Below are positions 1-54,315 of a stretch of 54,315 bases of DNA, piece by piece. The first letter of the stretch is position 1; each line of letters starts with the position of its first letter. The stretch is from Rubrivivax sp. (lineage in GTDB: Bacteria; Pseudomonadota; Gammaproteobacteria; Burkholderiales; Burkholderiaceae_C). The translations under genes were made by a program, and so were the position numbers. Under the pieces are notes generated by a model. It was not told where the DNA came from and did no database searches. It was given only the letters and a program-made list of their open reading frames with translations. Where the stretch lies: NCBI GenBank assembly GCA_016789955.1, contig JAEUPB010000011.1, forward strand, positions 1-54,315, in the 5' to 3' direction.

Positions 1-39
1 CAGGCGACGGGCGTACGTGAGTCGTGCATGCTTGTGGCT

Positions 40-112
40 GTTCATCCGGCTGGTTTCCTTGAGGACTGGGGGTTTGGCGATTTCCAGTCTCTCAAACCCG
101 GTCCGGATGAAC
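40..112 (-). terminator. Inverted repeat downstream of moaA, possible terminator
   Basis: Ten-base arms GTTCATCCGG (40-49) and CCGGATGAAC (103-112) are perfect complements. A second imperfect stem lies inside (GAGGACTGG at 61-69 against CCAGTCTCTC at 84-93). It sits about 30 bases past the moaA stop, so it could end that transcript. There is no T-run after it on the minus strand, so it would be a non-canonical terminator or only an mRNA-stabilising hairpin. Nothing else is visible in bases 1-141. Confidence 0.35.
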
Positions 113-141
113 ACCGGATACAACCTATTGAAGCTTCACAC

Positions 142-1266
142 CTAGCCACCGATGTAGTGCATCTCCACACGGCGTTCGCCGCTGACGGCCGGCGCCTGCT
201 GGGCGCTGCGCAGTTCGGAGTAGCGGTCGTCGCGATCGCGCCACACGTGGCCGATGGCCGCGGCGATCTCGTCGTCGGTGCGGCCGCCGCGCAGCAGGCT
301 GCGCAGGTCGTGCCCGCGGCTGGCGAACAGGCACAGGAACAGCTTGCCCTCGGTGGAGAGGCGGGCGCGGTTGCAGTCGCTGCAGAAGGCGCGTGTCACG
401 CTGCTGATCAGGCCGATCTCGCCGGCGCCGTCGCGCCAGCGCCAGCGCTCGGCGGTCTCGCCGGGTGCGGCAGCGTCGGCGGCATCGAGCGGGCCCAGCG
501 CGCGCAGGCGCTGCAGCACCTCGGCCGACGGCAGCACCTCGTCCATGCGCCAACCGTTGGTCGAGCCCACGTCCATGTACTCGATGAAGCGCAGCACCAC
601 CGACGGGCCGTAGCGTTCGCGCACGTGGCTGGACAGCGGCACGATCTCGTGGTCATTGGTGCCGCGCTTGACCACCATGTTGATCTTCAGTGGCGCCAGG
701 CCGGCGGCCAGCGCGGCGTCGATGCCACGCAGCACGTCGGCCACCGGGAAGTCGACGTCGTTCATGCGCCGGAACGTGGCGTCGTCGAGCGCATCGAGGC
801 TGACGGTGATGCGCTGCAGCCCGGCCGCCTTCAGCGCCTCGGCCTTGCGTTCGAGCACCGAGCCGTTGGTGGTCAGCGTCAAGTCCAGCGGCTCGCCATC
901 GGTCGTGCGCAGCGCCGCCAGCTGCCCGATCAGCACCTCGAGGTTCTTGCGCAGCAGCGGCTCGCCGCCGGTCAGGCGCAGCTTGTGCACGCCGTGGGCG
1001 ACGAACAGCCGCGCCACGCGCGTGATCTCCTCGAAGCTCAGCAGCGACGACTGCGGCAGGAACGTGTAGTGCCGGTCGAACACTTCCTTGGGCATGCAGT
1101 AGCTGCAGCGGAAGTTGCACCGGTCGGTGACCGAGATGCGCAGGTCGCGCAGCGGGCGGCCGAGGCGGTCGGCGATCAGGCCGGTCGGCGCGGCAGCATC
1201 GGCCGGCACGTGCAGCGGCGCCGCGGCATAGCGCAGGTCGGCCAGCGGAATGAAGGTCTCGCCCAT
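142..1266 (-). CDS. moaA: GTP 3',8-cyclase MoaA (molybdenum cofactor step 1)
   Basis: Radical-SAM enzyme that, with MoaC, turns GTP into cyclic pyranopterin monophosphate in the cytoplasm. The 374-residue product has the N-terminal radical-SAM cluster motif CxxxCxxC (C50, C54, C57, in [14 protein letters not shown]). The MoaA-specific second cluster is at C295, C298 and C312 ([11 protein letters not shown]...LCLF). The C-terminus ends in Gly-Gly, as the family requires. LTGGEPLL near residue 98-105 is the SAM-binding GGE motif. The chosen ATG (MGETFIP) gives family length; longer in-frame extensions would run into the upstream gene. It lies 47 bases after the NlpC/P60 gene on the same strand. 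moeA, moaD and moaE are about 14 kb away, and no moaC or moaB is in the window. Confidence 0.96.
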
Positions 1267-1313
1267 CGGCGGCGATTGTGCCGCGCGCCCCGCGGCCGAC
1301 CCGGCAGCAGGGA

Positions 1314-1862
1314 TCAGTTCGGCGGCGTGGCGCCGTCGACCACAGCGCGGCGGGCGCCGTTGTAGCGGCCGCGCCAGTAGCGGTCGCCCATGTCCTCGAT
1401 GCGCACCTTGCCGCCGGTGCGCGGCGAATGGATGAACTTGCCGTCGCCGATGTAGACGCCGACGTGCGAGAACGCGCGCTTCATCGTGTTGAAGAACACG
1501 AGGTCGCCCGGCTGCAGTTCGGCGCGGTCGACGGGGGCGAGGCTGGCGTCGCGGGCCTGCTGGTCGGCGCGATGCGGCAACACCTTGCCGAGGGTGGTGT
1601 CGAACAGGTGCCGAGTGAAGCCGCTGCAGTCGAAGCCTTCGTCGGCCGAACTGCCGCCGCGCCGGTACGGCACGCCCAGGAAGTTCATCGCCGAGACGAC
1701 GAGGTCGGACGCCATCAGCCTCGCGCGGTTCAGCGGCTCGACGGTGGACGCCAGCACGCCCTTGTCCTGCAGCAGTTGCTGCAGCGGATCTGCGGGGGTG
1801 TCGGGGGCGGCCCGCACGCCGGCGGCGAGGGCCAGGAGCAGGGCGGCGAGGGTGCGCTGCAT
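1314..1862 (-). CDS. Secreted NlpC/P60-family cell wall hydrolase
   Basis: A small exported peptidase of 182 residues, likely cleaving peptidoglycan stem peptides (D-gamma-Glu to diamino acid, or a related bond) in the periplasm. Residues 1-19 ([19 protein letters not shown]) form a typical signal peptide, which is why I start here and not at an upstream in-frame ATG that would precede it with a polar stretch. The NlpC/P60 domain covers roughly 50-170, with the catalytic Cys in FDCSGF (C79), His in [11 protein letters not shown] (H133) and a third polar residue in FIHSPR (H145). It reads away from prpE and toward moaA. The exact substrate bond cannot be read from sequence. Confidence 0.9.
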
Positions 1863-1964
1863 GGAAAGACGAGCATAGCCCTGCAGCGTCAGGCCCTTGC
1901 AAGCCGGTGTCACAAAATCACCACGGGATTAACCCCAGTTCAGAACCGATCCGAGGAGACAGAC

Positions 1965-3857
<1,893 letters not shown>

Positions 3858-3978
3858 TCGTCCCCCGGCAGCGGCCGGCGGACCGCCGCCCGTCGGCCGA
3901 TCGCTCCGTTCGTCGCATGGCGCTCTGCCGTGGCGTGGGGCATCCCTAGCATCGCGCGCGATGTTGCGGAGCCCTCCG

Positions 3979-5841
3979 ATGAAGTCCTTGCCCTACGCCT
4001 TGCGCGCGCTGCTCGTCGCGTTGCTCGTCACCGGTGCGGCCGCCGTGCCGCCGGTGGTCTGGTCCCAGACCGCTGCAGCACCCGCGCGGCCCCGCATCGA
4101 GAAGGCGGCCGACCTGCCGCGGTTCACCTACCGCATCAGCGGCAAGGTCGAGGATCTCGCGCGCCATGCCGACCGGTTCGCCCCGTTCGCCGCGGCGCTG
4201 CGAAAGGACCTCGAGGGCGTGCTCGAACGCTACGACATCCCCGACCGCGCCACGCAGCGGGAGCTGATGACCTCGCTGGCCCTGCTCGACTTCCTGGACG
4301 GGCGCTACGAGCAGGCCCACGCGCGAGCCGAGCAGGTGCGTGCCTTGCAGGACAAGCCGGCCGACAAGCTGATCTCGGGGCTGCGCCTGCGGGCCGCGGC
4401 CCGTGCCGCGCAGGCGCACGGCGTGGGCGGCGATGCCTACCGGCGCGCGGTGGCGGAGTTCATCGCCGCCGAGCTGGCGGCGGCGCCGCACGCGGTCATC
4501 GACAACGAGGTTCGCGAGCTGAAGGCGTCGTCGGAGGTCATCAGCGAGTCGCTGGTGATCGGCCGGCTGCGCGAGGTGCTGCAGCCCATCGTCGACAAGA
4601 GCGGCGTGCTGAGCTCGGAGTTCGCGCCGGGCCTGGTGTCGGCGCGCTATGCGCTGCAGGTCACGCTGCCTTTGAAGACGACCTATGCCGACGCGTTCAG
4701 CACCTACCTGGCCGCGCACAAGGTCACCAAGACCGACATCTGGGCGGCGCGCGACGTGACGCTCGCCTCGGGGCAGGGCCGCCCGGTCAACGTGGCGGTG
4801 TGGGACAGCGGCGTGGATACCGCGCTGTTCGCCGACCGGATGCTGCGCGACGCGAAAGGCCAACCGCTGGTCATCGCCTACGACAAGCACAGCCGTCCGG
4901 CCAGGGGCGCGCTGATGCCGCTGGCCACCGGGTCGCAGCGGCGCCTGCCCACGCTGCTGGCCTACACCAAGGGCCTGTCGGACCTGCAGTCGACCATCGA
5001 CTCGCCCGAGGCCACCGAGGTGAAGCGCTACCTGTCGCAGCTGACGCCCGATCGCTACCGGGTCGCGATGGAGGAGCTGGGCCTGGTCGGCAACTACACG
5101 CACGGCACGCACGTGGCCGGCATCACGATGGCCGGCAACCCGCAGGCCCGCCTGATGGTCGCGCGCATCGAGTTCAGCCACTCGCTCAAGCCCGACCCGT
5201 GTCCGAGCCTCGAGCAGGCCCGACGTGATGCCGCTGCGACCGCCGCCTATGTCGACTTCTTCAAGCGCCACGACGCGCGGGTGGTCAACATGAGCTGGGG
5301 CGGCAGCATCAACGACACCGAGGTCGAGCTGGAACAGTGCGGCATCGGCAAGACGCCGGACGACCGCAAGCGGTTCGCGCGCCAGATCTTCGAGATCTCC
5401 CGGAAGGCGTTGACCGAGGCCATCGCCTCGGCGCCCGGCATCCTGTTCGTCGCCGCCGCGGGCAACAGCGCGGACGACGCCACGTACACCGAGAACATCC
5501 CGGCCGGCATCGATCTGCCGAACCTGCTGAGCGTGGGTGCGGTCGACCTGGCCGGCGACGAAGCGCCGTTCACCAGCTACGGCCCGACGGTGCGCGTGCA
5601 CGCCAACGGCTACCAGGTGCTGAGCGTGGTGCCGGGCGGGCAGCGCATCGCGCTGTCGGGCACGTCGATGGCCGCGCCGCAGGTGGCCAACCTGGCGGCC
5701 AAGATGCTCGCGGTGAACCCGGCGCTGACGCCGGTCCAGCTGGTCGAGCGCATCGTCGGCACCGCCGACAAGTCGGCCGACGGCCGTCGCATCCTGGTGC
5801 ACCCGCGCAAGGCCTTTGATCAGGCGATCGCCGCGCGCTGA
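3979..5841 (+). CDS. Subtilisin-like serine protease (S8 family), exported
   Basis: Secreted or periplasmic serine endopeptidase of 620 residues. A signal peptide is seen at 1-30. About 240 residues of helical, family-unspecific sequence follow, then the S8 catalytic domain. The triad is D276 (VWDSGVD), H375 (NYTHGTHVAG) and S563 (LSGTSMAAP), with the oxyanion Asn in AAAGNSADD. The spacing between D and H, about 100 residues, is much longer than in subtilisin and contains an insertion (around 290-370) with no recognised domain. I prefer the ATG at 3979 because CGGAG (3967-3971) sits seven bases upstream; an in-frame ATG at 3961 is possible. It is followed 21 bases later by a metalloprotease gene, so the two may be co-expressed. 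Substrate unknown. Confidence 0.9.
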   Translation: MKSLPYALRALLVALLVTGAAAVPPVVWSQTAAAPARPRIEKAADLPRFTYRISGKVEDLARHADRFAPFAAALRKDLEGVLERYDIPDRATQRELMTSLALLDFLDGRYEQAHARAEQVRALQDKPADKLISGLRLRAAARAAQAHGVGGDAYRRAVAEFIAAELAAAPHAVIDNEVRELKASSEVISESLVIGRLREVLQPIVDKSGVLSSEFAPGLVSARYALQVTLPLKTTYADAFSTYLAAHKVTKTDIWAARDVTLASGQGRPVNVAVWDSGVDTALFADRMLRDAKGQPLVIAYDKHSRPARGALMPLATGSQRRLPTLLAYTKGLSDLQSTIDSPEATEVKRYLSQLTPDRYRVAMEELGLVGNYTHGTHVAGITMAGNPQARLMVARIEFSHSLKPDPCPSLEQARRDAAATAAYVDFFKRHDARVVNMSWGGSINDTEVELEQCGIGKTPDDRKRFARQIFEISRKALTEAIASAPGILFVAAAGNSADDATYTENIPAGIDLPNLLSVGAVDLAGDEAPFTSYGPTVRVHANGYQVLSVVPGGQRIALSGTSMAAPQVANLAAKMLAVNPALTPVQLVERIVGTADKSADGRRILVHPRKAFDQAIAAR

Positions 5842-5862
5842 GAGGCCTGCCATGATCGCGGC

Positions 5863-7317
5863 ATGGCGACTCTGAACCTGACCATCGTCGATCCCGCCGG
5901 CTCCCTGGCCGGGCTGCCGCTGCTGGCACCGACCGTGCGCGCCGCGTTGGATCACCTCGACCGGCACCTCGTGATCGGCGGTACGCTCGACGTCGAACTG
6001 TGCGTCGCGGCGACCGCCACCGGCCGCATCGAGGCCGTGGCCGGCATCCTGACCACCACCTCCGTGGTCGGCGGCCGCGCGCTCTACGAGCCCGGCGCCC
6101 TCACCGAGACGCGCACCGCCACGGACTTCGATCCGGCACGTCCCGAGATCGTGATCACCGTCGATCCCCGGGGCGACTACGTCACGCGCGAGCTGTGGTG
6201 GGATCCGGCCATCGCCACGGGTCTGGGCGGCAGCGTGCCGCCCGACCGGACGGATGCCTTCAGCGTGCTGCTCCACGAGCTCGTGCACGGCCTGGGCATC
6301 ACCGGCTACCGCGACACCGGCACCGGCGCGATCTCCACGCCGTACTGGACGGCGTGGGATTCGTGGGTGCGGGTGGCCGACGGACGGGCGTTCTTCACAG
6401 GCCCGAACGTCCGGTCCCTGCTGGGCAACGAGCTCGAGGTGACCCTCGGCGGCTCGCAGGGCGCCTTTCACCTGGGCGTCGGCGACGGGCCGGCGCAGAG
6501 CCGCCAGCCCTTCCTGGACCTGAACCTGATGAACGGCTGGGTGCTGTACAGGGGCGAGCGCTACACGCTCGATCGGCTCGACCTGGCGATCCTGCAGGAC
6601 ATCGGCTGGACGGTGGAGAGCGGCGTCACGCTGGTCGACGTGATCCAGCCGCTGGATGGCGGGCAGGGCCTGCGGTACCGGGTGGGCTACGACGGCGACG
6701 AGGCGCTCGCCGGCGGACCGGTGGCCGACCGGCTCGAAGGGCGGGGCGGCAACGACACGCTCAGCGGCGGCACGGGCCTCGACCTGGCCGCCTTCCGCGG
6801 GCCGCGCGCCGACTACACCATCTCCGCGCCATCGGTCGGCGTGCACCGCGTCAACGACCGCGTCCCCGGGCGGGACGGGCTCGACTTGCTGGACGGCGTC
6901 GAGCGGCTGGCATTCGCCGACCATCGTGTGGCGCTCGATCTCGACGGGGCGGCCGGCCACACGGCGCGGCTGCTCGGCGCGGTGTTCGGCGCGCCGGCGG
7001 TCGCGAACAGGACGTACGTCGGCATCGGCCTGTCATTGTTCGACGCAGGGCAGACGCCCGAACAGGTGGCGCAGTTGGCGATCGGCGCGCGCTTCGGAGG
7101 CACGCCGTCCAACCGCGACCTGGTGACTCTGCTGTACACGAACGTGGTCGGTGTCGCGCCCGGCGCGGCGGAACTCGCCTTCTATGCCGGGCTCGTCGAC
7201 GGGGGCACCTACACGCAGGCCGGCCTGGCCCTGCTGGCCGCGAATACCGATCTCAATGCCGTCACGATCGGCCTGGTGGGGCTGGCCGGCACCGGGCTCG
7301 ACTTCCTGCCCGCGTGA
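5863..7317 (+). CDS. Zinc metalloprotease-like protein with RTX repeat and DUF4214-like C-terminus
   Basis: A 484-residue protein with a zinc-binding HExxH at 138-142 followed by Gly145 (HELVHGLGITGY). The metzincin position for a third His (148) is Gly, so the third ligand is not obvious. After the peptidase-like part, residues about 291-305 (GRGGNDTLSGGTG) match one RTX nonapeptide calcium repeat. Residues about 365-484 resemble DUF4214, a domain frequent in large exported proteins of proteobacteria. There is no N-terminal signal peptide, which together with the RTX repeat suggests type I secretion through a C-terminal signal; no type I exporter is in the window. It lies 21 bases after the S8 protease gene and converges on the murA-like gene with only 12 bases between stops. 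Enzyme activity is inferred. Confidence 0.78.
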   Translation: MATLNLTIVDPAGSLAGLPLLAPTVRAALDHLDRHLVIGGTLDVELCVAATATGRIEAVAGILTTTSVVGGRALYEPGALTETRTATDFDPARPEIVITVDPRGDYVTRELWWDPAIATGLGGSVPPDRTDAFSVLLHELVHGLGITGYRDTGTGAISTPYWTAWDSWVRVADGRAFFTGPNVRSLLGNELEVTLGGSQGAFHLGVGDGPAQSRQPFLDLNLMNGWVLYRGERYTLDRLDLAILQDIGWTVESGVTLVDVIQPLDGGQGLRYRVGYDGDEALAGGPVADRLEGRGGNDTLSGGTGLDLAAFRGPRADYTISAPSVGVHRVNDRVPGRDGLDLLDGVERLAFADHRVALDLDGAAGHTARLLGAVFGAPAVANRTYVGIGLSLFDAGQTPEQVAQLAIGARFGGTPSNRDLVTLLYTNVVGVAPGAAELAFYAGLVDGGTYTQAGLALLAANTDLNAVTIGLVGLAGTGLDFLPA

Positions 7318-7329
7318 GGCACCGTTCGG

Positions 7330-8634
7330 TCAGGCCTCGTCGACCCAGTCGACGCGTGCCCCGAGCAGCGTGATGTTCTCTGCGAAGCGCGGGTGCGCGC
7401 GCTTCACGGGCGCGGCCTGGCGGATGCGCGACACGCCCGGGATGCTGCACGCGAGCATCAGCATCGCGATGGCCGCGCGGATGATGTAGGGGCTCTCCAC
7501 GCTCGCTGGCTGCAGCGGCTTGCCGCCGAAGGTGATGATGCGGTGTGGATCGGCGAAGAACGCATGCGCGCCGAAGCGCGAGAGCTCCGAAGTCCAGCCC
7601 AGCGCGCCGTCGTAGACCTTGTTCCAGAACAGGCACTGGCCCTCGGCCCTCACGCCCAGCGTGATGAAGATCGGCAGCAGGTCGGCCGGCAGGTAGGGCC
7701 ACGGCGCCGCCTCGACCTTCTGCAGGATGTTCTGCGTGAACGGCTGCTTCACGCGCAGCGGGCCGTGGTTGATGTTGCGCGACCAGCCGTCCCTGTGCTC
7801 GATCTCGACGCCGAACTTGCCGAACGTGCGGTCCAGCAGCGGGAACTGTTCCGGCGTCGAGTTCTTCACCGAGACCTCGCCGCCGGTGATGGCGCCCAGC
7901 GCCAGGAACGTGACGATCTCGTGGAAGTCCTCGGCGAACGTGAAGTCGCAGCCGCCGAGGCGCTCGACGCCGTGCACCGTCAGCGTCGACGTGCCGACGC
8001 CGTCGATGTGCGCCCCCAGCCGCTGCATGAACTGGCAGAACTCCTGCACGTGCGGCTCGCTGGCGGCGTTGACCATCACCGAGGTGCCGTGGGCGAGCGC
8101 CGCGCACAGCACGTAGTTCTCGGTGGTGGTGACGGACGCATAGTCCATCCAGTGCCGCGACGCGTGCAGCCGACCGTCGGCGGTGCGGATCACCAGCGCG
8201 CCGTTGCTGCGCTCCACCTGCCCGCCGAAGCGCTCGAACACCTCGACGTGCGGGTCGATCTCACGTACGCCCAGGCTGCAGCCCTTGACGTCGTTCTCGA
8301 TGCGAGCCACACCGAAGCGGGCCAGCAGGCCGGGCACCAGCATGATCGACGAGCGCATCTCCTCGGGCAGCCGGTGCACGGACTCGTCGAAGCGCGTGTC
8401 GCGGTGATGCACGTCGAGGATGCCGGTGGCGTAGTCGACCTCGACGACGCTGCCGAGCATGCGGAAGATCTCGAGGATCTTCTTGACGTCGGTGATCTCG
8501 GTGATGCCGCGCAGCCGCACCGGCTCGCGCGTCAGCAGCGTGGCGCACAGGATGGGCAGCACGGCGTTCTTGTTCGCCGAGGGCACGATGCGGCCGCGCA
8601 GCGGGTTGCCGCCGTGGACGATGAGGTCGGACAT
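7330..8634 (-). CDS. murA: UDP-N-acetylglucosamine 1-carboxyvinyltransferase (MurA family)
   Basis: EPSP-synthase/MurA-fold enzyme of 434 residues. MurA transfers enolpyruvate from PEP to UDP-GlcNAc, the first committed step of peptidoglycan synthesis. MurA hallmarks are present: K22-N23 (SANKNAVLPIL), the PEP-binding Cys at C119 in KGCSLGVREID with R124, and the general-acid Asp in YLPADLLPIF (D318). The loop around C119 differs from the usual GGCAIGARPVD wording and the protein is some 15 residues longer than E. coli MurA. In Burkholderiales the housekeeping murA usually lies next to hisG; this one instead lies 22 bases behind a phoH gene. It could therefore be a second MurA-like paralogue with an altered role. 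The family is certain, exact function less so. Confidence 0.85.
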   Translation of the reverse strand: MSDLIVHGGNPLRGRIVPSANKNAVLPILCATLLTREPVRLRGITEITDVKKILEIFRMLGSVVEVDYATGILDVHHRDTRFDESVHRLPEEMRSSIMLVPGLLARFGVARIENDVKGCSLGVREIDPHVEVFERFGGQVERSNGALVIRTADGRLHASRHWMDYASVTTTENYVLCAALAHGTSVMVNAASEPHVQEFCQFMQRLGAHIDGVGTSTLTVHGVERLGGCDFTFAEDFHEIVTFLALGAITGGEVSVKNSTPEQFPLLDRTFGKFGVEIEHRDGWSRNINHGPLRVKQPFTQNILQKVEAAPWPYLPADLLPIFITLGVRAEGQCLFWNKVYDGALGWTSELSRFGAHAFFADPHRIITFGGKPLQPASVESPYIIRAAIAMLMLACSIPGVSRIRQAAPVKRAHPRFAENITLLGARVDWVDEA

Positions 8635-8656
8635 GGTGGGTCTCGGGGCGAGGGCG

Positions 8657-10357
8657 CTACAGCACCTCGGAGGCGTAGTCGGCCAGGCGCGAACGCTCGC
8701 CGCGCGCCAGCGTCACGTGGCCGCCGTGCGGCCAGCCCTTGAAGCGGTCGACGGCGTAGGTCAGGCCCGAAGAGCCTTCGGTGAGGTAGGGCGTGTCGAT
8801 CTGCGCGAGGTTGCCCAGGCAGACGATCTTGGTGCCGGGGCCGGCGCGCGTGATCAGGGTCTTCATCTGCTTGGGCGTGAGGTTCTGCGCCTCGTCGATC
8901 AGCACGTACTTGTTGAGGAACGTGCGGCCGCGCATGAAGTTCAGGCTCTTGATCTTGATCTTGCTGCGCACGAGGTCGTTGGTGGCGGCGCGGCCCCATT
9001 CGCCGGCACTGGAATCGCTGCGCGCGAGCACCTCGAGGTTGTCGTCGAGCGCGCCCATCCACGGACCCATCTTCTCCTCCTCGTTGCCGGGCAGGAAGCC
9101 GATGTCGTCGCCCACAGGTACGGTGACGCGCGTGACGATGATCTCGCTGTAGCGGCGTTCGTCGAGCACCTGCGCCAGGCCTGCGGCCAGCGTCATCAGC
9201 GTCTTGCCGCTGCCGGCTGTGCCGGTGAGCGTGATGAAGTCGCACTCCGCGTCCATCAGCAGGTTCATCGCGAAGTTCTGCTCGCGATTGCGCGCCGTGA
9301 CGCCCCAGACGGCGTTCTTGCCGTGCGTGTAGTCGCGCAGCGTCTTCAGCACCGCGGTCTTGCCGGTGATCTCGGTGACGCGCGCGTACAGCGGCGCGGC
9401 GCCGGGGGTCTCGAGGTAGACGAACTGGTTGATCATCAGCACCGGCACCAGCGGCCCGCTGATGCGGTAGTAGGTGTGGCCGCCCTGCTGCCAGCTCTCC
9501 ATCGTCTTGCCGTGGCGCTCCCAGAAGTCCGCAGGCAGCGGCAGCACGCCGGTGTAGAGGAGGTCGCCGTCCTCGAGGGTCTTGTCGTTGAAGTAGTCCT
9601 CGGCGGGCAGCGCCAGCGCGCGGGCCTTGACGCGCATGTTGATGTCCTTGGACACCAGCACCACGTCGCGGCCGGGGAACTGCTCGCGCAGGCTCTTCAC
9701 CACTCCCAGGATCTGGTTGTCGGCCTTGCCCTGTGGCAGGCCGTCCGGCAGCTTCACGTCCAGCAGCGTGGTCTGGAAGAAGAGCTTGCCGTTGGCCTCG
9801 CGATGGCCGGTCTTGTCGAGCGCGATGCCGGCCTTGGGGTCGGTCGTGCCGTGCTTGTCGTGGAAGGTGGCCAGCGCGTCGAGCTCGCGGCTGACCTGGC
9901 GCACGTTGCGCGCCACCTCGCTCATGCCCTTCTTGTGGTTGTCGAGTTCCTCCAGCGTGATCATCGGCAGGAACACGTCGTGCTCCTCGAATCGGAACAG
10001 CGACATCGGGTCGTGCATCAGCACGTTGGTGTCGAGCACGAAGAGCTTGGCCGGCCCGTCGCCGCGGGGTGGCCGCGTCTTGGCGCGGGTCTCGGGCGGC
10101 GGCTTGCGGAGCGGCGCCACTGCCGTGGTGGGCGCCGGTGCTGCCGCCGCGGTCGCGGCCGCTGCCGTGGCTCGCGGCGCCTTCGGGGGGGCAGCCACCG
10201 TGGCGCCGCCGTCGTGCAGCTGCAGCGCGCCGTCGTCGGCCGCCGGCAGGGCCGAGGCCTTCGCGGGGCGCTTCTCGGTGCGAGGCGCGGCCTGCGACTC
10301 GTAGTCGCTCGGTTCGAGCAGGGCAGCCTTCTTGGTCGGGGGCTTGGGCAGCGGCAT
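8657..10357 (-). CDS. PIN-domain PhoH-like ATPase/ribonuclease (PhoH2 type)
   Basis: A 566-residue protein. It has a low-complexity Ala/Pro/Lys-rich N-terminus (1-100), then a PIN nuclease domain starting at LFVLDTNVLMHDP (first acidic residue D109) with further acidic residues such as EELDNHKKG. The C-terminal PhoH ATPase domain has Walker A GTAGSGKT (about 379-386, K385) and Walker B VLIDEAQN (about 486-493). Proteins with this PIN-PhoH order (YlaK/PhoH2) have ATP-dependent RNA unwinding and cleaving activity. It is probably cytoplasmic RNA metabolism, possibly stress-linked. Its upstream region contains the terminator of the bcp gene, and the murA-like gene follows in the same direction. 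Confidence 0.9.
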   Translation of the reverse strand: MPLPKPPTKKAALLEPSDYESQAAPRTEKRPAKASALPAADDGALQLHDGGATVAAPPKAPRATAAAATAAAAPAPTTAVAPLRKPPPETRAKTRPPRGDGPAKLFVLDTNVLMHDPMSLFRFEEHDVFLPMITLEELDNHKKGMSEVARNVRQVSRELDALATFHDKHGTTDPKAGIALDKTGHREANGKLFFQTTLLDVKLPDGLPQGKADNQILGVVKSLREQFPGRDVVLVSKDINMRVKARALALPAEDYFNDKTLEDGDLLYTGVLPLPADFWERHGKTMESWQQGGHTYYRISGPLVPVLMINQFVYLETPGAAPLYARVTEITGKTAVLKTLRDYTHGKNAVWGVTARNREQNFAMNLLMDAECDFITLTGTAGSGKTLMTLAAGLAQVLDERRYSEIIVTRVTVPVGDDIGFLPGNEEEKMGPWMGALDDNLEVLARSDSSAGEWGRAATNDLVRSKIKIKSLNFMRGRTFLNKYVLIDEAQNLTPKQMKTLITRAGPGTKIVCLGNLAQIDTPYLTEGSSGLTYAVDRFKGWPHGGHVTLARGERSRLADYASEVL

Positions 10358-10379
10358 CGAAGTCAGGGTGGCAGAAGAG

Positions 10380-10407
10380 AAAAAGCCGCACGGACGGCCG
10401 TGCGGCT
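10380..10407 (-). terminator. Rho-independent terminator of the bcp transcript
   Basis: On the minus strand a perfect ten-pair stem AGCCGCACGG/CCGTGCGGCT with a four-base loop is followed directly by TTTTT. It lies about 60 bases beyond the bcp stop and only about 20 bases before the phoH start. It therefore either isolates phoH from bcp or acts as an attenuator in a shared transcript. Confidence 0.8.
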
Positions 10408-10469
10408 CGGGGAGGGCGGCGGTGTTCCGGCGGGATCGTCGCGCCGGAATCGGCGTGGGGGCGGCAGAG

Positions 10470-10946
10470 TCAGGGGGCCTTCTTCAGCGCCTTCACGGCC
10501 TTGAGCACCTCGTCGACGTGGCCGGCGACCTTGATGCCGCGCCATTCGGCGCGCATCACGCCCTGGGCGTCGATCAGGAAGGTGCTGCGCTCGATGCCCT
10601 TGACCTTCTTGCCGTACATGATCTTGTTCTTGACCACGCCGAACATGTGGCAGAGCTTCTCTTCGGTGTCGGCGATCAGTTCGAACGGCAACTCGAGCGC
10701 CTGCTTGAACTTCTCGTGCGACGCGAGGTTGTCGCGCGAGACGCCGAAGATCACCGCGCCGGCCTTCACGAAGTCCTTGTGGCGGTCGCGGAACTGCATC
10801 GCTTCGGTGGTGCAGCCGGGGGTGTTGTCCTTCGGGTAGAAGTACAGCACCACCACGTGGCCGACCTGCGACTGCGGCGTGAACTTCACGCCGCCGGTGG
10901 CGAGCGCTTCGAATTCAGGGACGGGCTTGTTGACAGCAGGCGTCAT
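10470..10946 (-). CDS. bcp: Thioredoxin-dependent peroxiredoxin (Bcp/PrxQ family)
   Basis: Cytoplasmic thiol peroxidase of 158 residues reducing hydrogen peroxide and organic peroxides. The peroxidatic Cys is C45 in DNTPGCTTEA, with the family Arg in STFLIDAQG...WRG downstream. The resolving Cys found five residues later in E. coli Bcp is absent (Met50 in its place). C99 (EEKLCHMFGV) is the only other cysteine, so this is either a 1-Cys enzyme or one resolving through C99. It follows the Mth938-domain gene by 40 bases on the same strand and ends in a strong terminator. Confidence 0.93.
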   Translation of the reverse strand: MTPAVNKPVPEFEALATGGVKFTPQSQVGHVVVLYFYPKDNTPGCTTEAMQFRDRHKDFVKAGAVIFGVSRDNLASHEKFKQALELPFELIADTEEKLCHMFGVVKNKIMYGKKVKGIERSTFLIDAQGVMRAEWRGIKVAGHVDEVLKAVKALKKAP

Positions 10947-10986
10947 GGTGTGGGTATTCGGCGCGCCCGCGGGGGCATGGCCTCAA

Positions 10987-11376
10987 TTATAGGGACGCTG
11001 TTGATCCTTCCAGGATGAACGCGCCGACCACCGTGCGACCTTCCGCGGCCAGCACGTTGTACGTGCGCGCCGCCGCGCCGGTGTCCATGGTCTCGACGCC
11101 GATGCGCGCCTCGATCAGCGGGCGGATCAGCGCCGGGGCCGGGAAGCGGATGCGGGCGCCGCTGCCGAAGATCACCACCGCAGGCGCCAGCGCCACGATA
11201 CGGGCGAAATGGGCCTCGGTCAGTTCGGCCGCGGATCCCGCTGCCCACTCGTGGACGTCACCCTGCCAGGGCACCAGCACCGAGGTGGTCCAGGGCTGCG
11301 TTCCCACCCACAGGCGACCGGGTTCGATGCGGGTGACGGCATTGGTGCCGGCGAGCTGATCGGGCTGGAACTTCAT
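10987..11376 (-). CDS. Mth938-like domain protein (DUF498/Xcc1710 family)
   Basis: A small cytoplasmic protein of 129 residues of the Mth938 fold. Recognisable parts are a hydrophobic core strand VVIFGSGARIRFP around 68-80 and ETMDTGAAARTYNVLAAEGRTVVGAFI near the C-terminus, both typical of this family. A human relative (NDUFAF3) helps assemble respiratory complex I. The role in bacteria is not settled, so I give no specific function. Its start lies only 42 bases from the divergent alaC start, and bcp follows it, probably in one transcript. Confidence 0.85.
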   Translation of the reverse strand: MKFQPDQLAGTNAVTRIEPGRLWVGTQPWTTSVLVPWQGDVHEWAAGSAAELTEAHFARIVALAPAVVIFGSGARIRFPAPALIRPLIEARIGVETMDTGAAARTYNVLAAEGRTVVGAFILEGSTASL

Positions 11377-11418
11377 GCAGGGATAATTCTAGGTTCCGCC
11401 TCCGACCGAGACCCTGCC

Positions 11419-12651
11419 TTGACGCTCAAGCCCCTCGCCAAATCGAGCAAGCTGGCCAACGTGGCCTACGACATCCGCGGTCCGGTGCTCGACAAGGCCC
11501 GCCAGATGCAGGAGGAGGGCCACCGGATCATCCAGCTCAACATCGGCAACGTCGCCGCGTTCGGCCTGATGCCACCCGACGAGGTGGTGCAGGACATGAT
11601 CCGCAACCTGCCCGACGCCGCGGGCTACACCGACAGCAAGGGCCTGTTCGCGCCGCGCAAGGCGGTGGTGCACTACACGCAGGAGAAGGGCGTCAAGGGC
11701 GTCATGGTCGATGACGTCTACCTGGGCAACGGCGCCTCCGAGCTGATCCAGATGGCGGTGAGTGCGCTGCTCGACGACGGCGACGAACTGCTGATCCCGA
11801 CGCCCGACTTCCCGCTGTACACCGCCGTGACGGGCCTGGCCGGCGGACGCCCGGTGCACTACCTCTGCGACGAAGGCGCCGGCTGGCTGCCCGACCTCGA
11901 CGACATCCGCGCGAAGATCAGCCCGCGCACCCGCGGCATCATCGTCTGCAACCCGAACAACCCGACCGGCGCGCTTTATCCGGTGGAACTGCTGCAGGGC
12001 ATCGTCGAGATCGCGCGCCAGCACCAGCTGGTGGTGTTCGCCGACGAGATCTACGACAAGACGCTGTACGACGGCGTCGTGCATACCAGCATCGCCTCGC
12101 TGGCCGACGACGTGCTCTTCGTCACCTTCAACGGCCTGTCGAAGAACTACCGCTCGTGCGGCTACCGCGCCGGCTGGATGATCGTTTCGGGCGAGAAGCG
12201 CCATGCCCGCGACTACATCGAGGGCCTGAACATGCTGGCCTCGTTGCGGCTGTGCTCCAACACGCCGGGGCAACTTGCGATCCAGACGGCCCTCGGCGGC
12301 TACCAGAGCATCAAGGACCTGGTGGCGCCCACCGGCCGCCTGTACCACCAGCGCGACCTCGCCTACAACCTGCTGTCGCAGATCCCGGGCGTCAGCGTCG
12401 TCAAGCCGAAGGCTGCGCTCTACATGTTCCCGCGATTGGACCCGAAGATCTACCCCATCGCCGACGACCAGCAGTTCGCCTACGAACTGCTCGCTGAGGA
12501 GAAGGTGCTGATCGTGCAAGGCACGGGCTTCAACTGGCCCCACAACGACCACTTCCGGCTCGTCTTCCTGCCGAACGTCGACGACCTCTCCGAGGCGATC
12601 GGCCGCATCGACCGGTTCCTGGCCCACTACCGAAAGCGTCACTCCGCATGA
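11419..12651 (+). CDS. alaC: Pyridoxal-phosphate aminotransferase, AlaC type (alanine/valine family)
   Basis: Fold-type I PLP aminotransferase of 410 residues, likely making alanine from pyruvate and glutamate. The PLP-binding lysine is K242 in NGLSKNYRSCGYRAGW, the cofactor-contacting stretch CNPNNPTGALYP precedes it, and an N-terminal NVAYDIRGPVL is typical of AlaC. I use TTG at 11419 because the protein then starts at the usual position (KPLAKSSKLAN); no ATG is available nearby and the ribosome site is weak. It opens a long co-oriented cluster: its stop overlaps the hom start (ATGA). alaC next to hom and thrC is a common order in Burkholderiales. Confidence 0.9.
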   Translation: MTLKPLAKSSKLANVAYDIRGPVLDKARQMQEEGHRIIQLNIGNVAAFGLMPPDEVVQDMIRNLPDAAGYTDSKGLFAPRKAVVHYTQEKGVKGVMVDDVYLGNGASELIQMAVSALLDDGDELLIPTPDFPLYTAVTGLAGGRPVHYLCDEGAGWLPDLDDIRAKISPRTRGIIVCNPNNPTGALYPVELLQGIVEIARQHQLVVFADEIYDKTLYDGVVHTSIASLADDVLFVTFNGLSKNYRSCGYRAGWMIVSGEKRHARDYIEGLNMLASLRLCSNTPGQLAIQTALGGYQSIKDLVAPTGRLYHQRDLAYNLLSQIPGVSVVKPKAALYMFPRLDPKIYPIADDQQFAYELLAEEKVLIVQGTGFNWPHNDHFRLVFLPNVDDLSEAIGRIDRFLAHYRKRHSA

Positions 12652-13961
12652 CCACCCCGATCCACGTCGGCCTGCTCGGCATCGGCACCGTCGGCGGCGG
12701 CACCTTCGAGGTGCTGCGCCGCAACGGCGAGGAGATCCGCCGTCGTGCGGGGCGCGCGATCCGCATCACCACGGTGGCCGATCTCGACACCGAGCGTGCA
12801 CGGCGCATCGTCGGCGATGGTGCGGAGGTGGTCGCCGACGCCCGCGCCGTCATCGCCGATCCATCGATCGACATCGTCATCGAGCTGATCGGCGGCTACG
12901 GCATCGCCAAGACGCTGGTGCTGGAGGCCATCGCCGCGGGCAAGCACGTGGTCACCGCGAACAAGGCGCTGCTGGCGGTGCACGGCAGCGAGATCTTCGA
13001 AGCGGCTCGACGCCGCGGCGTGGCCATCGGATTCGAGGCCGCCGTGGCGGGTGGCATCCCGATCATCAAGGCGCTGCGCGAGGGCCTCACCGCCAACCGC
13101 ATCGAGTGGATCGCCGGCATCATCAACGGCACCACGAACTTCATCCTCTCGGAGATGCGCTCCAAGGGCCTGGACTTCGGCGTGGTGCTGAAGGAGGCGC
13201 AGCGCCTGGGCTACGCCGAGGCCGACCCGACCTTCGACATCGAAGGCGTCGACGCCGCGCACAAGGCGACCATCATGAGTGCCATCGCCTTCGGCACGCC
13301 GGTGCAGTTCGCGCGGGCGCACGTCGAAGGCATCACGGCGCTGCAGGCGGCCGACATCCGCTATGCCGAACAACTCGGCTACCGCATCAAGCTGCTGGGC
13401 ATCACGCGGCGCCGCGAGCGGGGCATCGAGTTGCGCGTGCACCCGACGCTGGTGCCGTCGTCGCGGCTGATCGCCAACGTCGAAGGCGCGATGAACGCGG
13501 TGGTGGTGCAGGGCGACGCCGTGGGCACCACGCTGTACTACGGCAAGGGCGCCGGCGCCGAGCCCACCGCCAGCGCAGTGATCGCCGACCTCGTCGACAT
13601 CACGCGCCTGCACACGGCCGACCCCGGCCACCGCGTGCCGCACCTGGCCTTCCAGCCTGGCGCGATGGCCGAGACGCCGATCCTGCCGATCGACGAGGTG
13701 GTCACGTCGTTCTACCTGCGGCTGGTGGTGGCCGACGAGAAGGGCGTGCTGGCCCGCATCACCGGCATCCTGGCCGACAACGACATCTCGATCGACGCCG
13801 TGCTGCAACGGGAGAGTGGCGAAGGCGAGAAGCAGACCGACCTCATCATCCTCACCCACGACACCGTGGAAGGCCGCATGACGAAGGCGCTGGCGCAGAT
13901 GCAGGCGCTGCCCACGGTGCTGGCGCCGATCGTGCGCATCCGCAAGGAAGAGCTCAGTTGA
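12648..13961 (+). CDS. hom: Homoserine dehydrogenase
   Basis: NAD(P)-dependent reduction of aspartate semialdehyde to homoserine, the branch to threonine and methionine. The 437 residues contain an N-terminal Rossmann motif (LLGIGTVGGG), the catalytic region GIINGTTNFILSEM and DPTFDIEGVDAAHK with the conserved lysine, and a C-terminal ACT domain from about 355 (LVVADEKGVLARITGILADN). The ACT domain in this family senses threonine, so feedback inhibition is expected. Its start overlaps the alaC stop by four bases and its stop overlaps the thrC start. Confidence 0.97.
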   Translation: MTTPIHVGLLGIGTVGGGTFEVLRRNGEEIRRRAGRAIRITTVADLDTERARRIVGDGAEVVADARAVIADPSIDIVIELIGGYGIAKTLVLEAIAAGKHVVTANKALLAVHGSEIFEAARRRGVAIGFEAAVAGGIPIIKALREGLTANRIEWIAGIINGTTNFILSEMRSKGLDFGVVLKEAQRLGYAEADPTFDIEGVDAAHKATIMSAIAFGTPVQFARAHVEGITALQAADIRYAEQLGYRIKLLGITRRRERGIELRVHPTLVPSSRLIANVEGAMNAVVVQGDAVGTTLYYGKGAGAEPTASAVIADLVDITRLHTADPGHRVPHLAFQPGAMAETPILPIDEVVTSFYLRLVVADEKGVLARITGILADNDISIDAVLQRESGEGEKQTDLIILTHDTVEGRMTKALAQMQALPTVLAPIVRIRKEELS

Positions 13962-15379
13962 AGTACCTCTCCACCCGCGGCGACCGCACGCCGCGCGGCT
14001 TCGCCGACATCCTGCTCGAGGGCCTGGCGCCCGACGGCGGCCTGTACCTGCCGGCGCACTATCCGCACGTCGACGTCGCGACGATGGCGCGCTGGCGCAC
14101 GCTGCCCTACGCCGAGCTGGCGTTCGAGATCCTGTCGCTCTACATCGACGACATCCCCGCGGCCGACCTGAAGCGGCTGACCCATGCCGCGTACCGCGAG
14201 TCGGTGTTCGGCACGCCGCAGATCACGCCGCTGAAGCCGCTGCCCGCGCTGGGCGAAGGGCTGTACCTGGAGGCGCTGTCCAACGGCCCGACGCTGGCCT
14301 TCAAGGACATGGCGATGCAGCTGCTCGGGCATCTGTTCGAGTACGAGCTGGGCCGCCGCGGCGAGGAGCTGAACATCCTCGGCGCGACCTCGGGCGACAC
14401 CGGCAGCGCCGCCGAGTACGCGATGCGCGGCAAGAAGGGCGTGCGCGTGTTCATGCTGAGCCCTCACGGCCGCATGAGCCCGTTCCAGCAGGCGCAGATG
14501 TTCAGCCTGCAGGACCCGAACATCCACAACATCGCCGTCGAGGGCGTCTTCGACGACTGCCAGGACATCGTCAAGGCCGTCAGCAACGACCTCGCCTTCA
14601 AGCGCCGCCACCGCATCGGCACCGTCAACTCGATCAACTGGGCGCGGCTGCTGGCGCAGGTGGTGTACTACTTTGCCGGCTACTTCCGGGCGACGCGCGC
14701 GAACGACGAGCCGGCGAGCTTCGCGGTGCCGTCGGGCAACTTCGGCAACATCTGCGCCGGCCACGTGGCCCGGATGATGGGCCTGCCGATCAAGCGCCTC
14801 GTGCTGGCCACCAACGAGAACGACGTGCTCGACGAGTTCTTCCGCACCGGTACCTACCGCGTGCGCGGCACCGCCGAGACCTGGGAGACCTCGAGCCCGT
14901 CGATGGACATCAGCAAGGCGTCCAACTTCGAACGCTTCGTGTTCGACCTGCTCGGCCGCGATGCCGCGCGCACCGCCGAACTGTTCGGCACCGACCTGGC
15001 GCGCGACGGCGGCTTCACGCTCGGCGAGGCCGAGTTCGCGCCGGCCGCCGGCTACGGCTTCGTCTCGGGCCGCAGCACGCACGCCGACCGGCTGGCCACG
15101 ATCCGCACCGCGCACGAACGCTGCGGCGTGCTGATCGACACGCACACCGCCGATGGCCTGAAGGTGGCGCTCGAGCACCGCGACGCCGGGGTGCCGATGA
15201 TCGTGCTCGAGACAGCGCTGCCGGCCAAGTTCGCCGCGACGATCCGCGAGGCCATCGGCCGCGACCCCGAGGTGCCGGCAGCGCTGGCGGGCCTCGAGTC
15301 GCTGCCGCGCCGGTTCACGGTGATGCCGCCTGACGCCGCGTGCGTGCAGCACTACATCGCCGAGCACACTGGAGCCTGA
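13958..15379 (+). CDS. thrC: Threonine synthase
   Basis: PLP enzyme converting O-phosphohomoserine to threonine. The 473-residue protein starts with the class II threonine synthase sequence KYLSTRGD. It carries the PLP lysine K116 in GPTLAFKDMAMQ and the phosphate-binding glycine and serine stretch GATSGDTGSAAEYA. The start is TTG at 13958, overlapping the hom stop (TTGA). This places the first residues exactly where family members begin, and no ATG fits. It is translationally coupled to hom and followed two bases later by moeA. Confidence 0.96.
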   Translation: MKYLSTRGDRTPRGFADILLEGLAPDGGLYLPAHYPHVDVATMARWRTLPYAELAFEILSLYIDDIPAADLKRLTHAAYRESVFGTPQITPLKPLPALGEGLYLEALSNGPTLAFKDMAMQLLGHLFEYELGRRGEELNILGATSGDTGSAAEYAMRGKKGVRVFMLSPHGRMSPFQQAQMFSLQDPNIHNIAVEGVFDDCQDIVKAVSNDLAFKRRHRIGTVNSINWARLLAQVVYYFAGYFRATRANDEPASFAVPSGNFGNICAGHVARMMGLPIKRLVLATNENDVLDEFFRTGTYRVRGTAETWETSSPSMDISKASNFERFVFDLLGRDAARTAELFGTDLARDGGFTLGEAEFAPAAGYGFVSGRSTHADRLATIRTAHERCGVLIDTHTADGLKVALEHRDAGVPMIVLETALPAKFAATIREAIGRDPEVPAALAGLESLPRRFTVMPPDAACVQHYIAEHTGA

Positions 15380-15381
15380 GC

Positions 15382-16617
15382 GTGGCAGGCCAACGCCCGA
15401 TGTTGAGCCTGGACGAGGCGCTCGAGCGCCTGGCCGCAGCCGGTCGCGAGCATGCGCTGGCCGGTTGCGAGCGTGTCTCGACGATGGCGTCGCTCGGCCG
15501 CGTGCTGGCCGCCGACGTGGTCTCCACGCTCGACGTGCCTCCTGCAGACAACACCTCGATGGACGGCTACGCGCTGCGCGCCGCCGACGTGCCCGAGGTC
15601 GGCACGCGGCTGCCGGTGTCCCAGCGGATCCCGGCGGGCGTCGTCGGGCGGCCGCTGGCGGTCGGTACCGCGGCGCGCATCTTCACCGGCGCGCAGATCC
15701 CGCCCGGCGCCGACGCGGTCGTGATGCAGGAGCAGTGCGAGGCCGACGGCGACGCGGTGCGCGTGAACGCGCAGCCGCAGGTCGGCCAGTGGATCCGCCG
15801 CCGCGGCGAGGACGTGCGCAGCGGCGCCACCGTGCTGACGCGCGGCTCGCGGCTCACGCCGCAGGCGATGGGCCTGGCGGCCTCGGTCGGCGTCGCCTCC
15901 GTCGACGTCGTGGCGCGGCCGCGCGTGGCCGTGATGTCCACCGGCGACGAACTCGTGATGCCTGGCGAGCCGCTCAAGCCCGGTGCCATCTACAACTCCA
16001 ACCGCTACACGCTGCGCGGCCTCATCGAAGCCGCCGGTGCGGCGGTGAACGACCTGGGCATCGTGCCCGACCGGCTCGATGCCACGCGCGACGCGCTGCG
16101 CCGCGCGGCCGAGCACAACGACCTCATCGTCACTTCGGGCGGCGTGTCGGTGGGCGAAGAGGATCACCTGCGGCCAGCGGTGGCGGCCGAGGGCTCGATC
16201 GAGCAATGGCAGATCGCCATCAAGCCGGGCAAGCCGCTGGCGCTCGGGCAGGTGCGGCGGGCCGGTGGCGGGGCGGCGCTGTTCGTCGGGCTGCCGGGCA
16301 ACCCGGTGTCGAGCTTCGTCACCTTCCTGCTGTGCGTGGCCCCGGTGCTGCGCGCGATGCAGGGCATGCCGGCGTCGTTGCCCCGGGCCTTGCCGCTGCG
16401 TGCCGCGTTCGTCTGGCCGCGCCCCGACAAGCGGCGCGAGTTCCTGCGCGTGCGCCTGAACGAGGCCGGCGACGTCGAGCTGTTCGGCAACCAGAGTTCC
16501 GGCGTACTGACCTCCGCGGTGTGGGCCGATGGCCTGGTCGACAACCCGCCAAGCCAGGCGATCGCCCGCGGCGATGCGGTGCGGTTCCTGCCGCTGGCCA
16601 GCCTGGTCGGAGCCTGA
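15382..16617 (+). CDS. moeA: Molybdopterin molybdenumtransferase MoeA
   Basis: Inserts molybdate into adenylylated molybdopterin, the last step of molybdenum cofactor synthesis. The 411-residue product shows NTSMDGYALR, FTGAQIPPGADAVVMQE, the MoeA/MogA-fold motif STGDELV, IYNSNRYTL and GLPGNPVSSF. The start is GTG at 15382: GGAG (15371-15374) lies seven bases upstream, inside the end of thrC, whose stop is two bases before the start. An in-frame ATG at 15340 would lie inside thrC and adds an unconserved tail. moaD follows with a one-base overlap. Confidence 0.95.
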   Translation: MAGQRPMLSLDEALERLAAAGREHALAGCERVSTMASLGRVLAADVVSTLDVPPADNTSMDGYALRAADVPEVGTRLPVSQRIPAGVVGRPLAVGTAARIFTGAQIPPGADAVVMQEQCEADGDAVRVNAQPQVGQWIRRRGEDVRSGATVLTRGSRLTPQAMGLAASVGVASVDVVARPRVAVMSTGDELVMPGEPLKPGAIYNSNRYTLRGLIEAAGAAVNDLGIVPDRLDATRDALRRAAEHNDLIVTSGGVSVGEEDHLRPAVAAEGSIEQWQIAIKPGKPLALGQVRRAGGGAALFVGLPGNPVSSFVTFLLCVAPVLRAMQGMPASLPRALPLRAAFVWPRPDKRREFLRVRLNEAGDVELFGNQSSGVLTSAVWADGLVDNPPSQAIARGDAVRFLPLASLVGA

Positions 16618-16871
16618 TGATGAAGGTGCAGGTGCGCTACTTCGCGTCGCTGCGCGAGGCCCTCGGGCCCGGCGAGGCACTGGAGGCCGGCGACGCGCTT
16701 ACGGTGGGCGAGCTGCGCGAGCGACTCGCCCAGCGCGGCGGCTGCCACGCCGAGGTGCTGGCGGCCGGCCGCCTGGTGCGCTGCGCGCTCGACCAGCGCA
16801 TGGTCGACGACCGCGAGCCGCTGGCCGATGGCGCCGAGGTGGCCTTCTTCCCGCCGGTGACCGGTGGCTGA
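16617..16871 (+). CDS. moaD: Molybdopterin synthase small subunit MoaD
   Basis: Ubiquitin-fold sulfur carrier of 84 residues ending in Gly-Gly (PPVTGG), the site of thiocarboxylation. It delivers sulfur to MoaE to build the dithiolene of molybdopterin. VRYFASLREALG at the start and EVAFFPPVTGG at the end are diagnostic. Two tandem ATGs (16617 and 16620) are possible starts; the first overlaps the last base of the moeA stop. moaE follows three bases after the stop. Confidence 0.95.
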   Translation: MMKVQVRYFASLREALGPGEALEAGDALTVGELRERLAQRGGCHAEVLAAGRLVRCALDQRMVDDREPLADGAEVAFFPPVTGG

Positions 16872-16874
16872 GCG

Positions 16875-17351
16875 ATGATCGCGCCGCGGGTGTCGATCCA
16901 GCACGACGACTTCGAACTCGGCGCCGAGGTGCTGAGGCTGCGCCAGAGCGACCGTGGCGTCGGCGCGGTGGCCACGTTCATCGGCACGATGCGCGACATC
17001 AACGACGACGCCTCGGTCAGCGCGATGGAGCTGGAGCACTACCCCGGCATGACCGAGCGTGCCATCGAGGCCATGATCGACGAAGCCGCCGCGCGCTTTC
17101 ACCTGCGAGCGGCGCGCGTGGTGCACCGGGTGGGCCTGCTGCTTCCAGGAGACCAGATCGTGCTCGTCGCGGTGACGGCGATGCACCGCCGCGAAGCCTT
17201 CCAGGGCTGCGAGTTCCTGATGGACTACCTGAAGACGCAGGCGCCGTTCTGGAAGAAGGAGACCACGCCCGACGGTGCGCGCTGGGTCGATGCCCGCAGC
17301 GCCGACGACGTCGCGCTGGCCCGCTGGGGCATCCAGCGCCGCAACGCCTGA
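16875..17351 (+). CDS. moaE: Molybdopterin synthase catalytic subunit MoaE
   Basis: Large subunit of molybdopterin synthase (158 residues), converting cyclic pyranopterin monophosphate to molybdopterin with MoaD as sulfur donor. GAVATFIGTMRD and LEHYPGMTE are family signatures. The active-site lysines K120 and K127 are in YLKTQAPFWKKE, matching E. coli K119 and K126. It is the last cofactor gene of the run, and the next gene (flavin reductase) begins only 13 bases later in the same direction. Confidence 0.96.
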   Translation: MIAPRVSIQHDDFELGAEVLRLRQSDRGVGAVATFIGTMRDINDDASVSAMELEHYPGMTERAIEAMIDEAAARFHLRAARVVHRVGLLLPGDQIVLVAVTAMHRREAFQGCEFLMDYLKTQAPFWKKETTPDGARWVDARSADDVALARWGIQRRNA

Positions 17352-17364
17352 GGGCCCGGCCCGG

Positions 17365-17859
17365 ATGGACGTCGCCGTGACCATCGAGCCCCGCGCGCTG
17401 CGCCACGCGCTCGGCCGCTTCGCCACCGGCGTGACCATCGTCGCCTGCGAGGACGCGGCCGGCGCGCGCGTCGGCCTGACCTGCAACTCGTTCAACGCAC
17501 TGTCGCTGGAGCCGCCGCTGGTGCTGTGGTCGCTGCGCTTGGCGAGCCCCAGCCTGCCGGCGTTCGTCGCGGCGCGGCACTTTTCGGTGAACGTACTGGC
17601 CGAAGCGCAACTCGACCTGGCCCGGCGTTTCGCGCAGTCGATCGGCGACAAGTTCGACGAAGGCGTGTGGAGCGCCGGCCTCGGCCACGCCCCGGTGCTC
17701 ACCGGCTGCGCGGCGGTGTTCGAGTGCGAGACGGTCTCGCAACAGGTCGCCGGTGACCATCGGCTGTTCATCGGCCGCGTGCTTCGCATGGTCGAGGCGC
17801 CGGTGCCGCCGCTGTTGTTCCAGGCCGGGCACTACCGGATGCTGGGGGAGATCTTGTGA
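17365..17859 (+). CDS. Flavin reductase-domain protein (two-component monooxygenase reductase type)
   Basis: A 164-residue protein of the FMN-binding split-barrel flavin reductase family (HpaC/NtaB-like). Such proteins use NAD(P)H to make free reduced FMN or FAD for a partner oxygenase. Typical elements are FATGVTIVAC, GLTCNSFNALSLEPPLVLWS, HFSVNVLAE and GDHRLFIGRV. The ATG at 17365 gives family length. Its stop overlaps the start of the NicX-like gene. The presence of a reductase implies a flavin-dependent oxygenase partner; the best local candidate is the acyl-CoA-dehydrogenase-like protein three genes on. That partnership is inference. Confidence 0.88.
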   Translation: MDVAVTIEPRALRHALGRFATGVTIVACEDAAGARVGLTCNSFNALSLEPPLVLWSLRLASPSLPAFVAARHFSVNVLAEAQLDLARRFAQSIGDKFDEGVWSAGLGHAPVLTGCAAVFECETVSQQVAGDHRLFIGRVLRMVEAPVPPLLFQAGHYRMLGEIL

Positions 17860-18893
17860 CGGATGTGCGCCTCGAAGGCAAGTGGATCGACATGTTCGCC
17901 GACGTGTTCGCGCTCTGCGGCGTGCAGCCCGGCGACGCCTGCGCGGTGCTCTGCGAAGGCGGTACGCGGCCCGAGCTGCCGCGCCTGGCCGAACTGGCGC
18001 TGCAGCGCCTGAAGGCCGAGGTCTTCGTGCTGACGCTGCCGTCGCGCAAGCTGACGGCACCGGTGCCGGTGCGCTCCACCGGCGCGTCGGAGGCGATCGG
18101 CGGGCTCGAGCCGGTGGTGCGCGCATTGGCCGCCTGCACGTTCGTCGCCGACTGCACGGTGGAAGGGCTGCAACATGCCGCCGAGCTGCCGCGCATCCTC
18201 GGCGGCGGTGCGCGCGTGCTGGCCATCAGCCACGAGCACCCGGAGATCCTCGAGCGCTGCGTGCCGCGCGCCGGTGACGACGTGCCGGTGCGCGAGGCGA
18301 TGCGGCGCCTGAAGGGCGCGCAGGCGATGCATGTCACCTCGGCCGCCGGCACCGACCTGCGCGTCTCGGTGACCGGCGCGCGCATCGGCGGCGTGTGGGG
18401 TTACACCGCGAAGCCGGGCACGCTGTCGCACTGGCCGGCGGGCCTGGTGCTCGCCTTTCCCGCGGCGTCCGCCGTCGACGGCGTTCTGGTGATGGACCGC
18501 GGCGACGTGAACCTCACGTTCAAGCGCTACCTCGATGCGCCGGTGCGCCTGCAGATCGAGCACGACGTGGTGACACGGGTGGAGGGCGACGGCGTCGACG
18601 CCGAACTGATGCGCGGCTACTTCGCGGCGTGGAACGATCCCGCCGCCTACGCGGTATCGCATCTGGGCTGGGGCCTGAACCGCGGCGCGCGCTGGGATGC
18701 GATGACCTTCTACGACAAGGCCGACTTCAACGGCACCGAGCTGCGCGCGTTCGCCGGCAACTTCCTGTACTCCACCGGTGCCAACGAGGTGGCCGGGCGG
18801 CACACCGCCGGGCACTTCGACCTGCCGCTGCGCGGTTGCACCGTGGCGCTGGACGGGCAGGTGGTCGTGGATGCCGGGAGGCTCGTGGAATGA
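17856..18893 (+). CDS. NicX-like 2,5-dihydroxypyridine 5,6-dioxygenase
   Basis: A 345-residue protein resembling Pseudomonas putida NicX, a mononuclear Fe(II) extradiol-type dioxygenase that opens 2,5-dihydroxypyridine to N-formylmaleamate. By memory of that protein the similarity is strongest from residue 180 on: HWPAG, GDVNLTFKRYL, SHLGWGL, GNFLYSTGANE, GHFDLPLRGC. The iron ligands of NicX (two His and an Asp) correspond to H269, H320 and D322, all present. H107 and H192 correspond to its proposed catalytic histidines. The wider family also contains aminopeptidase T-like (M29) proteins, so identity of the substrate is not proven. It overlaps both neighbours (reductase before, NicD-like hydrolase after), and this pairing strongly supports a role in pyridine-ring opening. 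Confidence 0.82.
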   Translation: MTDVRLEGKWIDMFADVFALCGVQPGDACAVLCEGGTRPELPRLAELALQRLKAEVFVLTLPSRKLTAPVPVRSTGASEAIGGLEPVVRALAACTFVADCTVEGLQHAAELPRILGGGARVLAISHEHPEILERCVPRAGDDVPVREAMRRLKGAQAMHVTSAAGTDLRVSVTGARIGGVWGYTAKPGTLSHWPAGLVLAFPAASAVDGVLVMDRGDVNLTFKRYLDAPVRLQIEHDVVTRVEGDGVDAELMRGYFAAWNDPAAYAVSHLGWGLNRGARWDAMTFYDKADFNGTELRAFAGNFLYSTGANEVAGRHTAGHFDLPLRGCTVALDGQVVVDAGRLVE

Positions 18894-19648
18894 CGGCGGG
18901 CCGCACCCGGCCGCGTGTGCTGCTGCTGCACGGCATCGGCGGCGGCGCGGCGATCTGGGGGGCTTCCGGCTCGGGCACCGTCGCCGCGCTGGAAGCGGCC
19001 GGCTGCGCGACAAAGGCCCTGGATCTGCCCGGGTACGGCGGCGCACCCGGCACGACGAGCATCGCCGGTTTTGCCGACGCGGTGCTGCAGGCGGCAGGCG
19101 ATGCTCCCGTGGTGCTGGTGGGCCACAGCATGGGCGGCATGGTGGCGCAGGAGGTGGCAGCGGTGGCGCCGCAGCGCGTGGCCGGCCTCGTGCTGCTGTG
19201 CACGTCGGCCGCGTTCGGTCCGCCGGGAGGCTCGTGGCAGGCGCAGTTCGTGGCCGAGCGGCTGGCGCCGCTCGAGGCCGGCATCGGCATGGCCGGCATG
19301 GCCGAACGGCTGGTGCCCGGGCTGGTGGCGCCGCAGGCAGGAAACGGGCCGCGCCGCATCGCCACCCAGGTGATGTCGGCGGTGCCCGAGGCCACCTACC
19401 GGCGGGCGCTGGTGGCGATCGCAGCCTTCGACCGCCGCGAGGCACTCGCCCGCATCGGCGTGCCGACGCTGGTGGTGGCCGCCGAGCATGACCGCACCGC
19501 AGCGCCCGAGGTGATGCGGCGCATGGCCGACCGCATCCCCGGCGCGGAGTACACCTGCCTGGCCGACGCCGGCCACATCGCGAACGTGGAGCAGCCGCGG
19601 GCCTTCCACGCCGTGCTCCTGGACTTCCTCACGCGACGCTTCCCATGA
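18890..19648 (+). CDS. Alpha/beta hydrolase, probable N-formylmaleamate deformylase (NicD-like)
   Basis: A 252-residue alpha/beta hydrolase. It has LLLHGIGGG (oxyanion region), nucleophile S80 in VGHSMGG, Asp201 in AAEHDRTAAP and His229 in DAGHIANVEQP. In nicotinate degraders NicD removes formate from N-formylmaleamate, the product of NicX, and the two genes are normally adjacent; here they overlap by ATGA. In NicD the acidic triad residue is reported at an unusual earlier position, whereas this protein keeps a canonical D201. A different substrate, such as a lactone or CoA ester, therefore cannot be excluded. Cytoplasmic, no signal peptide. Its stop overlaps the start of the next gene. Confidence 0.72.
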   Translation: MTAGRTRPRVLLLHGIGGGAAIWGASGSGTVAALEAAGCATKALDLPGYGGAPGTTSIAGFADAVLQAAGDAPVVLVGHSMGGMVAQEVAAVAPQRVAGLVLLCTSAAFGPPGGSWQAQFVAERLAPLEAGIGMAGMAERLVPGLVAPQAGNGPRRIATQVMSAVPEATYRRALVAIAAFDRREALARIGVPTLVVAAEHDRTAAPEVMRRMADRIPGAEYTCLADAGHIANVEQPRAFHAVLLDFLTRRFP

Positions 19649-20883
19649 TGCACATCGCCGGAAACACCGATACGCTCACCGCGCAACAGCGCGAGCTGAT
19701 CGCGCTGGCCGCCACGCTCGGCGCCGAGAAGTTCGCGCCACGCGCCGCCTCGCACGACCGCGACGCCACGTTCCCGTTCGACAACTACGATGACCTGCGC
19801 CGTGCCGGGCTGCTGGCGATCTGCGTGCCGAAGGCCTACGGCGGCCAGGGCGCCGACTTCGCCACCTACGTGATGGTGGCTGCCGAGATCGGCCGCCACT
19901 GCGGCTCGACGGCGCTCTCGTACAACATGCACGTGTGCTCGTGCCTGTGGAGCGGCCTGATCGCCGACGCGCTGGACATGACGCCCGAGCAGCGCGCCGA
20001 CCACGAGAAGAACCGCGCGATCCACTACGCCAACATCGTCGAGCGCGGGCAGATCTACTCGCAGCCGTTCAGCGAAGGCGGCGCCGCGGCGGCCGGCAAG
20101 GCGCCGTGGGGCACGCTGGCGCGGCGGGTGGACGGGGGCTACGTCGTCAGCGGCCGCAAGATCTTCGCGTCGCTGTCGGGCGCCGCCGACTACTACGGTG
20201 TGCTGTGCACGATCGACGTCCCCGGCGCCACGCTGCGCGATTCGCTGTACCTGGCCGTGCCCGCCACCGCCGAGGGCGTGAGCGTCGTCGGCGACTGGGA
20301 CCCGCTGGGCATGCGCGGCACCGTCAGCCGCACGCTGCTGCTGAAGGACGTGTTCGTGCCCGGGACCGCGCGGTTGATGCCCGAGGGCCTGTACTTCCAG
20401 GCCGCCGCACGCTTTCCGCACATGTTCGCCACGCTGTCGCCCACCTACATGGGCCTGGCGCAGGCGGCCTACGACTTCACGGTGGCCTACCTGCGCGCCG
20501 AGGTGCCGGGCATGCCCAAGGTGCTGCGCCGCATGTACCCGACGAAGCAGATCGCGGTGGCGCAGATGCGCATCCAGCTCGAACAGACGCGGGCGCTGTT
20601 CCTGCAGAACGCGCGCGACGCCCGCGTCGACCCCGACAAGGACACCCGCATGCGGCTCTACGCCGCGCACTACACGATCATGGAGAACGCGCAGGCGATG
20701 GCCGCGCTGGCCATCCGCACCTGCGGCGGCCAGAGCATGCTGAAGAGCCTGCCGCTGGAACGCCTCTACCGCGACTCGCGTTGCGGCTCGTTGATGCTGC
20801 CGTGGACCGCCGAGCTGTGCGTCGACCGGTTGGGCCGCGAGTGCCTGTACGAAGCCGGCGAGCGCGACGAGGCGATCGAGTGA
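19645..20883 (+). CDS. Acyl-CoA dehydrogenase-like flavoprotein lacking the canonical catalytic Glu
   Basis: A 412-residue protein of the acyl-CoA dehydrogenase superfamily (N-terminal helical, middle beta and C-terminal helical domains). Fold-typical segments include LRRAGLLAICVPKAYGG and DPLGMRGTVSRT. Two usual catalytic signatures are changed. The substrate/FAD motif TEPGAGSD is replaced by FSEGGAAAAG (142-151). The C-terminal EGT, whose Glu is the base in many dehydrogenases, is replaced by PWTAE (386-390). Such changes are common in flavin-dependent monooxygenases with this fold (DszC, HsaA), which need a separate flavin reductase, and one is encoded three genes upstream. It overlaps the hydrolase gene before it and is followed by an acyl-CoA ligase. 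Either a CoA-thioester dehydrogenase with a displaced base or an oxygenase is possible. Confidence 0.75.
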   Translation: MMHIAGNTDTLTAQQRELIALAATLGAEKFAPRAASHDRDATFPFDNYDDLRRAGLLAICVPKAYGGQGADFATYVMVAAEIGRHCGSTALSYNMHVCSCLWSGLIADALDMTPEQRADHEKNRAIHYANIVERGQIYSQPFSEGGAAAAGKAPWGTLARRVDGGYVVSGRKIFASLSGAADYYGVLCTIDVPGATLRDSLYLAVPATAEGVSVVGDWDPLGMRGTVSRTLLLKDVFVPGTARLMPEGLYFQAAARFPHMFATLSPTYMGLAQAAYDFTVAYLRAEVPGMPKVLRRMYPTKQIAVAQMRIQLEQTRALFLQNARDARVDPDKDTRMRLYAAHYTIMENAQAMAALAIRTCGGQSMLKSLPLERLYRDSRCGSLMLPWTAELCVDRLGRECLYEAGERDEAIE

Positions 20884-20902
20884 CGCCGTTGGGAGCCGAG
20901 CC

Positions 20903-22318
20903 ATGGTCATGAAGATGCTCACCCGCCACCTCGACGCGCGCGAGCCCGACTCGCCGCTGTTCGTGGAGGGCGGCAAGACGATGACCACCTCGCAGTTCGT
21001 GCGCAAGGTCGGTTTCGCGTCGGCGGAGCTGTGGACCTCCGACCTCACAGGCGGCCGCGTCGTCGCCTGGCTCGGCCACAACAGCATCCGCATGCTCGCC
21101 TACCTCTTCGCCTGCCATCGGGCGGGCGCGGTGTTCATGCCGCTGAACTGGCGGCTGGCGCTGCCGGAACTGCGTGCGCAGCTGCGGCACGCCGGTGCGT
21201 GCGCCTTGATGCACGACGATGCCCACGCCGAGCTGGCCGCGCAACTGCAGGGCGACTTGGCACCGCGCGACGAGCCGGCCGACGGCGTCGAGCCGGGCGA
21301 CGTGCTGCTGGTCTACACCTCGGGCACCACCGGCGAGCCCAAGGGGGCGATGCACACCAAGCAGGGCCTGGCCGCCAACATCGAGGCGGCGATCGCCGCT
21401 CAGCATCTGAAGAAGAAGACCAAGACGCTGGCGGTGCTGCCGATGTTCCACATGGGCGGCCTGGCGATCCAGGTGCTGCCGACGCTGGCCGCGGGCGGGC
21501 AGGTGATGATCCACCCGCGCTTCGAGGCCGAGGCGTGGTTCGATGCCGTTGCGCGCTGGCGGCCGCACACCACGCTGCTGGTGCCGGCGGTGATGCGGGC
21601 GCTGGTCGAGCACCCGCTGTGGGCAGAGGCCGACCTGTCGTCGCTGCGGTTCGTCACGGCCGGTTCGCAGATCGTGCCGCCGGCGCTGATCGACGCCTTC
21701 CATGCGCGCGACATCCCGGTGGCGCAGGTCTACGGTGCCACCGAAACCGGCCCGGTGTCGCTGGTGGTGGAGCCCCGCGAGGCGATGGATTTCCCCGATC
21801 GCAGCGGGCGCGCGGCGCCCGGTGTGGAGGTCCGGCTCGCCGAAGACGGCGAGATCCTGCTGCGCGCGCCGAACCTGATGCGCGGCTACCACCGCCACGC
21901 CGAACCGTCGTTCGACGCCGAAGGCTGGTTCGCCACCGGCGACCTGGCCGTCGACCACGGAGAGGGCTGGTACGAGGTGGTTGGCCGCAGCAAGGAACTG
22001 ATCATCTCCGGTGGCGAGAACATCCACCCGGCCGAGATCGAGAACCTGGTGGCCCAGTTCCCGGGCGTGGCCGAGTGCGCGGTGGTGGGCCTCCGCGACG
22101 AGCGCTGGGGCGAGGTGCCGATCCTCGCGGTGGTGCCGCGCGCGGGCGAGACCTTCGACGAGCAGGCGCTGCTCGACGTGCTGCGCCTCGCGCTGGCGCG
22201 GTTCAAGATCCCGCGTCGGGTGGTGCTGCTGCCCGAGCTGCCTCGCACGGCGCTGGGCAAGGTGCAGCGCGGCGCCCTCGCCAAGTCCCTGGCCGGGGGC
22301 GGTATTCCGGACCTCTGA
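20903..22318 (+). CDS. AMP-forming acyl-CoA/aryl-CoA ligase
   Basis: ANL-superfamily ligase of 471 residues, on the short side for the family. The P-loop is VYTSGTTGEPKGAMHT (about 136-151), the adenine-contacting YGATETG lies near 277, the hinge region is GRSKELIISGGENIHPAEIE, and the catalytic lysine is K453 in RTALGKVQRG. It would join an organic acid to CoA using ATP. The substrate is not predictable. The context (NicX/NicD homologues, flavoprotein) suggests a pyridine- or other ring-carboxylate or a pathway intermediate. GGGAG (20891-20895) seven bases before the ATG supports this start. It ends the catabolic block. Confidence 0.88.
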   Translation: MVMKMLTRHLDAREPDSPLFVEGGKTMTTSQFVRKVGFASAELWTSDLTGGRVVAWLGHNSIRMLAYLFACHRAGAVFMPLNWRLALPELRAQLRHAGACALMHDDAHAELAAQLQGDLAPRDEPADGVEPGDVLLVYTSGTTGEPKGAMHTKQGLAANIEAAIAAQHLKKKTKTLAVLPMFHMGGLAIQVLPTLAAGGQVMIHPRFEAEAWFDAVARWRPHTTLLVPAVMRALVEHPLWAEADLSSLRFVTAGSQIVPPALIDAFHARDIPVAQVYGATETGPVSLVVEPREAMDFPDRSGRAAPGVEVRLAEDGEILLRAPNLMRGYHRHAEPSFDAEGWFATGDLAVDHGEGWYEVVGRSKELIISGGENIHPAEIENLVAQFPGVAECAVVGLRDERWGEVPILAVVPRAGETFDEQALLDVLRLALARFKIPRRVVLLPELPRTALGKVQRGALAKSLAGGGIPDL

Positions 22319-22375
22319 CCCACGGGCCGGATTAGGATCTCCTGGCGGGGCATCCGCATCGAGGAGGTTTGATCG

Positions 22376-23575
22376 ATGGCCAGGTCTGTCTCGCGCTGGG
22401 CGTGCATCGTCGCAGCGGCATGGGTGGTCGCCGGCTGCGGAGCAGGGAGCGACGACGCCGGTCGGCCCACGGCCACGCCGGGCGGCGTGGTCACCGAACT
22501 GAGGGCGCGGGCACTGGCCGTGTCGGCGGCTGCGGCCGCCGTGGCGCCGGACGAAGCTGCCCGCCAGCTGATGGACCACGCCGAAGCGGTGTTCGCGACC
22601 TACTTCCCCGGCCACCCGGCGACGCAGGTGCTGGCCCCGTTCCACTACCGCTACTACCCGGCGACCGGCGTCTACCTCGGCGTGGTGGTGTCGGAATCGG
22701 CCGGCTACGAGTACCTGGGCGTGTACGTGATGGGCGGGCCGTTCGGCAGTGCACCGGCCTACGTGGGGCCGCTGGCGAGCTACATCACCCCGGTGCCACC
22801 CGCCACCGGGCCGGGCCCCACCGGCTTCAGCAACGGCTGCCTTGAGACCCGGGATTACGACCCGATGGTGGCCGGAACCCGCACGCTGCAGGTCGACCGT
22901 ACCGAGGGGCCTGCGCCGACGTTGGTCACCTCCGAGTCGCGCACGATCGGGCCCACCGTGTTCGAAGGGCAGGCCGCCGTCGAGTTCCGCTGGGCCTGGG
23001 CCGACGGCGACCACCGTGACGGCCTGCCCGAAAGCGCCTGGCTCGGCATGGACCAGCGCAGCTATGCCCGGCAGACCGGCTCCGGCGAGATGACGTACTA
23101 CGGCAGCACGACCGCGACGGACCGCACCGACTCGATCCCGGGCGGTGGCACCGTCACGTCGTCGTCGCGCATGCGGATCGTCAACGAACCGCCGTTCGTG
23201 GACCGCCAGGGGCAGTTGCCGCTGGGCGGCAGCCTGACCCACCGCGTCAGGGCGCGTTCGATCAGCAGCAGCACGACGACCGTGACCGGCGGACCGGTTG
23301 TCGTACCCCCGGTGGTGATCGGTCCCACCGAGTCGATCAGCGAAGGCACGCCGACCACCGTCACCTTCCTGCGCCGAGAGCGGGTGACGGTGCCGCTGGG
23401 CGCCTTCGACGCCTGCGTTTACCAGTACGAATACGGCGATGGGGGCGGCATCGGCCAGGTCTGGATCGCCGATGGGCGCGGATTCCACCTCAAGTCGACC
23501 GGCACGACCGCCGGCATCACGACCACCACCGTGGCCGTGGCGGTGACGATCAACGGCCGGCCCGTGACGCCCTGA
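22376..23575 (+). CDS. Putative lipoprotein of unknown function
   Basis: A 399-residue exported protein with a lipoprotein signal peptide: hydrophobic stretch 9-20 and lipobox VAGC with the lipidated Cys at 21. The part from about 62 to 130 ([33 protein letters not shown]) matches a motif I know from many uncharacterised Burkholderiales exported proteins. The rest is Thr/Ser/Gly-rich and likely beta-structured. No enzyme motif is seen. AGGAGG (about 22361-22366) lies about nine bases before the ATG. It sits between the catabolic block and clpB and may be independent of both. Confidence 0.75.
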
Positions 23576-23597
23576 CGCGCAAGCGCCCGTCGGGCGC

Positions 23598-23626
23598 CTT
23601 GAAAGTCGGCTCGGTGCGCCCCATGT
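23598..23626 (+). promoter_or_regulatory. Sigma-32 (heat-shock) promoter of clpB
   Basis: CTTGAAA (23598-23604), 14 bases, then CCCCATGT (23619-23626) match the RpoH consensus CTTGAA / CCCCATNT almost perfectly. The clpB ATG is at 23652 behind a GGAGGG ribosome site (23639-23644). A GC hairpin (GCGCCC-GTC-GGGCGC, 23583-23597) abuts the -35 and may end the upstream lipoprotein transcript. Confidence 0.9.
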
Positions 23627-23651
23627 CCTTCGCAATCCGGAGGGAATTCCG

Positions 23652-26249
<2,598 letters not shown>

Positions 26250-26256
26250 GCCGCGA

Positions 26257-26278
26257 CGGCGGGGCCTGCGCCCCGCCG
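26257..26278 (+). terminator. Hairpin terminator after clpB
   Basis: CGGCGGGGC (26257-26265), four-base loop, GCCCCGCCG (26270-26278) is a perfect nine-pair GC stem starting eight bases after the clpB stop. It lacks a T-run, as many terminators in GC-rich genomes do. Confidence 0.65.
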
Positions 26279-26395
26279 GGCGCTCAGCGGATCTCGACCA
26301 GCGCGCGCTTGTGAACCGGCGAAACGGGTGCGGGCTTCGTCGAGGGGATCGTCCGGCCGCCAGCCGGATTCGACGCACGCCGTATCGTCGGCACC

Positions 26396-27607
26396 ATGAC
26401 ACGACTGTTGCTGCAACGCGTGCGGGTTCCCGGCCAGGCCGGGGCCTGCGACCTGCTCGTCGAAGATGGGCGGATCGCCCGGATCGAATCCGCAGGCGCG
26501 AGTTCCGCGCCCGTCGATGCCGTGCGCCTCGAAGGGGATGGAGCCCTCGCGTTGCCCGGCCTCGTCGACGCCCATGCGCACCTGGACAAGACGCTGTGGG
26601 GCCAGCCCTGGCACCCGCATGCGGCCGGCCCGACGCTGATGGACAAGATCACGCACGAGCGCGAGGAACTGGCGCGGCGCGGCCACTCTAGCGAGCGCGC
26701 CAGCGCGCGGATCCTGAGGCACGGGCTGGCGCGTGGCACCACGCATTGGCGCACGCATGTCGACGTCGGGCCCGACATCGGCCTGGCGCACCTGCACGGC
26801 GTGCTGGCGATGCGCGAGGCCCACCGCGACGTGGCCGACGTGCAGATCGTCGCGTTCCCGCAGACCGGCGTGATGCGCGCGCCGGGCACGCTGGCACTGC
26901 TGGAGCAGGCCGTGCGCGACGGCACCGAGGTGCTCGGCGGGCTCGACCCGATGGGCATCGACCACGATCCCCGGGGCCAGCTCGACGGCCTCTTCGGCAT
27001 CGCCGAGCGCCACGGCAGCGAGCTCGACATCCACCTGCACGACCGCGGCGACCTCGGCGCCGTGACCGTCGAGATGATCGCCGAGCGCTGCGCCGCGCTG
27101 GGCCTGCACGGGCGCGTCGTGCTGAGCCACGCCTTCTGCCTGGGCATGCTGGAGGCGGCGCGGTTGGAGGCGATCGTGGAACTGCTGCTGCGGCACGACA
27201 TCGCGGTGATGAGCCACGCGCCGTCCGGGCCGACGCCGTTTCCGCCGCTCAAGCTGCTGCACGAGCGCGGCGTGCGGTTGTGCACCGGCAGCGACGGCGT
27301 GCGCGACACCTGGAGTCCGCTGAACAACGGCGACATGCTGGAGCGGGCCTACCTGCTCGCCTACCGCAGCGGCTGGCGCGAGGACGCCGGGCTCGAGCTG
27401 GCGCTGCACATGGCCACGCACGCCGGGGCGCAGGTGGTCGGTGCGCCGCGCTACGGGCTTCAGGTCGGCTGCGACGCCGATCTCGTGCTCGTCGATGCCG
27501 AATGCGGGCCCGAGGCGGTGGTGATGCACCCGCCGCGGCGGCTGGTGCTCAAGCGCGGCCGCGTCGTGGCCCGCGACGGGCGCTGCGTGCTGTCGGCGAT
27601 CGGGTGA
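26396..27607 (+). CDS. Metal-dependent amidohydrolase, cytosine deaminase-like
   Basis: A 403-residue TIM-barrel amidohydrolase. Metal-binding motifs are HAHLDK (H60, H62), HLHDRGD (H213, H215), a later LSHAF histidine and the catalytic Asp in GSDGVRDTW (D300). The overall layout, with the N-terminal beta-sandwich strand returning at the C-terminus (ADLVLVDAE, PPRRLVLKRGRVVARDG), is that of cytosine deaminase (CodA)-type hydrolases. These deaminate or open cyclic N-heterocycles. The true substrate is unknown. No codB permease is adjacent. The gene stands alone between clpB and a convergent SDR gene. Confidence 0.8.
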   Translation: MTRLLLQRVRVPGQAGACDLLVEDGRIARIESAGASSAPVDAVRLEGDGALALPGLVDAHAHLDKTLWGQPWHPHAAGPTLMDKITHEREELARRGHSSERASARILRHGLARGTTHWRTHVDVGPDIGLAHLHGVLAMREAHRDVADVQIVAFPQTGVMRAPGTLALLEQAVRDGTEVLGGLDPMGIDHDPRGQLDGLFGIAERHGSELDIHLHDRGDLGAVTVEMIAERCAALGLHGRVVLSHAFCLGMLEAARLEAIVELLLRHDIAVMSHAPSGPTPFPPLKLLHERGVRLCTGSDGVRDTWSPLNNGDMLERAYLLAYRSGWREDAGLELALHMATHAGAQVVGAPRYGLQVGCDADLVLVDAECGPEAVVMHPPRRLVLKRGRVVARDGRCVLSAIG

Positions 27608-27635
27608 GCGTCGCGCGATCCGCGGCGCGCGTCGG

Positions 27636-28358
27636 TCAGGGGTAGACCACCGGCTGCACGGCCGGGTGCAGCACCAGTTCGTCGATGCGCACGTGCGGCG
27701 GGGCCGCCAGCACATGGACCACCGCGGCGGCCACGTCGTCGGCCTGCAGGTGCGCGGCCCGGTCGGGATCGCCGGGCGTGCGGCCGTTGAAGTGCGTGTC
27801 GGTCATGCCCGGCCGGATCTCGGTGACGAGCAGGCCGCAGGCCTGGCCTTCGTGCGCCAGCGTCTGCACCAGCGCGCGCTGCGCGTGCTTGCTCGCCGTG
27901 TACAGCGCGCCGCCGGCGAACGTGCGCGCGCTGACGTCGCTGGTCACGCAGACGAAGCGGCTCACGAGGCCGCGCGCGTGGCGCTCGCGAAAGAGCGGGA
28001 TGAACGCACGCGCCACCAGCATCGTGCCCAGCAGGTTGGTGTCCATGATGCGCCGGTACTCGTCGACCGTGGCCTGCTCGATCGGCGCGAAGCTGCCGAC
28101 GCCGGCATTGCAGACCACCCCATCGGCACCCAGCGCGGAAGCGCGTCCGGCGTAGGTGTTCACGCTGGCCTCGTCGGCCACGTCGAGCGTCACTTGTTCG
28201 ATGCCGCCGGGCACGTCGGCGGATCGGTTGCGTGCGCCGGCCAGCACGTGGGCGCCTGCCGCGGCGAGCCGGCGGGCCACGGCCTGCCCGATGCCGCGCG
28301 AGGCCCCGGTGACGGCGATGCAGCGGCCGCGAAGAGCCGGCGGGTGGGGATCGTTCAT
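27636..28358 (-). CDS. Short-chain dehydrogenase/reductase
   Basis: Classical SDR of 240 residues: cofactor motif TGASRGIG near the N-terminus, NAG in VVCNAGVGSF, and catalytic Ser-Tyr-Lys with YTASK (YxxxK). The NAD or NADP preference and the substrate are not evident. The start at 28358 is supported by GAGGA eight to nine bases upstream; an in-frame ATG eight codons earlier exists. It is divergent from nadB with about 50 bases between starts and convergent with the amidohydrolase gene, so it looks monocistronic. Confidence 0.85.
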   Translation of the reverse strand: MNDPHPPALRGRCIAVTGASRGIGQAVARRLAAAGAHVLAGARNRSADVPGGIEQVTLDVADEASVNTYAGRASALGADGVVCNAGVGSFAPIEQATVDEYRRIMDTNLLGTMLVARAFIPLFRERHARGLVSRFVCVTSDVSARTFAGGALYTASKHAQRALVQTLAHEGQACGLLVTEIRPGMTDTHFNGRTPGDPDRAAHLQADDVAAAVVHVLAAPPHVRIDELVLHPAVQPVVYP

Positions 28359-28407
28359 CGGCAATGTCCTCGTTCGAGGCATGTTCGCATGGGGCGAGAA
28401 TGCCAGC

Positions 28408-30012
28408 ATGACTGCTCCGATGTCCACGGTCGTCATCGGTGCCGGCCTGGCCGGCCTCACCGTGGCGCTGCAACTGGCCGATCGCCAGCCCGTCGTCGTG
28501 CTCGCCAAGCGGGGTTTGGAGGAGGGCGCCACGCACTGGGCGCAGGGCGGCATCGTGGGCGTGCTGGGCAGCGACGACAGCATCGAATCGCACGTGCGTG
28601 ACACGCAGGATGCCGGCGCGGGGCTGGTGGACGAGCACACCGCGCGCCACATCGCACGGCACAGCGCCGAGGCCATCGAGTGGCTGGTGCAGGCCGGCGT
28701 GCCGTTCTCGCCGGACCCGCAGGGGCCGCTCGGCCTGCACCTCACGCGCGAGGGCGGCCATGCGGTGCGGCGCATCGCGCACGCGGCCGATGCCACCGGC
28801 CGCGCCATCCACCTGGCGCTGCTGGCGCGGGCCCGCGCGCATCCGAATATCGTGCTGCGCGAGCGCTGGATGGCGGTGGACCTGATCACGTCGCGCCACC
28901 TGAAGCACTCGGGCGCACCAGAGTGCCATGGCGTCTATGCGCTGGACATCGACCATCGTCGCGTCGAGACGCTGCCGGCCGCGGCGGTGGTGCTGGCGTC
29001 CGGCGGCGTGGGCAAGGTCTACCGCTACACGAGCAACCCCGACACGGCGACCGGCGACGGCATCGCGATGGCCTGGCGCGCCGGTTGCCGCGTGGGCAAC
29101 ATGGAGTTCATACAGTTCCACCCGACCTGCCTGTACCACCCGCAGGAGCGCAGCTTCCTGATCACCGAGGCGCTGCGCGGCGAAGGCGCGGTGCTGCGGC
29201 TGCCCGGCGTGGACGGCGAGGCGGGTCGCTTCATGGCGCAACACGACGCGCGCGGCGAGCTGGCGCCGCGCGACATCGTGGCAAGGGCGATCGACTTCGA
29301 GATGAAGAAGCACGGCCTCGACCACGTGTGGCTGGACGCCACCGCGCTGGGCGAGGGCTTCCTCAAGAAGCACTTCCCGACCATCCACGAGCGTTGCCTG
29401 AGCCTGGGCATCGACATCGCGCGCCAGCCGATCCCGGTGGTGCCTGCGGCGCACTACACCTGCGGCGGCGTGGTCACCGACCTCGACGGCCGCACCGACC
29501 TGCCGGGCCTGTACGGGGTCGGCGAGACCACCTACACGGGGCTGCACGGCGCCAACCGGCTGGCCAGCAACTCGTTGCTGGAATGCGTGGTGCTCGGGCG
29601 CAGCTGCGCCGAGGTCATCGCCGCCGCAGCGCCGCGCCCTCGGTCAGCGCTGCCGCCTTGGGACGAGAGCCAGGTGGAGGATGCCGACGAGCAGGTCGTG
29701 ATCGCGCACAACTGGGACGAGCTGCGGCTGATGATGTGGAACTACGTCGGCATCGTGCGCACCACCAAGCGGCTGGAGCGTGCGCTGCACCGCATCGCGC
29801 TGCTGCGCGGCGAGATCGACGAGTACTACGCGAACTTCCGCGTCACGCGCGACCTGCTCGAGCTGCGCAACCTCGTGGAATGCGCCGAGCTGATCGTGCA
29901 GAGCGCGTTGCACCGGCATGAGAGTCGCGGCCTGCACTACAGCCGCGATTTCCCGCAGACGCTGCCGGTGAGCTTCCCGACGGTGCTGACCCGTCGCGCG
30001 CGCAGCCGCTGA
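28408..30012 (+). CDS. nadB: L-aspartate oxidase NadB
   Basis: FAD enzyme oxidising L-aspartate to iminoaspartate, the first step of de novo NAD synthesis, supplying NadA (also encoded here). The 534 residues open with the FAD-binding VVIGAGLAGLTVAL. They continue with THWAQGGIVGVL, the succinate-dehydrogenase-like FIQFHPTCLY, and the substrate-site HYTCGGVVTDLDGRT with GLYGVGETTYTGLHGANRLASNSLLE. The C-terminal helical domain is complete. The start at 28408 is chosen for family length; an in-frame ATG at 28381 would add nine residues. It converges with the diguanylate cyclase gene. Confidence 0.97.
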   Translation: MTAPMSTVVIGAGLAGLTVALQLADRQPVVVLAKRGLEEGATHWAQGGIVGVLGSDDSIESHVRDTQDAGAGLVDEHTARHIARHSAEAIEWLVQAGVPFSPDPQGPLGLHLTREGGHAVRRIAHAADATGRAIHLALLARARAHPNIVLRERWMAVDLITSRHLKHSGAPECHGVYALDIDHRRVETLPAAAVVLASGGVGKVYRYTSNPDTATGDGIAMAWRAGCRVGNMEFIQFHPTCLYHPQERSFLITEALRGEGAVLRLPGVDGEAGRFMAQHDARGELAPRDIVARAIDFEMKKHGLDHVWLDATALGEGFLKKHFPTIHERCLSLGIDIARQPIPVVPAAHYTCGGVVTDLDGRTDLPGLYGVGETTYTGLHGANRLASNSLLECVVLGRSCAEVIAAAAPRPRSALPPWDESQVEDADEQVVIAHNWDELRLMMWNYVGIVRTTKRLERALHRIALLRGEIDEYYANFRVTRDLLELRNLVECAELIVQSALHRHESRGLHYSRDFPQTLPVSFPTVLTRRARSR

Positions 30013-30042
30013 AGCTGCCGGCCCCGCGGGGCGGCCCGAGGG

Positions 30043-31857
30043 TCAATCGAGCGAGGAGAACTGCGTGATCTGTGCCTGCTCGACGCGGGCTCGCCCGGCG
30101 TCCTTCGCGGCGTAGAGCGCCCGGTCGGCGCGCGACAGCAGTTGATCCAGCGTGCTGCCGTGCGTGGGGTACACCGCCACGCCGGCCGAGAACGAGCCCG
30201 ACGGCAGCTGCCGCAGCCCGCTGTTCAGGCGCAGCTCGCCGTAGATCGCGAGCAGCCGCGTGAGCATCGCCTCGGCACCGTCGCCGCTGATCTCGGGCAT
30301 CACGATCACGAACTCCTCGCCGCCGTGGCGGCACAGGATGTCGCTGCGGCGCAGGCTCTGGCGCAGCAGCACGGCGAAGGCCTTGAGCACCTCGTCGCCG
30401 GCCTGGTGGCCGTAGGTGTCGTTGAGCTGCTTGAAGCGGTCGAGGTCGACCAGTACCACGCACAGCGTGTTCTTGGCCCGTGCGGCGAGGTCGATCAGCC
30501 GCGGCGCCATCTCGAAGAGATAGCGGCGGTTGTTGAGCCCGGTCAGCGGGTCGCGCAGAGCCTGCTCCTCGAGCTGCCGCTGCAGCCGCTGCGTCTCGGC
30601 CATGCGCGCCCGCAGCTGTTCATTGAGCGCGGCGAGATGCTCGCGGTCGTTCTCGGCGGTGCGGCGGGACTCGACGGCCTGATCGCGCTCGTGGCGCGTG
30701 GCGTCCATCTGATGTGCCACCTCGAGCGCGATGTAGCGCGCGCGGGCGCTGCGGCCCACCAGCTCCTCGTACTGCGCCTGCGAGCGCTTCGTCGAGGCCA
30801 GCGCGGCGGCGAGGTCGCCGCCCTGCTCGGCGGCGTCGGCGGCGGCGCGATGCAGCTGCAGCAGGTCGTAGGGCTGGGCGATCGCACGGCCCTGCTCGAC
30901 GTCGGCCAGCGCCTCGCGCGTGACCGCCAGCGACTGCGCCGCCTGTCCGCGTGCCAGCAGGCAGCGTGCGGCGATCCATGCGCGCACGGCCCGGCTGTCG
31001 GCGTCCGCCGCACTGGCCGGCGGCACGGCCGCCAGCTGCCGCTCGGCGGCGTCGATCTCGCCCACCGCCAGGTGCGCCAGGGCCAGCGGAGCCGCCAGCC
31101 GCTGCGGCACCGCCGCCGCGGCCTCCTGCAGGTGGGTCCGCAGGAACTCGCCCATCGCGCGCGCCTCGCCCACGCGGCCGAGGGCGTGGTGGGTCACGAT
31201 GAGGTTGGCGGCGATGGTGGCCACGCTGTGGCGGGCGCCCGACTCGCGGGCCACCTGCAGCGCTTCCTCGCCGAGGCGGCGCGCGTCGTCGAGGTTGTGC
31301 AGGTCGAGGTGGTGGCCGCTGAGGTTGCTCAGCGACAGCACGATCGGCCCCGGCCAGCCGGTGCGGCGCGCGGCGGCGTGCGCGGCATAGAAGTGCCGCA
31401 GCGCCTCGTCGGCGCGGCCCAGCCGCTTGGCGGTGATGGCGCGCGAGTTGTGGGCGACGAACCGGTCGTGGTCGTCGTAGCCCACGTCGCCGCGGGCGTC
31501 GATGTCGGCCTGCAGCGCGGCGCTGGCGTGCACGTCGCCGGCGCGACGGCGCTCGATGGCCAGCACCTCGTCGACCAGCGCCAGCCCGCGCCGATGGTCG
31601 GCGAGGCGGAAGCCCTCGCGCGCCTTCGCGGCCGCGTCGCGGGCCGCCACTGCGTCGCCGCCGCGGGCCTGCGCCAGCGCCACGTGCAGCCAGCCGAACG
31701 CGGCGTGCACGCCGCTCGGTTCGTCGCGCGTCAGTTCGACGATGCGCCGCCCCAGCGCCAGCGCACGGGCGGCATCGAAGTACGACTGCTGCCAGGCCTG
31801 CGTGATCAGTGCCGCGGGCTCGTCGGCCCGCGCGGCACCGGGGGCGGCCTGGCTCAC
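30043..31857 (-). CDS. TPR-GGDEF diguanylate cyclase
   Basis: A soluble 604-residue protein. Residues 1 to about 380 are Ala/Leu/Arg-rich helical repeats of TPR type, probably a sensor or protein-binding platform. About 385-435 is a coiled coil. The GGDEF domain begins at DPLTGLNNR (436). The active site is GGEEF (512-516), a functional variant, and the inhibitory RxxD site (RRSD, 503-506) lies the usual five residues before it. The enzyme should therefore make cyclic di-GMP from GTP under product inhibition. No membrane segment or signal peptide is seen. It starts 13 bases after the ComFB-family gene, so the two are probably one transcript. Confidence 0.93.
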   Translation of the reverse strand: MSQAAPGAARADEPAALITQAWQQSYFDAARALALGRRIVELTRDEPSGVHAAFGWLHVALAQARGGDAVAARDAAAKAREGFRLADHRRGLALVDEVLAIERRRAGDVHASAALQADIDARGDVGYDDHDRFVAHNSRAITAKRLGRADEALRHFYAAHAAARRTGWPGPIVLSLSNLSGHHLDLHNLDDARRLGEEALQVARESGARHSVATIAANLIVTHHALGRVGEARAMGEFLRTHLQEAAAAVPQRLAAPLALAHLAVGEIDAAERQLAAVPPASAADADSRAVRAWIAARCLLARGQAAQSLAVTREALADVEQGRAIAQPYDLLQLHRAAADAAEQGGDLAAALASTKRSQAQYEELVGRSARARYIALEVAHQMDATRHERDQAVESRRTAENDREHLAALNEQLRARMAETQRLQRQLEEQALRDPLTGLNNRRYLFEMAPRLIDLAARAKNTLCVVLVDLDRFKQLNDTYGHQAGDEVLKAFAVLLRQSLRRSDILCRHGGEEFVIVMPEISGDGAEAMLTRLLAIYGELRLNSGLRQLPSGSFSAGVAVYPTHGSTLDQLLSRADRALYAAKDAGRARVEQAQITQFSSLD

Positions 31858-31870
31858 CGCATGGCCTCGC

Positions 31871-32161
31871 TCAGCGCCGGGCGCGCATCGCGGCGCGCGC
31901 CTGAACGAAGCCGAACGCGAAGTCGACGGCCTCGTTGAGTTGCCGCTCCGTCTCGCTGCGCTCCCGCTCCGACAGGTAGAACGCGAAGTCGACCTCGTGG
32001 CGGATGTAGCGCGGGTGCAGGCGGTTGAGCGCCACGCAGGCCACGTCGGCCAGCAGCTCGCCGTTGTCGGCGATGCCGGGGTAGCTCGGCGCCGTGGCCA
32101 GCACCGCCTCGCAGACAGCGCGCTCGTGGTAGTTGCGGATCGAGGTGAAGTCGACGTTCAT
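31871..32161 (-). CDS. ComFB-family small protein
   Basis: A 96-residue cytoplasmic protein with the ComFB signature. A short N-terminal helix (SIRNYHERAVCEAVL) is followed by the conserved core DVACVALNRLHPRYIRHEVDF and a charged C-terminal helix. Members of this family in cyanobacteria have recently been described as cyclic di-GMP receptors; I rely on memory for that. The Cys residues that bind zinc in Bacillus ComFB are not conserved here. It directly precedes a diguanylate cyclase gene, which fits a signal-maker and receptor pair. A 128-base gap separates it from nadC and may hold the promoter. Confidence 0.8.
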   Translation of the reverse strand: MNVDFTSIRNYHERAVCEAVLATAPSYPGIADNGELLADVACVALNRLHPRYIRHEVDFAFYLSERERSETERQLNEAVDFAFGFVQARAAMRARR

Positions 32162-32289
32162 GGGCTGCTCGGGCTGAAAGGAGGACGAAGCGGGATCGCG
32201 GAGATCCTGCTCGTGCCTTTCGGCATCGCCAGAGCCGACTTTAGGGCAACGGCGAACAAGTCGCTCGCATCGCCATCTGACACGGCTCG

Positions 32290-33153
32290 TCAGCTCTTGA
32301 CTCGCATCGAGAAGTCGATCGCCCGCACGTCCTTGGTCAGGTGGCCGATGGAAATGCGGTGCACGCCGGTGGCGGCGATGGCGCGCAGCTGCTCCAGTTG
32401 CACGCTGCCCGAGACCTCCAGCAGCGCGCGACCACCGGCCACCGCCACCGCGTCGCGCATGCGAGGCAGTTCGAAGTTGTCGAGCAGCACGCTGGTGGCG
32501 CCGGCATCCAGTGCCTCGCGCAGCTGCTCGATCGTCTCGACCTCGATCTGGATTTCCACGCCCGAGCGCAGCGCCAGCGCCTGGCGCATCGCCGCGGCCA
32601 CGCCGCCGGCGGCGGCGATGTGGTTCTCCTTGATCAGGATGCCGTGCCACAGCGCCAGCCGCTGGTTCTGCCCGCCGCCCACGCGCACGGCGTACTTCTG
32701 CGCCTGGCGCAGGCCTGGAAGCGTCTTGCGGGTATCGAGGATGGCGCAGCCCTCGGGCCGCGGCGAGGCGCCGGCCACGGCATCCACATGCCGCCGCGTC
32801 TCGGTGGCGGTGGACGACAGCAGCTGGATGAAATTCAGCGCCGGCCGCTCGGCGGCCAGCAGCGCGCGGGCCTGTCCGGCCAGGTGCACCACCGGCTCGC
32901 CCGGCGCCATCCAGCCGCCTTCGGCGACGCGCCAGTCGACGTGCGCGGATGGGTCGAGGGCCCGAACCACGCCGTCGAACCAGTCGCGCCCGGCCAGCAG
33001 CGCGCGTTCGCGGCAGATCACCGTGGCCTGGACGCGTCGATCCTCGGGAACCAGAAGGCCGGTCCAGTCCTGGCGGCCGATGTCTTCGAACAAGGCGTCA
33101 CGGATGTTGCGCGCGCGTGCCTCTTCGAGGGTCTCGTCGTGGTCGAAATGCAT
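32290..33153 (-). CDS. nadC: Nicotinate-nucleotide pyrophosphorylase (quinolinate phosphoribosyltransferase)
   Basis: Converts quinolinate and PRPP to nicotinate mononucleotide and CO2, the third step of de novo NAD synthesis. The 287 residues show the family elements LLSSTATETRRHVDAV, ILDTRKTLPGLRQ, KYAVRVGGGQNQRL, LIKENHI and the C-terminal EVSGSV and ISIGHLTKDVRAIDFSMR. The start at 33153 lies 20 bases after the nadA stop, giving a nadA-nadC operon. The product is cytoplasmic and of normal length. Confidence 0.97.
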   Translation of the reverse strand: MHFDHDETLEEARARNIRDALFEDIGRQDWTGLLVPEDRRVQATVICRERALLAGRDWFDGVVRALDPSAHVDWRVAEGGWMAPGEPVVHLAGQARALLAAERPALNFIQLLSSTATETRRHVDAVAGASPRPEGCAILDTRKTLPGLRQAQKYAVRVGGGQNQRLALWHGILIKENHIAAAGGVAAAMRQALALRSGVEIQIEVETIEQLREALDAGATSVLLDNFELPRMRDAVAVAGGRALLEVSGSVQLEQLRAIAATGVHRISIGHLTKDVRAIDFSMRVKS

Positions 33154-33173
33154 CACTGCCCCGAAGCCGGCCC

Positions 33174-34280
33174 TCAGGCCGCGCCGATGTTCCTGACCAG
33201 CCCGCGCTGCGCGATCGAGCCAGGATGGTCGCGAACGAAGTCGAGCATGCGCTCGATGCAGCCCAGTGCCTTGACGCGAACCGGTTCGTCGACCGTGATC
33301 TCGCCTTGGCCAGTCTCCAGGCAGTGCACCAGGCCCTGCAGCCCGTTCATCGCCATCCACGGGCAGTGGGCGCAGCTCTTGCACGTGGCGCTGTTGCCGG
33401 CCGTGGGCGCCTCGATCAGCCGCTTGCCGGGGGCGAGCTGCCGCATGCGGTGCATGAGGCCGTTGTCGGTGGCCACGATGTACTCGGGCGCGGTGCCGTG
33501 CACCACGGCGTTGAGCAGCTGCGACGTGGAGCCGACCACGTCGGCCATCGCCACCACGCTCTGCGGCGACTCGGGGTGCACCAGCACCTGCGCGTGCGGG
33601 TGTTCCTTGCGCAGCAGTTCCAGCTCCAGCCCCTTGAACTCGTCGTGCACGATGCAGGCACCGTTCCACAGCAGCATGTCGGCGCCGGTCTGCTCCTGGA
33701 TGTAGCGGCCGAGGTGCCGGTCGGGCGCCCACAGGATCTTCTGCCCTTGCGCGTGCAGGTGGCGCACGATGGCCAGCGCGCAGGAACTCGTCACCATCCA
33801 GTCGGCGCGCGCCTTCACCGCGGCGCTGGTGTTGGCGTAGACGACCACCTGGCGATCTGGGTGCGCGTCGCAGAACGCAGCGAAATCGTCGGGCGGGCAG
33901 CCGAGGTCCAGCGAGCAGGTGGCCTCGAGGTCGGGCATCAGCACGCGCTTGTCGGGGCTGAGGATCTTGGCGCTCTCGCCCATGAAGCGCACGCCGGCCA
34001 CCACCAGCGTGCGCGCGGCGTGGTCGCGGCCGAAGCGCGCCATCTCCAGCGAATCGGCCACGCAGCCGCCAGTGGCCAGCGCCAGGTCCTGCAGGTCGCC
34101 GTCGACGTAGTAGTGCGCCACGAGCACCGCGTCGTGCGCCTTCAGCAGCGCGGCGGCTCGGTCGCGGTGTTCGTCGCGCTGCGCGCGCGTCAGCGGCTGC
34201 GGCACCTTCGCCCACGCATGCCGGGTGCTGCAGACGCCCTGGGCATCCTGCTGGGTGTAGTCGTAGACGGCGGCTTCCAT
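33174..34280 (-). CDS. nadA: Quinolinate synthase NadA
   Basis: Condenses iminoaspartate and dihydroxyacetone phosphate to quinolinate using a [4Fe-4S] cluster. In this 368-residue protein the three cluster ligands fall at C122 ([10 protein letters not shown]), C209 (WNGACIVH) and C306 (CKSCAHCPW), corresponding to E. coli C113, C200 and C297. [12 protein letters not shown] and [12 protein letters not shown] are substrate-binding stretches. It is divergent from the MFS gene (80 bases) and heads the nadA-nadC pair. Confidence 0.98.
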
Positions 34281-34360
34281 GGCGTGGGAGTGCCGGGGGC
34301 TGCCGGCATCGGAGAATGCGCGGGCATCGTAACGCCGGGGCCCGAGTCCTCTACCGCTTC

Positions 34361-35617
34361 ATGTCCTCCACGACCCTCCAGGCCGACGCATTGCCGGCTG
34401 CGCCGCGGCCCGGTGCCGGCGGCGACGTGCGGCTGATCGCGCTGGTCGGCGTGGCCCATGGCGTGAGCCACTTCTGCCAGCTGCTGCTGCCGCCGCTGTT
34501 CCCGTGGCTGAAGGACGCGTTCGGGGTGAGCTACGCGCAGCTCGGCTTCCTGCTGACGATCTACTTCGTGGTGTCGTGCGGCGTGCAGGCGCTGTCGGGC
34601 TTCTGGGTCGACCGCTACGGCCCGCGGCCGGTGCTGTTCGCGGGCATGTCGCTGCTCGCGGCCGCGGCCGCAGGCATGGCCGGCAGCACGAGCTACGGCA
34701 TGCTGGCGCTCTTCGCCGTGGTGGCCGGCGTGGGCAACGGCGTGTTCCACCCGGTCGACTACACGCTGCTGAACCGCCGCGTGGCGCCGGCCCGCCTCGG
34801 CCACGCCTACAGCGTGCACGGCATCACCGGCAGCCTGGGCTGGGCCGCGGCGCCGGCGCTGCTGGTGCCGCTGGCGCTGGCATCGTCGTGGCGCGTGGCG
34901 CTGCTGGCCGCGGCCGGCGTGGCCGCGACGGTGCTGATGCTGCTGCTGTGGCAGCGCGAGCACCTCACCGTGGGCGCGCCCGCCCCGCGTGCAGTGCCTG
35001 CCCCTGAGGCGACCTCGGCATCCGGGACCGGCGAGAGCAAGTTCGCGTTCCTGCGCCTGCCGGCGGTGTGGATGTGCTTCGGATTCTTCTTCTTCTATGC
35101 CGGCGCGCTCTCGGTCGTGCAGACCTTTGCACCGCAGGCCGCGCGGCAACTGCACGGCGTGCCCGCGGCCACCGCGGCGATGTGCCTGACGGTCTACATG
35201 ATCTGTGCCGCTGCCGGCATGGTGGCCGGCGGCTTCCTCGCGAAGGACGCCGCGCGCAGCGCCCGCGTGGTCGGCCTCGCGTTCGGCTGCGCGGCGATGG
35301 TGGCGCTGAGCATGGCCTGGGTGGACGTGCCCGCGTGGCTCGTGCCGGTGATGTTCGGCGCGATGGGCATCGCCGGCGGCGTCTCCGGCCCTTCGCGCGA
35401 CCTGCTGGTGCGCCGCTCGGCCCCCGACGGCGCCAGCGGCCGCTTCTACGGTGTGGTCTACGGCGGGCTGGACATCGGGCAGGCCGCGGTGCCGCTGTTC
35501 GTCGGCCTGCTGATGGACCGCGGCGAGTACGCCGGCGTGTGGGTGGCGCTGGCCGTGCTGCAAGGGGTGCTGATCGTCAACGCCTTCAACGTGGGGCGGT
35601 TGCGGCGCGCGGCCTGA
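34361..35617 (+). CDS. Major facilitator superfamily transporter, fosmidomycin-resistance (Fsr)-like
   Basis: Inner-membrane protein of 418 residues with about twelve hydrophobic segments in two halves joined by a charged, Pro/Ala-rich loop (about 205-228). GVAHGVSHFCQLLLPPLFPWLKDAFGVSYAQLG and FHPVDYTLLNRRV resemble Fsr-type exporters. I start at ATG 34361; an in-frame upstream ATG (34316) adds a hydrophilic Arg-rich tail not expected for this family. Its physiological substrate cannot be read from sequence; export of a drug or metabolite is the general role. Confidence 0.88.
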   Translation: MSSTTLQADALPAAPRPGAGGDVRLIALVGVAHGVSHFCQLLLPPLFPWLKDAFGVSYAQLGFLLTIYFVVSCGVQALSGFWVDRYGPRPVLFAGMSLLAAAAAGMAGSTSYGMLALFAVVAGVGNGVFHPVDYTLLNRRVAPARLGHAYSVHGITGSLGWAAAPALLVPLALASSWRVALLAAAGVAATVLMLLLWQREHLTVGAPAPRAVPAPEATSASGTGESKFAFLRLPAVWMCFGFFFFYAGALSVVQTFAPQAARQLHGVPAATAAMCLTVYMICAAAGMVAGGFLAKDAARSARVVGLAFGCAAMVALSMAWVDVPAWLVPVMFGAMGIAGGVSGPSRDLLVRRSAPDGASGRFYGVVYGGLDIGQAAVPLFVGLLMDRGEYAGVWVALAVLQGVLIVNAFNVGRLRRAA

Positions 35618-35726
35618 GCCCGGCCGTCTCTACGCAATCGTGTGGAGGCGGCGCCGTGCGTGCGGGCCATGGCGTGCGGCGTCGGTGTCAGATTCGGGCC
35701 CCTGAGCCATTCCTCGAGGTGAGCCC

Positions 35727-36191
35727 ATGTCCCACAAGAGTTTCGCATCGCTGCTCGCCGCAGCGCTCCTTTCCGGCTGCGCGTCCGTGTCGATGGAGAG
35801 CAAGGACAAGTCCGACGCCGCCAAGACATTCCGTCAGCCTACTGCCGGCAACGCCGGCATCTACGTCTTCCGGTCCGGCAGCTTCGGGGGCTCGCTGAAG
35901 AAGGATGTCTGGATCAACGGCAGGTGCCTCGGCGAGTCGGCTCCCAACGTGTTCTTCTACGAGGAAGTCCCTGGCGGTGCCGAGCACAAGGTCTCCACCG
36001 AGTCCGAGTTCTCGCCGAACGACCTGATCCTGAAGGTCGTGGCCGGCGTCAACTACTTCGTGCGCCAGTACATCAAGATGGGCGTGTTCGTCGGCGGCGC
36101 CGGCCTCGAACTCGTGAGCGAGGAAGACGGCAAGAAGGAGGTGGCCAAGCTGGAACTCGCGGCCAAGGGGACGTGCAGCAAGCCGGGTTGA
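35727..36191 (+). CDS. DUF2846-type lipoprotein
   Basis: A 154-residue envelope lipoprotein: short signal peptide with lipobox LLSGC (lipidated Cys18), then a beta-rich domain beginning NAGIYVFRSGSFGGSLKKDVWINGRCLGESAPN. This is the recognisable start of DUF2846 domains. Function unknown. GAGGTGAG sits just upstream of the ATG. The stop is only six bases from that of the convergent TIM-barrel gene. Confidence 0.82.
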   Translation: MSHKSFASLLAAALLSGCASVSMESKDKSDAAKTFRQPTAGNAGIYVFRSGSFGGSLKKDVWINGRCLGESAPNVFFYEEVPGGAEHKVSTESEFSPNDLILKVVAGVNYFVRQYIKMGVFVGGAGLELVSEEDGKKEVAKLELAAKGTCSKPG

Positions 36192-36197
36192 CGAGGC

Positions 36198-37076
36198 CTA
36201 CACCGAGCGGCAGTGCCGCTCGATGCAGACGTCCAGCGTCTCGCCACCGTCGCGCTGCCACCAGTTCGCGCGCGAGAAGATTTCCACCTCGCTGTAGCCG
36301 CCGAATCCGGCGGCCTCGACCCAGCCGCGGATCTTCGGCAGCTCGATGATCCCGTCGCCCATCATGCCCCGGTCCTCGAGCAGGTCGCTGGTGGGTACGA
36401 GCCAGTCGCAGACATGGAAGGCCAGCAGGCGCTCGCGGCCCGCGCGTGCGACCTGTTGCTGCAGCAGCGGGTCCCACCAGACGTGGTAGCAGTCCACCGC
36501 GACGCCCAGCGCACCGCTGCGCGACGGGTCCAGCGCATCGCACAGGTCCAGCGCCTGTGCCAGCGTGTTGATGCAGGCGCGGTCGGCCGCGTACATCGGG
36601 TGCAGCGGCTCGATGGCCAGCGGCATGCGGCGCGCGCGTGCCTGCTCCAGCAGCCAGGCGATGCCCTCGCGCACCTGCTCGCGGGCGCCGGCGATGTCGT
36701 GGTGCGCCGGGCGGCCGGCCAGTGCGCCAGGCAAGCCTCCCACCACCAGCACGAGGCATGGGGCCTCGAGCGTGCAGGCCTCGTCGAGGGCGCGCAGGTT
36801 GTCGTCGCGCACCTGCTGGCGGCCGGCTTCGTCGGCATAGGTGAACATGCCGCCACGGCAGTAGCCCGAGAGTTCGATGCCGTGCGTCTTCAGCCGTGTC
36901 GCCACGTTGGTGAGGCCGGCCGCGGCGACCTGGTCGCGCCATGGCGAGACGGCGCGGATGCCGCGCGCCGCGCAGGCGTCGAGGATGTCGAGCAGGCACC
37001 AGTCGCGCCCGTGCTGCCGACGCACGGTGGCGGTGTTGATCGAGAGCCAGCGGTGGTCGGAGCTGAAGTCGCGCAT
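36198..37076 (-). CDS. Sugar phosphate isomerase/epimerase-like TIM-barrel protein
   Basis: A 292-residue protein of the AP-endonuclease-2 (xylose-isomerase-like) TIM-barrel family, which includes hydroxypyruvate isomerase, IolE and IolI. Probable metal ligands are the Glu in LAIEPLHP, Asp and His in AVDCYHVWWDP, the His in AFHVCDW and the Glu in YSEVEIF. It would isomerise, epimerise or dehydrate a ketose or keto-acid. It is the last gene of the long minus-strand catabolic operon, 13 bases after the dehydrogenase gene. Confidence 0.85.
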   Translation of the reverse strand: MRDFSSDHRWLSINTATVRRQHGRDWCLLDILDACAARGIRAVSPWRDQVAAAGLTNVATRLKTHGIELSGYCRGGMFTYADEAGRQQVRDDNLRALDEACTLEAPCLVLVVGGLPGALAGRPAHHDIAGAREQVREGIAWLLEQARARRMPLAIEPLHPMYAADRACINTLAQALDLCDALDPSRSGALGVAVDCYHVWWDPLLQQQVARAGRERLLAFHVCDWLVPTSDLLEDRGMMGDGIIELPKIRGWVEAAGFGGYSEVEIFSRANWWQRDGGETLDVCIERHCRSV

Positions 37077-37089
37077 GGGGCAGCGTGGG

Positions 37090-38004
37090 TCAGGGCCGCT
37101 CGCGGCGCAGCTGGCGCACGATCGCGGCGTTGTCGAGGTCGCCGTCGCCGGCGTCGAGGGCGGCCTGCAGCAGTGCCGCGTGGCGCTGCGTCAGCGGCAG
37201 GCCCTGGCCCGCGGCCGTGGCGGCGGCGAGCATCAGGCGCAGGTCCTTCAGGTGCTGCGCGATGCGCGACTGCGGCGGTGTCCAGGCCTCGCTCACCATC
37301 AGCGGGCCCTTGATGCGCGCCGCGTCGGAGCGGGCCGGCGTGGCGAGCACGAGGTCGAGGAACACCTCGGGCGCGATGCCCTGCGACTGCGCGTACACCA
37401 GCCCTTCGGCGAAGGCCGCGCGGTTCAGCCCGAGCACGAGGTTGGTGGCGAGCTTGGCGCGTGCGCCCATGCCCGGGCCGCCGATCGCGAGGCGTTGCGG
37501 CGACAGCACGTCGAGCAGCGCGGCGTGGCACGCGAGGGCCTCGGGCTGCGCGCCGACGAGCATGGTCGCCTCGCCGGCCTCGATCTGCCGGCTCGAACCG
37601 GACAACGGTGCCTCGATGAAGTCGATGCCCCGCGATGCGAGGCGTGCGGACAAGGCCCGCAGCGCGTCGGGGTCGCCGGTGGAGCAGTCGACGATCAGGC
37701 GAGGCAACGTGCGGTCGGACGCCGCCAGGAGCCCTTGCGGCCCTTCGACCACGTCGAGCACGCCGCCAGTGTCGAAGACGGCGAGCACGACGTGCGCGCA
37801 GCGCGTGGCCATCGCGGCGGGCGTCGGCACGACCTCGCCGCCCTGCTGCGCCCACGCGGTGGCGGTGTCGGCCTGGAGGTCACAGCCGATCACCGCATAC
37901 CCGGCGCGGAACAGGCGTGTGGCCAGCGCCGAGCCGACGAGCCCGAGCCCGATCACGCCGACCGCTGCGCGCTCGTTCGCTGCCTGCTCGGGCGCGATGC
38001 TCAT
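37090..38004 (-). CDS. NAD(P)-dependent beta-hydroxyacid dehydrogenase (HIBADH/GarR family)
   Basis: A 304-residue enzyme of the 3-hydroxyisobutyrate/tartronate-semialdehyde reductase family. The Rossmann motif GLGLVG (19-24) is followed by the substrate-loop DCSTGDPDAL and FIEAPLSGSSRQIEAGEATMLVGG-type core, and the catalytic lysine K184 (GARAKLATNLVLGLN). It oxidises or reduces a beta-hydroxy acid; in aldarate and glycerate pathways this is tartronate semialdehyde. It overlaps the SDR gene by ATGA and precedes the terminal TIM-barrel gene. The actual substrate is inferred only from operon context. Confidence 0.87.
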   Translation of the reverse strand: MSIAPEQAANERAAVGVIGLGLVGSALATRLFRAGYAVIGCDLQADTATAWAQQGGEVVPTPAAMATRCAHVVLAVFDTGGVLDVVEGPQGLLAASDRTLPRLIVDCSTGDPDALRALSARLASRGIDFIEAPLSGSSRQIEAGEATMLVGAQPEALACHAALLDVLSPQRLAIGGPGMGARAKLATNLVLGLNRAAFAEGLVYAQSQGIAPEVFLDLVLATPARSDAARIKGPLMVSEAWTPPQSRIAQHLKDLRLMLAAATAAGQGLPLTQRHAALLQAALDAGDGDLDNAAIVRQLRRERP

Positions 38005-38699
38005 GCCGGCAACGACGCCCCGCCGCATACCGCGATGTCCTGCCCGGTGATCGCGGCAGCGTCGTCGGACAGCAGGAAGGCGACCAGCGCGGCCACTTCG
38101 TCGGGGCGGATCAGCCGGCCGATCGGCGGCAAGCGTGGTGTGCTGCTGGCGCGTGCCGGTTCGGCGAGCATCGGCGTGTCGGTGGCCGCGGGCGAGACGA
38201 CGTTCACCGTGACGCCCCGTGCCGCCACCTCCGCGCCCCAACTGCGCGCCAGCGACACCAGTGCGGCCTTCGTCGCCGCGTACTGGCTGCGCCCGGCCAG
38301 GCCACGCCACACGCGACTGCCGACGATCACCACGCGGCCGTGGCCCGCCTGCGCCATCGCCGGCAGCAGCACGTCGGCCAGCCGCGTGGCGGCCTCCACG
38401 TGCACCTGCCACATCGCGCTGCCGGCCGAGGCCGCGAGCGCGCCCAGCGGCGCGGTGTGCAGCAGCCCGGCGGCGTGCACCAGGGCCTGCACCGGGCCGA
38501 CGTCGAGCAACGCCCGCGTCAGTGCGGTCGTGGCCCCGGCATCGGCGAGATCCACCGCGTGGTGCACGAGGCCCGGCGCTTCCACGCGCGGCGGCTGCCG
38601 ATCGACGCCGGCCACCTGCCAGCCGTCCCGCAGCAAGCGCGCGGCAACGGCCGCGCCGATGCCCGAGCTGCTGCCGGTGACGACCGCGCGGCGGTTCAT
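38001..38699 (-). CDS. Short-chain dehydrogenase/reductase of the catabolic operon
   Basis: SDR of 232 residues with cofactor motif TGSSSGIG, a conserved HAAG in place of NNAG, and the catalytic YAATK. A late GxxxxVxGG is seen (ITGQDIAVCGG). Acidic D follows beta-2 (AGVDRQ), favouring NAD over NADP. Its start overlaps the stop of the upstream receptor gene (ATGA) and its stop overlaps the next dehydrogenase, so the three are translationally coupled. Likely oxidises a polyol or sugar acid. Confidence 0.87.
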   Translation of the reverse strand: MNRRAVVTGSSSGIGAAVAARLLRDGWQVAGVDRQPPRVEAPGLVHHAVDLADAGATTALTRALLDVGPVQALVHAAGLLHTAPLGALAASAGSAMWQVHVEAATRLADVLLPAMAQAGHGRVVIVGSRVWRGLAGRSQYAATKAALVSLARSWGAEVAARGVTVNVVSPAATDTPMLAEPARASSTPRLPPIGRLIRPDEVAALVAFLLSDDAAAITGQDIAVCGGASLPA

Positions 38700-39679
38700 T
38701 CCACGCTGATCTTCTTGTCCGCGATGATCTTCGCCGACGCGGCGATGTCGTCGGCCTGGAACTTCGCGAAGTCGGCCGGGCTGCCGCCGCCGGGCACGAG
38801 GCCGTCGGTGACGAGCTTCTCGGCCATGTCCGCGGCGAGCGCCTTGTTCACCGCGGCGTTGAGCTTCGCGACGATGTCGGCCGAGGTCTTCGCCGGCGCC
38901 CACAGCCCGTACCAGCTCGCGCACTCGAAGCCCGGCAGCGTCTCGGCCGCGATGGGCACATCGGGCAGGTTGGGCAGCCGCTTGCCCGACGTCACGGCCA
39001 CCACGCGCAGCTGCCCACTGCGATGGAACTGCACCGAGCCCAGCACGGGATCGATGAAGCCTTCGATCTGCCCGCCGATCAGGTCCTGGAACGCCGGCGC
39101 CGTGCCCTTGTACGGCACGATGGCCACGCTGATGCCGGCGGCCTGTTCGAGACGCGCGGTGCACAGGTGGCCGGCCGAGCCCACCGAGCCCACCGCGAAG
39201 TTCAGCTTGCCCGGCTGGGCCTTGGCTGCGGCCACCAGCGCCGGCAGTGTGGCGGTGCCGAGCTTGGCGGAGATCGCGATCGACAGCGGCGCCTGCGCCA
39301 CGAGGCTGATCGGCACGAAGTCGGTCTGGACCTTGTAGGGCACCGACTTCATCGTCAGCGGCGCGGTGACGAAGGTGCTGGCGTTGAACAGCAGCGTGTA
39401 GCCGTCGGCCGGCGCCTTGGCCACCGCGTCGCCGCCGATCACGCCGTTGCCGCCGGGCTTGTTCTCGACGACGACGGTCTGCCCGAACTGTTCCTGGAGA
39501 CGCTGGGCCAGCATGCGGCCGACCTTGTCGAGCGTGCCGCCGGGCGGGAAGGGGATGACCATGCGCACGGTGCGCTCGGGCCATGCCTGGGCGTGGGCGG
39601 GCGGTGCCAGCACGGACAGCCCGCAGGCGAGCGCGGCGGCTGCCAGCAGGGCCCTGCGGGGCTTCGTCATCGAGGTCAT
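38696..39679 (-). CDS. Bug-family (TctC-like) tripartite tricarboxylate transporter receptor, second copy in operon
   Basis: Periplasmic solute receptor of 327 residues with signal peptide ending at AHAQA (about 31). The mature protein begins with the Bug signature WPERTVRMVIPFPPGGTLD and contains ENKPGGNGVIGGD and ADGYTLLF. A carboxylate ligand is usual for this family. AGGGAG seven bases before the ATG supports the start. It lies inside the operon rather than beside tctAB, the operon's first gene after tetR being another receptor. It may serve the same permease with a different ligand. Confidence 0.92.
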   Translation of the reverse strand: MTSMTKPRRALLAAAALACGLSVLAPPAHAQAWPERTVRMVIPFPPGGTLDKVGRMLAQRLQEQFGQTVVVENKPGGNGVIGGDAVAKAPADGYTLLFNASTFVTAPLTMKSVPYKVQTDFVPISLVAQAPLSIAISAKLGTATLPALVAAAKAQPGKLNFAVGSVGSAGHLCTARLEQAAGISVAIVPYKGTAPAFQDLIGGQIEGFIDPVLGSVQFHRSGQLRVVAVTSGKRLPNLPDVPIAAETLPGFECASWYGLWAPAKTSADIVAKLNAAVNKALAADMAEKLVTDGLVPGGGSPADFAKFQADDIAASAKIIADKKISVE

Positions 39680-39716
39680 GTCGTCTCCCTGGAAGTGTCG
39701 TGTGGTCGGCCGCGTG

Positions 39717-40931
39717 TCACTCGACGCCGTGCATCGCCAGCAGTGTGCGCATGCGGTGCAGCGCGAGGCCGGGCTGCTCGATCAGCCCGGCGGCATCGGC
39801 CAGGCGGAACAACTCGGCCAGGTGCACCAGCGAACGCGTGCTCTGCTGGCCACCGACCATCGTGAAGTGCGACTGGTGGCCGTTCAGCCAGGCCATGAAC
39901 ACGACGCCGGTCTTGTAGTAGCGCGTCGGCGCACGGAAGATGTGGCGCGACAGCGGCACGGTGGGTTCGAGCAGTGCATGGAAGCGTTCCTCGTCGCCGG
40001 CGGCCAGCGCAGCCAGCGCGGCGCTGGCGGCCGGCGCGATCGCGTCGAAGATGCCCAGCAGCGCGTCGCTCTGGCGGTGCACGGGCGCGTCACCGGCACC
40101 GTCTCCGGCGATCAGCTCCGCGTAGTTGAAGTCGTCGCCGGTGTACATGCGCACGCCGCGGCCATCGAGCCCTCCGGTGGCCGGCAGCAGGCGGCGCATC
40201 GTGATCTCGCGCTGCTTGTCGAGCAACGAGATCTTGATGCCGTCGACCTTGGCCGCGTGGGAGCGGATGATGCCGAGCGCGGTCTGCATCGCCGCATCGA
40301 CATCGTCCGTTCCCCAGTAGCCGGACAGCGCCGGGTCGAACATGTCGCCCAGCCAGTGCAGCAGCACCGGCTCGCGCGCCTGCCGCAGCACGTGGTCGTA
40401 GACGCGCTCGTAGTCGGCCGGGCCGCGCGCCACGCGCACCAGGGCCCGGCTGGCCATCACGATCAGCCGGCCGCCCTCGCGCTCGATGGCTTCCATTTGC
40501 TCGTCGTACGCGCGGATCACGTCGTCGACCGTGCGTGCGGCCTCCGGCGCCAGGTGATCGGTGCCGCAGCCGCAGGCGATGCGTGCGCCGGGCACGCTGC
40601 GCGCGGCGGCCAGCGAGCGGTGGATCAGCTCCAGCGAGGTCGGCCAGTCCAGCCCCATGCCGCGCTGCGCGGTGTCCATCGACTCGGCCACGCCGAGGCC
40701 CATGCGCCACAGCCGCACGCGGTAGGCGATCGTCGCGTCCCAGTCGACGGCGCATTGCAGCCACGGGTCGATGGCCGCGCGCGGGTCGGCAACCACGTGC
40801 GCGGCCGAGTAGGCGATGCGGTTGAACGCGGTGCCGGGCGCGGCCGGCACGATCGGCGCCGACGCGCGCAGCGTGTAGGGCGCCAGCGTGCCGGCGGCAG
40901 TGGGCAGCGTGATCGTGTGCGCTCCGCTCAC
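39717..40931 (-). CDS. DUF993 protein, DapA-like TIM-barrel of unknown function
   Basis: A 404-residue protein matching what I know as DUF993, a group distantly related to dihydrodipicolinate synthase/N-acetylneuraminate lyase aldolases. Notable stretches are AFNRIAYSAAHVVADP, GMGLGVAESMDTAQRGMGLDW, LLHWLGDMFDPALSGYWG and KVDGIKISLLDKQRE. The last holds a lysine in the position expected for a Schiff-base aldolase (KIS). Function unproven; retro-aldol cleavage or lyase activity is my inference. Start is GTG at 40931, overlapping the stop of the oxidoreductase gene (GTGA), which gives tight coupling to it. Confidence 0.75.
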   Translation of the reverse strand: MSGAHTITLPTAAGTLAPYTLRASAPIVPAAPGTAFNRIAYSAAHVVADPRAAIDPWLQCAVDWDATIAYRVRLWRMGLGVAESMDTAQRGMGLDWPTSLELIHRSLAAARSVPGARIACGCGTDHLAPEAARTVDDVIRAYDEQMEAIEREGGRLIVMASRALVRVARGPADYERVYDHVLRQAREPVLLHWLGDMFDPALSGYWGTDDVDAAMQTALGIIRSHAAKVDGIKISLLDKQREITMRRLLPATGGLDGRGVRMYTGDDFNYAELIAGDGAGDAPVHRQSDALLGIFDAIAPAASAALAALAAGDEERFHALLEPTVPLSRHIFRAPTRYYKTGVVFMAWLNGHQSHFTMVGGQQSTRSLVHLAELFRLADAAGLIEQPGLALHRMRTLLAMHGVE

Positions 40932-42091
40932 AGCGCGAGCTCCGGCACGTCGATCCAGCGGCGTTCGCGCCAGCTCTGCAGCGCCGCCTCGACGAGCTGC
41001 ACGCCCTTGGCGCCTTCGGGCAGCGTCCAGCGGTACGGCGCGTCCTCGGCGACGTGGCGGATGAAGGCCTCCCACTGCAGCTTGAAGCCGTTGTCGTAGA
41101 CCTGCGCGTCGGGCACCAGCTGCCACTGGTCGAGGAAGTTCATCGACTGCTTGACGTCCGGGTTCCACACCGGCCGCGGCGTGCCCATGCGCGGCTGCAT
41201 GCGGCACTCCTGCAGGCCGGCCACCGCCGAGCCGTGTGTGCCGTCGACGTGGAACGTGACGAGGTCGTCGCGGCGCACGCGCGTGGCCCAGCTCATCGTC
41301 AGCTGCGCCACCACCGGCTCGCCGTTGTGGCCCTTCAGCTGCGCGGTGGCGTAGGCGGCGTCGTCGGCGGTGGCGGGGTAGGGCTGGCCGGACTCGTCCC
41401 AGCGCTGGTCGATGTGCTTCGCACCGAGGCAGGTGATCGACTGCACCTGGCCGAACAGGTTGTCGAGCACGTAGCGCCAGTGGCACATCATGTCGAGGAT
41501 CATGCCGCCGCCGTCCTCGGCGCGGTAGTTCCAGCTAGGGCGCTGGATGGGCTGCAGGTCGCCTTCGAAGACCCAGTAGCCGAAGTCGACGCGCACCGCC
41601 AGCATGCGGCCGAAGAAGCCCGAGCGGCGCAGCAGGTCGAGCTTGCGCAGCCCGGGCAGGAAGAGCTTGTCCTGCACCGCGCCGTGCTTGCGGCCCGAGG
41701 CCTGCGCCAGCCGGCAGACCTCGACCGCCTCGGCCAGCGTGGTGGCGATCGGCTTCTCGCAGTAGACGTGCTTGCCGGCCCGCAGCGCGCGCGCCAGCAG
41801 CTCGGGGCGCATCTGCGTCGTGCCGGCGTCGAAGAACACCTCGTCGGCCGGGTTGGCCAGCGCCGCGTCGAGGTTGGTGCCATGGCGCGCGATGCCGTGC
41901 TCGCGCGCCAGCGCCTCGATCCGCTCGGCGTTGCGGCCGATCAGCACCGGGTCGGGCATCACGCGGTCGCCGTTGGACAGCAGCACGCCGCCTTCGCGGC
42001 GGATCGCCACGATCGAGCGCACCAGGTGCTGGTTCAGGCCCATGCGTCCGGTGACGCCGTGCATCACGATGCCGAGGGTGCGCGTGGCCAT
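40928..42091 (-). CDS. Gfo/Idh/MocA-family oxidoreductase
   Basis: NAD(P)-dependent sugar or polyol dehydrogenase of 387 residues. The N-terminal Rossmann part starts GIVMHGVTGRMGLN, and the family EKP motif (CEKPIATT) is at 112-114 with the cofactor- and substrate-contacting Lys. A C-terminal alpha/beta domain (WNYRAEDGGGMILDMMCHWRYVLD) carries the conserved His. The nucleotide-binding loop GVTGRMG is a variant of GxGxxG with an unusual MHGVTGRMG wording seen in a subgroup of these enzymes. It is coupled to DUF993, a pairing that suggests consecutive steps. Confidence 0.88.
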   Translation of the reverse strand: MATRTLGIVMHGVTGRMGLNQHLVRSIVAIRREGGVLLSNGDRVMPDPVLIGRNAERIEALAREHGIARHGTNLDAALANPADEVFFDAGTTQMRPELLARALRAGKHVYCEKPIATTLAEAVEVCRLAQASGRKHGAVQDKLFLPGLRKLDLLRRSGFFGRMLAVRVDFGYWVFEGDLQPIQRPSWNYRAEDGGGMILDMMCHWRYVLDNLFGQVQSITCLGAKHIDQRWDESGQPYPATADDAAYATAQLKGHNGEPVVAQLTMSWATRVRRDDLVTFHVDGTHGSAVAGLQECRMQPRMGTPRPVWNPDVKQSMNFLDQWQLVPDAQVYDNGFKLQWEAFIRHVAEDAPYRWTLPEGAKGVQLVEAALQSWRERRWIDVPELAL

Positions 42092-42129
42092 GTCAAAGTC
42101 CTCCGTGGGATGTCGTGCAGGTGTTGGGG

Positions 42130-43500
42130 TCAGCCCATCGGCGTGAGCGATGGCCAGTGCGGTTGCACGCGGCTGGCGAACCCGGGCGCGTGCAGGCTCG
42201 TCAGGTCCAGCCGCCCGTCGTGCACGGCGAGCCGCCGCGTGGCGGGGTCATAGAAGCCGGCGTGCGCATCGGCCCAGGCCTGCGCCTCGTCGGCCGGCGC
42301 GGCGCCGAAGCCGTCGACGTAGTGGTGGCCGTTGCGCTCGATGTGTGCCACGCCCAGGCTCGCGGCGAGCAGCGTGTCCTGTTGCACCGCCAGGCCGGCC
42401 TGGCAGGTGAGGTCCTCGCCCGACAGCACGAGGCCCGGCTCGCGGGCGATGCGGGCTGCGTGCTGCAGCGAGCGGTAGAGCCCCTTGCACGCCTTGCTCG
42501 ACACGCCGCGGTAGCCCAGCGCCAGCGCCTCGTCGAAGGCCTCGGGGTGGTCGTCGGACTCGTCGATGATCATCGGCACGCCGATGCCGAGGTCGCGCAC
42601 CGGCGTGCGCAGCGCCAGCGCCCGCGGCAGCGGCTGCTCCAGCAGCAGCGTGCGGCGCAGCAGCTCGGCCAGGGCCGGGATGTCGGCGAAGCGGCGCCAG
42701 GCGGCGGCGAGCGTGTCGGCGTCGGCGTAGCTTTCGTTGCCGTCGAGCGTGGCGCGCCAGTTTGCTGGGGCATGGCGCTGCAGTACCGACGTGATCGACG
42801 CCAGACGCGCGACGTCGTCGTCGACGCGGCCGCAGAGCTTCAGCTTGAAGTGGGTCAGGCCGTAGGTGCCGACGGCCCGCTCCAGCGTGGCCGGCAACCC
42901 GTCGCGGGGATCCGCCGCGGGGTCGGCGGCGAGTTCGTCGTCGGCCAGTCGATCGGCCAGGCCCACCGTGTGGCGCAAGGCCACCGACATCGGCTCGGCG
43001 ATCGGCAGCGCGGCGCTCCAGGGATCACCGAGCACGCCGGCGCGCAGCCCGGCGCACCACGACAGACCCGTGGCCCGCAGCACGGCATCGGCCACCGCCT
43101 TGTCGACCTGCGCCGGGCCGAACTGCGCGGCCAGCCGAGGCAGGCCCAGCGCCGCAGCGCGATGCATCGCTGCTTCCCCGACTTCCAGCGACAACGCATG
43201 CGCGCTGCGCACCGTGCCGGCCTCGACCGCCGCGTCGGATGCCACGCGCAGCGCGGTGCGCAGCTGCTCGGCGTTCTGCTCGTGCGTCAGCGCAGGGTTC
43301 TTGTCGAACCACTTGGGCACCATCAGCTCCGCGGCGGCGCCCACGGTGGCGCGCCCGTCGACCTCGACGACCGCGCGCACGTAGGCCTGCCCGCAGCGCG
43401 TGACGGTGGCGGCGCCGAACCGGAACGGCAGCCGCAGCACCACCGGCCGCTCGTAGGCCAGCGCCTCCAGCACGCGCACGCGCGGGGCGATCGCCGTCAT
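42130..43500 (-). CDS. Enolase-superfamily enzyme (mandelate racemase/muconate lactonizing-like)
   Basis: A 456-residue protein of the enolase superfamily. The second-strand KxK is FKLK (K219, K221). Metal ligands are likely D253 (DGNESY), E288 (LLEQPLP) and D313 or E314 (IIDESDD). The lysines in SSKACKG (K336, K339) suit the opposite acid/base. This KxK...K arrangement is of the muconate-lactonizing subgroup, which includes epimerases, cycloisomerases and dehydratases. It would abstract a proton alpha to a carboxylate, implying the operon handles a carboxylic acid. It overlaps the preceding TIM-barrel gene by ATGA. Confidence 0.85.
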   Translation of the reverse strand: MTAIAPRVRVLEALAYERPVVLRLPFRFGAATVTRCGQAYVRAVVEVDGRATVGAAAELMVPKWFDKNPALTHEQNAEQLRTALRVASDAAVEAGTVRSAHALSLEVGEAAMHRAAALGLPRLAAQFGPAQVDKAVADAVLRATGLSWCAGLRAGVLGDPWSAALPIAEPMSVALRHTVGLADRLADDELAADPAADPRDGLPATLERAVGTYGLTHFKLKLCGRVDDDVARLASITSVLQRHAPANWRATLDGNESYADADTLAAAWRRFADIPALAELLRRTLLLEQPLPRALALRTPVRDLGIGVPMIIDESDDHPEAFDEALALGYRGVSSKACKGLYRSLQHAARIAREPGLVLSGEDLTCQAGLAVQQDTLLAASLGVAHIERNGHHYVDGFGAAPADEAQAWADAHAGFYDPATRRLAVHDGRLDLTSLHAPGFASRVQPHWPSLTPMG

Positions 43501-44333
43501 GAGGTCAGCGCCTCCCAGGCCCCGCGCACGTAGGCGGCGCTGGCAGCGGCGCAGGCCAGCGGCTCGGGGTGATAGTCGAACGGCTCGAGCGCGATCCAGC
43601 CGGTGTAGCCGCCGTCGCGCAGCACGCGCAGCACCGGGGCCACCGGCGTGCCGCCCTGGCCCGGGCCGCGTCGGTTCGCATCGTTGAGCTGCACGTGCGC
43701 GACCACATCGAGATGGCGTCGCAGCGCTTCCTGCGGTGGCTCGGACTCGCCGGCCGATGCGGCGCTGAGGTCGAACATCGTGCGCAGCGCCGGCGAGCCG
43801 ATGCGGCGGACGATCGCCGCCGCATCCTGCAGGCGGTTGACGACGCGCGTCTCGGCCGGCGACAGCGGCTCGATGCAGTAGGTGACGCCGCGCGCCTGCG
43901 CCCAGCCGGCGGCCTGCGCCCAGGCGTCGACGCAGCGCGCCACCGCATCCGCCAGCGGCTGGCCGGGGTCGGGCGCGCGTTGTGCCGGCGATCCATGCAC
44001 CAGCACCTGCGCGTCGCAGGCGGCGGCAAAGTCGACGAGGCGCTGCATCAGCTCGAGCGCATGGGTGCGGCGCGGCGCGTCCGGCGTGGCGATCGACAGG
44101 CCCGGCGGCGCGGCGAGCAGCCAATGCAGGCTGCTGATCGCGATGCCGAACCCCGCGGCCTGCGCGCGCAGGCGGCTGCCGGCGGCCTCGTTCAGCTCGA
44201 AGGGGTCTTCCGTCAGCGTGAACGGCGCCAACTCCAAGGCGCTGCAGCCGAGTGCCGCGGCCAGCTCGCATTGCTCGTGGAACGGGCGCCCGCGCAGCAC
44301 CTCGTTGCACAGGGACAGCTTCAGCATCGTCAT
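43497..44333 (-). CDS. Sugar phosphate isomerase/epimerase-family TIM-barrel protein
   Basis: A 278-residue AP-endonuclease-2-like TIM-barrel. Family landmarks are LSLCNEVLRG at the start, LELAPFTL, VLVHGSPAQ, YCIEPLSPAETRVVN (metal Glu), TMFDLSAAS (metal Asp), HVQLNDANRRGPGQG and WIALEPFDY (metal Glu). This resembles sugar 3-epimerases and keto-sugar isomerases. Two in-frame ATGs (44333, 44327) lie at the start; the first overlaps the tctA stop. It is a different branch from the TIM-barrel protein that ends the operon, so two separate isomerisation-type steps are expected. Confidence 0.85.
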   Translation of the reverse strand: MTMLKLSLCNEVLRGRPFHEQCELAAALGCSALELAPFTLTEDPFELNEAAGSRLRAQAAGFGIAISSLHWLLAAPPGLSIATPDAPRRTHALELMQRLVDFAAACDAQVLVHGSPAQRAPDPGQPLADAVARCVDAWAQAAGWAQARGVTYCIEPLSPAETRVVNRLQDAAAIVRRIGSPALRTMFDLSAASAGESEPPQEALRRHLDVVAHVQLNDANRRGPGQGGTPVAPVLRVLRDGGYTGWIALEPFDYHPEPLACAAASAAYVRGAWEALTS

Positions 44334-45832
44334 GCCGCCTGATCCCGGGCGCGCTGCCGCTCGCGCTGCAGGGACCACACCTTCCACGCGACCGAGCCGA
44401 TCACCATCGCGGCCAGCGCGCCGGAGATCGGCCGCGTGAAGAACGGCGTCAGGTCGCCGTCCGACAGCACCAGCGCGCGGCGCAGGTTCTTCTCCAGCAG
44501 GTCGCCCAGCACGATGCCCAGCACCAGCGGCGCCATCGGGTAGCCCCACTGCCGCAGCGCGTAGCCGACGATGCCGAAGGCCAGCATCACCCACACATCG
44601 AACATGCGGCCGGAGATCGCGAAGCTGCCCACCGCGCAGAGCACGAAGATGATCGGCACGATCAGCGGCTGCGGCACGCGCAGCACCTGCACCAGCGCCT
44701 TGGTCAGGACCAGCCCGTAGATCAGGATGCCGATGGTGGCGAACAGCATCATCGCCACCACGTCGTACACGAAACGCGGGTTCTCCAGCATGATCATCGG
44801 GCCCGGCCGCACGCCGTGGATGATCATCGCGGCCATCAGCACCGCGGCCGGTGCCGAGCCGGGCACGGCCAGCGTCAGCACCGGGATCACGGCGCCGGGC
44901 ACGCAGGCGTTGTCACCGGTCTCGGCGGCCATCAGACCGTCGATCGAGCCCTTGCCGAACATCTCGGGTTCCTTGCTCGCACGCTTGGCAGCCGCGTACG
45001 ACGACCAGGCCGCCACGTCCTCGCCCACGCCCGGCACGATGCCCACGCCGGTGCCGATGAGCCCCGAGCGCAGGATCGTGCGCCAGTGCCTGGCCACGTC
45101 CGACAGGCGGGGGATCACCGTGTCGAACGGGTTGATCTTCACCGGCGGCCGGTGCTTCCGCATCGCGGTCAGCAGCTCGGCGAACCCGAAGGCGCCCACC
45201 AGCGCCGGCACGAGCTGGATGCCGCCGGCGAGATCGCGCACGCCGAACGAGTAGCGCTCGTACGCGTACTGCGGCTCCTGGCCGATGGTGGCCACGAACA
45301 GGCCCGCCACGCCGGCCAGCCAGCCCTTGAGCGGGTCGTCGCCCGTCAGTGTGCCGGCGATCAGCACGCCGAACAGCGCGAGCCAGAAGAACTCGTAGGC
45401 GCCGAACTTCAGCGCCAAGCCGCCGAGCACAGGCGTGAAGCCGGCGAGGAACACCATGCCGATCAGCGTGCCCATCACCGAGCCGGTGGTGGCGATGCCC
45501 ATCGCGCGGCCGGCCAGGCCCTGGCGGGCGAGGGCGTAGCCGTCCAGGCAGGCCGCGGCCGACGCCGGCGTGCCGGGGATGTTCAGCAGGATGGCCGAGC
45601 GCGAGCCGCCGTAGATGGCGCCGACGTAGGTGCAGATGAGGATCAGCAGCGCCTGATCGGAAGGCAGCTTGATCGTGAGCGTCGTCATCAGCGCCAGGCC
45701 CATCGTGGCGGTGAGGCCGGGCAGGGCACCGATGATCACGCCCACCAGCGACGCCAGCAGCGCCAGCGCGATCACCATCGGCTGGCTGAAGTGCGCGATG
45801 GACTGCCCGAACTGGATGAGGCCTTCGAACAT
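44330..45832 (-). CDS. tctA: Tripartite tricarboxylate transporter large permease TctA
   Basis: Inner-membrane permease of 500 residues with about eleven to twelve hydrophobic segments. The two conserved TctA motifs are GALPGLTATMGLAL (near 35-50) and, in the mirrored half, GIVPGVGEDVAAW (about 258-270), with GGSRSAILLNIPGTPASAA after the first. It moves its ligand into the cytoplasm with cation symport, taking it from a Bug-type receptor. It starts 36 bases after tctB and overlaps the next enzyme gene by four bases, so uptake and metabolism are coupled. Confidence 0.95.
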   Translation of the reverse strand: MFEGLIQFGQSIAHFSQPMVIALALLASLVGVIIGALPGLTATMGLALMTTLTIKLPSDQALLILICTYVGAIYGGSRSAILLNIPGTPASAAACLDGYALARQGLAGRAMGIATTGSVMGTLIGMVFLAGFTPVLGGLALKFGAYEFFWLALFGVLIAGTLTGDDPLKGWLAGVAGLFVATIGQEPQYAYERYSFGVRDLAGGIQLVPALVGAFGFAELLTAMRKHRPPVKINPFDTVIPRLSDVARHWRTILRSGLIGTGVGIVPGVGEDVAAWSSYAAAKRASKEPEMFGKGSIDGLMAAETGDNACVPGAVIPVLTLAVPGSAPAAVLMAAMIIHGVRPGPMIMLENPRFVYDVVAMMLFATIGILIYGLVLTKALVQVLRVPQPLIVPIIFVLCAVGSFAISGRMFDVWVMLAFGIVGYALRQWGYPMAPLVLGIVLGDLLEKNLRRALVLSDGDLTPFFTRPISGALAAMVIGSVAWKVWSLQRERQRARDQAA

Positions 45833-45868
45833 CGGAATCGTGGCGCGCGGTCGGAGGCGATCGTGCCG

Positions 45869-46324
45869 TCAGGGCAGCCGCACGAGGAACACGCGCTCGA
45901 ACACCAGCACCACCACCACGGCCGTGCCGATGCCAGCGGCGATCGCGGTGGTGGCGCGGCGGCGCGGCGGCGCGTCGCTGTCGAAGAGGGCACAGAAAGC
46001 TGCGACGAAGATCGCGGTGGCCACGCCGAACGGCACACGGCCGACGAGACCGATCGCATAGGCCAGCATCAGGACCAGGGCCAGCCCGACGCGGCGGTTG
46101 ATCAAGGCGCCGCCGTCGTCGCCATCGCCGGCCCCGCGCGGGCGCCGCAGCGCGATCAGCGCGCCCATCGCCATCATCATCAGCCCGTAGATGCCGGGCA
46201 CCAAGCCCGGCGCGGTGTAGAGCGTGCCGCCCATGGACTCGTAGCGATCCATCTGCCAGGCGCCGGCGAAGATCGCCAGGCCGAAAGCGATCCAGGCCGC
46301 ACCGCCGATGCGGTCCGCCTTCAT
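45869..46324 (-). CDS. tctB: Tripartite tricarboxylate transporter small permease TctB
   Basis: Small membrane subunit of 151 residues with four hydrophobic stretches (about 8-22, 40-60, 78-95 and 125-145), as usual for TctB. GTLYTAPGLVPGIYGLMM is the family-typical periplasmic-facing sequence. It sits between the receptor gene and tctA in the normal order. Confidence 0.9.
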   Translation of the reverse strand: MKADRIGGAAWIAFGLAIFAGAWQMDRYESMGGTLYTAPGLVPGIYGLMMMAMGALIALRRPRGAGDGDDGGALINRRVGLALVLMLAYAIGLVGRVPFGVATAIFVAAFCALFDSDAPPRRRATTAIAAGIGTAVVVVLVFERVFLVRLP

Positions 46325-46355
46325 GGTGGGATGCGCCGTGCCGTTTGGCGTTGCG

Positions 46356-47351
46356 TCAGGGCTTGGCGATGCCCACCGTGTCGGGCGACACCTTGGCCTT
46401 GCCGGCGGCCTGCTGCGTCCAGGCGTAGGCCTGGATCGCCGGGAACACCGCGGACTGAGCGGTGTCGCCCGCCATCGGTGCGAACAGCGCGCCGCGACCC
46501 TGCGCGTACTTCTTCAGCGCCTCGTTGTTGGCCATCTGCGCGGCCCACACCCGATCGAGCGTGGCGGTGACCTCCGCCGGCACGCCCCTCGGGACGAAGA
46601 TGCCGAAGTAGTTGATCGGGTCCTTGAAGCCGGGGATGAATTGCGACAGCGGCGGCACGCTGCCGAAGCCTTCGATCTCCAGCGGCTTGTCGCCCACCAC
46701 GGCCAGCGGGCGGATCTTCTTCGCGCGGATCATGTCGGTCTGCTCTGCCGCGAGCTGCGTGGTGACCTGCGTTTCGCCGGCCACCGTGGCCACCACGGCC
46801 GGGTTTCCGCCGTCGTAGGTGACGTGCTTGTAGCTGGTACCGGTGGCGCGCGCGATGGCCTCGATCGCGGCGTGGCCGCTGGAGTTGACGCCGGCGGTGG
46901 CCACCGACACCTGGCCCGGGCGCGCCTTCATCGCGTCGAGCAGATCCTTCATGGTCTTGTACGGCGCATCGGCGTTCACGCCGACCACGGCGATGTGCGC
47001 GACGTTCAGGTAGAGGTGCCAGTCCTTCACGCTGGTGTCGACCATGCCCAGCACCTTGTAGGTGCCGAGGTCCTTGGCGGCGCCGGCCGTCCAGGTGTAG
47101 CCGTCCTTCGGTGCTTCCATCGCGTTCTTCGTGCCCACCGAGCCCGACGCGCCGGGCTGGTTCTGGATCACGATCTTCTGGTTCAGCACCTTCTCGATCT
47201 CGGCGGCGGTGACCCGCGTGACCTGGTCCGTGCTGCCGCCGGCGGCCCACGGCACGATGATGGTGATGGGCTTGGAAGGCTGCCAGGTCTGCGCGATGGC
47301 GGGCAGGGCCAGCAGCAGCGCGAGCGGGGTGGCGACGGCGTAGGGCTTCAT
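46356..47351 (-). CDS. Tripartite tricarboxylate transporter solute receptor (TctC/Bug family)
   Basis: Periplasmic receptor of 331 residues with signal peptide (MKPYAVATPLALLLALPAIAQT). It has Bug-family elements WQPSKPITIIVPWAAGGSTDQ, NQPGASGSVGT and KDGYTWTAG. It is the cognate receptor for the following tctB and tctA. The start at 47351 has AGGAGA just upstream; an in-frame ATG 14 codons earlier would lie inside the end of tetR and lacks support. A candidate TetR operator (47368-47383) lies 17 bases upstream of this start. Confidence 0.93.
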   Translation of the reverse strand: MKPYAVATPLALLLALPAIAQTWQPSKPITIIVPWAAGGSTDQVTRVTAAEIEKVLNQKIVIQNQPGASGSVGTKNAMEAPKDGYTWTAGAAKDLGTYKVLGMVDTSVKDWHLYLNVAHIAVVGVNADAPYKTMKDLLDAMKARPGQVSVATAGVNSSGHAAIEAIARATGTSYKHVTYDGGNPAVVATVAGETQVTTQLAAEQTDMIRAKKIRPLAVVGDKPLEIEGFGSVPPLSQFIPGFKDPINYFGIFVPRGVPAEVTATLDRVWAAQMANNEALKKYAQGRGALFAPMAGDTAQSAVFPAIQAYAWTQQAAGKAKVSPDTVGIAKP

Positions 47352-47364
47352 CGGGGTCTCCTGC

Positions 47365-48075
47365 TTATTCACCGGATGGGGAATTCTTGGCAAGCGGCGG
47401 CGGCTCGTCCCTCAGGACATACCCGAGCACCACGTCGACGATGTGCGAGAGCCGCTCCGCGCGGGCCTTCGGGGACATCAGGCTGCGCCCGAAGATCGCC
47501 GCCAGCGTGTGCCGGTTGCCGAGGTAGAAGTAGGCCAGCGCGGCGATCGAGATGTAGAGCTGCAGCGGGTCGACGCCGCCGCGGAACGAACCTTCGCGCC
47601 GGCCGCGCTCGAGCACCTCGCCCAGCGTCTGGATCAGCGGCGAGTTCAGCGTGCGGGCGCGCGGCGAGTCTTCCAGGTGTCGCGCGCGGTGCAGGTTGGC
47701 GCTGTTCAGCAGCGTCAGGAACTCCGGGTGCTCGAGGTAGTAGTTCCAGGTGAAGGTGGTGAGCGCGCGCAGCGCCTCGGTGGGCGGCAGTTCCAGCAAC
47801 CGCAGCCGCTGCTCGGCCTCGCGGATGCCGCGGTAGGTGTCCTCGAGCACCGCCTGGAACAGCCGGTCCTTGTTGTCGTAGTAGTAGTACAGCAGCTTCT
47901 TGTCGACGCCGGCGCGCTCGGCGATGCGGTCCACCCGCGCGCCGCCCAGGCCATGCTCGTGGAACTCGTCCCGAGCCGCGGCCAGGATGGCTTCGCGCGA
48001 GCGGTCGGCGTCGCGCGCGCGGGGTTCGGCGGCCGGCATGGCGGTAGCGGTGGCAGGTGGGGCGCGGCGCGACAT
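47365..48075 (-). CDS. TetR/AcrR-family transcriptional regulator
   Basis: A 236-residue DNA-binding regulator. The N-terminal helix-turn-helix spans about 25-75 (REAILAAARDEFHEHGLGG, VDRIAERAGVDKKLLYYYYDNKDRLF), preceded by an Ala/Arg-rich tail. The C-terminal helical domain is the ligand- and dimer-forming part. As first gene of the operon, with palindromic sites before its own start and before the receptor gene, it most likely represses the operon until a substrate-derived ligand binds. No divergent target gene is present. Confidence 0.92.
   Translation of the reverse strand: MSRRAPPATATAMPAAEPRARDADRSREAILAAARDEFHEHGLGGARVDRIAERAGVDKKLLYYYYDNKDRLFQAVLEDTYRGIREAEQRLRLLELPPTEALRALTTFTWNYYLEHPEFLTLLNSANLHRARHLEDSPRARTLNSPLIQTLGEVLERGRREGSFRGGVDPLQLYISIAALAYFYLGNRHTLAAIFGRSLMSPKARAERLSHIVDVVLGYVLRDEPPPLAKNSPSGE
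47368..47383. promoter_or_regulatory. Candidate TetR operator before the receptor gene
   Basis: TTCACCGGATGGGGAA is an imperfect copy (one arm mismatch) of the palindrome found in the tetR promoter region. It overlaps the last codons of tetR and ends 17 bases before the receptor ATG. Assignment to this TetR is inference from position and similarity. Confidence 0.5.
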
Positions 48076-48086
48076 GCGTGCCAGTG

Positions 48087-48102
48087 TTCACCAGATGGTG
48101 AA
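48087..48102. promoter_or_regulatory. Candidate TetR operator in the tetR promoter region
   Basis: TTCACCAGATGGTGAA has perfect six-base arms (TTCACC/GGTGAA) around a four-base centre and lies 12 bases upstream of the tetR start codon. This is the size and position of a typical TetR-family autoregulatory site. Confidence 0.65.
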
Positions 48103-48140
48103 TTGTGGCGAGACGCGAAAACCCGCAGCGCGATACACGG

Positions 48141-48313
48141 CCTGAGAGGGTGTTTCCCAAATCAATGTGCCCGCGCCGGGGCGGCCCCAGCAAGGGCCCA
48201 CTCGGTGTTGCAAAGCCTCGCCGGGTCACCCGACCCGGCTGCGCTTCGCGCCTTGACTGGGCCCTTTCTGGGGCCGCACGCGGGCACACTCATTTGGGAA
48301 ACACCCTCTGAGG
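48141..48313. repeat. 173-bp palindromic element
   Basis: The outer arms match over at least 18 bases without error (AGAGGGTGTTTCCCAAAT at 48145-48162 against its complement at the right end). They continue with few differences through GTGCCCGCG, GCGGCCCCAG and AAGGGCCCA. A central hairpin CCGGGT-CACCCG-ACCCGG (48221-48238) closes it. It would fold into one long hairpin. It lies in the tetR-gntR gap just past the gntR stop, has no coding capacity and shows no clear target duplication. Probably a dispersed non-autonomous element, which may also terminate the gntR transcript. Confidence 0.85.
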
Positions 48314-48324
48314 CTCCGGTGCGC

Positions 48325-49098
48325 TCAGGCGCGCGGCGCCTGGTCCTTCCACTGCGCCAGGTAGCCCTGCTGCATGCGCTCGAGGAAGCGCGTCATCTCG
48401 GCCGCCGCGGCTTCGGCGTCGCGGGCGCGCAGGTGCTTCAGGAAGCGGCGGCGCGAGGGCAGCGTGAACGGGTTCTCGCGGGGCCCGATGCGCGCGATGA
48501 AGTGGCCCAGCACCTCCATCACGCCTTCCATCGTGATCGCGACGATCGGGTTGCGCGTGGCCTGCGCGAGGATCAGGTGGAACTCGCGGTGCAGCCGCTG
48601 GCGCTCGTCGAAGTCGCCCGCCTCGTCGGCGCGCATGGCGGCGGCCACGTTGGCCTCTAGCGCTGCGAGGTCTTCCTCGGTGGCGCGCTCGCAGGCCACG
48701 CGCACGACCAGCGTGCTGAGCCAGATGCGCGCTTCGGTGAGGTGCTCGGGCGTGATCGCGCCCAGGTGGTACAGGTCGCGCAGGCCACCCACCACCACCT
48801 TGCCGCTGCCCGGCCGCACGAAGGCGCCGCCGGCCGCGCCCTTGCGCGACTCGATCATGCCGGCCAGCTCCAACGCGCGCAGTGCCTCGCGCAGCGTGTT
48901 GCGGCTGACGTGGAACTGCGCCGCCAGCTCGCGCTCGGGCGGCAGCCGATCGCCCGGTTTCAGCCGCCCGTCGGCGACCAGCGCCCGGATCTGCCCGGCG
49001 ATGTCCTCGAAGGCGCGGTGCGGCGTGATCGCGACGAACGAGGCCGTCCCGGCCGCGGGGACGGGAACAGGGGCTGATGCGCGCACGGCCGTGCTCAT
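48325..49098 (-). CDS. GntR-family (FadR subgroup) transcriptional regulator
   Basis: A 257-residue regulator. A winged helix-turn-helix at about 25-90 (FEDIAGQIRALVADGRLKPGDRLPPERELAAQF, SRNTLREALRALELAGMIESRKGAAGGAFV) is followed by an all-helical FCD ligand domain with His/Asp residues (RLHREFHLIL) that often bind a metal and an organic acid. The start at 49098 (MSTAVRAS) is preferred; longer in-frame versions would run into the divergent receptor gene. It faces the orphan Bug receptor across 50 bases, so it probably controls that gene and itself. Confidence 0.92.
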   Translation of the reverse strand: MSTAVRASAPVPVPAAGTASFVAITPHRAFEDIAGQIRALVADGRLKPGDRLPPERELAAQFHVSRNTLREALRALELAGMIESRKGAAGGAFVRPGSGKVVVGGLRDLYHLGAITPEHLTEARIWLSTLVVRVACERATEEDLAALEANVAAAMRADEAGDFDERQRLHREFHLILAQATRNPIVAITMEGVMEVLGHFIARIGPRENPFTLPSRRRFLKHLRARDAEAAAAEMTRFLERMQQGYLAQWKDQAPRA

Positions 49099-49114
49099 CT
49101 CGTCATGCCCCGGT

Positions 49115-49130
49115 ATGATCGCTTGGTCAT
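49115..49130. promoter_or_regulatory. Candidate GntR operator between gntR and the divergent receptor
   Basis: ATGATC-GCTT-GGTCAT is an inverted repeat with one mismatch, centred in the 50-base gap between the two divergent starts. FadR-type regulators bind short palindromes of this type. Assignment is by position only. Confidence 0.4.
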
Positions 49131-49148
49131 TGGTTGAGCCTTTATACC

Positions 49149-50126
49149 ATGCTGCACCGCCGCACATTCCTGTCCACTGCCCTGGCTGCCGGCTCCGCCG
49201 CGATCGTGCCGCTCGCCGCCACCGCGCAGGACGCGTGGCCCTCCAAGCCGATCCGCATCATCGTGCCCTACCCGGCCGGCGGCACCACCGACCAGCTCGC
49301 GCGGGCCATCCAGGCGCCGCTGGCCGAGACGCTGGGCCAGCCCATCGTCATCGAGAACAAGGCCGGCGCCGGCGGCACGCTGGGCACCGACGCGGCGGCC
49401 AAGGCCGCGCCCGACGGCTACACGCTGGTGTTCGGCAACTCGGGCCCCAATGCGCTCGCGGGCCTGGTGCGCAAGCTGCCGTACGACACGCTGAAGGACC
49501 TGCGCACGCTGTCCACCGCGGCCATCGTGCCGATGATCTTCACGGTGCCGGCCGAGAGCCCGCACCGCACGCTGAAGGAGTTCATCGCCCACGCCCGCGC
49601 GCAAGGCACGGCGCTCAACTACGGCTCGGTGGGCCAGGGCTCCATCTCGCACCTCACCGGCGAGCTGTTCAACGAGCTCGCCGGGCTGAGGATGCAGCAC
49701 ATCCCCTACGCCGGCGGCGCGCCGATGATCACGGCCTTCGCCGGCGGCCAGCTGCACGCGGCCTTCGTCACGGGCCTCGACGGAGCCAGCATGGTGCAGG
49801 CCGGCCGCGTGCGCTACCTCGCGGTGGGCACCCCGACCCGCACCGACGTGTTGCCCGGCGTGCCGGCGGTGGCGGAAGACGTGCCCGGCTTCCGCAGCAC
49901 CGCCTGGTTCGGCCTGCTCGCGCCGCGCGCGGTGCCCGACGACATCGCCGCGAAGCTGCAGGCCGCCATCGTCAAGGCCGTGGCGCGGCCCGAGATCCGC
50001 AAGCTCTTCGCCGAGCGCAACGTCGAGGCGCGCAGCAGCACCCCGCAGGAGTTCGAGAAGCTGATCCGCGACGAGATGGCGCAATGGGCGCCGGTGGTGG
50101 CGAAGGCGGACATCAAGCCGTCCTGA
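49149..50126 (+). CDS. Bug-family (TctC-like) periplasmic receptor, orphan
   Basis: Solute receptor of 325 residues with no tctA/tctB next to it, as is frequent for Bug proteins of Burkholderiales. The signal peptide HRRTFLSTALAAG carries an RRTFL twin-arginine-like motif, so Tat export is possible; cleavage is near ATAQ (about 27). The mature start WPSKPIRIIVPYPAGGTTDQ and ENKAGAGGTLGTD are family signatures. The ATG at 49149 is used rather than an in-frame TTG five codons earlier. Regulated probably by the divergent GntR. Ligand unknown, likely a carboxylate. Confidence 0.92.
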   Translation: MLHRRTFLSTALAAGSAAIVPLAATAQDAWPSKPIRIIVPYPAGGTTDQLARAIQAPLAETLGQPIVIENKAGAGGTLGTDAAAKAAPDGYTLVFGNSGPNALAGLVRKLPYDTLKDLRTLSTAAIVPMIFTVPAESPHRTLKEFIAHARAQGTALNYGSVGQGSISHLTGELFNELAGLRMQHIPYAGGAPMITAFAGGQLHAAFVTGLDGASMVQAGRVRYLAVGTPTRTDVLPGVPAVAEDVPGFRSTAWFGLLAPRAVPDDIAAKLQAAIVKAVARPEIRKLFAERNVEARSSTPQEFEKLIRDEMAQWAPVVAKADIKPS

Positions 50127-50184
50127 GGAGAATGTCCTTGCTCGCGCGGGCTCGAGCGCCCGTTTGAGCGAATCATCGCCAGCC

Positions 50185-50822
50185 GTCGGCGCGTTGCGGT
50201 CGTTCATGGTGGGCCGTTCGTGGAGGCCGTGCAGCAAGGCCGAGGGCCGGTGCGGGCGGGGCCTGGGGCTCAGACGCTCGGCCTTGCGCGGCGCTGCGCG
50301 CCGCGTCCCCTGCGATGCTCGGTCGCCTGGCCCGCTGCGAAACTCGCTCCACTCACTGCGTTCGTTGTGCTCGAACAATCGCAGCGAGTCAGAAGACGAT
50401 GCGCGCCTGCGGCGCGCGGCCAGTCGCCCTGCGCTTCTCGGGAGCCTCGCGATTCGCCCCAGGCCCTGCCCGACCCTCGGCCTTGCCACTACCACCGCGG
50501 CGCACGTGAGCCGCGCACCACCGTCGTCTCAGCAAGGCTGTGGGTGGGCCCTCGCGGCGGCGAATATCGAGACGCCCGAGAAGCGCAGCTTCTTCGACCG
50601 CGCGCCGCAGGCGCGCTTCGTGATCTGACTCACCGCGATTGTTCGAGCACGAACGCAGTGAGCGGAGCGAGTTCCGCGGTGGGGCGAAGAAGCGAGCATC
50701 GCAGGGGACGTGGTGCGCAGCACCACGCACCGGCTCGATGCTGAGCCGCTGCGAGGGCACACCCACAGCCTTGCCGCCACGGCCTACGCACGCCAGGCTC
50801 TCAACGACCGCAACGCGCCGAC
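50185..50822. repeat. 638-bp imperfect palindrome (two inverted repeat copies)
   Basis: The outermost 20 bases (50185-50204) are the exact reverse complement of 50803-50822. Inside, matching blocks recur in order in opposite orientation, for example TGCTCGAACAATC at 50368-50380 against GATTGTTCGAGCA at 50638-50650. Others are a CGAGAAGCGCAG block and a GCATCGCAGGGGACG block. The centre is near 50504. The arms differ by small indels and substitutions, so these look like two diverged copies of one intergenic repeat placed head to head. The whole stretch 50127-50884 between convergent genes contains no gene I can support. Confidence 0.85.
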
Positions 50823-50884
50823 ACCGGCCTCCCAGGCCGTGCGCCACACATCAGGCGCGCACGGAGCGCCCCGAGGACGACCCG

Positions 50885-51547
50885 TTACCGCTCGCCAAGC
50901 CGTTCCTTCAGCCGCCGCACCGCCGAGCCCGGCGTGGTGAGCACCGGCAGCCCGCAGGCCCCGGCCACCGCGCCGGCAGCCCGCGCGAGGCTGAACTGCG
51001 CCAGCGCGATCACCACGCAGCCCTGCGCGGCCAGCGCCTGCGCGGCCAACACCGCCGCCGCGTCGTGCGTGGCGGTGTCGCCGCGGTCGAGCGCGGCCAT
51101 CGCGCCGTCGGCCAGCGCGGTGCACACCGTCACATCGGCTGGGAATTCCGGCGGCATCGAGGCCAGCGTCGGCCCGAAGGTGGCCAGCAGGCCGATGGCA
51201 CCGCCGGCGTGCCGGCGCCGCGCCACGGCGGCGGCTTCGTCGACCATCGCCTCGTTGGGCTTGAGCACCGGGATGCGGGCATGGCGCCGCTGCACCGCCT
51301 CGATGCACGGGCCGAAGGCCGAGCAGGTGTAGAGGATGGCGTCGGCGCCGCAGCCCACCGCGTAGTCGGCCAGGCGGATGAAGCGCTGCGTCATCGCATC
51401 GTCGAGCCGGCCGGCGCGCGCCAAGTCGGCCGACAGGCTGTCGTCGAGCAGGTTCATGCGCACGGCCTCGGGCCACTCGCGCTGCAGTTCGTCGCTGATG
51501 GGTGCCAGCGAATGCGCCAGCGCGTGGATGAGGGCGATGCGGGGCAT
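50885..51547 (-). CDS. Asp/Glu racemase-family protein with one catalytic Cys
   Basis: A 220-residue protein of the aspartate/glutamate/hydantoin racemase and maleate isomerase superfamily. The first-half catalytic cysteine is C75 in YTCSAFGP. The second-half cysteine, expected in a stretch like VIVLACTGL, is replaced (VVIALAQFSLA has Gln there). Without it a two-base racemase mechanism is unlikely, so an isomerase, decarboxylase or hydrolase-type reaction is more plausible. It lies four bases after the TRAP permease stop, in the same operon, so it should act on the compound that system imports. Confidence 0.82.
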   Translation of the reverse strand: MPRIALIHALAHSLAPISDELQREWPEAVRMNLLDDSLSADLARAGRLDDAMTQRFIRLADYAVGCGADAILYTCSAFGPCIEAVQRRHARIPVLKPNEAMVDEAAAVARRRHAGGAIGLLATFGPTLASMPPEFPADVTVCTALADGAMAALDRGDTATHDAAAVLAAQALAAQGCVVIALAQFSLARAAGAVAGACGLPVLTTPGSAVRRLKERLGER

Positions 51548-51551
51548 GGTT

Positions 51552-54158
51552 CTACGCTGCGTCGGCGACTCGGCGGCGATCGGGGACGATGCGGCGCCCC
51601 TGCAGCACCCAGACCAGGCCTGCCAGCACGAGCGCCGGCAGGTAGAACCAGTGCGCGCTCGGGCGGTCGGTGGGCACCTGCACGGCTTGCACGTTCCAGC
51701 CCTGCTCGAAGCCGGACTTCTGCGCGCGGCTGCCGAATTTCACCTGGGCGATCTGCACGTTCCCGCCGAGCGACACCAGCGTGAGCCCGGCCTCCTGCAG
51801 CCGCTTGCGCCCGGCGGCGGCCGGGTCGGCGCCCGCAGCGGCGGCGCCCAGCTGCAACGCCACCGTCTTGGACTTGTCCTCGCCCTCGATCGTCGTGCCC
51901 TGGATCACCATCACGATGCGGTCGTCGGCCGGCAGGCCGCCGGCGACCTCGAACACGCGCGCGGCGGCCTCGGCTCGGTACTCCGGCGCGAGACGGTCCA
52001 TGAACCAGTCGGGCCTGAACAGCAGCACCACCGCGATCGCCACCAGCAGCCACTCCCAGGGCCTCATCTTCACGCGCATCCAGTTCATCGTCAGCGCCGC
52101 GAACAGCAGCGTGGCCACCGTGCACGCGACCACCACGCTGACCAGCTCGAACGTGCCGCGCACGTCGATCAGCAGCAGTTGCGCGTTGAAGATCCAGATG
52201 AACGGCAGGATCACCGTGCGCAGCGCGTAGATCGAGCCCTGGATGCCGGTCTGGATCGCGTCCTCGCCCGAGATCGCGGCGGCGGCGAAGGTCGCCAGCC
52301 CCACCGGCGGCGTGATGTCGCCCATGATCCCGTAGTAGAAGACGAACAGGTGCACCGCGATCAGCGGGATGATGAGGCCGCTCTGCGCGCCCAGTTCGAC
52401 CACCACCGGCGCCATCAGCGTGGCCACCAGCACGTAGTTCGCGGTAGTGGGCACGCCCAGCCCGAGCACCAGGCAGACGAAGGCGATGAACAGCAGCATC
52501 ACCATCACGTTGCCCTGGCTGACGAACTCGACGAACTCGGTCATGCGCAGGCCCAGCCCGGTCAGCGTGATGCCGCCGACGATGATGCCGGCGGTGGCCG
52601 TGGCCACGCCGATGCCGATCATGTTGCGCGAGCCGTCGGTGAGGCCGCCGATCACGTCGGCGGCGCCGACGCGCCACAGCCCCGCCGCCGGCTGCCGGCG
52701 CAGCATCGCGATCAGCGGACGGTGCGTCAGCATCAGCGCGACCAGCACGACGATGGCCCAGAACGCCGACAGCGCCGGCGACATCTCCTCGACCATCAGG
52801 CACCAGATCAGCGTGCCGATGGGCATCAGGAAGTGCAACCCGGCGCGCACCGTGGGCCAGGTGTCCAGGGCCTTCGGACGCTCGATGTCGATGTCCTCGG
52901 GCAGGTCGGGGCAGCGCGCAGCCTGCTGCAGGCTGATCGCGTACAGCGCCAGCAGCACGGCACCCACCGCCCAGGGGGCCGCGCCGCCGAGCGCGGCCTT
53001 GATGCCTTCCAGCACGTAGTAGATCGCGCCGATCACGACGACGGTGCCCGAGAGCCCCAGCCCCAGGCGCAGCAGCTTCTCGTTGAACGGGCGCGGCGCA
53101 CGATCGACGACCGGCTGCATGCCCAGCTTCAGCGCCTCGAGGTGCACGATGTAGAGCAGGCCGATGTACGACAGCGTGGCCGGCAGGATCGCGTGCCGGA
53201 CGATGTCGCTGTACGGGATGCCCACGTACTCGACCATCAGGAACGCGGCCGCGCCCATCACCGGCGGCATGATCTGGCCGTTCACCGAGCTCATCGTCTC
53301 GATGGCACCGGCCTTCACGCCGCCGTAGCCGGCCTTCTTCATCAGCGGGATCGTGAAGATGCCGCCCGAGACCACGTTGCTCACCGACGAGCCCGAGATC
53401 ATCCCGTTCAGCGCCGACGACACCACCGCCACCTTGGCCGGGCCACCGCGCAGGTGGCCGAGCGCGGCGAAGCTCACCTGCATCATGTAGTTGCCGCCGC
53501 CGGCGCGGTCGAGCAGCGTGCCGAAGAGCACGTAGACGAAGATGGCGCCGGTCGACACACCGAGCGCGATGCCGAACACGCCCTCGGTGGTGAGCCACAG
53601 ATGCGACAGCAGCCGGTTCAGGCTCGCGCCCTTGTGCTGCAGCACCTCGGGCATCCAGGGCCCGAGCATGGCGTAGCCGATGAAGATCAGCGCCAGCGCC
53701 GCCATCGGCCAGCCGACCGCGCGGCGCGTCGCCTCCAGCAGCAGCACGAGGCCGATGAGCGCGGCGGCGATATCGCCCGTCGTCGGCTGCCCCGGGCGCG
53801 TGGCAAGCTCCTTGTAGAACACGAGCAGGTAGGCGCCAGCGAAGGCGCCCAGCAGCGCCAGAACAATGTCCTGCACGGGCACGCGGTCACGCGGCGAGTT
53901 GCGCAGGGCCGGCCAGGCCATGAAGGCGAGGAAGAGCGCGAACGCCAGGTGCAGCGAGCGCGCCTCGGTGTCGTTGAGGATGCCGAATCCGAAAGTGAAC
54001 GGCAGCGGCGAGGCATACCAGAGCTGGAAGAACGCCCACGCGAGGCTGACGAGCGCGATCGCCCGCCCCGCCAGGCCGCCCGCCTTGCGCGCGCCGGTGT
54101 CCGCCTGCGCCACCAGTTCCTGCAGCGCTTCAGGGGCCTTCTCGATGTCGGTGGCCAT
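51552..54158 (-). CDS. TRAP transporter permease, fused 4TM/12TM (DctQM) with C-terminal DUF3394-like domain
   Basis: An 868-residue membrane protein. The N-terminal part (to about 190) holds four or more hydrophobic segments equivalent to the small DctQ subunit. The middle (about 200-690) is the DctM-type permease with family motifs GGGNYMMQVSFAALGHLRGGPAKVAVVSS, LNGMISGSSVSNVVSGG and LGLGVPTTANYVLVATLMAP. A less hydrophobic C-terminal region (about 700-840) resembles DUF3394 and is followed by a last membrane helix. Such fused permeases pair with TAXI-type receptors; the end of one lies just upstream. Uptake is expected to be sodium- or proton-driven. Substrate unknown. Confidence 0.94.
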   Translation of the reverse strand: MATDIEKAPEALQELVAQADTGARKAGGLAGRAIALVSLAWAFFQLWYASPLPFTFGFGILNDTEARSLHLAFALFLAFMAWPALRNSPRDRVPVQDIVLALLGAFAGAYLLVFYKELATRPGQPTTGDIAAALIGLVLLLEATRRAVGWPMAALALIFIGYAMLGPWMPEVLQHKGASLNRLLSHLWLTTEGVFGIALGVSTGAIFVYVLFGTLLDRAGGGNYMMQVSFAALGHLRGGPAKVAVVSSALNGMISGSSVSNVVSGGIFTIPLMKKAGYGGVKAGAIETMSSVNGQIMPPVMGAAAFLMVEYVGIPYSDIVRHAILPATLSYIGLLYIVHLEALKLGMQPVVDRAPRPFNEKLLRLGLGLSGTVVVIGAIYYVLEGIKAALGGAAPWAVGAVLLALYAISLQQAARCPDLPEDIDIERPKALDTWPTVRAGLHFLMPIGTLIWCLMVEEMSPALSAFWAIVVLVALMLTHRPLIAMLRRQPAAGLWRVGAADVIGGLTDGSRNMIGIGVATATAGIIVGGITLTGLGLRMTEFVEFVSQGNVMVMLLFIAFVCLVLGLGVPTTANYVLVATLMAPVVVELGAQSGLIIPLIAVHLFVFYYGIMGDITPPVGLATFAAAAISGEDAIQTGIQGSIYALRTVILPFIWIFNAQLLLIDVRGTFELVSVVVACTVATLLFAALTMNWMRVKMRPWEWLLVAIAVVLLFRPDWFMDRLAPEYRAEAAARVFEVAGGLPADDRIVMVIQGTTIEGEDKSKTVALQLGAAAAGADPAAAGRKRLQEAGLTLVSLGGNVQIAQVKFGSRAQKSGFEQGWNVQAVQVPTDRPSAHWFYLPALVLAGLVWVLQGRRIVPDRRRVADAA

Positions 54159-54226
54159 GTGCCGTTCTCCTCCGGATGAAACAACGGCGGCCCGGGTCCC
54201 TGCCCTTGGCCGCCGCGGCGGGTGCG

Positions 54227-54245
54227 GGTCGGCCTCAGGCCGACC
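54227..54245 (-). terminator. Hairpin between TAXI receptor and TRAP permease genes
   Basis: GGTCGGCC-TCA-GGCCGACC is a perfect eight-pair stem 13 bases after the receptor stop and about 70 bases before the permease start. Its place suggests partial termination or mRNA protection, giving more receptor than permease. There is no T-run. Confidence 0.45.
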
Positions 54246-54257
54246 GCTGGCTGCGCG

Positions 54258-54315
54258 TCACTTCACCCAGCCCTTCTCGCGATAGAAGCGCAGCGCACCT
54301 TCGTGCAGCGGCGCC
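54258..54315 (-). CDS. TAXI-family TRAP transporter solute receptor, C-terminal fragment
   Basis: The window cuts this gene; only the last 19 codons and the stop are present. They read APLHEGALRFYREKGWVK, the usual end of TAXI receptors (PLHxGAxRFYxEKG). Its position directly before a fused TRAP permease is the normal order. The missing 5' part lies beyond the window end. Confidence 0.8.
   Translation of the reverse strand, partial: APLHEGALRFYREKGWVK

Follow-up and report, generated by a model that had tools for sequence, protein, structure and literature searches.

A recurring five-gene block built around a NicX-type dioxygenase, possibly serving the breakdown of indole-type compounds

Gene content and layout of the block

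The window analysed here is a stretch of 54,315 nucleotides from a Rubrivivax genome, in which five genes follow one another on the + strand at 17365-22318, with moaE on one side and clpB on the other. The first gene (17365..17859, +) encodes FR, a flavin reductase of 164 aa of the HpaC/C1-hydroxylase-reductase type (PF01613, 1.6e-38). It is followed by the gene for NicX-A (17856..18893, +), a NicX-type Fe(II) dioxygenase of 345 aa with a GTG start, which was identified by phmmer to PDB entry 7cn3 and by residue alignment; NicX-A is the name coined here for the separate NicX-type subfamily that includes the window protein. The remaining genes encode ABH (18890..19648, +), an alpha/beta hydrolase of 252 aa with the triad S80-D201-H229 (PF00561), ACAD (19645..20883, +), a flavoprotein of 412 aa with the acyl-CoA-dehydrogenase fold (PF02771/PF00441), and LIG (20903..22318, +), an AMP-forming acyl/aryl-CoA ligase of 471 aa (PF00501/PF13193). 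Three of the four junctions are 4-base overlaps, and the last one (ACAD/LIG) is a 19-base gap, which bears out the tight spacing described in the original prediction. The identities which it had assigned to the reductase, the NicX-like protein, the acyl-CoA-dehydrogenase-like protein and the ligase also stand, but the name NicD, given to the hydrolase, does not.

Upstream, moaE (16875..17351, +; PF02391, 3.1e-36) ends 13 bases before FR and is placed outside the pathway. Downstream, an orphan ORF of 399 aa with a lipoprotein-like start (22376..23575, +) has no match in Pfam or NCBIfam, and it does not recur with the block in the other loci. The gene that comes after it (23652..26249, +), which we take to be clpB, does recur 3' of the block.

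Conservation and distribution

NicX-A, ABH and ACAD recur together from Burkholderiales to alphaproteobacteria. Among 107 NicX-A loci, many of which end at contig ends, ABH is present in 94, ACAD in 92, FR in 70 and LIG in 67. The gene set is far from a chance association, and the ligase and the flavoprotein are conserved with the dioxygenase, as the original prediction had supposed. The counts leave out L079, L089 and L125 (on contigs shared with L039, L041 and L046), L139 (in which gene calling gave no NicX), the classical NicX loci L061-L067, and also L153 and L154, which are further regions from genomes that the counts include. The block is also carried by Rubrivivax albus (L101) and Polaromonas eurypsychrophila (L095). 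Some lineages show arrangements that speak against the pathway favoured below: the acidimicrobial loci L116 and L130 hold aminotransferases and an arginase-family gene without ABH or LIG, and the rhizobial loci hold a glutamine-synthetase-like gene without LIG.

Of 200 genomes sampled from the window's own family, 27 carry NicX-A, as do 19 of 398 sampled across the phylum; a route that uses it may thus allow a fair number of these bacteria to degrade a natural N-heterocycle. Plasmid records label the block genes as peptidase M29 and acyl-CoA dehydrogenase. Among the titles and abstracts listed from open-access literature, no report was recognised that connects an enzyme of the NicX type to indole, to anthranilate or to these five genes, in agreement with the earlier remark that the route matched no recognised pathway. 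The five-gene block is apparently a widely shared, unstudied breakdown operon.

The NicX-A subfamily and its active site

The NicX-like protein of the window matches 7cn3 across 334 residues (phmmer, 5.6e-59) and gives no match in Pfam and NCBIfam profile searches. NicX-A forms a separate clade of 122 sequences, with a support of 1.0 against 19 classical NicX proteins. The iron ligands predicted at the outset (H269, H320 and D322) are present, and S306 has been added as the fourth; together, H269, S306, H320 and D322 correspond to H265, S302, H318 and D320 of NicX. This four-ligand site is intact in all 121 NicX-A sequences that span the ligand positions.

The substrate pocket, in contrast with the iron site, has been remade. 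The position of NicX E177, a residue that forms hydrogen bonds with N1 and O1 of 2,5-dihydroxypyridine as described in PMC7910607, is V180 in the window protein and V, G, N, T, S or I in 122/122 NicX-A sequences; the alignment thus retains this Glu in 0/122 NicX-A versus 18/19 classical NicX proteins. The position of C76 is Gly in 121/121, and that of Y178 is Trp in 112/122. With E177, C76 and Y178 replaced, the pocket of NicX-A is less polar than that of NicX and, judging from the same swaps, probably roomier. A second large clade combining the NicX iron site with a remade pocket would extend this chemistry to another ring, probably indole.

The flavin-dependent pair and the hydrolase

FR finds its closest PDB match in 5zc2, the reductase of p-hydroxyphenylacetate hydroxylase (1.3e-39). 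Its presumed partner ACAD is devoid of the catalytic Glu of the dehydrogenases: the segment RDSRCGSLMLPWTAE occupies residues 376-390, and L385-P386 stands at the catalytic-Glu site in 14/14 and 21/21 ACAD members of two alignments, where both the Glu motif Y-E-G-T and its register in ACAD are our assumption. ACAD aligns through M-x-P with 3m9v/4kcf, which we take to be the flavin N-oxygenase KijD3; its best solved match is 5z8t (4.7e-38). One congener (G094) keeps FR and ACAD without NicX-A, ABH and LIG, and in another (G195), FR is all that remains of the block, with clpB starting 700 bases after it. We propose that ACAD is the oxygenase of a two-component flavin monooxygenase in which FR is the reductase. 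Such an enzyme had been anticipated in the original prediction, and the pair looks the part, given the lost Glu and the congener that keeps these two genes only.

ABH had been described as NicD-like. It shares 24-27% identity with three hydrolases taken from nicotinate-type loci for comparison, and the column of its catalytic D201 is Gly in 3/3 NicD-position hydrolases, the position of NicD's own catalytic acid being presumed here. On these grounds, ABH was rejected as a NicD orthologue, and it is proposed instead as a deformylase or hydrolase of the ring-opened product.

Anthranilate-type neighbours

Six arrangements, seen in 22 of the 122 loci, place genes for making or breaking down anthranilate within 10 kb of NicX-A. 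Kynureninase and tryptophan dioxygenase are linked in eight Pandoraea loci and in L189, while an NF006101-type monooxygenase/reductase and/or its enoyl-CoA hydratase occurs in L092, L097, L104, L109, L145 and L190-L197, with L145 and L193 being counted through the hydratase only. Genome G087 has its monooxygenase/reductase gene at a distance of about 15 kb from NicX-A. The gene beside the monooxygenase/reductase was considered as a thiolase, a reading rejected when it was identified as an acyl-CoA dehydrogenase. The other 100 of the 122 loci, including that of the window and 26/26 other loci sampled from its own family, have no neighbour of the anthranilate type within the DNA available for them.

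The specificity of this link was gauged within the same 15 genomes (14 from the phylum sample, plus G087), in which 9/15 NicX-A loci are anthranilate-linked versus 0/24 loci for homogentisate dioxygenase or phenylacetate oxygenase (Fisher 2e-5, ignoring relatedness, with three lineages involved and the genomes picked after the hits were known). Anthranilate-type neighbours occur in 0/7 classical NicX loci and in 0/20 BoxB loci. As all 20 BoxB loci come from the window's own family, where NicX-A likewise scores 0/26, no difference between NicX-A and BoxB exists in that family; for this reason, the pooled Fisher value of 0.014 from this first control, confounded by sampling, is not relied on and was replaced by the matched 15-genome control. 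Co-occurrence of NF006101 with NicX-A at the genome level (24/27 versus 91/173 other genomes, p 0.0003) was dropped as evidence since it is not specific: the BoxB (benzoyl-CoA) control is equally enriched (24/27 versus 83/173, p 0.00005). Kynureninase exceeds its cut-off in 24/27 NicX-A genomes, a count that has no background set and is not used as evidence.

Proposed pathway and alternatives

The reading we favour, with somewhat less than even confidence, is that the block opens the nitrogen-containing ring of an indole-type compound and feeds the anthranilate/2-aminobenzoyl-CoA node. FR would supply reduced flavin to ACAD, which may hydroxylate the pyrrole ring. NicX-A would then split the C-C bond beside the ring nitrogen, within an HO-C=CH-NH unit, as NicX does in dihydroxypyridine; acting on indoxyl, it would yield N-formylanthranilate. 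ABH could take off the formyl group or hydrolyse the ring-opened product, and LIG would make a CoA thioester. Were plain indole the substrate, LIG would have no place in the pathway. Substrate identity, step order and activities are all inferred from gene content, conservation, residue changes and neighbourhoods. A fuller version, unlikely as a whole, is a third aerobic route for auxin-like indole acids, with CoA tethering, hydroxylation by the ACAD-fold enzyme, C2-C3 opening by the NicX-type dioxygenase and deformylation to a 2-aminobenzoylacyl-CoA, whose thiolysis would give 2-aminobenzoyl-CoA. If true, indole's five-membered ring would be a target of NicX chemistry.

The assignment of LIG, which carries the motifs YTSGTTGEPKG at 138, GRSKELIISGGENI at 361 and ALGKVQRG at 450, bears on a competing proposal. 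Linked anthranilate genes and the presence of LIG in most loci could suggest a third aerobic anthranilate route, in which the 2-aminobenzoyl-CoA formed by LIG is hydroxylated by ACAD/FR and its benzene ring is cleaved by NicX-A. However, the monooxygenase/reductase, the hydratase and a separate benzoate-type ligase already stand beside the block in L154/G087 and L196/L200 (G356), and the window's own genome carries these genes on two contigs, which would make a second anthranilate route redundant; moreover, LIG is missing from 40/107 loci, most of which retain the core. We regard this proposal as improbable. The role of anthranilate-CoA ligase has been downgraded for LIG because of the separate benzoate-type ligases in anthranilate clusters (the one scanned scores 360 bits, slightly below the TIGR02262 cut-off of 375) and in the own genome. 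Since that genome encodes a separate benzoate-type ligase, next to kynureninase and tryptophan dioxygenase, and a candidate 2-aminobenzoyl-CoA monooxygenase/reductase, the starting acid, such as indole-3-carboxylic or indole-3-acetic acid, is a likelier substrate of LIG than anthranilate.

A regulator of other loci may likewise point to an indole-type compound. The divergent MarR protein of one NicX-A locus is nearest to IadR (7kki/7kfo, 3e-26; next other protein, 2e-12), which binds indole-3-acetate (PMC9613470). The carboxylate contacts Ser28 and His32 of IadR are partly kept, in 17/52 and 27/52 MarR proteins respectively, a set in which L154 repeats L049; in the window, no MarR gene adjoins the block. 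Alternatively, the block could open a different benzo-fused N-heterocycle whose breakdown leads to anthranilate, for instance a 4-quinolone or kynurenate. The ring-opening logic and the anthranilate exit would be equal, kynurenine genes adjoin the block in Pandoraea, and the N-acylanthranilate amidases of quinolone breakdown are alpha/beta hydrolases. Nevertheless, the nearest solved relatives of the MarR protein bind an indole acid, and quinoline-specific genes were not recognised among the annotated neighbours, so that we hold this possibility, too, to be improbable.

The remaining Nic genes bear on the substrate put forward in the original prediction. No NicC, NicE, NicF or NicD orthologue is found among the five block proteins, as had been stated for the first three, and the classical NicX locus L061 carries NicC/D/E/F-type genes. 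The annotated recurring neighbours of NicX-A likewise include no NicC-, NicE- or NicF-type gene; a molybdenum-hydroxylase large subunit is encoded near some Burkholderiales loci. A close NicF (at least 64%) occurs in 4/7 genomes with classical NicX versus 0/26 with NicX-A alone (best 45%), and in the own genome (assembly 79.6% complete), the closest protein is a 41% isochorismatase-family match. The original reading, in which a pyridine carboxylic acid undergoes activation or hydroxylation and 2,5-dihydroxypyridine is processed by homologues of NicX and NicD in turn, accords with the clear NicX homology, the full iron site and the ligase and flavin oxygenase of the block, but it is very unlikely and finds no support here, because E177 is lost throughout NicX-A and the hydrolase is not NicD, to which the lack of close NicF and of the other Nic types and the anthranilate-linked genes are added.

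Comparison with known systems

DszC, HsaA, KijD3/DnmZ and p-hydroxyphenylacetate hydroxylase resemble FR/ACAD in the ACAD fold, the missing Glu and the small flavin reductase adjoining. IacA/IacG are two-component flavin oxygenases of this fold that act on indoles. ACAD itself is distant in sequence from all the solved members.

NicX from Pseudomonas putida (7cn3) shares with NicX-A the His-Ser-His-Asp iron ligands, H105, H189 and homology over 334 residues, and the kind of C-C cut beside the ring nitrogen is likely the same. The two differ in E177, Y178, E308 and C76, all replaced throughout NicX-A, as well as in clade and operon partners. As far as the account in PMC7910607 goes, only NicX and Hpo are placed in the ring-cleaving subclass.

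The 2-aminobenzoyl-CoA pathway of Azoarcus evansii (PMC4539516) is the proposed sink, and candidate genes for it lie in the own genome and adjoin several NicX-A loci. In contrast to the block, the pathway as set out in that source has no ring-cleaving dioxygenase.

Among the indole and auxin pathways iif/ind, iac and iad (PMC6221969, PMC9613470), an anthranilate exit like the one proposed here is described for iif and iad. The iif system also has a flavin oxygenase with its reductase (PMC6221969), and iad has the MarR regulator IadR (PMC9613470), a type found in many NicX-A loci. In contrast to iad and iif as set out in those sources, the five block proteins include neither the Rieske enzyme IadDE nor IifA/IifB; the block has in their place a NicX-type dioxygenase, an alpha/beta hydrolase and a CoA ligase.

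Organization and Conservation of the Operon

The five-gene block of the original prediction is present on the forward strand at 17365–22318, with the gene types expected except that its hydrolase is not NicD. Pfam and PDB comparisons identified a flavin reductase (FR), a NicX homologue, an alpha/beta hydrolase (ABH), an acyl-CoA-dehydrogenase-fold protein (ACAD), and an AMP-forming ligase (LIG), of which three junctions overlap by 4 bases and the last gap is 19 bases. Upstream are found moaE (Pfam), which ends 13 bases ahead of the FR gene, and genes that we take from their sequence to be thrC, moeA, and moaD. Downstream, a lipoprotein-like orphan frame of 399 aa (22376–23575), with zero Pfam or NCBIfam matches, lies between the block and a gene recognised from its sequence as, presumably, clpB. 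In the 5.26-Mb assembly (79.6% complete) of which the window forms contig 51, the NicX-like gene matches only itself.

Of 200 genomes sampled from the same family, 33 contain a match to the NicX-like protein. Matches of at least 54% identity, found in 27 of the 200, constitute the subfamily that we name NicX-A, while seven matches of at most 41% occur in seven family genomes, one of which (G134) also has NicX-A. In a phylum-wide sample, NicX-A was found in 19/398 genomes. Besides the window, 26 NicX-A loci of up to 20 kb each were fetched from the family sample, to which four plasmid loci, a named-genome scan (best 80 of 586 confirmed relatives), and 15 loci from the phylum-wide sample were added. 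In a 107-locus set (window, family loci, plasmids, and the best 80 of 586 from the named-genome scan, minus four rows), NicX-A is accompanied by ABH in 94 loci, ACAD in 92, FR in 70, and LIG in 67, many loci being interrupted by contig ends. The exact one-strand run FR-NicX-ABH-ACAD-LIG occurs in 29/107 loci, and the run NicX-ABH-ACAD-LIG, with FR missing from it, in 30/107. Seven loci of classical NicX, our comparison set, yielded no match of at least 60 bits to the other four genes of the block; three of them have FAD-monooxygenase, maleate-isomerase-type, hydrolase, and isochorismatase genes in common (annotated on L061). The block is a real and conserved catabolic operon whose NicX-type member belongs to a new subfamily; as far as our searches show, the operon is undescribed in the literature.

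In 17/107 loci, moaE and clpB occur together. NicX-A is missing from both other sampled genomes of the genus, of which G195 (locus L206) shows the order moaE-FR-clpB, and G094 (L207) moaE-FR-ACAD, followed by a response regulator (Pfam), a frame resembling a sensor kinase (assigned by reading the sequence alone), and clpB. These two states, FR only and FR with ACAD (69% identical in G094), represent stepwise gain or loss of the block. The retention of FR and ACAD in G094 without the ring-opening part indicates that the pair can persist together, which fits a two-component oxygenase; FR may equally have an independent role.

Flavoprotein, Hydrolase, Ligase, and Reductase

The closest solved relatives of ACAD are two “acyl-CoA dehydrogenase type 2” proteins, for which a literature search found no paper, and the next are dehydrogenases, 3m9v/4kcf (which we take to be KijD3), a nitrososynthase, and DnmZ. 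At what is presumably the site of the dehydrogenase catalytic Glu, ACAD reads LMLPWTAE, with L385 and P386 invariant in 21 members, and this segment aligns with the M-x-P segment of 3m9v. These features of the segment, together with the presence of FR, make ACAD likelier to be an oxygenase than a dehydrogenase.

ABH holds a standard triad of S80, D201, and H229; among 110 aligned sequences, the Ser is conserved in 109 and the Asp and the His in 108 each. Its identity as NicD was rejected, as it shares 24–27% identity with three NicD-position hydrolases, which have Gly in the D201 column. In one rhizobial plasmid locus, ABH carries an N-terminal polyketide-cyclase-like domain (L031:12387–13679); there, a glutamine-synthetase-like gene occupies the ligase position of other loci.

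LIG is distinct from the benzoate-type ligase found with anthranilate genes (28% identity in a single comparison, L050). Among the 40 loci without LIG, nine have an acetyl-CoA-synthetase-like ligase 3–8 kb off, and rhizobial plasmid loci have the glutamine-synthetase-like gene. On these grounds, LIG is placed, with low certainty, at the start of the route, where it would act on the substrate acid.

Two FR genes are extended by a MarR-like tail (L059:8362–9483, read from sequence; L054:991–2046, judged by length and clustering), and in a third (L185:3682–4845) the fusion partner is a LysR substrate-binding domain (Pfam). Such extensions suggest ligand-gated reductases.

The MarR Regulator

A MarR gene of a single cluster is encoded on the opposite strand near NicX-A in 49/107 loci, and none adjoins the block in the window. 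The top PDB matches of the member searched were IadR of Variovorax (7kki, 7kfo; 3e-26) and then 3cdh (2e-23), the following match being at 2e-12. These structures are named as indole-3-acetate binders in PMC9613470. Of their contact residues, compared in 52 sequences (one a repeat), W45 and R46 are conserved in 52/52, Y15 in 46, H32 in 27, and S28 in 17. The W-R pair is present in other MarRs too, so that it is weak evidence alone.

Candidate Substrates

Genes for making or degrading anthranilate were searched for within 10 kb of NicX-A. Kynureninase and tryptophan dioxygenase genes lie beside the operon in nine loci, eight from Pandoraea plus L189, and seven of the nine also have kynurenine formamidase. 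NF006101, annotated as salicylyl-CoA hydroxylase/oxidoreductase, is found in L092, L097, L104, and L109; its FAD_binding_3 + OYE architecture is presumably that of 2-aminobenzoyl-CoA monooxygenase/reductase. It occurs with a PRK08258 hydratase in L190–L192 and L194–L197, while L193 has the hydratase alone and L145 the hydratase and a benzoate-type ligase. In total, 22/122 loci are positive, in six arrangements, every one within 8 kb of NicX-A, and the DNA fetched for the other 100 shows no anthranilate marker. Positive loci amount to 13/76 in the named-genome scan (best 80 of 586), 9/15 in the phylum sample, 0/26 in the window's family, and 0/4 among plasmids; the window is negative too. The same test gave 0/7 for classical NicX loci and 0/20 for BoxB loci of the window's family, where NicX-A likewise gives 0.

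In 15 matched genomes (14 from the phylum sample and G087), chosen once the hits were known, 9/15 NicX-A loci were positive versus 0/24 control loci (13 homogentisate dioxygenase, 11 phenylacetate-CoA oxygenase); the Fisher value of 2e-5 assumes independent loci, and these belong to three lineages. In G087, the monooxygenase/reductase lies ~15 kb from NicX-A. The window's own genome has an NF006101 match of 1367 bits on contig 101, and kynureninase, tryptophan dioxygenase, and a divergent benzoate-type ligase on contig 83. At the genome level, BoxB is enriched equally to NF006101, which counts against an anthranilate link, as do the 100 loci with no marker. Of several readings, the best supported is that an indole-type substrate is fed into anthranilate or 2-aminobenzoyl-CoA. 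We give it somewhat less than an even chance, an estimate left as it was by the matched control and the empty own-family result, which pull in opposite directions.

Also against this reading, other neighbourhoods point to other or wider substrates. In two Acidimicrobiaceae MAGs (L116:2395–8050 and L130), NicX-A, 63–64% identical to the query, is flanked by genes for aminotransferases, an arginase-family protein, and an ACAD-fold protein different from ACAD, and in L119 and L127 it is found beside MTTB-methyltransferase and MlrC-type genes. The latter two come from alphaproteobacteria whose names place them in different orders (Kordiimonadales IMCC3096, Minwuia), and the genes around NicX-A are arranged almost identically in both.

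The original proposal, in which NicX and NicD homologues act in series on 2,5-dihydroxypyridine, is unlikely, as ABH is not NicD and E177, which in NicX binds dihydroxypyridine N1 and O1 (PMC7910607), is lost in 122/122 NicX-A and kept in 18/19 classical sequences.

Comparison of NicX-A with Classical NicX

Residues were compared in 122 NicX-A and 19 classical sequences, with roles from PMC7910607. The iron ligands H265, S302, H318, and D320, together with R293, are retained in the 121/121 NicX-A sequences spanning them and in 19/19 classical ones, as is H189 in 121/122 (L199 being the exception) and 19/19, while H105 is retained in 122/122 versus 3/19. The E177 site is occupied in NicX-A by V (60), G (26), N (22), T (9), S (4), or I (1). 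The Y178 site holds Trp in 112/122 NicX-A and Tyr in 19/19 classical sequences, the E308 site has Glu in no NicX-A versus 17/19, and the C76 site is Gly in 121/121 versus 0/19. In the tree, a single branch with support of 1.0 parts both sets. Judged by its residues, NicX-A is not a plain NicX; it would share the iron chemistry of NicX and act on a different, less polar, and perhaps larger substrate. The Fe ligands are common to NicX and NicX-A, whereas E177, E308, and C76 are replaced throughout NicX-A.
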